Shown here piece by piece: positions 1-64,000 of a stretch of 64,000 bases of DNA. The notes beneath the pieces were generated by a model, which worked only from the letters and a program-made list of their open reading frames with translations, ran no database searches and was not told the origin of the DNA. The DNA comes from Tubulanus polymorphus (lineage: Eukaryota; Nemertea; Palaeonemertea; Tubulaniformes; Tubulanidae): positions 9,869,450 to 9,933,449 of the forward strand of contig NC_134026.1 in assembly GCF_964204645.1 (NCBI RefSeq). Reading direction: 5' to 3'. The translations under genes were made by a program, and so were the position numbers. The first letter of the stretch is position 1; every line of letters starts with the position of its first letter.

Positions 1-118
1 GAATCTTGAAAAATTCTTTTATCGGATTGAAATTGAATGACGCAATCAAACGTGATAAAATTAAACTATTTTGATAAAATCTCATCTGATGAATAAAACG
101 AATTTAAATATCTTACAG

Positions 119-1041
119 GGCAAAAGTGGCGCAACCTCGAGCTGACTCAGAAGTTACCATTTGTAGAAGAAGCAGAGAGGATACGACAACAACACATACA
201 CGACCATCCGGATTATAAATATCGACCAAGACGTCGCAAAGCTTCCAAACGGTCGACGAGTGCTGATAGCGCCGTTAAAAAAGAACTTGGTCTATCTACG
301 AATAACGTAACTTCTACAACATTAGGTTTACTGACGCCCGAATCGTCTCCTTGCAACAGCCCTAATCCCGACCTCCAGGACATAGAAGATAAAATGGAAA
401 ATAGCCTGGCATCGTATCTTACTCCTGAACAGTCACCTGTTGATAAGAATGACAATAATTTCAAATTCCCACCCGTTTCCAGTTTTACGCAGGGTGGGAT
501 GAACGAGTGTTTGCGGGCATTTAGTTCCTCGCACCATGATCATCACCACGATATGAATAGCTACCGGCCTTCTAATGTAGCAGGATACACAGCCCCGACG
601 AGCACTAGTTTGAACAGTCATTCTGACCAATTATCTACGCTTAGAGCTTTGGTTTCCAGCCCTTCGCTGTTGGCGTCGGCTCGACTATCAGCTCTGAACC
701 AAATGAGCAACAAACACGACTTGGAGCCGACGAAAGAAACGTATCAGAACATTCTGTCGCAGCTGGAACACGTTTATCAAGAGGCAGCCGCACAAGTAAA
801 TACGCCATCAGACTTTTTCATGCCACAGAGGAAAAACTCTTATAATCGACTTGAACCGGATTTCGGCGGTTACACGCATCACGTGGACGCGTTAACGGAA
901 TTTTCACGGGCCGAGTCGCTGGGGGATGTCGATCGCAACGAATTCGATCAGTATCTCGATACAGCAGCGCGGTTCAGTGACGTACCTCATCTAATCGATG
1001 TGAGAGCCGCCGATTCGCAAATCAAAACTGAACCGTCGTGA
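119..1041 (+). CDS. SoxF: SoxF-group HMG-box transcription factor, last exon (partial gene)
   Basis: This is the 3' terminal coding exon of a Sox transcription factor, 306 complete codons plus a split one. It begins after a TTACAG acceptor with two bases completing a codon, and ends at a TGA at 1039-1041. The first ~40 residues are the second half of the HMG box, including [20 protein letters not shown] and then KYRPRRRK. The gene enters the window inside the HMG box, where SoxF genes are known to carry an intron. Residues encoded at 925-960 read [12 protein letters not shown], the conserved C-terminal motif of SoxF proteins (Sox7/17/18), which is reported to bind beta-catenin. Between them lies a Ser/Thr/Pro-rich region with the expected lack of conservation. 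Known family role: nuclear DNA-binding regulator of endoderm, vascular or gut development. The start codon, N-terminus and first half of the HMG box lie upstream of the window. An ATG at 394 is internal and should not be taken as the start. Confidence 0.9.
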
Positions 1042-2518
1042 AGTCTGCCAAAAATTGCACCAATCGCACAAATATAAATATTTCGTTATATATATTCTAT
1101 ATGATGCAGTGAAAACTAGTTTTCAATGAATGAAAATACTTATGTCATGAATCATAGTCAATATCATAGTGCACGAATAATGGCTAAAAACCTTGACAGT
1201 AAGATACCTTAGACAGTAAGAAGAAAAGAAAATCATATATATGTATGACTATACGTATATGGAATATTGAGCGTTTACCGTTCCGAAAATTACAAAAATC
1301 CGAATTAAGAAAAAAAATTAAAAAGCATAATATTTGTCTTATATACTTTTATATATTAAACAATATTTTCTTAAGAGTCTAGAAAAATTAGCGTGTATAG
1401 AATATTAATGTAGATTAGTTGTAGTTTATCGAAGACCTTATATCTCGACTTTGATTTGAGAATTCGTAGTTATGTATGGTCTGTTAACATGTATGTGTAC
1501 AATTTTGATTGTACGGCCGTAACGAAACATAGAACCGTTATATTTGGGAAACGCCTTTCTTTACCTATATAGCAAAAAATAATAATGTATCGCATTGAAA
1601 TTTAACTATGGTACCGACGTGTCAGCCTGTAAGTCTCTGCATTTTGGGTTATAATTGGTGTTGGATGAATGAAATTTGAACATTGCAAGTACGTATCTGC
1701 GTGGGGTTCGGTCAACAAGATGTGTCATGTCGAAATATGATTTCATACATATGATGTAATTTATGCGTCTGACGGTCACACACTGATAAATGGCAATGCT
1801 TGAAATCGAGCCAAATTGATTTCCAAGAATGTAATCTTCAAGTGACGGAGATAAAGACAAGGTCCCAGTCAACCCAGCTTAAGGGACAGCGGGTTGGTGT
1901 CATATCAGGTCATTTAACAAGCATAATATTTTTCTATCGTAGATTTTATACCGGTTCTTTCTTTCTTTCAGTTTTTTTTGTTAATTCTTTTTACAAGCTG
2001 GATGTATTGCGACCCCGCGTGAGGTTGTTATTGTATTATAAGCTTACTGTAACCCGTAATATACACGTGTAGTATTATAATATCGTATATCATTCATAGT
2101 TAGGTTTGATGGTTTTAATATTTACAGCGGACTCCGCTCAGGACAGATCCCTTCACAACCCAGATTACATATATTTGTTGTAATCGAACTCAGATATTCG
2201 GCTTAAGTTGGACAAATCTTATGGTTCGGAAAGACCAGACGTGAGCGGAGTCTAAAAGGGTTGGCACTATCATGAAACTAACCAGTGTTGATTGTTGCGT
2301 TTTAAGTTCTTGACATCAGCGAATGAGTCATTATCAAGTTCGATTATATAAGTACAATGAGCAGATACGTACCAAACTTTGACGAGATGTATGTATCTAA
2401 AATATGCAATTGAAATTCAAAGAGAAATAATACGCAGAAGTTTTGTTGCTTCCATCAACATTGTACAAAGTATTCATGTATTATGTCGTCGGGTGATCAT
2501 GACTAGCCACAATCTAGA

Positions 2519-2565
<47 letters not shown>

Positions 2566-3442
2566 CATGTAGAAATAAATGTAATTTCACGCAAATGTAT
2601 ATCCGGTAGCTATTTTTGGGATCTATACCAGTAGAGTGAGCAAGGATGATGATGATATATGACAGCACGAGGGCCCGATGCGTATCGTTTTCTATATCAC
2701 CAGGCGATATAATGGATGGTCCCAAACTTCGATAGCGGGCAGTCGCACGAGATAAGACTTGTACGACGAAGTATCTGTTATCACGTCGCGCAGGTCATAC
2801 CATAGACTCTTTCGTTTTAGAGTCCATGGTCATACCAATTTAATATCTTGTAAATTTCATGTAAGGTTTTCGTGACCTGACAAGGACAGGTAGCCGCGGT
2901 CACCGCTAGTTCAAGGTCAAGGAAAATGTCACACGTTTGCAGTTCATGGGAAACTTTCCTCTTGCTTTTCACCACAAAGAAAAATCGGCTCAGGATTAAC
3001 AGGGGTTGATCCAGGAATTTTGCTAGGGAGTTCACACTCAATCAAATGGCGGATTATTTTTAGAATTTGGCCATTTATTTATTTTTAGAATTTGTGACGC
3101 ATTCTGATGTGCATTGCCGGGGCTATAATCAGCCGATCTACGGTGGGTCGCTAGGCTTACACATTTTACCCCTCTGATCCTGGAAAAGTAGATCTCATTT
3201 TGTTCTGTTTCAACGACAACTAGTGAACCCCTGGATACGCCCCCGATTCATGAAATCTTTTCGAATACTCGTATACCGGTACTAAACCATAAACACGGGA
3301 AACTTCAATTGAGAAAGGGTCATTCAATGAAAGTCAAACAGATGTGTCCATAGAAACGACGTGAAACACATTTCGAACGCCCTACACGAAAACAGGCAGC
3401 ACCAAGTTAAGAACAAAAACCAATTTTATCCAATCCAATATT
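1042..3442. other. SoxF 3' UTR and intergenic region, no gene seen
   Basis: This AT-rich stretch follows the SoxF stop codon and runs to the likely polyadenylation site of PPP1R42 on the opposite strand. The proximal part is presumably SoxF 3' UTR, but I could not assign a single convincing polyadenylation signal. Small open frames on both strands show no recognisable protein features and no splice-supported extension. Confidence 0.5.
2519..2560. repeat. (ATT)n microsatellite
   Basis: About fourteen uninterrupted copies of a TTA/ATT trinucleotide. It produces poly-isoleucine open frames on both strands, which are artefacts. Confidence 0.97.
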
Positions 3443-3448
3443 TTTATT
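3443..3448 (-). promoter_or_regulatory. candidate polyadenylation signal of PPP1R42
   Basis: AATAAA on the minus strand (TTTATT on plus), about 560 bases beyond the PPP1R42 stop codon. It is the first exact hexamer I found downstream of that stop. If used, the tetranucleotide microsatellite at 3651-3717 lies within the 3' UTR. Confidence 0.4.
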
Positions 3449-3642
3449 CAAACATCCTGTATATATATAAGCTTATACATATATTAAGATTTCTAAAATT
3501 TACAAGTGCACCATTAAAATGAAGTCAGAAAAACGAAAATGGTATCGTTGCTCTCCAGAGAAGACGAAAACCCAGATTACAAAACACAGTAAAAAACCCT
3601 ATCTTATCTTACACATTATTTCTGAACATAAAACCATTTCAT

Positions 3643-3650
<8 letters not shown>

Positions 3651-3679
<29 letters not shown>

Positions 3680-3717
3680 TGTATGTATGTATGTATGTAT
3701 GTATGTATGTATGTATG
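3651..3717. repeat. (ATGT)n microsatellite
   Basis: About sixteen perfect ATGT tetranucleotide copies. It generates a spurious open frame of repeating Met-Tyr-Val-Cys residues. It probably lies in the PPP1R42 3' UTR. Confidence 0.97.
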
Positions 3718-4004
3718 CAGACGCCGTGCAAATAAATTCGCATGTCGTGTTCTGTGCTTACACTGATGGAATTTTAAAATGAAACACACGTGCAACGCTC
3801 TATAAAAGGCAAGAAGAAGATTTGGAAATATTCATGTATTCTTTGTGATTGATAAAAGAGAAGGCAAATACATGTAGCAGTAAAACACCATGCACGGTAC
3901 CGCGAACGCATACACACCACATATTGGTACATCGGAGAAATACTGTTTATACATAGTACTACATGTATAATAAATTCTGGCATAAAAGTGCGGGTTAGCA
4001 GTTT

Positions 4005-18459
<14,455 letters not shown>

Positions 18460-18670
18460 TTTTCTGCCCCTCAGATTTCGAAATCACCGACAATGTTGTT
18501 CATTTACGGCTGCATTGAGGCCATTCTGAAATGGAAACATTTACACGCTACTGGTTAGAAGAATGAGACGGAGTGTCGGAAATGCCATCTTGTATAAAAC
18601 GTAATGACTGGTGCCAATCCCATCAGGTTCGAAATCCGACAATGCTGCAATATTCGCGATAATTCAAAAC

Positions 18671-18761
18671 TTTTTGAAATTATCGCGCGAGAAAACCAAA
18701 CTTTTGAATTCTCGCGCGAGAAAACCAAAAGTTTTGAATTCTCGCGTGAGAAAACCAAAAA
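18671..18761. repeat. three tandem ~30-bp units with TCTCGCGCGAGA core, upstream of PPP1R42
   Basis: Units begin near 18672, 18702 and 18732. Each reads TTTTGAATT, then TCTCGCGCGAGA (TATCGCGCGAGA in the first, TCTCGCGTGAGA in the third), then AAACCAAA. The array sits 210-300 bases upstream of the PPP1R42 start codon. It may be part of its promoter or 5' UTR. A short minus-strand open frame here reads repeated FSREN and is only a reflection of the tandem array. Confidence 0.85.
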
Positions 18762-19989
18762 AGGGCCACTGTGAAAATTTTTTTAACGTTGCTCTCCAGA
18801 CAGAAAAATTTTTTAGTATGGCCCGAATCAGCCACCATAGTAAATATCCACTTCGTTACTTCTTTAACAAATTTTCAAAAATTTTCATTCAAAAACAAAA
18901 TTTTGATTTGAATACTCTACTCACTTCTTGCAGTTTTTCTCAGGCTAATAGGCTGACTAAATGTAAAATTACCTCGTCCCTTCGATCGTGGTGTAGTGCA
19001 GATAGTGAGATGTTATGGCATGCCGAATAATACAATTACCGCAAAAAATCTATAATTTCATTAGCAACAAATTCAATTCGACACTTTGCCCTGCCTGTCA
19101 ATACCCGGAAGCCAGTGTTCGATTGTCGTAAAATGCTACCGTTGACGCCGTTGCTATGAGCGTCGTTAAGGATGAAATATCAATTACCAAAAGATATCAA
19201 TTTTCTTATTTTAAAAAACCTAAAGATGTATTTGCTTTTGACCGGAGAAACAGTAATTTTAGAAATTAATTGATATTTTGTGAAAATGTTTTATTTTTAT
19301 TATCGTAAAATAAACTGCCGTACACAGGGTGGTATTTCCGGCTCGACACACGTGTGGTTGTTTATTAGGCCTAGTTGTTTAATTATCCTGTACGTAGCCG
19401 ATATTTGGCTCTCTAAAGGTATGTGGCACATTCAGCTGATGATATAATGAAATAGTTAGCGCTCTCATCGGAGTCAGTAGCCTAGGCCACTCCACCGGGC
19501 ACTGGGGCGATTGACAATTCAATTCAAATACTTTATTGACACTTATTAATTTTACAATAAAACATTTTAGTGCTATGTCAGCAAAGTTAAACAAGACAAA
19601 GAAATGGATAAAATGATGACTAATTATAAAACATGTGAAAAGATATACAGGGTAAAATATGAGCAAGTCGACCGGCGGCAGCACAGTAGATTTGTGGCGA
19701 GATTGACCATGGAACCAACCTTCAGACCTGATGACCAGTCCGCGATAGCATTATATCCGTCTTTTGAGGAAAACTCGCCAATTCAGAGCCGCACTATTCA
19801 AAATCGCTGAAATCCGGAAGTGCCGTATCACCTCATCGTAGACGGCCGTTTTACGAAATAGTTCCTTTTACCTGGGATATTGCCAAGTCTTTTCCGTGAA
19901 GGGTTTCTGCTCTTTTAATAGCAAATATCCAAACGAGGATTGATTTCGAGATAGTTCATCGAAAATTCCAGTCATGTACGCCTACCCAA

Positions 19990-21140
19990 AGCCGCGTGCG
20001 CCGGCATTTTTTATCGCGCAGTAATTTGGCTATTAGCCAATAGCGTAGAAGGCGGCCTATTTAAGAGCGGTCAGAACCGCATTTCTGACATTCCGTGTTT
20101 GAGACATGTTGAGAGAGGTTGTAATCGCTCGCTGAATAATCGATCTCTTAAAAATCGCCAGACGCACAGTCTAATTGCCTTATTCAGGTCTGTATTGACC
20201 CCGGAATGATGCGATACTTTGTCTGAACCCGAAATCAATCAAGGGAGACTCCGACCAAGGATCACTGCAATGGAAGAACATCATAGCCTTTTATCCCGTA
20301 TGAATTACGTTTATTCGACTTCGAGTGGACTCGCCTCGATTATTAGTCTCTACCTTTTCTCGCTCGAAGACTTTCATCGCCTGAGCTTCGAGCGAATTCT
20401 CTCGAATCATGACTCGGGTAATCTGCGTTGTCTTGACAACGCGGGTTTCTCTCGAAGTCGGATACTCGCCCTTGCCGCCTCTCGACCGGAGCTCGCTCGG
20501 AGGTCCGAGGCCTAGTCAAATCCTAATAGCCTGTTCATTTCGCCACGATTCTCGACCTGAATAAATCAATAAATATTCATACATGTCATTTTTAACTATG
20601 AATTGTTACTTCTTTTGATTATGCGTTCGATTTTTCGGAGTATATATATTCGAGCATGATATTCTAGTAATGCGATTGCCTCATTTGCCTATGACTGTCG
20701 CGAGATTCAGTGGGATTCGGTAGAGCTTATGGAAACCGGAATAAAATTCAGACTGCACTTGAATTTTATAGTCGAAGAAACCCATCGCCTATTTTTAGTT
20801 TCTCTCGAATTTACGGTCGGAGTCGATTCGATTACGAATGGCCGACGTAACGAAAGTGGTGACTCCCGGCTGTGGTTCTTGAGAAATTCGACCGACTGTA
20901 CTGGTCAGAGTTATGTTTAGGCGGGGAAACCGAATCGAATCTCACGAGTTAGCAAATCGCATAGTATTTTTCAACGATTGTCCTAGGGCGGTCATTGACC
21001 CCTTATTCTGTCCTCTCCAGGAGCAGAATCGACCTAGGCGTACCCACCTGTAGCGGACCTATTCTGGACTTACCTACTCTCGCTACCAAGATTTAATGCC
21101 GTATATACTGTCGACCCCGTGCCGCTACAAATTAGAATGA
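19990..21140. other. CpG-richer block of unknown nature, possible retroelement LTR or promoter
   Basis: Composition differs visibly from the surrounding AT-rich sequence, with many TCGA and CGAGT words. Near 20024-20075 there are paired CCAAT words around TTGGCTATTAGCCAA, followed by CTATTTAAGAG, a promoter-like arrangement. Near the end, TGTAGCGG (21049) and CCGCTACA (21121) form inverted termini of a type common at Gypsy LTR ends. No gag, pol or primer-binding site was identified. The open frame at 20219-20515 shows no known features. It could be a solo LTR or the WDR36 promoter with its 5' exon. Confidence 0.3.
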
Positions 21141-21237
21141 CCGAGTAGATTGATTTAAATACCTGACGTCCTGATATCGGCAATGGAATTGATAAAATTA
21201 CTGACTAGAATACAAATTTCATGGTCATCGTTGTAGC

Positions 21238-21817
21238 TCATAAAAATTTAAAAAGTTCATCGTCAGACATTAGGTCAATATCCACGAATTCGCGAAGCTT
21301 TTCGAATAGGGTATTTCTTACATGAGTATAAAGTGGACAGAACAACAGAAAGTGTTTTTCATCCTCGACCATATTCAAATTACAATATTTACAAAAGCGT
21401 TGGGTAAAAGTGCAGATCTGCACCTCTCCGCGTAAACGGTTCAATCAATTACATTAAATACCATTGTTTCAGATTCAAAATGTCATCAGCAATTCAGTAC
21501 ATTGCCATTGGTTAATTTTAAGATATCTTCACTAGAGAGAATAGAAAGATTTTAGCCTGGATTCTGTCATTCAGCAGATTGCGTCAATCACGAGAGGTGC
21601 GGATCTGCACTTTTAACAAGCGTTGGTCTGCTGCGATGAAAGGCTTAGAATATCTGTCGCTTTCGATTTGAAGTTTATGGGCACTAGTGCGTAGTCTAGA
21701 AAATGCTCTACGCTTCACAAAGGTATTGATAAATGATAAATAGTTTTCTAAACAAAAGATATTCTTAAAGAGTTTATAGGTCCTTAGCTTGGATTTTCCT
21801 TTGCCTATGTCATTCAC
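21238..21817 (-). pseudogene. non-LTR retrotransposon (LINE) 3' end fragment, broken
   Basis: Two minus-strand pieces belong to the C-terminal tail of a LINE ORF2-type protein. The upstream piece (21584-21817) contains SRLRTSAHKLQIESDRYSKP followed by ADQR. The downstream piece (21238-21444) contains CKYC, then VEDEKHFLLFCPLY. This gives the C-x2-C, H-x4-C knuckle typical of these elements, and it ends at a stop. The two pieces are interrupted by sequence with no continuous frame, and no reverse transcriptase domain is seen, so this is a 5'-truncated, inactive copy. Confidence 0.75.
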
Positions 21818-21882
21818 AGAAACAAAAAGAGAGAACCGTTGTTGTTCGAATCAACAATTCAATTCAACATTTTCGTCCTGTC

Positions 21883-21945
21883 CTGTGGCATGGTGGATAA
21901 AGTGTTGACTCACAACCGAGAGGTTGAATCCTAGTGAAACCATGT
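21883..21945 (+). mobile_element. tRNA-derived SINE-like unit
   Basis: An A-box-like GGCATGGTGGATAAAG is followed 25-30 bases later by a B-box-like GAGAGGTTGAATCCTA, the spacing of an RNA polymerase III type 2 promoter. There is no cloverleaf good enough for a functional tRNA. Confidence 0.4.
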
Positions 21946-23009
21946 TGGCCAGTAATAGGTAGAATTTGAGACTTTATTTAACCCCTCACTTTTACACAAT
22001 TGTTCATTTAACCTTTCACTCCCAGATAATTATGCAGGCTCTGATATGTAGATAGGTTTGCTCATCTTTTATGGTTTCCTTTACTACAAGTCGAGGCTGC
22101 TCACACCGATATTTCAGTCGCAATGCCTTGGTTGACATATGACTAAATTAGTGACTAGAATTTCTGTCTCTATCGTTAGGCCACATGTTAAAAATATGCG
22201 AAATACCATTTAATAATAATCAATAATATGTTGTAAGTTCAATTCAATATCCAAGACCTGTTAACGCAAATTCTAGAAATACTTGGATAGAGCAGTTTGT
22301 ATTTAAGTATGTTTCATTATGTAGACATTATGTTCTAGGTTCCATGTTCTAGATGAATAAGTCTTCTTTGCCTAAATGTCTAACCTTTGTGACTGAGGTG
22401 CCTGTGGCATGGCTAATGCCCTTCTCGTACTAGTATCTAGAAAATATAGATATAGTCGCGTTTGAAAAGAAATTTTAACATAACTATAGAATATTACGTA
22501 ATGCTCTTTTCTTACCAAAGCAGGACTGTTTGATACTCATAGGTAATCTTGAAGACAAAGAGTTCATTCAAACAAACTAAAAGGGATTTTCACAATTCTT
22601 TTCATAATGCACTCTCAATGACCAATATCCCTATAAGTATTATAAGCTTTATTCAGAGTGTATCCATACAATTTTATATATGTGATAAGTCCTTATGACT
22701 CAAAGTTTATGTGAGTTGGACCTGGACTGGGTTAGGTTTGGAGACTAAGGTTAGGGACACCTTATCCTGCTGTCGATGTACTGCATAAAAATTCTTAAAT
22801 CATTAACATGGTGATGGGTTTTTTGCAGTCTAATGGTATGCAGGGTTATTTGCTCCCAGACAGAATGTTGATAAATGATGGTGTGAAAAAAACTATGCTA
22901 GCTTCTAAAGATCTCTTGCCGAGTTATTCACAAGAAATATGACCAGGAATTGGCTATGAATGACCCAATGTTTGCATTTATTTTACAGGTGTGCTACAGA
23001 GAGAACGTC

Positions 23010-26000
23010 ATGCCCATTTCTGGCAGTAAGATATTTTGTGGTTACCGAGCAGCTGGTTTTTCAAGCAACCACGTACCACTAGTTGTTCGTTACAATGTTA
23101 GGCACAAAGATAACTATGTTGTTACCTGTGTTGGAAAATCCTTTCACACATACAACGTAAGTTCCGTGATTAAGTGCTTTTTTTATTAGTTTGGGAGTAC
23201 GGGTTATTTAGAGAAGAACAATGGAAGAGCAGCGAAACTTGTGTGGAATTAATTACATGATTAGATTGCTTGAAATTAATTTTTTTTTCTTATCTTGATG
23301 CAAACCCAATGGAGAACTAGAAAGAAAGCATGTTTCTTTTTGATTTGATGTTTTTGGTGGAACTCTGGACAGTGGATGCATAGTCTAACCTACTTAAATA
23401 AAGGCCTTAGGCCTTAAGTATGGCGATTCTTATATTTGATGCGTTTGTCTTTTTAGTGTTCGAAGCTCGGACTCGTAAGCGTTAGTAAGTATGAAAGTAC
23501 ATCTTTGACTGGGTCTTTTCTTTGAAACGTCTTTTTAGGTCATACTGAGAATCTTTGAAAGTTGTGTTTCGGTTACCGGGTGAATATTGTTAGTTCAGAT
23601 TGCATCGTATTGATAATGTTTTACAGGTGACAGTCACGCATGCGATATAGAGTGTATGGCTGTTGATGCTACTAGAGTGTTCACCGCATGCAAGAATAAA
23701 ATATTTGCATTCAATCGAGGAAAACATGTAAGTTAACTGATGTGCTATTTTAACTTTGCAACTTGCCTTTATGGTGATTACAAATATCTACACAAACATC
23801 CTATTGCAGAGTGGCCACAATGTTAAGGTCTTTGGTTTCTGCATAATGATCTCCAGGGGCTTTGAATATTTGAATTTTCAGATTACTGAGCATTTAAGTA
23901 CTACTTCAGTAGTGGACATGGTGTACCATGACTCTAGTTAGTGAAAAAGTTTGGCATTTTCTGATGATGTATATTTTTGTGTGATATCAGGTTGAGCACT
24001 CGTATGTTGGTCATGAATCGAATGTGCACATTCTCCTGCCATTCGGGAATCATTTGCTGTCAGTTGATGAAAAAAGTTGTTTGAAGATTTGGGATATTGA
24101 AGCAGAAGGTATGTGTGTCTGTATAGTAAACTTCAAAAAAAAATCTTAAATCTTCATTACGATAGCCTAAATGTTTTATTGAGCTGATATTTATTTTTGA
24201 CCTTGACTGTATCCTAATAGTCATCTTCGGGGTACAGTATGATGTATGGACTGAAGTATTCCTGAAGATGGTAATTGGGATATAATTGATACCTTGAATG
24301 AATAATAGCTCAAGGAAACACATTTTTAGAGTGGGATCATGGAACTGGATCCTGAAGTCTTACATTAACAATATGAAATTTTTGCATCTTATGATGCCGA
24401 AATATGATGATAAAATTGCTTCGGTACTCTGGAGGGTACTGTCACAAAAAAATGAAAATATTTCATATTTTTGGTTTACCTTTGTCAGCGATATGATGTT
24501 GGCATTGAGCCAATTCATGTAAAATCGCGGTACGTTTTTTTATGTGAGCATTTGTTTCATTGGTTCTCGGCTTAAACGACGTATAATCGATGCGATTGAA
24601 GACATGGCGAACCTCCGTCGATGACATGGTCAACTGAGTTAAAATTCTACGAAAAACTGTTTTTGGCGGGAAAATTCTTAGCTCTTACGTATAAAATTGC
24701 AATGACCTCGATTGGGAGGCGTTGTCTCTACGAGAAAATGTGATTGGCTGTTTTTGGGATTTACGGGGAATTCCGGCGCTACTAAAATAATTATGGGAAA
24801 GCCATGGAATGGCAAACGTTTCATTGGACTAGGTGCCGTATATGTGCGAATTTCAAATGCTCATTGCTGGTGATAATGTAATTATTATTCGCCATAGGTA
24901 TTGTTTCATTTTAATACCCGGTGATTGATTTGATTGACATTGAAGTGCAGCGAACATTCACTTACACAAGGCCTCCACGTGTGCGCGGAAATCATAAGAA
25001 GATTAGACTGTTGCGCACACAAACACACGCGCGTACAGTATACACTACTATAGTGATACTGTAACGCTGCTTGCTGGCGCATTTGACATTTAATCAGCAG
25101 AAGATGAGCGCTGTGTTTTCTGTTTGATAGAATTTGTAATAAATTGTTATTTCTTGTGATCTGAAAATACTAAGCAGCAAACTATAGGTATAGGTCGAGG
25201 TCTGAATATTGAAGTGGTGAATTCCAGGATTTAAAACGATCTAATACGCCGATTTCTTACTGCACCGGTATTTTAGCTTCCGCGGCCATACATGCAGCCA
25301 CCCTCTGATATGTGACATCATATGAATTTCATTTGAATATTTTTTCATATTATGAAAATTATTTCTTTGAAAATATAAAATAGTTTCCATGCCGCGCCTA
25401 CCTGTACCCTATGAAATTTTTGGTGGGGACCGTAAACAAATGTATATCTTTGGTCTTTTGACTACAAAATAATCCTTTAAGAAAGATATTTAAACTTGTA
25501 GAACTTTGAAGTCACGAATTAAAAAGATTTTTCAAGCAATGCCCTTACCCCAAACAACCTCTAGCTTTCAAGGTAAACCACACTTTGCCCATGGGCAATT
25601 TATTTATTTCATATAGAGGAATATCTGGAGTTGAAATTCGAGAACGCTTCGTTTCAAGTGTCGGCTCTTGTTCATCCGAACACATACCTGAATAAGATTC
25701 TTATCGGCAGCAAACAGGGCAGCCTGCAACTATGGAATATCCATACCAGTAAACTCATTTACACATTTCCCGGTTGGGGTGCACAGATCACTATACTGGA
25801 ACAGGTATGTGTTGTTATGTAATTTTTCGCCATTTTCGAAGGCAGAGGGATTCCAGTCTGTTAGTATTATTCTAGGTGACTAGGCGCATACCTGTTCACC
25901 CATCAGAAATTGCATTCTATTTAGTCAAGGTGTTTGTGCCGTGGCAGTTTCTGAAATCCATTAAGTCGATTCACTGCTGAGTGAGTGGGAATCTTTGCCA

Positions 26001-29000
26001 CATGGGCTTGTTGAACTCCTTTTGTTAGAGATGCTTACTGTTAGTATTCATAAAGTCTGAATTGGCACCATGTATGGTCTCACAAAAATTGATCAAATGT
26101 CAAATCAAGACTCCCGTTTGCAGTGAAAAATTCTCTGGTACTCCAATTGGCACTGCCATGTAGTCTTGTTTGTGTAAACAAATTTTGTCAAAGCTTAAAT
26201 TCATGTTGTATTTTCCCTCCCATGAAGGCACCTGCAGTAGATGTTATCGCAGTTGGACATTCGGATGGACAAATAGTGCTACACAATATTCGATATGATG
26301 AAACATTGATGAAATTCACACAAGAATGGGGTCCAGTCACAGCGATTTCATTTAGAACAGGTAAATTAAAGGACTACATAGTATGGCTATTTCTGTTATC
26401 TTTATTACTCGATGTAAATCAAATAACTACCTAAATATATTTACCAGTACACTTGAACTGATTGAAGGGAATCATTTAAGGTACCAGTAATTGTATTGTT
26501 ATTGTTGCAGTTGTTTTGTTTGTAGGAGCAGTGTGAGTGTGGCCAGGCCATTATTCAACTCTTGGATGACAGGTTTTGGATTTGAGCCCTTCCACTGCAC
26601 CGTAGTGTCCGTGGGCAAATACTTGTCTTCATCACCTCGCTCTCGCTCCCCCCAGGAGGAGTAACCGGGCCTAGGAGGTCACTCCTGAGTATTTTGCTAT
26701 CATGGACTGATACACACATGTTTCCGCCATTCCACCCTTTCATCGGTCACAACTAGTGACTAATGAAATGGTGGCAATCACGATTGATTTCTTCTTGGTA
26801 CAAAGCTGATTCCCAAAAAGTGATTGAAAACAAGTATGAACACATACTTCAACCAAGACGAAATATCAATACGAAGGAGCTGCTTCTTAGAATTGATAAG
26901 TTGACAGAGATTGATTTATTTTTCATCCATCCATTTTAGATGGTCATGCTGTTATGGTAACTGGAAGTACCATTGGACATGTGGCATTATGGGACCTGGA
27001 GAAGAAGCGTCTGCTTAGCCAGATTCGAGATGCGCACCACAGTGCCGTGTCTGGAATGAAATGTCTTCCCTGTGAACCTCTCATGGTCACATCGTCGGCA
27101 GACAATTCGTTAAAGGTGTGAAATGTATTTGATTATTAGTATAGAAGTCTAGTACTCATTACTTCTGTTAATCTTATGTACTCAAGAATATTGAACCTAC
27201 TTCCATACTTCTTGGTAAGATTGGACTCTAATTTATTGAATCTTGAAACTGGACCCTGATTTCTTGCGCTTGATGCATAGCGAAATATGTTATTGAGTGT
27301 TCTTTGACCTTAATATCTAGATTAATTTGAACATTTCCATATTTCCGTGGAAATATATCATTTTGTTACTAATATCGCTGTGAAGAGTTGTACAGCCTTG
27401 TTCAACATTTGTAATTCAATTATTTAGGTTTGGATATTTGATCAACCGGATGGTGGAGGCAGGCTCTTAAATCAGCGAACTGGGCACAGTGCTCCACCAA
27501 ATAAAGTGCGTTTCCATGATCGGAAAGGTCACAATATATTGAGTGCAGGTGAATTTTGAAAGCTTTTTACAACGATGATGTTAGAATGTTGTTATTTAAC
27601 CCATTAGCACTCAGGAATTTCACTATGTAGTGTCAATTACTCCTCAGAAAATTCAAGTGAAAATCCATGTTCATCACAATATACTGAATAGCTCATTTGC
27701 TGTTTATTTCCATGCATTACAAGTTTGTGTTATTTTGCAGTAAACAGTCAAGGCTTTCATATGATGTAAGATTTGATGAGGTGGGCCACCAAAATCGTGT
27801 CCTTTTGGCCACCGAAATTCATCCAAACTTACTTGGATTTGAAGTGAGCGCTCAGATCTGCCATGCTCGTACTCAAAATACGAGAAATTGAAATAGGAGG
27901 ATGTTTGATTTGATTTGATTTATTTGATGATTATCATGATACAAATATAAATACATAATTGTTACAAAATGTTTATGTATAATACATGACAATCATCAGG
28001 ACCTCGGAAATCATTAAGTGATTGTCAAGTGATGTTGATTTCTGTGCATTATTTCGAGGACTTATGTGTCTAGTTTATCATAAACTGTTGGGTTTGAATC
28101 CCACTATAACCATTTTTGCAGCATATGAAAAAATTGCTGGGGGCTGATTCGGCCGGCTTGGGGTGTAATGGGCAGAGCAGATACGGGCGGTTTGAGTGCT
28201 AATGGGTTAACCTTAAACTACAGTAGATTCCGCCTAACTCAAAAAAGAATTGGGTACAGTGATTTTTGGTCAGCCATGATTCTATTAAAACTGGGAATTG
28301 TATTGATACTGCCTACTGTTATCACCATGCATACAGCAAATATAGCAGACATAACAGTCTGTTTCTAGACACCTTTGGCCCATTTCGCAGAACAAAGTTT
28401 TGTTAGTCATGAAAGTATAGTAGAAAAACCAGAAACATAGCATAAATTCGTTTGTGAAACGGGCCCAGGACTCATATACCCGCGTATGTTTGGTGCACAT
28501 TTAGGCCTTTAAGGCAGAAGTCTACAACAGTAGTCTACAACATAGGCTGACTAAATTGATTGATATATATTTTATATTATTCTATGTATCATGACTAATC
28601 ATTTTTGGTGAACTGTTGTTAACATTTGTATTCTCTGATTGTATTCCATATCAGGTCAAGACAGCACGTTACAGTCATTTTCCACTGTACATGACAGTAA
28701 GAATCGTAGTCTCGGCAGAGCATCCTATAACAAAAAAGAAAGCAAGAAAGTGGGCCTGAAAAAGGACCTGAATATGATGCCCCCTATTACAGACTTTACA
28801 TCAGGTATTGTTAATTCATAAATTATCAGAAAGCAATTCCATAGTACAATGAAAGATTGAGAATGATTGAGAACTTCTTTTTTCTTCTTAATTACTAGAG
28901 AGTTCGCGCCAGAGCGACTGGGATAGTATTGTCGCTTGTCACCGCGGCTGTACACAAGTGACAACCTGGGACTACAATCGCTACACTATGGGAAAATACA

Positions 29001-32000
29001 GACTTCAGCACCAACGATTCGTGCAAGAAAAATCATTGCGCAATACAACAGCATTGGTAAATGTGGCATTCACATATCATGTGCTTATTCAGCAAACTTG
29101 GCCTCTGATCTTCTTTTAACATACATTCTAAAATCGATTAGCTCAAATAGAATTCAGCCCAATTGAGGTCTGGGAGACCAGCTAGCCCATCAGATTGTAC
29201 GACTGCAGTCGGTTATATGCTGGTGAAATTATTTCGTTTTCAACCAACTTAGACCTCGATTATGAGGCTCTTGAATCCAAAAATCATTTGAGCGTGATAT
29301 GAATATAAGGTTAACTTTCCTCCAAAATGATATGAAATTGACCTTTCTCATCATTGTCTGTGTGTGTAATCACATTCGTTAACAATTGATTTACTAATGA
29401 GATAAGTTGATTTGATTTGAAGAAATTAATTGCAGATAACAGAGTATCTTGTAGCGAAACAGTTGAACCCTTTACCGGCTACAAGTCAGTTGAAGAAAAC
29501 CACAGTTGCATTGTTGATACCACAATTTTCCTGTAATATGAAAGGTTTACTGTATCGGGTAATTCTTTTCAGTGTACTACAATATCTTCTTGTGGAAACT
29601 TCTGTTGTGTTGGTTACAGTTCAGGTCACGTGGATGTATTCAATCTTCAATCGGGATTGCACAGAGGATATGCAGGAAATCCAGGTTTGTGTGTTCACCA
29701 CTTTTACTGGTTCGTTTGTGATGTGATGTATTTTTAATTACCAGCTGATGTACGTCTCATTATTACTTTGAATAGCTTCACATCTGGTAGATGTTTAGAA
29801 AGCCAAAGGATTATCTTTCTTAATTAATCTATTTATCGTGTTTACATAATACTTGTAATTTGTCTAGGCCCAGGAATTGGACGGGTTAGATGAATTTTTG
29901 TTTATGTACCTTATGCATGTAGAATAAGTGAAATGAGGTAAACTCCTTTAATAGACACAATATTGACTCAAATATTTCACATTATTGGCTGAGAATGCAT
30001 TTGTCTCAATTTCCTCATAAGTGCAACCCTTGATTATGATTATATCTCTAAATGTACTTAATTGTTGTTGAATAATAATGATTATGCAAGGTGTTTCAGG
30101 AAATCTAATTAACTTCGCTCATAACTAAGTTAATCACAATACATGTACGGTATTCATTTCTCCTCTTGAGCGTAATTAAGTCATTGAATCATGATTCTTT
30201 GATAGAAAAACGAAAAAGGTGCAAAAAATTTTTCAGTTGCTCATGATGGTGCTGTCCGTGGTTTAGCTATAGATGGTTTGAATCAACTTCTCGTTTCTGC
30301 TGGTGCTGACAAGTGTGTAAAATTCTGGAAATTCAAACATAAAGAGCTTGTATCAACACTTGACTTGGCATACCAAATATCGAAGATTTGCCTCCATCGT
30401 GACAGGTAAGGAGGTCATTCATAAAAGGAATATGCAGATATAGCCAAACTATACATCTATTTTGTATTTATAGAGTAATGTTTCTCTTCTGCGCGTTTTA
30501 CCAAAAATGAAACTTTTGCTCGTGTGTCTGCCCATAGACAGAATCCTGTTATTTTGGGAAGTTTTGAAGACGCTTCAAGGGATTGTCATGATATTGGGTT
30601 AACACATATATTATTCCTAGCCACATCTTCAGCCTGAAGACTGACCCAGTCGGAATCAAGATGGGTTGCTGGCTGATCTGATGTTAAATATGTGTGTGTG
30701 TTTCTCTAAGTCCCAGCATTGCAAGAAAAATTGGGTTAATAGGAAACATGATGGCTGTATTATTATGACATTTTTGGCTCACTTAGCACTTAAAACCTAG
30801 TGAGCTATTGCATTCATTTTATCCGTTCATTCATCCCTAGATGGAATCTGGTTATTATTGATATTTGGTTTGTACATGTATCTCTACCTAGGAGTGGATC
30901 CAAGGTCTTCTTTTCAGTGTTGCCAGACTCCCGTGATGCTGAAAAAACCGCTCGGCGGACGCTCAGAGACATTGCTATGATGTCATCATATGTCATTAGC
31001 ATAACAAAACAATGTAGGTGGCGCCACGTTAAGGGTAGTGAAGCCGTTTTTCAGCATTCCTTGAGCTTATGCTAGGAAAACTATCGCTGATAGATGAAAA
31101 CACAAACAAATCTTTGCCAATTCATAATCTATTTCTGAATGCAAATTCCTTACTGAACAAATTGATGCATAATATTCACAGATAAATTGATTACTTACAA
31201 AATTACGGACCAAAACGTTGCACGGAGGGCATGTGTGACAGACAGTAGTAATTTTTAAACATTTTCTTGCCAATTACTAATCGTTCCGAACCCAAGCGCG
31301 CTACGCTTCGGTAGGGCCAATGGTATGGGGAACGATCTTGAATTTGATTTCCAGAAATACTCTAGCTAGGTGCTGGCAACACTGTCTTTTGAACATCTTG
31401 TGGCACATTTATGGGACATTTTTGATCATGGAAAAGGCATATTTGGAGGCGATTAAGGTGTCGCATATGAAAATGTCTGCAGGGGTTGGATGCACACTTA
31501 GCAACATGTCGAAGCAGAAGATTTATCCTTCTAATTATGCAAGAGCAGTTTATAAGATCCCTTATGATGAAGCAGTTCAAAATTCATTTAGAAAAGGGTA
31601 ACTCACTGACATTTGAGGGTCTTTTACAGGACTCACAAGACCCCCTGGATCCGTACCTGCTTCCCTAAACACCTCTGCAACACAAAAACTGGCTCCGACA
31701 GATATGCGACTGGCAGCCATTGTTGTTTCCTGAAATCAGCACTTTTTACACATTTATAGACCACTTAGGGCTTAAGCCTCACATAGACAGAATCTAGTTC
31801 GCTTGTTTGCGGCTGCCTGCAGGGGCTGTATTGCAATGGCTTTGCACCAAAATAAAATTTCATCTGCCAAATTTTGCTAAGCTGCTGTTAAGACAGCTGA
31901 GAGAAATTAGATTTCAAACACGCATGACTATCTTTACCTAGTGTTCCTTTTCTCCAAAAGTTTCGCCCTGAGTCAATAAGCTCGATTAATAAGCCACGTT

Positions 32001-35000
32001 TATGCAATTCTCAAAATTAGCAAAAATATCTTTTCATTTCGAGTGGTTCGTGTCCTGTAACATGTGCATGTTATAGGTACATGTAAATGTGATACATGTA
32101 AACTCACCTGTGGTCAATGAACATGTATCTAACAGGGCCATCGGAAGCAAGCATTGGTTGGTAAGTTCATGAACTATGATTAGTTCAGGTGAAATGGCCC
32201 AGGTTCCTCTTATGATAGTGAAAAAAATTGTTGACTTATGCTTAAGAAATTGCACCCTTTCGTAACATACAGCATAAAGAAATGTTATGTTCATTTCATT
32301 TAAAACTCGTATTATCTTCAATTTTAGTTCAATGTTAGCTGTGGCTTTAGATGACTTTTCTGTGGTAATCGTCGACATTGATACACGTCGTGTTGTTCGA
32401 ACATTTACTGGTCATAGAAACTGTATAACCGATATGGTACGTATGTTTTAGTATGGGTTTCAGTGCTGGTACTTACCAAGTGATAATTCAACCGCAGTGC
32501 AGTGTTGATGTACCATATTTTCCCGCGGTTAAGCCGAGGGCAGTTTTTCAGCCTAAAATACATACATGGATTTCTTAATGCTTTGCCCAATAAGCCGAGG
32601 CCCTTCATCAGGAGATTTTAATTCACTGAATTGTCAAATAGTTTGTCTTAATTTTAAGTTTCCTGTGTGTACTATGTGTACTACCGTGTGTCGCTGAGTC
32701 ACTGTGCTATGTATAAACTGAATGTAGGAAAAAATGGCCAAGGAAAAAATGGCTAAGGTATTTATTTGCCTAGGAAAAAATGGCCAAGGAAAATTTTATG
32801 AGAACTATTGACAATGTTAATAAACATAAAGCTTTCAATTTAATGATATCATTTATTTTTCATGGGGCTAAAAACAATAGAATCGGTGTAATGAATTCAG
32901 AAATTTGATGAACTTACATTTAATTTTTATTACATATAATGAATATATCAAGAACTATCATGAAAGAACTATCATGCAAGTGGGCAATGGATAAACTTAA
33001 TAGTGATAAACTTAAACTTAATAAATTAACTAAATTAATATTTCAAAACATCTAAGTAAGCTATTAGGGCACGGACTGTCTTAAATCATCAAAGGTAAAT
33101 GCATTGAAATTGTGTGGTAATTTATATAGCAAACTGGTGTAGTGTCTGATAACATCGAAGTGAGATATGCTGATCATAAATTTACCTAAACTAATCCAGA
33201 AATAGGTCTATTAATCTTAAAAAGTGAAAGGGATGTTCTATACCTGAGACATGTATTTTGATCAGCCAATTATGGCGGAATTGGCAGCCATCTTGGCGTC
33301 ATCAGTACTCATTCGTAGGTGGGAAAAAGTTTTTCCACATTATATTGATACCTAAGCATATTGTGTTATCACAATGTATTGAAAAATTGTAGCTCATAAC
33401 GTTTTCTATGATTTTGGTGAGTTTCAAGGTCATTGCTTTTTGTATATGGCCACCAGGGGGCATTGAATAATACAATAACTTACTATTTCTATATTATATT
33501 TGTACCTACGCATATTTTGTCACCACAATCAATTGCAAAGTTGTAGCTCATAACATCGTCTATGATTGTGGTGAGTTTCAAGGACATAAGTTATTCTATA
33601 TGGTCACCAGGGGGTGTTGAATAGTAGAAGAACTTGGTATTTCCTTATTAGATTGGTACCTAGGGATATTTGGTTACCATGATCAATTGCAAAGTTGTAG
33701 TTCATGACATGTTCTATGATTGTGGTGATTTTCAAGGTCATTGGGTTTTGCATATGGTCAGCAGGGGGCGTTGAATAGTAGAATAACTTAGTATTTCTTT
33801 ATTACATTGGTACGTAGGGCTATTTTGTTACCATGATCCATTGCAAAGTTGTAGTTCATGACATGTTCTATGATTGTGGTGAGTTTCAAGGTCATTAGGT
33901 TTTGCATATGGTCACCAGGGGGCATTGAATGGTAGAATAACTTAGTATTTCCTTATTTAATTGGTAACGAAGCATATTTTGTTATCACAATCAATTACAA
34001 AATCATAGCTGCTGACATATTCTATGATTGTGGTGAGTTTCAAGGTCATTGGTTTTTGTATATAGTCACCAGGGGGCATTGAATTTTGAAATTGTTAGAT
34101 TGTTGAGCATTTGAAACCACTTCCCATGTGGGCATGGTGTCCCTGGACCCCTTGTTTCCTTGGCCATTTTTTCCGTTCACCGTATAAACTCGCTCAGGTG
34201 ATAACTGACACACACAGCCATATATTGTAACCTACATTCGTGCACACGCCACTGACTGTTGAAGCGCATATATACAAATGTACTAGCGCTGCGGTAATAA
34301 ATTGCTACTGTGAAAGAAACTAAATAGATTATTGGTAGTAAATAATGACCTCAAATAAATATGGAACACTCTTGTTGCTTTTGATGATCTTCAGGAGGAT
34401 TAGAGTGACATAGTTCGGGAAGTTATTATTTAGGTCAGATCTTATCCGTTCAATAAGCCAATCATGATATTTATGGGTAAAAATCTGAGGCTAGAAAATC
34501 GGCTTATTAGCCGTAAAATACGGTACATTCCATTATATTGCATTATGGCATGGTGTGTCCTTAGTTAGATTTCACAATGTTTGACAGGTGCTGCTGTCTT
34601 TCAATTGAGATTATAACAGATAATAGTGTTTGTAGTGATCTGAAATAGCCATGGAAAGCCTGAAATAAATTGTAGTTTCTGGCCAGAAAAAAACCTTCAA
34701 TTCAAAGTGTACCCGAAGAAAAGCCAGGGAAAGCCTGAATTTCTCTCAATTTTTGAACAATACACAGTAATTCTGTAATCCTGATGATAGGAATTGTGAA
34801 GAACTGAAGATCTTATGGTACTATATCCGTTACCAATTACCAATTCGTGTTCTTATAAGATTTTACTAATTCCAATTCAATACTAAACCGCTGTCAAAAT
34901 TGATTTCTATTTGATATCTGTATCTGCTATGTGCCTCTGTCCATTTGATGTAAAACTATAACTATTTAGCACTGCTCTGCAGGCTTAAACGCAGTCAGCT

Positions 35001-38000
35001 ATGTGGATTGGTTAATCCCAAATTCTTGTGCCATCTATTTGTACTTACTTCTCATATTGTAGTATTCAAATACACGTATTTAAAAGTATTTTTTATTTTT
35101 TCCAGTGTTTTAGCCCAGATTGTAGATGGTTGATAACAACTTCAATGGATTCATCAGTGAGGACCTGGGATTTACCAACTGGAAGGTACAGTATTATTAT
35201 TCATTGTATGTGCCAAATTTGACAGTGACACTGTGATGTATCTGTAATTGTATATCAATCATCTCTCTGGGGAGAAGTAAAATCCAGATCAGGTTAGCTA
35301 CCCGATTGCCTCCAAGTGTAGAAAGGCAGTGTCAGAGAAGTGTCATCCACAATGATGCTATTTGCGGTGCAAACCCACAACTTGACGTTCCATTAGTTGA
35401 ATGCTTTAACCACTCCCAGACTGCCCCATCTTTATTTATTGGTGTCTAAAGCGATACATTTGTATATACTGCTAGGCATTTTAGAAATTATATGTACCAG
35501 CACTACCAAATAGGTAATCTGCCATTAAGCATTCGAGATTTAAAAAAAATGTGTTCATCACTTAAGTGCATTTCTCAAATTTACAGTAATACCATTTTGT
35601 ATTTCAATACCATGCTCTTTTCCAGACTAGTCGACTGTTTCTTGGTTGATGCAGCGGTAACGAGTATAGCAATATCACCTACGGGTGAATTTTTAGCTAC
35701 TACCCATGTCGATGATTTGGGAATATATCTCTGGTCAAATATGACTTTGTATCATCATACGTCGCTCCATCCATTACCATCTGTTTACGAACCGGTTTTG
35801 GTCGACCTACCAACTACGAGCGCAAAAACAGGTTCGTAAAACCATACCAAAAGTTCCATGTATAATGCATATCCCCTATTTCCGGTTTTAGGTAAAAAAC
35901 AAGTTCCACACACATTGTATATTTGCTTATTGTCCGGCGTTCGTCCATTTGTAGACGGAATTAGATCCAATTGATTTGGGAAATTTTGAAGACGCTTCAA
36001 TGGATTGTCTTGATATTTGGTTTATACATGTATTCACCATTGACACATCTGCAGTGCTTCATCTAGCATTAAAAAAGGGCAGGGTGCTGATTTCAAATAA
36101 GGGCATTTTTGTGCGTGATTCCATTGGAGCAAGGGCACATAATAATGCACTCACGTCTGTTTTAGGGGGAACCTGCAATATTCCCTATTGCATAGAATCG
36201 AGGTACCCCCTACTACGATTGAGGACTAGAAACTATGTTTAACTCTGATTTTGCCATGAGTGACACACTTGACCACAGTACATCCTTACACCTATGCCTG
36301 TCAATGAACAAAAGTTAATCAATAGGTAGGGCTTCCAAAATGATTTGGAAAACCAGTTGCAGACAAAAAAATAGCAGAAATAAGCAATCTCAAAAAGCAA
36401 ATGATACAGCAAAAAAGAGCCAGCAATAGTGTATAGGCCTACATGAAATTGCATATTTTTAATCTTAGAAATATCAAGTTAATTGATTTAAATTGATAGT
36501 GTTAGTGATTGGCAAGTAACTGTTGATAATTGGTAAGCAGTCAGCTTAAGAACACATTATTGCTATTAGGCTACTCAAACTAATTGTCTCTGCAAGTCTC
36601 TCTGTGAGTTCACTGAACAAAGTTTTTCACCTTGTATATATAAAATTTGTCTAATTGTCTCGACAAAAAGATCCAGAGCATCACAATGTGTTCAAAACGA
36701 AACAATCCATCGAATATACACTACCAGCTTTACAACGGTAGTCGCTAGAATGATTGGCAGTAGTTTGGAAGTCAGCCAATTTCCTGGAAACTTAAACTAG
36801 GCAACACGTCTGAGGCACGTTTTCACACATAAATATAACCACTGATCACATGAGCTACTATCATTGATATCATACGAGATATTTCATAGCCGGATACTTA
36901 ACTAACAGCCGGATGCGACGGCTTATTTTGAAAGCCCTGACTCATTACTCGTGACTGACAATGGCAGGAGGGTGGACCTAGAGCAAGTGTTGAGGGCACA
37001 AGGGCGAGCATGGGACACATCTGAAGGGCACAAGGGCGGCTATTTTCGGGGCGGCGCCCCGCCCCTTTATTTTTGGCTAGATGAAGCACTGCATCTGAAA
37101 CCTAAAAATCGGTCCATTCAGAATTCAATGAAGATGGCTGACTGGTAGGCATTGTTGTTTGCCAAATTCAGCATTTTGAAAATTTGTCAATTGCTCTTCT
37201 GAAGGGAAATTTTGAATATACATATTTCATACGTACGATATGTATCCCCTTATAAGGGCGCATGCCGCTCTAGAATAATGATTATGAACAAGTTGTCTTG
37301 TATCAAGCGGTATCACACAATGTCTTACCTTTTTTTCGCACATAGATGAACCAGCTGAGGAGAATGAAGTGCAAATGTATCAAAGTTCTGAATTTAAATC
37401 ACCGCAGCAGATTGCCGATGAGTTAGTGACCCTATCCTTACTGCCAACATCTAGATGGCTGAATCTCTTGAATTTAGATACTATAAAGGTACACAATATT
37501 TCTGCTGATGCACAGTGATTCAATAAACTCGCTTTTACAATGGAATTCATAAAAAACATACATTTATATCTTTTTTCTTTGTTAGAAACGCAATAAACCA
37601 AAAGAACCACCCAAAGTTCCAAAGGCGGCACCATTTTTCATTCCAACAATTCCCGGTCTTCAACCTAAATTTGACATTCAGGAAAATGAGGAAAAAGAAA
37701 AGGTATGTGCAGTACTTATATAAATTGTAAACCGTTTTTCATTATCATAATCACTTATCACAATATTTCATAATCATAATCACAAGATCATAATCACAAG
37801 ATTTCTTTGTTTGCAGTTTGAATCAAAGGTGATTTCAAGTAGTCTTTTATCTTACACTGCATTTGGTAAACTAGTTGAAAAGTCTGTGCCCTCAAGACAG
37901 TGTAAGTACATGAATTTAAATCTATGTTTTTACAATAAAATATGGATATGTTGCTGTGTCTGTAGTGTTGATGTAATCAAACCCTGAAGTCAAATTTTAA

Positions 38001-39163
38001 CCGTGAAGCTGCGTCTTTCCAGTTGCTAATGGCAACATGTTTTCTACACGTGCATTGATGAAAATATTTAACGCATTGGCTGCCAAGTAAAAAATATCGT
38101 GTACTTTGGCTTCAACCACTATTGTACTTCGCAGTTAATCCTCTTAGTGATTCTTGATTTGTTTATATCTGGTAGGCCTAATTGGAAAGACATTGTCTGC
38201 TGGCTGGCAGTGTCAAACAAATCATTTATCCCTGATACTCAATGCTCATTTCTCTGAACAAAAGTCGACTATGTAACAACTCTATTGCCAACTACATGCA
38301 CAAGATAACTCTTTGCTACTACTTGGAAGAATCATAGTGTAAGCAAACACGGTAGGCTTATAAGCTGTATCATTTAGCGTGATGAATTCTATATTTTCAG
38401 ATGGAACAATTATGGCAGCAATGAAGGAGATGAGTCCATCTGCAATTGATATTGAAATACGTTCATTAGCTCCTTTACATGGTGGATCAGTAGAGTTGAT
38501 GGTCGCATTCATCAAATTCCTCAATCACAGCTTTACCAGTAATAAAGACTTCGAACTAATTCAAGCTTACTTAGGCTTATTTCTTAAGGTACGCATAATT
38601 ACATAAATCCTTTGATACTGTATGAGGTTAATGTCATCACAGGCAAAATCTTGTCAAAATTAGTAGAATGTTCGTCTCTTTACATCAAGCAGAATCACCA
38701 GTTTTTTAGTTTTATCCTGGGTTTACTCGATATGAATAGTCAGTTAACTAGGGATCATTTTTATAGACCTGCATAGTATTAACTTTGAATCTGTAATGTT
38801 AAATATTTGAGTTTACCTGCAAGTAAATACTCCGGATGCGGGTTAAAGTTTAAAACTGGTCCTGAAGGAGTACCGATTTTGGGATAAAGTCTAAATGGTT
38901 TACTGAATCGTGTACTGGATTTATGTTTTCAAATACGGTATTTTAGCACTGGTATTCACAGCAGTACCCGTAACAGTACAGAATGAAGAATGAAATCATT
39001 TTTTTCTTTTCAGGTGCACGGAGAAACAATTGCATCAGAACCAGAACTGATCGAAGAGGTTAAATTGATCGTAGACAGTCAATCACGGGCATGGAAAGGA
39101 TTACAAATTCAGTTTAATCAAAGTTTATGTCTGATTAATTATCTTAAAAGTGCTACAGTGTAG
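23010..39163 (+). CDS. WDR36: WDR36 / UTP21, small-subunit processome WD40 protein, complete, 20 coding exons
   Basis: Nucleolar UTPB-complex protein needed for 18S rRNA processing. Exons: 23010-23156, 23457-23484, 23627-23727, 23991-24108, 25617-25804, 26228-26360, 26940-27115, 27428-27548, 28655-28804, 28899-29056, 29573-29684, 30219-30405, 32328-32436, 35106-35185, 35626-35831, 37346-37488, 37586-37702, 37817-37901, 38401-38588, 39014-39163. They sum to 2697 nt, 898 residues; human WDR36 is of similar size. The start MPISGSKIFCGYRA and CVGKSFHTYN match the family. WD40 repeats fill residues ~30-670 (GSKQGSLQLW, WGPVTAISFRT, STWDY-type and RTWDLPTG blades). The Utp21 C-terminal domain follows (ELVTLSLLPTSRW, PPKVPKAAPFFIPTIPGL, DFELIQAYLGLFLK) and the protein ends INYLKSATV. 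A 28-nt microexon (exon 2) is required by phase. The 5' end is joined to an upstream non-coding exon at the acceptor before 22989. The only uncertain junction is the exon 12 acceptor. Confidence 0.97.
24170..24330. mobile_element. dispersed element, second copy of the 9525-9710 family
   Basis: It lies in WDR36 intron 4. It carries GTCATCTTCGGGGTA, an inverted TATTCCTGAAGATGG and the tail GAATAATAGCTCAAGGAAAC, in the same order as the copy at 9525-9710. Confidence 0.5.
26560..26760 (-). mobile_element. SINE-like repeat with B-box-like word
   Basis: On the minus strand GGGCTCAAATCCAAAACC resembles an RNA polymerase III B box, and a GC-rich body lies upstream. I did not find a clear A box, so assignment to a tRNA-derived SINE is weak. 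It lies in WDR36 intron 6. Confidence 0.3.
27596..28210. mobile_element. piggyBac-type MITE with TTAA target duplication
   Basis: The left end is TTAACCCATTAGCACTCA (27596-27613) and the right end TGAGTGCTAATGGGTTAA (28193-28210), a perfect 18-bp inverted repeat. TTAA as flanking duplication with termini starting CCC is the signature of the piggyBac superfamily. The ~615-bp interior encodes no transposase, so it is non-autonomous. It sits in WDR36 intron 8 and contains a further B-box-like word (GGGTTTGAATCCCACT near 28090), suggesting a nested SINE. Confidence 0.8.
28376..28469. mobile_element. MITE-like repeat ending GTGAAACGGGCCCAGG
   Basis: Starts TTGGCCCATTTCGCAGAAC and ends TTTGTGAAACGGGCCCAGG, imperfect inverted ends of the GGGCCCAGTTTCAC family seen at 10234, 13578 and 17900. 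It lies in WDR36 intron 8 just right of the TTAA element. Confidence 0.45.
30530..31760. repeat. old fragments of the CTCF-like repeat family's non-array part
   Basis: WDR36 intron 12 contains diverged pieces of the family whose fuller copies are at 43050 and 47820. Pieces seen are TTTTGGGAAGTTTTGAAGAC with GCTTCAA at ~30556, a CTCACTTAGCACTTAAAACC start with AGTGAGCTATTGCATTC at ~30778, and CTGGCAGCCATTGTTGTTTC at ~31709. The order is scrambled and no 154-bp array remains, so these are older remnants. Confidence 0.55.
32726..34182. mobile_element. MITE with GGAAAAAATGGCCAAGG ends, interrupted by the 154-bp array
   Basis: The left end is made of repeated AGGAAAAAATGGCCAAGG words. Its body (32810-33240) is nearly identical to 44450-44880. 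The right end is TTCCTTGGCCATTTTTTCCG at 34157-34176. Between body and right end sits the 154-bp repeat array. The uninterrupted relative is at 44350-45022. Confidence 0.7.
33290..34150 (+). repeat. array of five ~154-bp units with CTCF-like cores (copy A)
   Basis: Units share ACCACAATCAATTGCAAAGT, TGTAGCTCATGACAT, TCTATGATTGTGGTGAGTTT and CACCAGGGGGC. The core words lie near 33450, 33605, 33758, 33912 and 34066, a spacing of 153-155 bp. Cores read CCACCAGGGGGCA, TCACCAGGGGGTG, TCAGCAGGGGGCG, TCACCAGGGGGCA and TCACCAGGGGGCA. The array ends in GTGGGCATGGTGTCCCTGGA followed by CCCC. It lies in WDR36 intron 13. Confidence 0.9.
35366..35425 (-). mobile_element. tRNA-derived SINE-like unit
   Basis: On the minus strand an A-box-like TGGGAGTGGTTAAAGC is followed by a B-box-like GTGGGTTTGCACC at pol III spacing. 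It lies in WDR36 intron 14 and shows no functional tRNA fold. Confidence 0.4.
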
Positions 39164-39173
39164 TTGAATAATG

Positions 39174-39179
39174 AATAAA
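39174..39179 (+). promoter_or_regulatory. candidate polyadenylation signal of WDR36
   Basis: AATAAA eleven bases after the WDR36 stop codon. A second AATAAA lies at 39729-39734. I cannot tell which is used from sequence alone. Confidence 0.45.
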
Positions 39180-40065
39180 TTAATCAAGGAAATAATATTT
39201 CAATCGAGTGTATTCCTGGTTAATAATGGATTTTCCGTGGTCTTGGTTGCTTATGCAATGCAGATTTCGATTAAATGTTGACTGGTTTTTTAGCCTTCGA
39301 TCAGGGTATTGGGGATAAGTGGAGAGTTTATCTAGTCAAATGGAATGTGCTAGAACAGTAGACCTACTACAGAATTGAGAGACCAATTGAAACCTGTGGC
39401 GACTGAACCAATGGAAGTCAGCATGATTGACACAGTTAAAGTATGAAGAGGAGATCAAAAAATGCCCTTCATCACGAAAATTGTAACGGTTTCACACACC
39501 CACTCATGATTTCATCATAGTTTAATTGTAGTTATAAATATTCCTCCATTCGGAATAGATCAATTTCAAGACGGTAATTTTCGGTGTAGGAGTAACTTAA
39601 AGGTTTAGGCCTATATCTACATAGTGGTGGAAGTATCGGCTTCTTTCGTTCTGATCATCTAATTTTTCATTGCGAAGAAATGCATTACGTGTAATTTTCA
39701 GAAATTACAGTAACCGTACAGATAACTCAATAAACTTGATTTGAGTTAGACTTTAGGAGCCACCCCTGGGAAGTAATGAAATCGGTAACACTAGCATTGT
39801 GTCAAGGTTGCTACACTCTGAATAAGAAAGTGATCATTCTTAACGTCACCTCAAGTTGGAATAGTGTGTTAAAAAAACGATGTCACTGCTTGCAGAAGTG
39901 TATATTGTATGGTCGAATGGTTCTAGCGAGAAGCCGAAGTTTTGGAAACCATAAAACAAAAGCCATAACGTCCGTCTTTTTGGAAGATTCTCCTCGCTTT
40001 TTTGCCCATTTTTTTACATTCTCAATCAAGTCATCCAGTCCAAGTCAGTCAGATTTTGAAGAAAC
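39180..40065. other. WDR36 3' flank and receptor promoter region
   Basis: About 0.9 kb between the WDR36 stop and the receptor start codon, genes in tandem. It should contain the WDR36 3' end and the receptor promoter and 5' UTR. No coding sequence or clear TATA box was recognised. Confidence 0.5.
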
Positions 40066-43000
40066 ATGTCTGCTGCTGAAATAAGAAAACGAGTTGTTAC
40101 ACTGATTGTTCTGTCCTCCATTTTGCCTGGATCATTATCGTTACTGTTTTTGCAAGTAAAACCAGAAGCTCTCGGTAAGAATCGTCTAGGGCCTACTAGT
40201 TAGTTAACTACTAATCCGAATCGTTAGATTTTATTAGATTATAAAAGCTTACCAGGTAAGCTTTTATAATCTAATGGGCTTATATCAAAGCTACTGTAAG
40301 GATTAGGGTTTCGATAGAGTTAGGGTCTAGATAGTCTAGTACCTAGGCGTGGTTCCACTAAAAACGTCTAGGGCGAAAGTGCTCACATAAGGTTAATTTT
40401 CGTCCCTCATTTTGAGGGACGAGGCTTTGAGCGTCTATTTCACCCCTTAAAACACAATCAACTTACCTTAAACTGACTGTTCTGTAATCAGACGGAAGTT
40501 TAACTATTGTTTGGGCATAAATTTATAATCCTAAATAGCTTTTGAAGATCGTAGTAACTCAAAACTTTTGACTAGTCGCCTGAAAAAAATAGTTGAAGTG
40601 AAGCAACATAACAAATATGGCAGCTTTTCGTGTTGCATGATGGGAGGGTAAATTACGGATTCGGACTTAAACTTGCACTGACATTGATGCCAATGCAGAT
40701 ATTCTTGTTTCTTAAGGTGAAATTCACCAAAATTAATGCGTTTTATCAACAAGTAATCACATTTAGAGTAAGGCCTTAGTTTAGAAGGACACATTGAAGT
40801 TTCACATTTTATTAATTTAGTCCGTATTGGAAATCCCGATTGTGGCAATAAATTCAATTCAAATCAAATCAATAAATTCTCCGGTTCCCGATTTAAATCA
40901 TCAAAAACATTATTATAAAAGAAGTTTTCAAAGTCAACAAGGTAACTAATTAATTAATTTAAGTACAAAGGTTTGATTTGACATTAAAATCAGTTGTTGC
41001 ATTGCAAAAAACATGGGTTAACCTCTATATGGCACTTTTGTATGCACACCATGAACATTGCCAATGTAGCAACTTGAGAGTTTCAAAAATGACTCAAAGC
41101 ATTCGAGTCAAAAAGTCAATACCTCTAAAACACATACCGGTATTTAGTTAGTGAGTTTTGATACCACTTTCAGACTTAAGTCACTACTAGGTCCAATGAC
41201 AGAATTCTCTGAAATTTGACTTAAGAGTTAGTATAGCATTGAAATGATTTCATTTCAACTTTAGAGTTATACCTAACCACCAACTGTGGAAGATACAAAT
41301 AAGAATTACCTACGATTTGTATCATATATTTCAGTATTGTCAGTTGAAAATGAGCGCTATCACGGCGGATCATCGTATGTGCGTGAAAATTCGAATCTGA
41401 GATTGACGTGTAATTTGACGAGTAAATACCACGGTTCATCGACTTCGCAAGATCTCATCTTGCTACACAACGATAACAATTTAACGGATAAATTGATACA
41501 CGTTGACAACAACAGTGTACTGTATGAGAAAGCCAACGTGACGTCGCGTGATGCTGGATTTTATTTTTGTAAAATCAGCAACGAACGTACCGTTCAACCA
41601 ATCACGCGGGATATTCGAATTGATGGTGAGTACTTGTTTATTAGGCCTATATTTTGCTCGGATCTTGGTTTCTCAAGACTAACCCTATTCGATTATTCAG
41701 TTAATGTCACAGTGGGATGGTCTTTGAAGTGTTGGCCGCTCACTGTAAGCAGCCAGTGGGACTCGAATCCACTTGTCACTCAGCACTGATAGTGAATGCA
41801 GAGCATTCTCCTTATCCACTGAGCTACCGAGGCTGCTTACGAAATATTGTCTTGTCATCGAACTCTAGGGATTTTGCCGTGAAACATTTGTGCAATAATT
41901 TTCATTTGATGCGAACCAATTTCATAATATTTCTGATTGTTGGGCATTTCAAACCACTTTCCAAGTTGGTTTGGTATCCCTGGACCCCTAGTTTCATATC
42001 GTATTATTAATACCTAGGTATATTTAGCTAGCACAATCTATTGCAAAAATGTAGCTCATGACATGTGGTATGATTGTGTTAGTTTAAAGGCTATTGACCA
42101 TTGTAATAGTCACCAGGGGCATTAAATAGCCGAATACCTTAGTATTTTCATAATGTATTCGTCCATAGGCATATTTTGTAACCGCAATCAATGCAAAATT
42201 GCAGCTTGTGATATGTTCTTTGATTGTGGTGAGTTTTCAAGGTAGGCCTAGTTGTTTCTTAATTTGTTCATCCGGGGGTGTTGGATGTTGACATTTTTAG
42301 CTCGACCAGAGGTCAGTGGAACTGATAAGTTAGGGGGATTATCTGTTGTCATCTGTCGGTCCGTCTGTCTGACCATCAACTTTTGCTTCAATTTGCTGTT
42401 ACGCATGGTGAACGGAAAAAATGGCCAAGATGTACGTACGGGGGTGGGGTACTATTTGAACGCTCCCTCATGGCTCTATGTGTATACAACAAACCAATTG
42501 TATGCAAATTATCCTTGACTAAGGGTACGCGGTAATAATGCCAGAGGCAAAAATGCCATAGGTAATAATGCCAGAAGTAAAAATGCCAGAGGTAAAAATG
42601 CAAGGGGTGTAAAAATGCCAGAGGAAATAATGCCAGAAGGAAGGGTAAATTGATTCAATGATTATAAGAAACAAGCGTATCAAAACTTAAAAACTATTCG
42701 TCGAATTTTTGCTTTGATGTTATGAATTAGAGCATACTAACTCCAAAACTTTTTGGTTTTAATCACCATATCTATTTTTATACCTAGAAATATGCTTTAT
42801 CTAAACTGTGCATTCAATATGTAAACTCAGTGCATTCATTTGTTAATATTCATTAATTTAGAAATGTGTTACATATCACGATTATGTTCCCTTTTTTATT
42901 ACAATTATATAAGAATATGTGTTAATTTTCCAATTTCCAATGATCTCAAAATAAAGATATCAATAATTTCAATGATTTTATTGCAATTATATTAGACTTT

Positions 43001-46000
43001 ATTTTATAGGTTTGTGGTTCTCTTTATTTTTCAAATCAATTTTTCATTCCTTTTTTAGCCCACTTGGGACTTTAGTCCCAGCGGGCTATTGCGTTCACTT
43101 TTCGTCCGTCGTCCGTCCGTCCGTAGATGGAATCCAGTTATTTTGGGAAGTTTTGAAGACGCTTCAATGTAATGTCTTGGTATTTGGGTTACACATGTAT
43201 CTACTCTAGACACATCTTCAGCCCAAAAACTGGCCCTGTCAGAATCGAGATGGCCGACTGGCAGCCATTGTTGTTCGCCAAAATCAACACTTTTTACACA
43301 TTTTTGAACTTTTTGAGGGAAATTTTGAAGACGCTTTGATCAATTACCTTGATCTTTCGGATGTATGTGAATCCCCCCAGGGCCCATCAGCATAACAAAA
43401 ATTGGGTCGATTGGACTCAAGATGACCGTCCTATGACCTTTTTAGTGCCCAGAAATGTCAATTATGGCCCGAATTCTGAGTCCTGTAGCTCCCTACTGGT
43501 TTGCCATTTTTCATTGCAATTTGTGATGGGTATTCTTTGAAAAGGGAAATTTTATAACTGAGACAGGTATTTTTGATCAGCCAATTATGACGCAATTGGC
43601 GGCCATCTTGTTGTCATCAGTACTCATTCGTAGGTGGGAAAAAGTTTTTCCACATTATATTGATACCTAAGCGTATTTTGTTACCACAATCAATTAGAAA
43701 CTTGTAGCTCACAACGTGTTCTATGATTGTAGTGAGTTTCAAGGTCATTGGTTTTTGTATATGGCCACCAGGGGGCGATGAATAATACAATATCATAGTA
43801 TTTCTATATTATATTCGTATCATTGCATATTTTGTAACCACAATCAATTGCAAAGTTGTAGCTCATGACATCATCTATGATTGTGGCAAGTTTTAAGGCC
43901 ATTAGTTATTCTATATGGTCACCAGGGGGCGTTGAATAGTAGAATAACTTAGTATTTCCTAATTATATTGGTACCTAGGCATATTTTGTTACCATGATCA
44001 ATTACAAAGTTATGGTTCGTGACATGTTCTATGATTGTGGTGAGTTTCAAGGTCATTGGGTTTTGAATATGGTCACCAGAAGGTGTTGAATAGTAGAATA
44101 ACTTAGTATTTCCATATTAAATTGGTCACGAGGCATATTTTGTTATCACAATCAATTACAAAATCGTAGCTGCTGACAAGTTCTATGATTGTGGTGAGTT
44201 TCAATGTCATTGGTTTTTGTATATGGTCACCAGGGGGCGTTGAATATTGAAATTGTTAGATTTTTGAGCATTTGGAACCACTTCCCAAGTGGCCATGGTG
44301 TCCCTGGACCCCTAGTTTTAGTTTTTATTATCATAGGAATATGTTCTAAACGAATGTAGGAAAAAATTGCCAAGGAAAAAATGGCTAGGAAAAAATGGCC
44401 AAGGAAAGAATGGCCAAGGTATTTGCCTAGGAAAAAATGGCCACGGAAAAAAGGCCAAGGAAAATTTATGAGAACTACTGACAATGTTGATAAACATTAA
44501 GCTTTCAATTTAATGACATCATTTATTTTTCATGGGACTAAAAACAATTAAAATCAGTATAATGAGTTCAGAAATGTGATGAACTTACATTTAATTTCAT
44601 TATATATAATGAATATATCAAGAACTATCATGAAAGAACTATCATGCAAGTGGGCAATGGATAAACTTAATAGTGATAAACTTAAACTTAATAGATTAAC
44701 TAAATCAATATTTCAAAACATCTAAGTAAGCTATTAGGACACAGACTGTCTTAAATCATCAAAGGTAAATGCATTGAAATTGTGTGGTAATTTATATAGC
44801 AAACTGGTGTAGTGTCTGATAACGTCGAAGTGAGATATGCTCATCATAAATTAACCTCAGAAATCTAATAATCTCAAAAAGTGACATGTCAAAACATCAA
44901 TGCATTTGATTTCTTCTTAGTCAATGAAATGATGGTTAGTTTTCTATTTTATCTTCCTTGGCCATTTTTTCCTAGCCATTTTGTCCTTGGCCATTTTTAC
45001 CTTGCCCATTTTTTCCGTTCACCGTTCTAAACTGTGCATTCATTACGTAAAATCTAGTGAAAATAAGAATTTTCAGGTCCAATGTTAATAAAATCTTCAC
45101 TTAATTTTCCTCATATATCCTTCTGGCATTTTTTCCTCTGGCATTTTTACTTCTGGCATTATTACCTATGGCATTTTTACCTCAGTGGCATTATTACCTG
45201 GATTCTTGGCTAAGATATAGAATGTCTTCATTTGATTCTGTTCTACGAGCATTCGGTTGCTCGTAGGTCTGTGATACTTGGATGCCCTGCTCACTGTTAT
45301 AGTACAGATAGTACAGAAAACTTCAAAGATGTTTGATAGTGATAATGGTGGGACTACATGAAGTAGCCATAGGGAAACAGAAAGACGATGTATTATTTCA
45401 TAATATTCGGACAAATGCTGATGTTCACACCAACACTTTGTGTTGATAAACTCTCAGAAAACTGGTCAAAAATAATTGTTTCTCATCTCCGGTCATAGCA
45501 CACAGGAGACCCCTGTGGTAGCGACCAATCGCTAAAGCCTGGTGCAGATTGGTGTCTTTTTCAAGCGATTCTTGAGTGCAGCATATGGCAGGCGAAAACC
45601 AACAAAATATATATACAATGAAAAATGATAAAATGATGATGTAATGATGATAAAAAGATAGTGAAAAGCTGGTGATAACATAGTGAAAAGATCGTGATTA
45701 GACTGAAGATTATTCAACAATGATGTAGTGATAAAAGATAGATAAATGAACAGATCGAATGGTGAATAAATAGGTGATATGATGGAAAGATAAAATGATG
45801 GATGAAATGTAGGCCTAAATGGGTTATTATGCAAAGGCTGAAGCAATTTTTGTTGTCAAATATAGCCCAATAGGTGATAGAGACAATTATTCTTATCATA
45901 GAACTTTCATGTGTTGTGATGTATTTGAAACCAGGATGTTTTACTTAATCAACAACACTGGCCTGCATCAAAGTTCATATCAAAATATAGCTGCAAAGCA

Positions 46001-49000
46001 GCGATAATGGGTTTTCTGCACAGTCTTAGAATCCTGTTCAACGGTGGATTTCGACAAAGCATTTGATAAGGCACAACATCAACTAACATTACTAACTAAA
46101 CAGGCTATTAGGAAACAGTATCAATGATAGGTCGCCCAAATGGCTCAGCAGTTATCTCTGAACGAAAACTTGTAGCCGAAATCAACGGAACGCCACATTT
46201 TGGAATAAGTCGGTCTAACTAGTGGAGTCACGCAAGGTAGTATCCTAAGTCGTCTTCTGTTTAATATCCTGACAAATGACATACACAGTAACCCAAAATA
46301 TACCAGACCGAGTAAATTTCCAAAACGAACTTAACACGCTGTTCGACAAAAAAACTTAATGTTCCTACAAGAAAATCGAGTTCGAGTGAAAACAATTCAG
46401 TTTGGTTGAACAATACGCTTTTTTTTAACCAAAACTTTCTTCATTCCGACAAAAAAATGTGTTCGAATGAAAAGCTATGTTATTGTTGAAATGAAAATCT
46501 TTTTGTCCCGGCAAAAAAATTTGGTTGAGCGAAAACAATTTTTTCGAACGAATGTTTGAATGAAAACAATTCTGTTCGATTGAACAAAATACTTAATACT
46601 TTTGGTTCGGAGAAAAAACTTTTTACAATATACTTGTTCGAACGAAAAACATAATGTTCTGACAAGAAAATTCTATTCAAATTAAAACGATTCTGTTCGA
46701 TCGAACAATTGTTCGAACGAAAAACCTTTCGTTTGGAAAAAAAAAAAGTTTTTTCAACTTTGTTCTAACGATTTTTCAAATTGGTTCAATTGAAAAGAAT
46801 ATTATTGGTTGGAACGAAATAAATTTTGTTCCGACGAAAGAATTTTCAAGCGAAATACTTAATACTTTTGATCACTGATTCTGTAGGTGTTTTTTGTTCA
46901 TGAAAAATGGACCATAATAAGGGATTTGACCAAAAAAATTCTGCTCAAGTGCCGAGACATGGAAACCTAGAAAATCGAGAGAGTACCGGTATTGATGTAC
47001 AATAATCTAACATTAGTTTACTATTCATCAATAAATGGTCAAGGGCAGATCAAGAATGAATTTCCCTCGTTCATGTTATTTTCTGATAACAATAGAGTGT
47101 CTGAATACACAATCTATGATATCCCCAGTGCAACATTATTTTGTCTCAAAAAGAAATTGTCAGGCTAACCTTTAGAGAAATGAACTGAAACAGTCGACAA
47201 AAAAGGAAAGGTTGGTTCGATTTCCCTTGACTTTGAATAGGCATTTGACAGGGTGCCTCACCAACGTTTGAACGTAAGAAAATATGCAGCATAGGTATTC
47301 AAGGTAAAATTCTAGTTTGGATATCAGATATGACAGCAAGCTGGGAAGGCTATGACTGCTCTGTCTGATGAATATTAAGTGGGGTTCAAGGCTCTGCATT
47401 ATTTCTAAACATTATCAATGACATCTCTGAGAGATTCAAAGCTCCTACCAGCTTGAAACTTTTGTGGATGACCGTAAACTATATGTGGGGATAAAAAGTA
47501 TAGATGACCGTTATAGCATTCCAATCAGACTTAAACAGACTCAATGAATGGTCAAAAAATATGGCAATTATCCTTCAACCCAACTAAGAAATTTTCTATA
47601 ATTCCTGTCATTTTGAATACTTATGAGGCAGCTGTCAGAAAATGTGTTATCGCTGCTTTGCAGCTATATTGAAATTTGTTATTCTGCTCTATGTTTTGTA
47701 GGTAAACTAGTGTTACAGAATCTCGACTGTGAAGTAAAAAACTATGATTCCATGCAGTGTTTCATCAACACTAGCACAACAACAACCAATTGCACATTGA
47801 GTTATAATTGGAGGTAAGTTTTTAGCCCACTTGGGACTTGAGTCCCAGCGGCTATTGCGTTCACTTTTCGGCCGTCGTCCGTCCGTCCATCCGTAGACGG
47901 AATCCAGTTATTTTGGGAAGTTTTGAAGACGCTTCAATGTAATGTCTTGATATTTGGGTTACACATGTATCTACCCAAGACACATCTTCACCCAAAAACT
48001 GGCCCTGTCAGATTCAAGATGGCGGACTGGCAGCCATTGTTGTTCACCAAAACCAGCACTCTTTACACATTTTTGAACTTTTTGAGGGAAATTTTGAAAA
48101 TGCTTTGATCAATTACCTTGATCTTTCGTATGTATTTGAATCCCCCAAGGGCCCATCAGCATAATTTAAAAAATGGGTCGATCGAACTCAAGATGGCCGT
48201 CCTATGACCTTTTTAGTGCCCAAAAAAGTCAATTTTGGCCCGTAGCTTCTACTGGTTCTCATTCGAAGGTGGGAAAAAGTTTGTCCACATTATATCGAAA
48301 CCTAAGCATATTTTGTTACCACAATCAATTAGAAAGTTGTAGCTCATAACGTGTTCTATGATTTTTTTGAGTTTCAAGGTCATTGGTTTTCGAAAATGGC
48401 CACCAGGGGGCGTTGAATGATACAATAACTTATATATTATATTATATTTGTAGCTATGCATATTTTGTAACCACAATCAATAGCAAAGTGGTATCTCATA
48501 ACGTGTTCTATGATTGTGGTGAGTTTTAAGGACATAGTTATTCTATATGGTCACCAGGGGGGCGTTGAATAGTAAGATAACTTCAATTGATCAATTGCAA
48601 ATTTGTAGTTCATGACATGTTCTACAATTGTGGTGAGTTTCAAGGTCATTGGGTTATGCATATGGTGCAGGGGGCGTTGGATAATAGAATAACTTAGTAT
48701 TTCCATATTTAGTTGGTAACGAGGCATATTTTGTTATCACAATCAATTACAAAATTGTAGTTGCTCACATGTTCTACAATTGTGGTGAGTTTCAAGGCCA
48801 TTGGTTTTTGTATATAGTCACCAGGGGCGTTGAATATTGAAATTGATAGATTGTTGAGCATTTGAAACCACTTCCCAAGTGGGCATGGTGTCCCTGGACC
48901 CCTAGTTAGTTTACATGTATTCGCCAATCTGAATTCATGGGATTTCATGTCACATTTTGAAGGCTAGCTTATGGATGTTTGACGCAACTGAGATGTTAGT

Positions 49001-52000
49001 AAAGCTGGCGGAAAACGAACATTTTCCCAGAAAATAATTGTTTGTCAATCTGAATTCGCTATTCTGCTCTTAAGTGAAAGCGAAAATAAGCTTCATAGAG
49101 TGGAATCTTCTGGCGATTCCACTGGATTTTCATGCGTAAGCTCATGTAAAACTTCTTTACCTTATTTATTTTCTAGCCCAAAATTGTTTCAATGGACAGA
49201 ATGTCCATTGAATAAAAACTGGTGTTTGTTGGACAGTGTTTACACACAAACTGGTGTCTACCATTTCAAAGTGAAATGCGGCAATTTGTTTGAAACTGTC
49301 AGTGAGAACTACAGCTACAATCCGTCTGATATCGGTAGGTAAAATCTCTATGTTTAAATGAATTGGGTTTTTGGTTATTTGAAGGCACATGATTTTTAGG
49401 CATATTCGTAGAAGATGAAAATTGTCCTTTGATCTCGTGAGAGGCAAATGCCACATTGCTAGTCAAACTAAGAGTCTTTGGAAGTCATGACCAAGTTGGT
49501 GGTCGGTTAAATTGTCTTCAAAATAATACCATAATAGCTTGTTTTAGCTTTCAAAATGACGGTTACCAGTTGACGATAGATGAGAGTAAATGGAATAGAT
49601 GTGGGTCCGGAAGTTGTGACCTAAGATGATTATAATATTTCCAGAAAAATTGTCACCTTTTTTCTTTGTGCTTTTAGGATTTGCGACCCCCCTTTTCTCA
49701 ACGATGAACTCACCCAGATCAGGAATATTCTAAATAAGTTAGCTTATCCTAATGACCATTTGAATAAAGCTCTTTTTCGAGCCCGTCGCACCCATTTTTG
49801 TAATTCTCGAGTTTCGCGCCCTCAGAAACAGCCCATCGTCATACCTTTTGTTCCTTTCTTTGGAAAATCAAAAACCCTCGTCATCTTAACAAACAGCTCG
49901 TTTTCACTTACAATAACAAACTTAGTCATAACTTAACTCACAATTCCTGCAAAACGGAACCTTTGAACATTGGTGTATACAAAATCCCTTATAAAGTCTG
50001 TAATAAAATATATATTGGTGAAACTGGGTGTGATTTGAACAAGCGCCTCAGAGAACATAGAAATGACGTCAAAAACTTCAAACCCGAGAGTGGAGTAGCT
50101 AATCACGTTTATGAAACTAGTCACAATTTTGATTTTGATAATGCCGCTATAATCGTTCCCTGTCCCGATAAAACCAAACGTCACATTATGGAATCTGCCC
50201 TTATTATTGAAAATATGGATAAATGTTTTAATTTGAATAACGGTTTTTCTCACATTTTTGATCTCTATTGATCTCTAAATTTCTCGCTTCACTTGTACCC
50301 CCATTATTCTAATCCCGTTCGCTTGTTTTCCTCCGTTTGACACTTCCACTCACTCACTCCCTCCCTCACTCATTACTTGATTATCCCTTTGATGTTCTTG
50401 CCTTTTGTTTTTGTCTGATTACCCCTTAGTTTGTCTGCCTTTGACCCCTCTGGGCTTTGTTTTTAGATTACTTTAACCCCCTATAGTTTGTCGTTTGCCT
50501 TCTTTGTTTTCTTCCTTAGTGTTCCGGTTTTTTGGTTTACCTATGTTATGGCTGTTGGTTGGCAGTCTGCCTAGAGTATGTTAAATCGCGGCACAAAATT
50601 TAGTGGTAATACTTACGGGGTTGTCTTATATCGTGAAGCAAGTAGAATTGATGGGCGGAGGTCAGGCTGGTAAGCTTCGAACGGATGATGCAATATTTTT
50701 CGAGAAAAACGCGAAAAACATCGAAAATTCTTCGCTTTCTATAAGTTACTTGTGTTGACCTATATTTGAGTTTCCGACGTGAATACGGGAAATTCTCGTA
50801 ATTTCCGGGAATTTCGGCACCTCTGACGTAATTTCGGGAGACACAAAATGGCGAGCAATTCATTTTTTATTTGTGCCGAGCTTAGTTCGCTGTTAGTTTG
50901 TTCGGTTGTGAGGATTATAATAGAGTCGGCTATCTACTTTAGTATCTCGAACTTAGTAAGTGTGGCAATTTCTATAGCCCTAGCCCAGCTTTGTCTTGTC
51001 ATTGTCTTATTTTGATCGACTGACTTGTACAAAATACATTCTTTCTTTGAAAGAGTAATAGACGATGGCGTCATTCCGAGAGCCCGGCGTTTTTGGAGAG
51101 AGGCAGTCGACAAATGTTTGGCATCATTTTTGTTGAAATGAGAGTTAATTGGTTCCACACGTGTGCGCTTTTTCATTTGCTATTGCCGATGTTTTTGCGG
51201 TATATTGGCATTCTTCGCGTAACAGTGCGTACACACGTTTAAAATCTGCGCACTACGTAAATCAGCTGGTATGTAATCCATATATCTAACGTACGTACAT
51301 ACACACCGCAGTGCACGGCAAAGTGTATGTATACTCTGTTTTCACGTATTACCGCGCGTTGCACTACTGCACTCTCCTAGCGCGTATTATAAATACTGTC
51401 ATACGCTGTCTGTTCCTAATTTGGAAGTTTTTAATTGAAATAAGCTTTATTAGGAACGCTTTATTGTCGTGGATAATCATTTGAACTATTTCTGTGGCAA
51501 CTATAAATAACTGTGCCCCTCTTTTAACTTCGTTAGATACTTCGTCGATGGATACTTACATTAATATTTTAAGGTAACCTTAAAATATTATATAACTTAG
51601 TGAGAATAAAATGAGAATTTTGGAACTGTTTAATTGGCTTCATGGATTTTTATGCTAAATACAAAGAATTGCTAAATCACAGCCAATATCAAATTTTGTG
51701 TCATGCTTCCCAGAGCCCTTATAGTTTTCTGGACATATCTAAACCAAAACTAGCAGCCACGACGCAAGTGGAAATCAAAATGAATACATGTATAATTGTA
51801 CGTTCTTCTAGATAGTAGAAAGGTAAACCACTTTGCCTATGGCAAATTATTATTTAATTACTTTAATCTAATCCTTTAATCTCTATCATTTGTCATATTC
51901 TTGTATAAATATCCTGTTATTTTATTTTGTTCTCAGTACGCCTGATGATGGCTAACAGTTGTTAGCCGAAAGACGCTCCTCAAATATAATCATTCTGATA

Positions 52001-55000
52001 TAGAATTTTTCATTCTTGGCTTCGTTATTGTGGGATTTCTCTCGTTCTTCTTGACTGTACTGTATCTTCATGTCTGTTTCTAGTGAATTGCAACTCTTGT
52101 CACTGACTTGATGACCGGTCAGTTGCCAATGGCTTTTTGCATGTGAAATATGATTTTCTCAGATTTCTGGCATGAAACTGAATTTTTGCAGCAACAGTAG
52201 TATTAGTAGTGCAGTATTAGTAGTGAAAACGTGAATCTATTACCCCTATTGTCCTCCCTAATAATAGACTTAAAAAGATCAACCTCATGAAACATAGACC
52301 TCATTTTCATTTTTGAAGGTTATTTGCTACAGGACCCTGGTACCTATAAAACATCTGACATGGACCACAATCACAGGGAAGCAATTAAAGTGAAAGCAGT
52401 TAAATCATAGTTGTAGTTGTTTTCAGAATTAGATTTCAACTCAATCATTACCATAATAACTGTATAACTTACAAGCAACTGAGAACTTGTAACTATTTCT
52501 AAAAAGGAAAACGTTTCTCATTTCTCTGATGATAGCATTTCGACAAAATCCCAAAACTCTAAGTTAATGAATGAATACACATAAATTGTGGTATTTTTGT
52601 TTACTCCACAAACAGTCGTCAAAATCATCTGTCTTCCCTCATCTGCCATATTGATGTAAGTGGGAGACACGGTTAGATGGCAGACCAGATATATGTATGT
52701 TTTTTTCTAGGATATTTTTTGGTGAGTTGTGTATTTCTGTGAGCTTGGTTTAGGTTATACGCCGGCCAAAATTTTGTCAAATGCACAAAACTCCAACACC
52801 CATACATTTGAACTGCCATTTTTACTGGGGCCGGTCAACAGCTTGAAGAAAAAAGAGAAACGTATGCATAATTCTATTTTCAGCTGTTCTAAGAAACGTT
52901 TCGGATATTCAAGTTAACACAATATCGCCAACTGTTGCCATTGTATCGTGGAAGCCTGTCTTACGATATAAACCTGACATCAAAGTCAAGTATAGAATAA
53001 GATACGAATGTCCTTGGGATATTATAGATGATGGAGGAAAGGTTCCGGTATGTGAAGAAGATTTGTTTGACTGTAATAGTTAATTTTGAGGAAATAGAAA
53101 AAGTACTGTACTTCCATGTGACGATCAGCAAAATAGTTGAAACGTGTTAGGCCTACACCTAAAGTGAAGAAAACTTCACACCCCTAGTCACCAGCTATGG
53201 CAATAGGACAACTCGCATCAAAATTTAATTCATCTTTAATTAATTTTGATTAAAGCTTTTAGCCCCCTTTACATAACAATAATCTGAAATAATGTCTGTT
53301 AAACTCAAGATTGATTTTTAGGTTTCACATATGTGCTCTTAATTTCAGCTAGAGACAGAGGGTACGAATGTCCACCTGTCCAATCTTTATCCAAACGGTC
53401 GTTATGAGATAGAAATTATAGCAATTGTCGTGAACGGTCATCTGGATGGACGTCCAGCTTTACACTCATTCCAGATGCCACCAGATAGTAAGTATTACAT
53501 TTTGAATGATTGATGAGCGACAGACTACCACCCATATGGTCTGCTTAATAAATCAAACGACTTCCATAGCATAACGTTGATTTGATATGAATGAGGATTG
53601 ATTTTAATCTACAGGGGGGGGGATAATCTTGAGATAAAATTGAACAGGCCCTGAATTTCTGTATTTTGTTTTTCTTTTCGCCAGAGAAAACCTCTGATGG
53701 GCTTGGCATTTGTTTTGTACCTATTTATAAGGTGCATGAAAAAAGAACATAGCAAGCTTAACACACATTACAAATATTTTTCTGAACATTTACAAATTTA
53801 GCACAGATAAAGTAATGCCCTTGATTGCTGAGTGATTAAACATTTTCTTCGATATATTTCTGCTAACGTTCGATATTGAATAATAGTCGTTTTGAAATGT
53901 ATTTTGTGGATCAATATTGATTAATAAATTTTTGACGCCTTGTAAAAACGTTAAAGGCAAACGTCACAGGTCTATGTGTACACATACAAGCTATTTGGCA
54001 AAATATTATTGATAAAGATGTAGAATGTCTTCCTGTGATTATATAGTGAGCCCTATTTGAACTTCGATATATTATATTGCATTGAATATCATGAGAAGAC
54101 GTAATGTAATAGTAATGGATGTATGATTAGGCTATATCAGAAGTGGCAGGCATGAATAGAAATGATGAGTAAATCGGATTATTCGGTCTAAATGGCAGAT
54201 GTATACACGATGTGGAAGTCTGATATAAAAGTAAGACCCTGACATGGGGATGCTGGTGTAATGACGAATCGAACAGATTTATTTCTATTCAAACATTCGT
54301 TCGAAAAAAATTGTTATCGCTCAACCAAATTTTTTTGGCGGGACAAAAAGTTTTTCATCTCAACAATAACATAGCTTTTTATTCGAACATGTTTTTGTCA
54401 GAATGAAGAAAAGTTTTCGTTCGAACAAATAGCTTATTGTTCGATCAAACAGAATTGTTTTCATGCGAACAATATTTCAGAACATTAAGTTTTTTTTGTT
54501 CGAACAGATATATTGTTTCATCGAAGCATTTTTCGTTCCAAAGAGCAAAATTTTGGTGGAACTTAACAGTCTGTTCATTTTAATGAGTAATCTTTATTTG
54601 AACAAAATAATCTCATTCGAACACAAAGGTATAATCTAAACCCGGGTTTTCTTTTATCCAATATCCATATCATGCCTTTTCTGGGCATGTACGGAACACA
54701 GCGTGTTTAGGTCATTTTGGAAATTTACTCGGTCCGGTACATTTTGGATTACTGTGTATTTCATTTATCAGGACATAAAAGAGAAGACGACTTAGGATAC
54801 TACCTTGCGTGACTCTACTAGTTAGACTGACTTATTCCAAGATGAGGCGTTCGGTTGATTTCGGCCACATATTTTCTTTCAGAGATAACTGCTGAGCCAT
54901 TTGAGCGACCTATCATTGATACTACTCCTAATAGCCTGTTAAGTCATGGGTGATGTTGTACCTTATCAAATGCTTTCTCGAAATCCACCGTTGAACAGGA

Positions 55001-58000
55001 TTCTAAGACTGTGCAGAAAACCCGTTATCGCTGCTTTGCAGCTATATTTTGATATGAACTTTAAAATCCATAAAGAGTGATTATGGCCTAACAGTCGATT
55101 TTCCAGAGTCAAATAGGACCATCTGGTCCAGTTGTCCACAGTTTCAAGTAGGTGTAATTGACTCTGTCAACCTACCTCTTATAAAACTGTGTTAACTGTT
55201 GAACAGGATTCTAAGACTGTGCAGAAAGCCCATTATCACTGCTTTGCAGCTATATTTAAAATCAATTTTCTTGTTGCATTTGCGCTGACTACCTTGCTAC
55301 ACTAAAACAGCCATAATTTTTTTATCTATGGGAATTTTACCATCAAATTCTCAGATAATCATCAGAACATATTGCAAAATAGGCTATGTATAGCAATTGG
55401 TAGGATATTCAAATTTTTTTTTAGCTTTTTCTGAAAAAATATGTGTTAATTAGATCACGTGATATACACGATTAACATAGAAAATGTTTGCCCGCTATGG
55501 TGCCCTACTGTGGGTTCAGCACCCCTTTCATAACTCTTACAGTATCTGCATACCTCGAGTGCTAATATTATCACCCAAAATAAGAATATCTGGGTCAGTA
55601 CAATGGGTGGGTATATGGCCAGTGCTGAAAAGGGTTAAATGATCAATCATTGTAGTTAAATGTTAGAGTGCTGTTTTTTGTAGTTCCAGGAAAGAATCCA
55701 ACTATTGTTGGCTATTATTATTTCTCAGCTGGGGCGAATTTAGGAAGTATGACTGTTTTTTTCGAGGTAAGTTATTAACTGAAATAATTTTAAAGAAAAT
55801 TCCATCGGCTCTGTGTTTGCTCTGAACTTTTTTAGAAACTCTGTCGTAATTATTTGATGACTTGTCATTTGTGGATGACCTCCTTTTTAAAACCATAATA
55901 ATTCCTCTCAAGCTTCAAATTTAAAAAATTAAGAACATTTAAAGAAATTTCAAGAATTCAGAAATGCCTGTTTGCCTTCGGCGCTCAGCAGATACAGCAT
56001 GAAATATGGCATGTAAATCTGCTTGTTTTAATTCTGACCCCCTTTAAAAAATTCTAGTGACGCCCCCTGCATTTTGTGAATACAATGACTGGCATTTGTA
56101 AAGTTGTAGAGTCCTACAATTGATATAGACCGATATGGCGTGGCATCCCAGACAAAGATAAATAAAAGGTTCCATAGACAAGTCACTCTATACTTTGAAA
56201 ACCCAAAATCCGAAAGAAAAGTTATGTGAGTAGTGACATTTTGACTCTATGTGCCATTTTTGCATAACATTTTTTATGGCTCATAGAATTGAGACCAAAC
56301 TTCACTGCATGCAAAGTTTTTCTTTCTAATTCTTGGTCTTGTTTCAATTTAAAGGCAAACTTTGTTGGGTAGGTGCTAGTTACTTGACTTGCTTATCAGT
56401 GGTTTGGTTTAACAAATTTTGTATAATTTTCCAGCCGCCACATATTCGCGAAATTCATGCACCGATACATCAGTATGTGGTGAACGTCAGTACGCACGGT
56501 TCAATGCTATTGGCCAGCGATAAAACTTCTTTCACCATAAGCCAGCTCCGAGTGGATAAATCGTACACTGTGCTCATAGAACTTCAAAATAAAGTGGGAA
56601 GGAATGACAGCCTTCAACCGTCATCTTTCTTTATCCAAACTGCTAACCCTAAGTGTAAGTATAAGCTTTGGATCTACTCCCTGCTCTAAAAATATTGAAA
56701 CATAAAATCGGTGAATTTTTTGTTATTATAAAATGCTGCTCATTTGAAAAACTTGTTGGTATTTAGACAACTCAGTTCAGATTTAACACTTTCGCAGCCG
56801 ACTACGAGGTAACTCATAGTTGCGGTTACTCCGCTAATGCCCTCCCGTTACTCCCCCCATTGCCACCACGAGTTATCTCGTAGCTGATTCTTCCTTTTCA
56901 CTGTAAGATATTTGTACTCAGACACACGGGAATGACAGAATTCCTGATTGCCTGAAAATGTGAACTAACTCGGCGTCATTCTCAAAGCTCATTGGTCAAT
57001 TTTGACTATGCAATAGCTAAGCGCCAACCACGAGATATCACTGGGAAACTCCATGGCTGCAACAAATATTTTAAGCGTAATTATACCTTATAAGACAATA
57101 GTCTCATTTCATTCTTGCTTATTTATAAAATTCATTAAAAATAACTCCTGAACTGTAGTGGGTAATATGAAGTTTTCAATACCAAAGTATGAAACGGAAA
57201 CACATGGTTCTATGAGATGATTCTGCCCCTTGCAAGTTAAGGCTCTTTCGCCCATGCGGCGTCCAGCTGTACCATGACACCTCATTAGCGCGATATAGGC
57301 TGCAATTCTTGATATTTCTTAAATTTGGCGTGAGGATTGGAGCAAGTGAGGTGTCCACCCTTATTGAAAATGGATGTTATCGGCCATCAGATATGGCTGC
57401 CAGGGCAGCCATCTTGAATTTCTTGTTAGCGTGATAGAGCCTTCAATTCTTCATGGATCTTCATGAGACCCAGTTAGGATTAGGGCAGGTAAGATGTCCA
57501 CCCTGATTGAAAATTTCGGCCATTAGATATGACTGCCAGGGCAGCCGTCTTGAATTTCTTGTTACCCCAATATAGCCAACAATTCTTGATAAGTTTCGAC
57601 GAATCATTGTGTTAGGATTGGGGTAGGGAAGATGCTGCCACTATTGAAAATAGAGAATTTTTGCCATCGGATATGGCTGCGAGGGCAACCATCTTGAATT
57701 TTTTGTTAGTGCAATACGGCCTATAATTCTACATTGATTTTCATGAAATTTGGTGGATGTGAATACGTTATAAATTCCTATCAGAATTACGGAAACCCCA
57801 AATTTTACAACATATCAGCAATAAAACATATTCATTAGCTATGGCGGCTGATAAGGCACATCCTGCATTTTTGTAGGCGATTCATGATGAAGAGGCTACA
57901 TTTGTAGCCTCTTCAAAATAGGATTGTTTTTAGCAGCATAATTTCATAATAGTATCGCAGATGAGCTCTAACCTTATGAACTAAGGAAGTCGGAACTTGC

Positions 58001-61000
58001 GAACTGATGAACCCAGAATGTCATCTCAGGGCTTCTATATGGAATACATGTGATGTTTCTCCTTCCACTAACATAAATCCTGCTTATTGTTGAGCATTTT
58101 CTCAATATCCTGGTAGAATTGCTAGCAAAAATACATAAAGTGTCCTCTTTATGTTGCTAGGCATTAGTAACGGTTATTAATGCCTATCAATTCTAACAGG
58201 TTAAACCATTAGATATTGCATTTTTACATTTTCTACTGCGATGCTCCTCCAAAAGTCCTTAAATGTAGCATGATCCTTGTAGTAAATATTAAGCATGATC
58301 ATTTCTTCATTCAGCATTACAAACGATAGGTTTCTACGCAGAAGCTGTGTCACGATCTGCTCAACGTGTTCATTTGCACTGGAACCACATGTGTTGCGGT
58401 CATACAGATGCATTCTATATCTACTGGTGTCAGGGTAGTTTAAATACTAAACAATGTTCGGTACGTTGTTTATAAGGCAAGATCCAATCTAAAGTGCTAA
58501 TTTGATACGTACATAAAAATCATAATTCTGAGAAATTTTCTACCTGTCCACCTTTACGATTTCCACAAATTTCCACTCGCACTCACTTTAGCATATCAGT
58601 TCCAGATTATCTCAGTTGATTTTTAACAGATGACCTGATACATTTTGTAATTCTTGCAACCTGAATTACTTGGATGCAATTCATTAAACGTTTTCCCATA
58701 AAAGGATACCAAAGAAATGCACTGTTAATGATATCTTAAGGAAATAAAACCTGAGAGTGACTAGCTGAAATCTAAGTAGCAATGTTGCCAGAATGTTTTG
58801 AGTTCATATGAATGAGTTTATAATACAAAATTTGTAATCTATCATTTATGTATATACTGTCATATACTGTATGTATTTCTATCATTTATGTATATACATT
58901 TATTGTCATATTACATTGAAACTTTTAATGGGTTTACATTGGGAAGAGATCTTTAACATATCAGATGGATTTTTGGTTCAGTCAATTGTTATGCAGTCAG
59001 TGGCCATCTTAGTTTCATTAATTATTGTTCATTTAATAGGTTTTGAGGATAATCAATGTCCCAGGTAGTCAGTTTTTATTTTCATTTGCTACAGGGAGTG
59101 ATGCATTATAAAGCCATTTCGGCAGACAGATCATCAGATACCATTCACATATCGGATGAATATGATAAGCATTTGTTCGGAATAAGTCAAGAAACTCGCG
59201 GACTGCTAAGTGGAATTGTCTGGTCTGATTGCAATTATATTATTGGACAAGGTAATGTACACATGTGAATACAGAATTTAAAACTCAAAATTTCAAAAAT
59301 ATTGCCTGGGATAACGGCAACTAAACAAACTTTATCCTCAATGGTAATAGTTTTTATCTTCAACTGTAATTGGTCAAATTGGTGCTATCTGGGTGACTAG
59401 AACTAGGAAGAATTCTACCCTCATATTCAGTTTATGCACTTGTTGAATAGGTCGTAACTTGTACAAAATCATGTGCCATGGAGTATATTACTCCAGTCAG
59501 AATCACTAATGGCTTCCAGTTGAAGTGCAAATTGAATATAAAATCCTTTTACTTGTTTGTCAATGTCTCAACCATCTTGTTGACCCAATCCTTTGGAAAT
59601 CTATTGATCTGCAACTCTGAAGTGAAACGCACATCAAAGTCTTCGAAAACAAAAACATTTTTGTTCAGGCAAATGCATGCCAAACACCAGTAACCCTCCC
59701 ATCACAGTCCAACAAATGTTCATACATGTATTATTCTTATCATAAGGGATTTGATTTCCAAATATTTCTAGTGCCACAGAAGAAACCTGACGTTCAACTG
59801 AAAGGGGACGACCATGCAATAATGATTAACGTTTTTAAATATACGTGCGAAGAGTCGAAGGGAAGAGTAAAAGATTATCTAATTGAATATAAAGAAAACG
59901 CTTCTGAAGGTTGGTTGAGATTTTTATGGACTTTCGCTCTAGCGAAGTCCATTTTGTTATCACATATGAAACTTTCTTCCTTTGGTACAAAATAACTTCC
60001 AAACGAGGCTTAGTTTCTCTTCGGAACTTTTAAAACATTCAATGCAGTAACAAAAGCTCTAACCCTATTGAATTTCATCAGAATCCGTTGCTTATTTATC
60101 AATTTAGTAATTTATTTGTTGTTGGAACTACATTTCGTTTCGGAAGAACAAATGCCCTTTTACGTATATTCATGCTTCACACACGTGCTAGACACATATA
60201 CTCTCTGCTATGTGATGTATTGATCTGTGCATGTATATGAAAGGCGCGCCTCGCGCGTGGCCTAGTTCAAGTTTTCCTGGAAACTGCAAATGATTCAACT
60301 GCCAGTGTTCGTTGCAGCTGGCCGTAAAAAGCAGTGAATTTTATAGAAGGGCAGTAAAATTGGGAACTTGGAAATTGTTCAATTTACGAAAATAAATTGT
60401 CTAACAAACTTCATACACAGTGTATAGAAATCGTCACACCATGAACGTGGAGCGTGGATATTGAGTGTCAATCACGTGGAGAGTCATCAGTGGGGACAAC
60501 CCGCTACCATATTCATGATGAATCGTCATGTGTGATGGAGATCGTATCAATAGACAGATTTTCATGAAAACTTCTGGATTCAAACAAGGGGGGACATCTT
60601 AGGCTTTTTTGATTACTTGGAGCACGGATTCTCTACAATTCTGCCAAAAAACTTCATACTGAAGATAGGTAGGCCTATGTGTTTCCATTCATAATTCGAA
60701 AAAAGATGTTTTTTCCTTGATATTTTTGGCGTCCTTATTTTCGATCTAATTATCTGTAAAAAGTCAGTCTTCACCCATCGTTTGAATCAGGTTTATAAAC
60801 TGCCTATTTTTGTAACTTGCTCATACAGTTGCTCATGAGCATTTTTTGGGTTTTGTAAGTTGCTCACATCTACTGAGGTGAGCCAGTGTAGGGTTTTTGA
60901 AAGTTGCTCACATTTCATTTCTTGTTCATGTTTGTTGAGTTTCTTCTCGGCAATATCCATTTCACGAAGTAATCGTAAGTGTTTTAAATCTAGAAATAGC

Positions 61001-63064
61001 TAACTGCACTCAATGCTGGAGTAGCCCTTGTGCATTCAGTGTTGTTTTATACTCTGTCATCAATGTCACTAAGACTAACGATGCAATTACCAGAGTAATC
61101 TAGTTGTAAGCTGAGCCTATCACTATAGAAACTGAGCAAATTTGACTGACATAGTTTCCAGATGAAGGACCTTTTCACCGGGCAACTGAGCATCTATTCA
61201 TACAAATTATGCATTGAAGCATTATCCATTCTCCAATTCTTTGGAAGCTTAATTTTGAAAAAGGGCCTCTAATTTTGAAAAAGGATTTACTGGAGGTTTT
61301 TCATGAAAATCTGAATGCAAAATATCAGTTTTAAGAAGCCAATCAGAGAGCAAAGCCTTCTCTATGATTGGGTCCAGGTTTTATTTTAAGATATAGAATT
61401 GTATTTCAAGATGGATTTCGGTGAAAAGTTAATTTGGTTTTTGGGAGGAATTTTTATTTCTACTACAAAAATTCATCCTTGACAATTGCGCAAGGGTTGG
61501 GAAAATATCTTTTTCTCATATAGGATGGATGACCTCAATATACTAAGTAGGCATGTGCTCGAATTGCAAATTCAATCAAATTTTATTATGCAAACAAATT
61601 CAATTTTATTTTATTGAACAAAATTACATCAGATCCAACTTAATTAATCAATCCCTCTAAGCTACTTAATAGAACATGATTGTAATTTTTAAATTATATT
61701 GAACGGGAAGTGTATTTTGAAAAATATAACCCACAGATTGCTTCTTTTATGAAAAGCAAATATTACAGACTGGCCATAGTGTCCCTTCAGGCTCTTGTAT
61801 TAGTTTTGAAGGTGATCTACTGATTTATGTATTCATATGAAAATACATGTATTTGAATTTTTGTATCGTCTATGCGCGTACCAGTCATTTATTCTGATGA
61901 AAAAATTTTATGTTTAAAGGGTAACTGATGCTTTTTTAAAGATTTTCTACTTTTTACACTAAACGATAGATAATAGTATGCAACAAGGCTAGGTGATTTC
62001 ATAATTGGAAAAATCTTTTCAATCTAGTCAGAATTGATGATTTAGATGTTGGGGTACCTGTTCAGTGTATACATTGCTTCTGCTGAACGCGTGGTACTGT
62101 GTCTATTAATAGAACTACGTCACTAAATGGATGGCTCGGAAATGATGTCCATAGAAATGAATAGGAAATAAGCTACAAGAGCAATTCAACTTAATTTTAT
62201 ACCTATTTGGCATCTGAATTCAGACAAAATGCCTCTTGATTTTGGAAGTCTACATATCAATGATTATAATTAGCTGTTGAACAGACCACATTCGTTCAAA
62301 CTAAGCGCAAAAAATAGGATTTGAATAGCAATCCATGGCATTTTCTAGTAGACAGCAAGGAACACGGATGTATAAATCATCATTTTGGATTATCATTTAG
62401 TGAAAGTAAGTAAGATCATGGTTAGATCTAATACCACAGATATTTTGACTTATGAACTGATGAATCTTAGAAGACAGAATTAGCCTCAGGAATGATTTCT
62501 ATTCGTTGCTTGAAATACACCTCGTATTGGTAGCGGCTTTGGTCACGAAATTAGAATATTTACTCATCCATCCTATTTTAAAACTTAAAAATAATGTTTG
62601 TGAAAGATTTGTGATGTAATCTATCAAAACTCTTCTGCAGCGTGAAACTTGAATCGAAAAACAAATAATATTTATAATTTTTGTAAAGGCTGTAGAAATT
62701 TATTTTTTAAATTTAAGTTTTTGTAGAGTTTTGAAGTGTTAGTTTTCAAATTACTTAAATGACTATGAAAAATAGTAAAGTAGTGAGATCGAAATCTGTG
62801 AAACCTGGATCTCAAATGATGAATGTGAATGATTAACTGATAAAAAGAATTTTCTAGTGTACAAGGCTTATTTTTTTTTACTTATTCTTTTTGATTTAGA
62901 AAGTCGGGATCCAGTGCGCGTTCCGGCTGACCATTCTGGAGGTTTAACATATCAACTTGGTAATCTTCGCCCGAAGACAAACTACCATCTGAAAGTCATT
63001 CCACTCGTGTCTGATAATGATCGCAATCTTGATTGTTCCTATGAAGGCACTGAAAGAACTACAG
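40066..63064 (+). CDS. gp130/Domeless-like class I cytokine receptor, extracellular part (3' end beyond window)
   Basis: Cell-surface receptor of the IL6ST/LIFR/Domeless type, which signals through JAK-STAT in known members. Exons: 40066-40174, 41335-41625, 47702-47813, 49177-49334, 52884-53047, 53349-53487, 55684-55766, 56435-56654, 58315-58434, 59099-59251, 59772-59909, 62900-63064, giving 617 residues in one frame. A signal peptide (VVTLIVLSSILPGSLSLLFL) is followed by an Ig domain (~37-133; LTCNLT and DAGFYFCK). D2 of the cytokine-binding module (~134-223) has paired Cys (LDCEVKNYDSMQCF, WTECPLNKNWC). Four fibronectin III domains follow, each from two exons: D3 (~224-324, VAIVSW), D4 (325-425), D5 (426-516, VHLHW, FYIYWCQ, WSDC) and D6 (517-617). 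Domain boundaries fall in phase 1, and Ig plus five domains is the gp130 layout. No WSXWS motif is seen at the end of D3. Transmembrane and Box1/2 exons must lie after 64000. The D5 exon junction (58434 to 59099) is the weakest. Confidence 0.85.
40233..40275. repeat. 43-bp near-perfect palindrome
   Basis: Two perfect 21-bp inverted arms (ATTAGATTATAAAAGCTTAC plus C, and its inverse) are separated by a single A. It lies 60 bases into receptor intron 1. In RNA it would form a long hairpin; in DNA a cruciform. Confidence 0.95.
41745..41840 (-). mobile_element. tRNA-derived SINE-like unit with perfect terminal inverted repeat
   Basis: On the minus strand an A box (GGTAGCTCAGTGGATAAG) and a B box (GGATTCGAGTCCC) lie in a ~88-nt unit whose ends pair (GCAGCC with GGCTGC). 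The pairing extends to a perfect 10-bp inverted repeat GTAAGCAGCC / GGCTGCTTAC. The anticodon loop lacks the usual pyrimidine-U start and the extra arm is long. A SINE or tRNA relic is therefore likelier than a functional tRNA. It lies in receptor intron 2. Confidence 0.6.
41930..42290 (+). repeat. degenerate copy of the 154-bp CTCF-like repeat
   Basis: It contains the family end word (TTTCAAACCACTTTCCAAGT, GGTATCCCTGGACCCCTAG) followed by two diverged units with TCACCAGGGGCATTAAATAG at ~42110 and CATCCGGGGGTGTTGG at ~42270. It is the oldest-looking of the four array copies. Confidence 0.7.
43055..44320 (+). repeat. fullest copy of the CTCF-like repeat element (copy B)
   Basis: It begins TAGCCCACTTGGGACTTTAG, continues through a CCGTCCGTCCGT tract and TTTTGGGAAGTTTTGAAGAC. 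It then runs into four ~154-bp units with cores near 43765 (CCACCAGGGGGCG), 43919 (TCACCAGGGGGCG), 44073 (TCACCAGAAGGTG) and 44227 (TCACCAGGGGGCG). It ends CCACTTCCCAAGTGGCCATG, then GTGTCCCTGGACCCCTAG. The ends contain inverted words (CCCACTTGGGA / TCCCAAGTGG), which hints at a terminal-inverted-repeat DNA element. Confidence 0.9.
44350..45022. mobile_element. MITE with GGAAAAAATGGCCAAGG inverted ends
   Basis: The left end (44355-44465) has several AGGAAAAAATGGCCAAGG words. The right end (44955-45022) has the inverse CCTTGGCCATTTTTTCC words and ends in CCGTTCACCG. The ~430-bp body is AT-rich, non-coding and nearly identical to 32810-33240. Confidence 0.8.
45984..46315 (+). pseudogene. LINE reverse transcriptase remnant (arm 1 of an inverted pair)
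   Basis: Translates in pieces to VDFDKAFDKAQH, then PKWLSSYL and GVTQGSILSRLLFNIL, then NDIHS. These are the conserved DFxKAFD and GxxQGSxLxPLLF motifs of CR1/L2-like reverse transcriptases. Stops and frameshifts separate the pieces, so it is inactive. It starts with the inverse of the CGCTGCTTTGCAGCTATATT end motif. A diverged inverted copy lies at 54690-55048. Confidence 0.75.
46320..46870. repeat. TTCGAACGAAAA-rich degenerate satellite
   Basis: About 550 bp made of irregular TGTTCGAACGAAAAC-like words (TTCGAA, TTGGTTGAGCGAAAAC, ATTCTGTTCGATTGAACA). It resumes in inverse orientation at 54285-54640, where the same word order is recognisable. Confidence 0.8.
47165..47600 (+). pseudogene. LINE reverse transcriptase remnant
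   Basis: Pieces translate to GSISLDFE, a stop, then AFDRVPHQRLN. Further on come ALFLNIINDISERFKAPTS, LKLFVDDRKLYVGIKS and LNRLNEWSKNM. FVDD corresponds to the catalytic F/YxDD motif of reverse transcriptases, here with Val. Several stops and shifts break the frame. It lies just upstream of receptor exon 3. Confidence 0.7.
47820..48910 (+). repeat. CTCF-like repeat element (copy C)
   Basis: It starts TAGCCCACTTGGGACTTGAG seven bases inside receptor intron 3, and ends in GTGGGCATGGTGTCCCTGGA, then CCCCTAG. Units carry cores near 48400 (CCACCAGGGGGCG), 48550 (TCACCAGGGGGGCG), 48665 (GTGCAGGGGGCG) and 48818 (TCACCAGGGGCG). The third unit is shortened by a deletion. The left end abuts the exon 3 donor GTAAGT almost directly. 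Confidence 0.9.
49690..50271 (+). pseudogene. Penelope-like element, C-terminal GIY-YIG endonuclease remnant
   Basis: The 3' part encodes a GIY-YIG nuclease domain: NIGVYKIPYKVCNKIYIGET, then NKRLREHRNDV and an ANHVYETSHNFDF segment, with MESALIIENM near the end and a TGA at ~50270. The region before it (NDELTQIRNILNKLAYPNDH, FRARRTHFC) is the usual linker after the reverse transcriptase, but in another frame, so at least one frameshift lies near 49870. The first Cys of the expected IPCxxC motif is Tyr here. No reverse transcriptase domain is present upstream: the copy is 5'-truncated and inactive. It lies in receptor intron 4. Confidence 0.88.
51942..51971 (+). ncRNA. hammerhead-ribozyme-like hairpin, possible Penelope terminal sequence
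   Basis: CTGATGA is followed by T, a perfect 7-bp hairpin (GGCTAAC, loop AGTT, GTTAGCC) and GAAA. The boxes CUGAUGA and GAAA around stem II are the conserved core of hammerhead ribozymes, and Penelope terminal repeats are known to carry such ribozymes. I could not find the matching stems I and III or a GUH cleavage site, so it is probably a degenerate or partial copy. It lies 1.7 kb downstream of the endonuclease remnant in the same intron. Confidence 0.4.
54285..54640. repeat. TTCGAA-rich degenerate satellite, inverted relative of 46320-46870
   Basis: Words such as CATTCGTTCGAAAAAAATTG, CTCAACCAAATTTTTTTGGC and AACAATAACATAGCTTTTTA are the inverse complements of words at 46430-46560. They occur in mirrored order. 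Confidence 0.75.
54690..55048 (-). pseudogene. LINE reverse transcriptase remnant (arm 2 of the inverted pair)
   Basis: Read on the minus strand it gives TVDFEKAFDKVQH, then a SERKYVAEINRTPHLG segment, the same reverse transcriptase stretch as 45984-46315, with stops. It ends in the CCCGTTATCGCTGCTTTGCA motif. A 58-base tail (GTTGAACAGGATTCTAAGAC and following) is directly repeated at 55197-55257. Confidence 0.75.
57290..57765 (+). repeat. about 3.5 tandem ~140-bp units
   Basis: Units start near 57297, 57437, 57574 and 57718 with variants of AGCCTACAATTCTTGAT. They share GGTGTCCACCCTTATTGAAA, GCCATCAGATATGGCTGCCA and GCAGCCATCTTGAATTTCTT. It lies in receptor intron 8 and is unrelated to the CTCF-like array. 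Confidence 0.85.
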
Positions 63065-64000
63065 GTATTTTGCTTGAACTGTCTTGCATAATTTTGTTTT
63101 CAGTGACATTAATCATTGGCTGGATGAAGTAGCGTGGGATATGGTTTTCGTTGCATGGTATCTGCATCTGCGTGGAGTTTGCGTCACTGCAATAACTAAA
63201 ACACCAATTAAGATAAATCCTAAATTTTTCACGTTATGTGTATAGTGGCATGGATATGAACCCTCTTTAATTTGAAAGTAGCCGAATAGCAGCCATTTTT
63301 GATTCCAAAAATGTGAATTTTGACCTAAAACTGTGAATGTATTTTATGTAGAGCATTGATCTTTCCCATGAGAATTCTAAATACCATCTGACCCATGGGG
63401 TGAGCATACGGCATGGTGCTCTTCACCTCTTAAAGAGGATGCAATGAAATCTTATGGGAAAAATATATTTTACTAATATATTTTTCTCTTGGAATAAGTG
63501 ATTAGAATTTTTCAAGGTTTTGTGTCTATCATTGCTTTTTTTTATATGGATTAAGAAGTCCTTAAAATCTAGTATCAACAGTGGCCCAGGACCAAAATAA
63601 AACAAATCAAGATTTTTAGTGATCGAAGCGATATAATCAAAATGCTTCACGAATGCACTCGTGGTTTAGTTCAGTTTCAAAGCTGGATCACATCAAAAAC
63701 ATGGTATAAGTACATATAGACATAAGTGCCATATGCCAATGGATACGATTAGTTAATGCAACTCCCAACAGAACTATGAAAGCACCAAACAAGGTAAATC
63801 AGTACTTTTTACGTGGTAGTGTGGATCCACATATCCCGGATTGTGCTTCTTCAAAATAGTCATGTGTTAAAAACTGATAGAAATTATTTGGTGAAATATT
63901 TGTGCGCTTCCGAGTGCGACATTTAAACTAGCAAGGCAGAAACCCGTTGTCGCTGCTTTGCAGCTATATTTCAATTTTTATAGGTACCTATGAATATTTT
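63065..64000. other. receptor intron following exon 12, window end
   Basis: It begins with the donor GTATTT after exon 12. No further exon was recognised before 64000. It contains a copy of the AACCCGTTGTCGCTGCTTTG end motif at 63943-63970. Confidence 0.5.

Follow-up and report, generated by a model that had tools for sequence, protein, structure and literature searches.

The window analysed here is a 64,000-nt stretch of the Tubulanus polymorphus genome (GCF_964204645.1, NC_134026.1, positions 9,869,450-9,933,449, forward strand). Four dispersed copies of one repeat, A to D, lie in it and are listed in Table 1, numbered from the first base of the window. TRF reports 154-bp arrays at 33328-34084 (4.9 copies) and 43643-44246 (3.9 copies) and a 152-bp array at 48302-48583 in the region of copy D (1.9 copies), and lists no array for copy B. 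A unit profile search of the window gives 15 units, five in A, two in B, four in C and four in D (one of the last partial), confirming the four dispersed arrays with a period of about 154 bp that the initial annotation had described. The five core words of copy A start exactly 154 bp apart (33450, 33604, 33758, 33912, and 34066), and those of copy C start at 43765, 43919, 44073 (mutated), and 44227. In copy A, the profile matches run from a 5' segment beginning at 33227 to a 3' match ending at 34152. Copy B, the most drifted copy, begins with a 3' end (41935-41991); behind it lie two decayed units, and neither retains the exact core. The initial annotation placed three of the copies within one receptor gene. 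This placement is plausible: an Ig match precedes copy B, and an fn3 match below the threshold lies at 56330. A likely splice donor at 47814 stands just ahead of copy D, and the two exon pieces flanking this copy have no Pfam match.

Table 1. Positions of the repeat copies, their terminal elements, and the exact CTCF-like core words in the window
Feature	Position	Strand	Basis
Copy A: HINE truncated at 5' side, five 154-bp units and 3' end	33227..34154	+	TRF, profile matches
Unit 1 of copy A, CTCF-like core CCACCAGGGGGC	33450..33461	+	
Unit 4 of copy A, CTCF-like core TCACCAGGGGGC	33912..33923	+	
Unit 5 of copy A, CTCF-like core TCACCAGGGGGC	34066..34077	+	
Copy B: old diverged HINE piece, two decayed units	41935..42294	+	profile matches
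Copy C: HINE, 5' subTIR through CCCCTAG, four units	43058..44315	+	profile matches
Copy C 5' subTIR and its complementary inverted repeat (GCCCACTTGGGACTTTAGTCCCAGCGGGC)	43058..43086	+	
Unit 1 of copy C, CTCF-like core CCACCAGGGGGC	43765..43776	+	
Unit 2 of copy C, CTCF-like core TCACCAGGGGGC	43919..43930	+	
Unit 4 of copy C, CTCF-like core TCACCAGGGGGC	44227..44238	+	
Copy D: HINE, both ends present, four units (one partial)	47825..48905	+	inverted-repeat and profile matches
Copy D 5' subTIR GCCCACTTGGGA	47825..47836	+	100% complementary to 48873-48884
Unit 1 of copy D, CTCF-like core CCACCAGGGGGC	48400..48411	+	
Copy D 3' subTIR TCCCAAGTGGGC	48873..48884	+	inverted-repeat pair with 5' subTIR

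All four copies belong to a non-autonomous Helentron (HINE), which is a rolling-circle element with the arrays at its centre. The terminal anatomy of HINEs and their insertion at T-rich sites are described in the excerpted texts of PMC7492417 and PMC4067079. The two subTIRs of copy D are 12 nt long, within the 11-15 bp of HINEs, and are 1,036 nt apart. Beside the 5' subTIR there is an inverted repeat (GCCCACTTGGGACT..AGTCCCAGCGGGC), for which the fold energy in copy C is -18.6 kcal/mol with RNA parameters. Behind the 5' end, direct reading of copies C and D shows runs of GTCC/GTC, and the microsatellites of oyster HINEs are given as GTCY/GTCC/GTCK (PMC7492417, excerpt). Behind the 3' subTIR, the segment GGTGTCC-CT-GGACCCC is complementary at 6/7 arm positions, but on folding it forms a weak stem that is no better than shuffles (z 0.02). 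TT follows CCCCTAG/CCCCTA immediately on the 3' side in 54/60 loci having that 3' word, TTA precedes GCCC in 102/113 sampled loci, and both ends are present in 52 of these 113.

The element is dispersed over the whole genome. Searched with up to 2 mismatches, the 268-Mb genome contains at least 1,707 HINE 5' ends (810+897), and the reversed control gives 0. This count and the terminal anatomy bear out the mobile element proposed from the window alone, and the family is fairly recent. A candidate autonomous partner has 248 bp at its 5' end in common with the HINE (94% identity), and this end runs directly into coding frames on the same strand with Helitron_like_N and OB-fold matches. Within the 17 kb read, the partner's own strand contains neither the unit nor CCAGGGGGC; this copy is broken and yielded no 3' end, and the stretch includes a HINE on the opposite strand. 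The strand order of neighbouring HINE copies was considered as a sign of loop-like arrangement and rejected: the 39 runs among 100 listed copies, against 50.7 expected (p 0.013), are due to copies less than 10 kb apart (12/13 pairs on the same strand), and p is 0.10-0.16 after thinning.

An intact array has four unit types of about 154 bp each in the order 1-2-3-4. Each unit type carries one CTCF-type site, as judged by sequence match, and all four sites are on the same strand. The reference word was CCASYAGRKGGC, the CTCF consensus as also given by the initial annotation; it is a consensus word and not a published matrix. With up to one mismatch, it matches the window nine times against 0.98 expected, and 0/100 shuffles reach nine. 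Eight of the nine matches (three exact, five with one mismatch) are within the arrays, and the ninth is in the 5' part of copy C. The arrayed word is thus of the CTCF type, as had been claimed. The chance of finding some exact CCASYAGRKGGC word in a 154-bp unit is about 3 in 10,000 (arithmetic with equal base frequencies), so that, across many element families, a single CTCF-like match would not be astonishing alone.

The exact core CACCAGGGGGC is kept in 7/15 window units (3/5 in A, 0/2 in B, 3/4 in C, and 1/4 in D). The claim that individual drifted copies preserve it is not supported: the remaining 8/15 units have lost it, and even copy C, cited as an example of such preservation, has a mutated core in its third unit (CACCAGAAGGT). 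Genome-wide, exact CACCAGGGGGCG occurs 4,676 times (2,282+2,394; reversed control, 4), and 3,676 of these words (1,771+1,905; control, 0), about four fifths, are followed by TTGAA as in the HINE unit. The word is also found in DNA without HINE matches, in 10/20 isolated places and in further cases elsewhere, though these 20 loci and 12 single places were chosen by hand from listings, not at random. CCAGCAGRKGGCGC, which is of the CTCF type but does not occur in the HINE consensus, is enriched too: it is found 48 times, and a permuted control with its base composition 5 times. Judged by eye, six groups of CACCAGGGGGCGCT words spaced 1,127-2,304 bp apart resemble subtypes of the HINE or arrayed fragments of it, and none reveals another repeat family carrying the core. 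On contig 1, about 5 Mb (0.9-6.1 Mb) are free of exact core words; withheld sequence was considered as the cause and dropped, since two 401-base samples from inside this region contain no N.

CTCF is present across Bilateria, and the host has an ortholog with 11 C2H2 fingers. In fingers 3, 4, and 5, the residues at positions -1, 2, 3, and 6 are identical to those of human CTCF. Three of the four specificity residues differ in finger 6, two each differ in fingers 2 and 7, and fingers 8-11 differ in part too. Taken with the array words, these residues suggest that the host CTCF may bind the HINE arrays.

We compared variants in 278 full units from 88 elements, drawn from 113 loci. Eighty loci are on contig 1 (80 of the 100 listed places, out of 1,707 5'-end matches), and 33 further loci come from a search with a variant of the 5' word used for these, which gave 36 matches; two duplicates and copy D of the window were left out. 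The 25/113 loci without a full unit were not counted, units with at least 30 gap columns were dropped (314 hits to 278), CpG columns were excluded, indels were uncounted, and the core region was set at 20 bp. All loci are anchored on an intact 5' word, and young copies are therefore favoured.

Private variants, found in one element only, are equally frequent in the core (47/4,955) and in the rest of the unit (368/35,182), whereas shared variants are rarer in the core, with 75 carriers against 1,430 elsewhere in the unit. No variant class present in at least six elements falls in the core, compared with 57 in the rest (p 0.0017 in a one-sided Fisher test relative to private classes). The counts are 0 and 28 when the comparison is restricted to columns that do not differ among the four unit types (p 0.013). 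Ranked by carrier frequency, the core window is the lowest of 133 for all units; when the two sets (A and B) are taken separately, it comes second lowest in both, behind a window overlapping the core. The significance is moderate and varies with the way in which shared variants are counted. When all shared classes (at least two elements) are set against private ones, the one-sided p is 0.019 in set A (0.066 for type-invariant columns); the depletion is not significant in set B (0.075 and 0.29) or in the combined set (0.19 and 0.51), in which the core window is, by this ratio, the 12th lowest of 133. Set B by itself gives no significance for the classes in at least six elements either (0 vs 7, p 0.39).

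The segment from the 3' subTIR to the end served as a positive control and has 33/2,436 private variants, 26 shared carriers, and no class in at least six elements (73 elements). The 5' segment from column 30 has 435/46,280 private variants, 1,694 shared carriers, and 69 such classes (112 elements); the set sizes for core, ends, and 5' segment are unequal, and these class counts are thus only roughly comparable. Since private variants are equally frequent and shared ones rarer in the core, the constraint seems to act on the spreading lineage, while landed copies decay neutrally. With moderate support, the core is constrained in this lineage about like the 3' terminus needed for transposition, and the statistics show, at moderate strength too, that inserted copies lose it at a neutral rate. 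The core conservation initially proposed is thus half right: for shared variants the core ranks with the least variable stretches of the unit and evolves more slowly in what spreads, but private variants reveal no difference, and the core is no slower than its background after insertion. TCAAGGTCA, a nuclear-receptor half-site, was ruled out as the conserved feature of the unit, its windows being the most variable, which indicates that not every motif-like word in the unit looks constrained.

The HINE is most likely a selfish element with arrayed, co-oriented putative CTCF sites, but the shared-variant pattern can be read in other ways. The array may be an ordinary functionless, satellite-like one, in which low core variation arises by chance or by sorting of unit types or subfamilies. 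This account is rather unlikely, though it draws on the modest, counting-dependent significance, in particular the combined set with all shared classes, and on the usual size of monomers in oyster HINEs, 140-180 bp (PMC7492417, excerpt). The same size range weakens the near-nucleosomal spacing suggested earlier; at a 154-bp period, neighbouring sites that are both occupied would be too close for a nucleosome to fit between them. The account of a functionless array fits poorly with the high-frequency classes, which are still depleted when type-invariant columns alone are used, with the rank of the core window in all units and both sets, and with the opposite behaviour of TCAAGGTCA.

A slightly less probable account, also unlikely in our judgement, is that the core serves the Helentron machinery, in Rep binding or replication, and resembles a CTCF site by coincidence. 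The core and the 3' terminus are both constrained only in what is inherited, as expected of an intrinsic transposition signal. However, the candidate partner carries no unit or CCAGGGGGC on its strand in the 17 kb read, with the reservation that this copy is broken and its 3' end was not located, and the core word is enriched in host DNA outside the HINE as well. Domestication, by which the host would retain HINE cores as its own CTCF sites, could explain why the genome's exact words are mostly of the HINE form, yet it is very improbable: private changes accumulate in the core at the neutral rate, and more than half of the window units lack the exact word. A few domesticated copies among many would escape detection by this comparison.

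Returning to the reading as a selfish element, we consider it probable, by a modest measure, that the HINE carries arrayed, co-oriented CTCF sites whose core is constrained while it spreads and that host CTCF binding aids its propagation. Binding would help if the chromatin of a copy thereby stayed open and accessible to the Helentron enzyme; alternatively, the benefit may lie in protecting nearby genes from the inserted copy. Until it decays, a new copy would temporarily serve as a strong CTCF anchor, directional and multi-site. More tentatively, and short of probable, the HINE may be a "selfish insulator", a rolling-circle lineage selected to keep four co-oriented CTCF sites, with binding aiding its propagation.

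The element resembles Cg_HINE of the Pacific oyster in having an inverted repeat beside the 5' subTIR, a GTCC-type microsatellite, an array at the centre, a 3' subTIR, and some copies in or near genes; the oyster elements have a palindrome at the 3' subTIR, where the present element has the weak stem (PMC7492417, excerpt). The text of that paper mentions no protein site in the oyster monomers (CTCF, 0 occurrences); two conserved monomer segments are noted there, with the letters given in a figure only. DINE-1/HINE elements of Drosophila and a mite have similar termini, T-rich insertion, central repeats in some cases, and autonomous Helentrons with shared termini, comparable to the candidate partner here, but the excerpt of PMC4067079 does not mention a CTCF-type array. 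Among the matching open PMC literature, titles and abstract openings report no CTCF arrays in Helitrons or Helentrons.

Mobile arrays of host insulator-protein sites are known from the gypsy retrotransposon, whose 12 su(Hw) sites form an insulator with a potency depending on the number of sites (PMC7168160, excerpt). Gypsy differs in being a retrotransposon with another protein, a 350-bp cluster, and experimentally known insulation. The ISY Helitron of Drosophila miranda, a rolling-circle element too, disperses sites used by a chromatin complex of its host, but this is the MSL dosage-compensation complex, not CTCF, and the sites serve the host on a new X (PMC7168160, excerpt). Mammalian SINE B2 and other CTCF-bound transposons also supply a large share of a genome's CTCF sites; they are mostly retrotransposons with experimentally known binding, which is predicted here, and the excerpt of PMC7786948 does not mention arrayed co-oriented sites or constraint in the spreading lineage only. 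A transposon-borne motif is associated with chromatin loops in another invertebrate group, the placozoans, but that Mutator motif lies in the TIR, CTCF is absent in non-bilaterians, and looping was measured (PMC12221973, excerpt).

In mammals, the spread of CTCF sites by transposons is already known, and so is, in flies, an insulator carried by a retrotransposon. The split between shared and private variants suggests that in the HINE the site matters to the spreading element, not to the host after landing. To our knowledge, the reason for which transposons carry CTCF sites can rarely be tested. The HINE family, with its compact 268-Mb host genome and clear CTCF gene, would allow a direct test of whether CTCF aids transposon propagation. 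If the "selfish insulator" is true, perhaps at least 1,000 multi-site, directional, short-lived CTCF anchors have been seeded as a by-product, and the system could show how new multi-site CTCF anchors alter an invertebrate genome.

The 154-bp unit is arrayed four times in the window, and the unit profile finds 15 units there (see the table), spaced by exactly 154 bp in copies A and C. Words matching the CTCF consensus with at most one mismatch number nine, against 0.98 expected; none of 100 shuffles reaches nine, and eight of the nine words lie in the arrays. The initial annotation held that the core, the CTCF-type word carried once per unit, survives where the rest of a unit has drifted. This fails copy by copy, since copy B lacks any exact core (CACCAGGGGGC, present in 7 of the 15 units) and copies C and D include mutated ones.

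The repeats have the anatomy given for HINEs, non-autonomous Helentrons, in the consulted portions of PMC7492417 and PMC4067079. Copies C and D start with a T-run, an A and GCCC, and the first 12 bp of copy D, GCCCACTTGGGA, recur inverted near the element end. Behind the start repeat come its inverted repeat and a GTCC microsatellite. The 3' end carries CCCCTAG, then a T, as well as a palindrome in which 6 of the 7 arm positions are complementary; this palindrome is weak in folding and is the weakest point of the fit. TTA stands before the start repeat in 102 of 113 fetched copies; the 3' word was located at 60 loci, and in 54 of them TT stands directly behind it. HINE 5' ends number at least 1,707 genome-wide (at most two mismatches; 268 Mb, 77 contigs), versus 0 for the reversed word; 100 of them listed for contig 1 span 6.3-23.8 of its 32.1 Mb. 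In the first set (fetched copies and the window's own), 38 elements contain a full unit, and 19 of these show the unit order 1-2-3-4 of an intact array. In a whole-element search, in which 40 of 4,042 candidates were scored, the best 39 besides the window's own copy are near full-length matches at 93-95%, which makes at least some of the family fairly young.

Copy D begins about 5 bases behind a likely splice donor, read by eye, and would occupy most of that intron in a receptor-like gene; the exon pieces flanking it have no Pfam match. Units of 15 bp (GGTAAAAATGCCAGA, AGGAAAAAATGGCCA), arrayed around the HINE copies in either orientation, are perhaps another element with inverted ends.

Positions of the arrays and of other features in the window and the genome (C, contig; L, stretch fetched from the genome)
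Feature	Location	Strand	Remark
Copy A	window 33227..34154	+	5 units
Copy B	window 41935..42294	+	2 units
Copy C	window 43058..44315	+	4 units
Copy D	window 47825..48905	+	4 units, one partial
Likely splice donor	window 47810-47830		GGAG/GTAAG
15-bp-unit arrays	window 42531-42637, 44358-44464, 44954-45016, 45120-45199	both
Second 5' end	C1 near 12.887 Mb		candidate partner
2A-like peptide frame	L125 7505-8260	-	SGDIETNPGP
Clustered non-HINE CTCF-type words	L043, L108, L115, C9:329114-329211		~33-42-bp spacing
Non-HINE core words near contig ends	C1:54022-897911, C2:31638679, C3:181223, 912873, 1564300, 27371483, 27802149, C4:621452		hand-chosen
Non-HINE core word away from ends	C2:8061862		counterexample
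Near-match to CTCF-type word	L001 1283-1295		CTCCAGGGGGCGG
C2H2 frame clusters	C8:11.29-11.62 Mb, C10:3.17-3.35 and 10.90-10.93 Mb		from CTCF search

A possible autonomous partner was found on contig 1, where a second 5' end lies about 14 bp behind a HINE. It shares 248 bp with the HINE at 94% and runs, on the same strand, into frames matching Helitron_like_N and an OB-fold, and it looks like a broken copy of an autonomous Helentron. In the 17 kb read, its strand contains no unit and no CCAGGGGGC, and its 3' end was not found; a four-unit HINE lies on the opposite strand inside the same stretch (L129). A frame behind the candidate 5' end includes SGDIETNPGP, which resembles a 2A ribosome-skipping peptide.

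The core word CACCAGGGGGCG occurs 4,676 times in the genome, versus four times for its reversed control, which has the same composition and likewise one CpG. It continues with TTGAA, as in the HINE unit, in 3,676 cases, and in 84 of the first 100 places listed. Among 20 isolated core places chosen by hand, ten lack a HINE match; these lie in unlike contexts, judging by eye, and C is the next base in five of them. CACCAGGGGGCGCT is present 240 times and its reversed control, which has one CpG more, 0 times; of 12 single places chosen by hand, 11, among them a near-identical pair, are apparently free of HINE words. CCAGCAGRKGGCGC, a CTCF-type word absent from the HINE consensus, occurs 48 times; its reversed control, richer in CpG, occurs once, and a composition-matched permuted control five times. 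The 48 versus five, together with the core words outside HINEs, indicates a preference for CTCF-type words in the host genome itself. Some non-HINE CTCF-type words form small, minisatellite-like clusters, and many of the hand-chosen non-HINE core words lie near contig ends. On contig 1, the places listed include no exact core word from 0.9 to 6.1 Mb.

Constraint was assessed in 278 full units from 88 elements, each compared with the consensus of its own unit type, with CpG columns left out; the core region is 20 bp, TGGYCACCAGGGGGCGTTGA. Changes in a single element (private) are assumed, for the most part, to postdate the insertion, and those shared by at least two elements to have been inherited through transposition. 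Private changes are equally frequent in the core region (47 of 4,955 sites) and elsewhere (368 of 35,182); carriers of shared changes at these sites number 75 versus 1,430. Of the classes found in at least six elements, the core has none and the rest 57 (p 0.0017 in a one-sided Fisher test against private classes); in columns identical across the four unit types, a restriction that guards against exchange between types, the figures are 0 and 28 (p 0.013). Ranked by carrier frequency among 133 windows, the core window is lowest in all units and second lowest, each time behind an overlapping window, in both set A (80 contig-1 loci) and set B (33 loci of other contigs), each anchored on an intact 5' word. 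Some results count against this constraint. For all shared classes, p is 0.019 (set A), 0.075 (set B) and 0.19 (combined), or 0.066, 0.29 and 0.51 against type-invariant columns. By this ratio, the core window is only the 12th lowest in the combined set, whose two-element classes probably begin to include recurrent changes. Set B alone gives 0 versus 7 classes in at least six elements (p 0.39). An earlier count of set A, standardised for base composition, put the core at 0.39 of expectation when all changes are taken (bootstrap 0.27-0.52) and at 0.89 when only private ones are (0.59-1.26). With type-invariant columns pooled over types, it gave 0.38 for shared (0.25-0.53) and 1.05 for private changes (0.40-2.02), the core being second lowest of 133 windows.

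As yardsticks, the stretch from the 3' subterminal inverted repeat to the end shows a pattern as in the core (33 of 2,436 for private changes and 26 for shared carriers, no class in at least six of 73 elements), and the 5' segment a pattern unlike it (435 and 1,694 of 46,280, 69 such classes; 112 elements). The core pattern fits a sequence that would be needed during the spread of the element and unguarded by the host afterwards.

CTCF is the simplest candidate for the protein: the host possesses it, and the core word is identical with the CTCF-type word of the host itself. A contig 3 gene (L001) encodes 11 C2H2 fingers, with exons set by eye. In CTCF, fingers 3-7 would read the core. At positions -1, 2, 3 and 6, fingers 3, 4 and 5 equal those of human CTCF; of these four residues, fingers 2 and 7 retain two each and finger 6 one, and fingers 8-11 are partly different. 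A likely intron of this gene contains a word that nearly matches the CTCF-type word. On C8 and C10, C2H2 zinc-finger frames are densely clustered and could be a family of element-repressing zinc-finger genes.

As far as the portions of the cited papers go, the closest relatives by anatomy are oyster Cg_HINEs (PMC7492417), the closest mobile array of insulator-protein sites is that of gypsy for su(Hw) (PMC7168160), the closest case of spreading CTCF sites is SINE B2 (PMC7786948), and the closest rolling-circle carrier is the MSL-site Helitron of Drosophila miranda (PMC7168160). Among spiralians, a CTCF motif is described as abundant in annelid open chromatin, and squid domain boundaries are reported to have a CCCTC-like motif (PMC10658182, in part). 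Titles and abstract starts of the open PMC papers listed yielded none linking Helentrons or Helitrons to CTCF arrays.

The CTCF arrays may keep a copy open for the Helentron enzyme; alternatively, they might reduce harm to genes nearby. The 154-bp spacing would leave no nucleosome-sized gap between two occupied neighbours, and an occupied array would therefore be expected to form a single open stretch of about 600 bp, which is a testable prediction.
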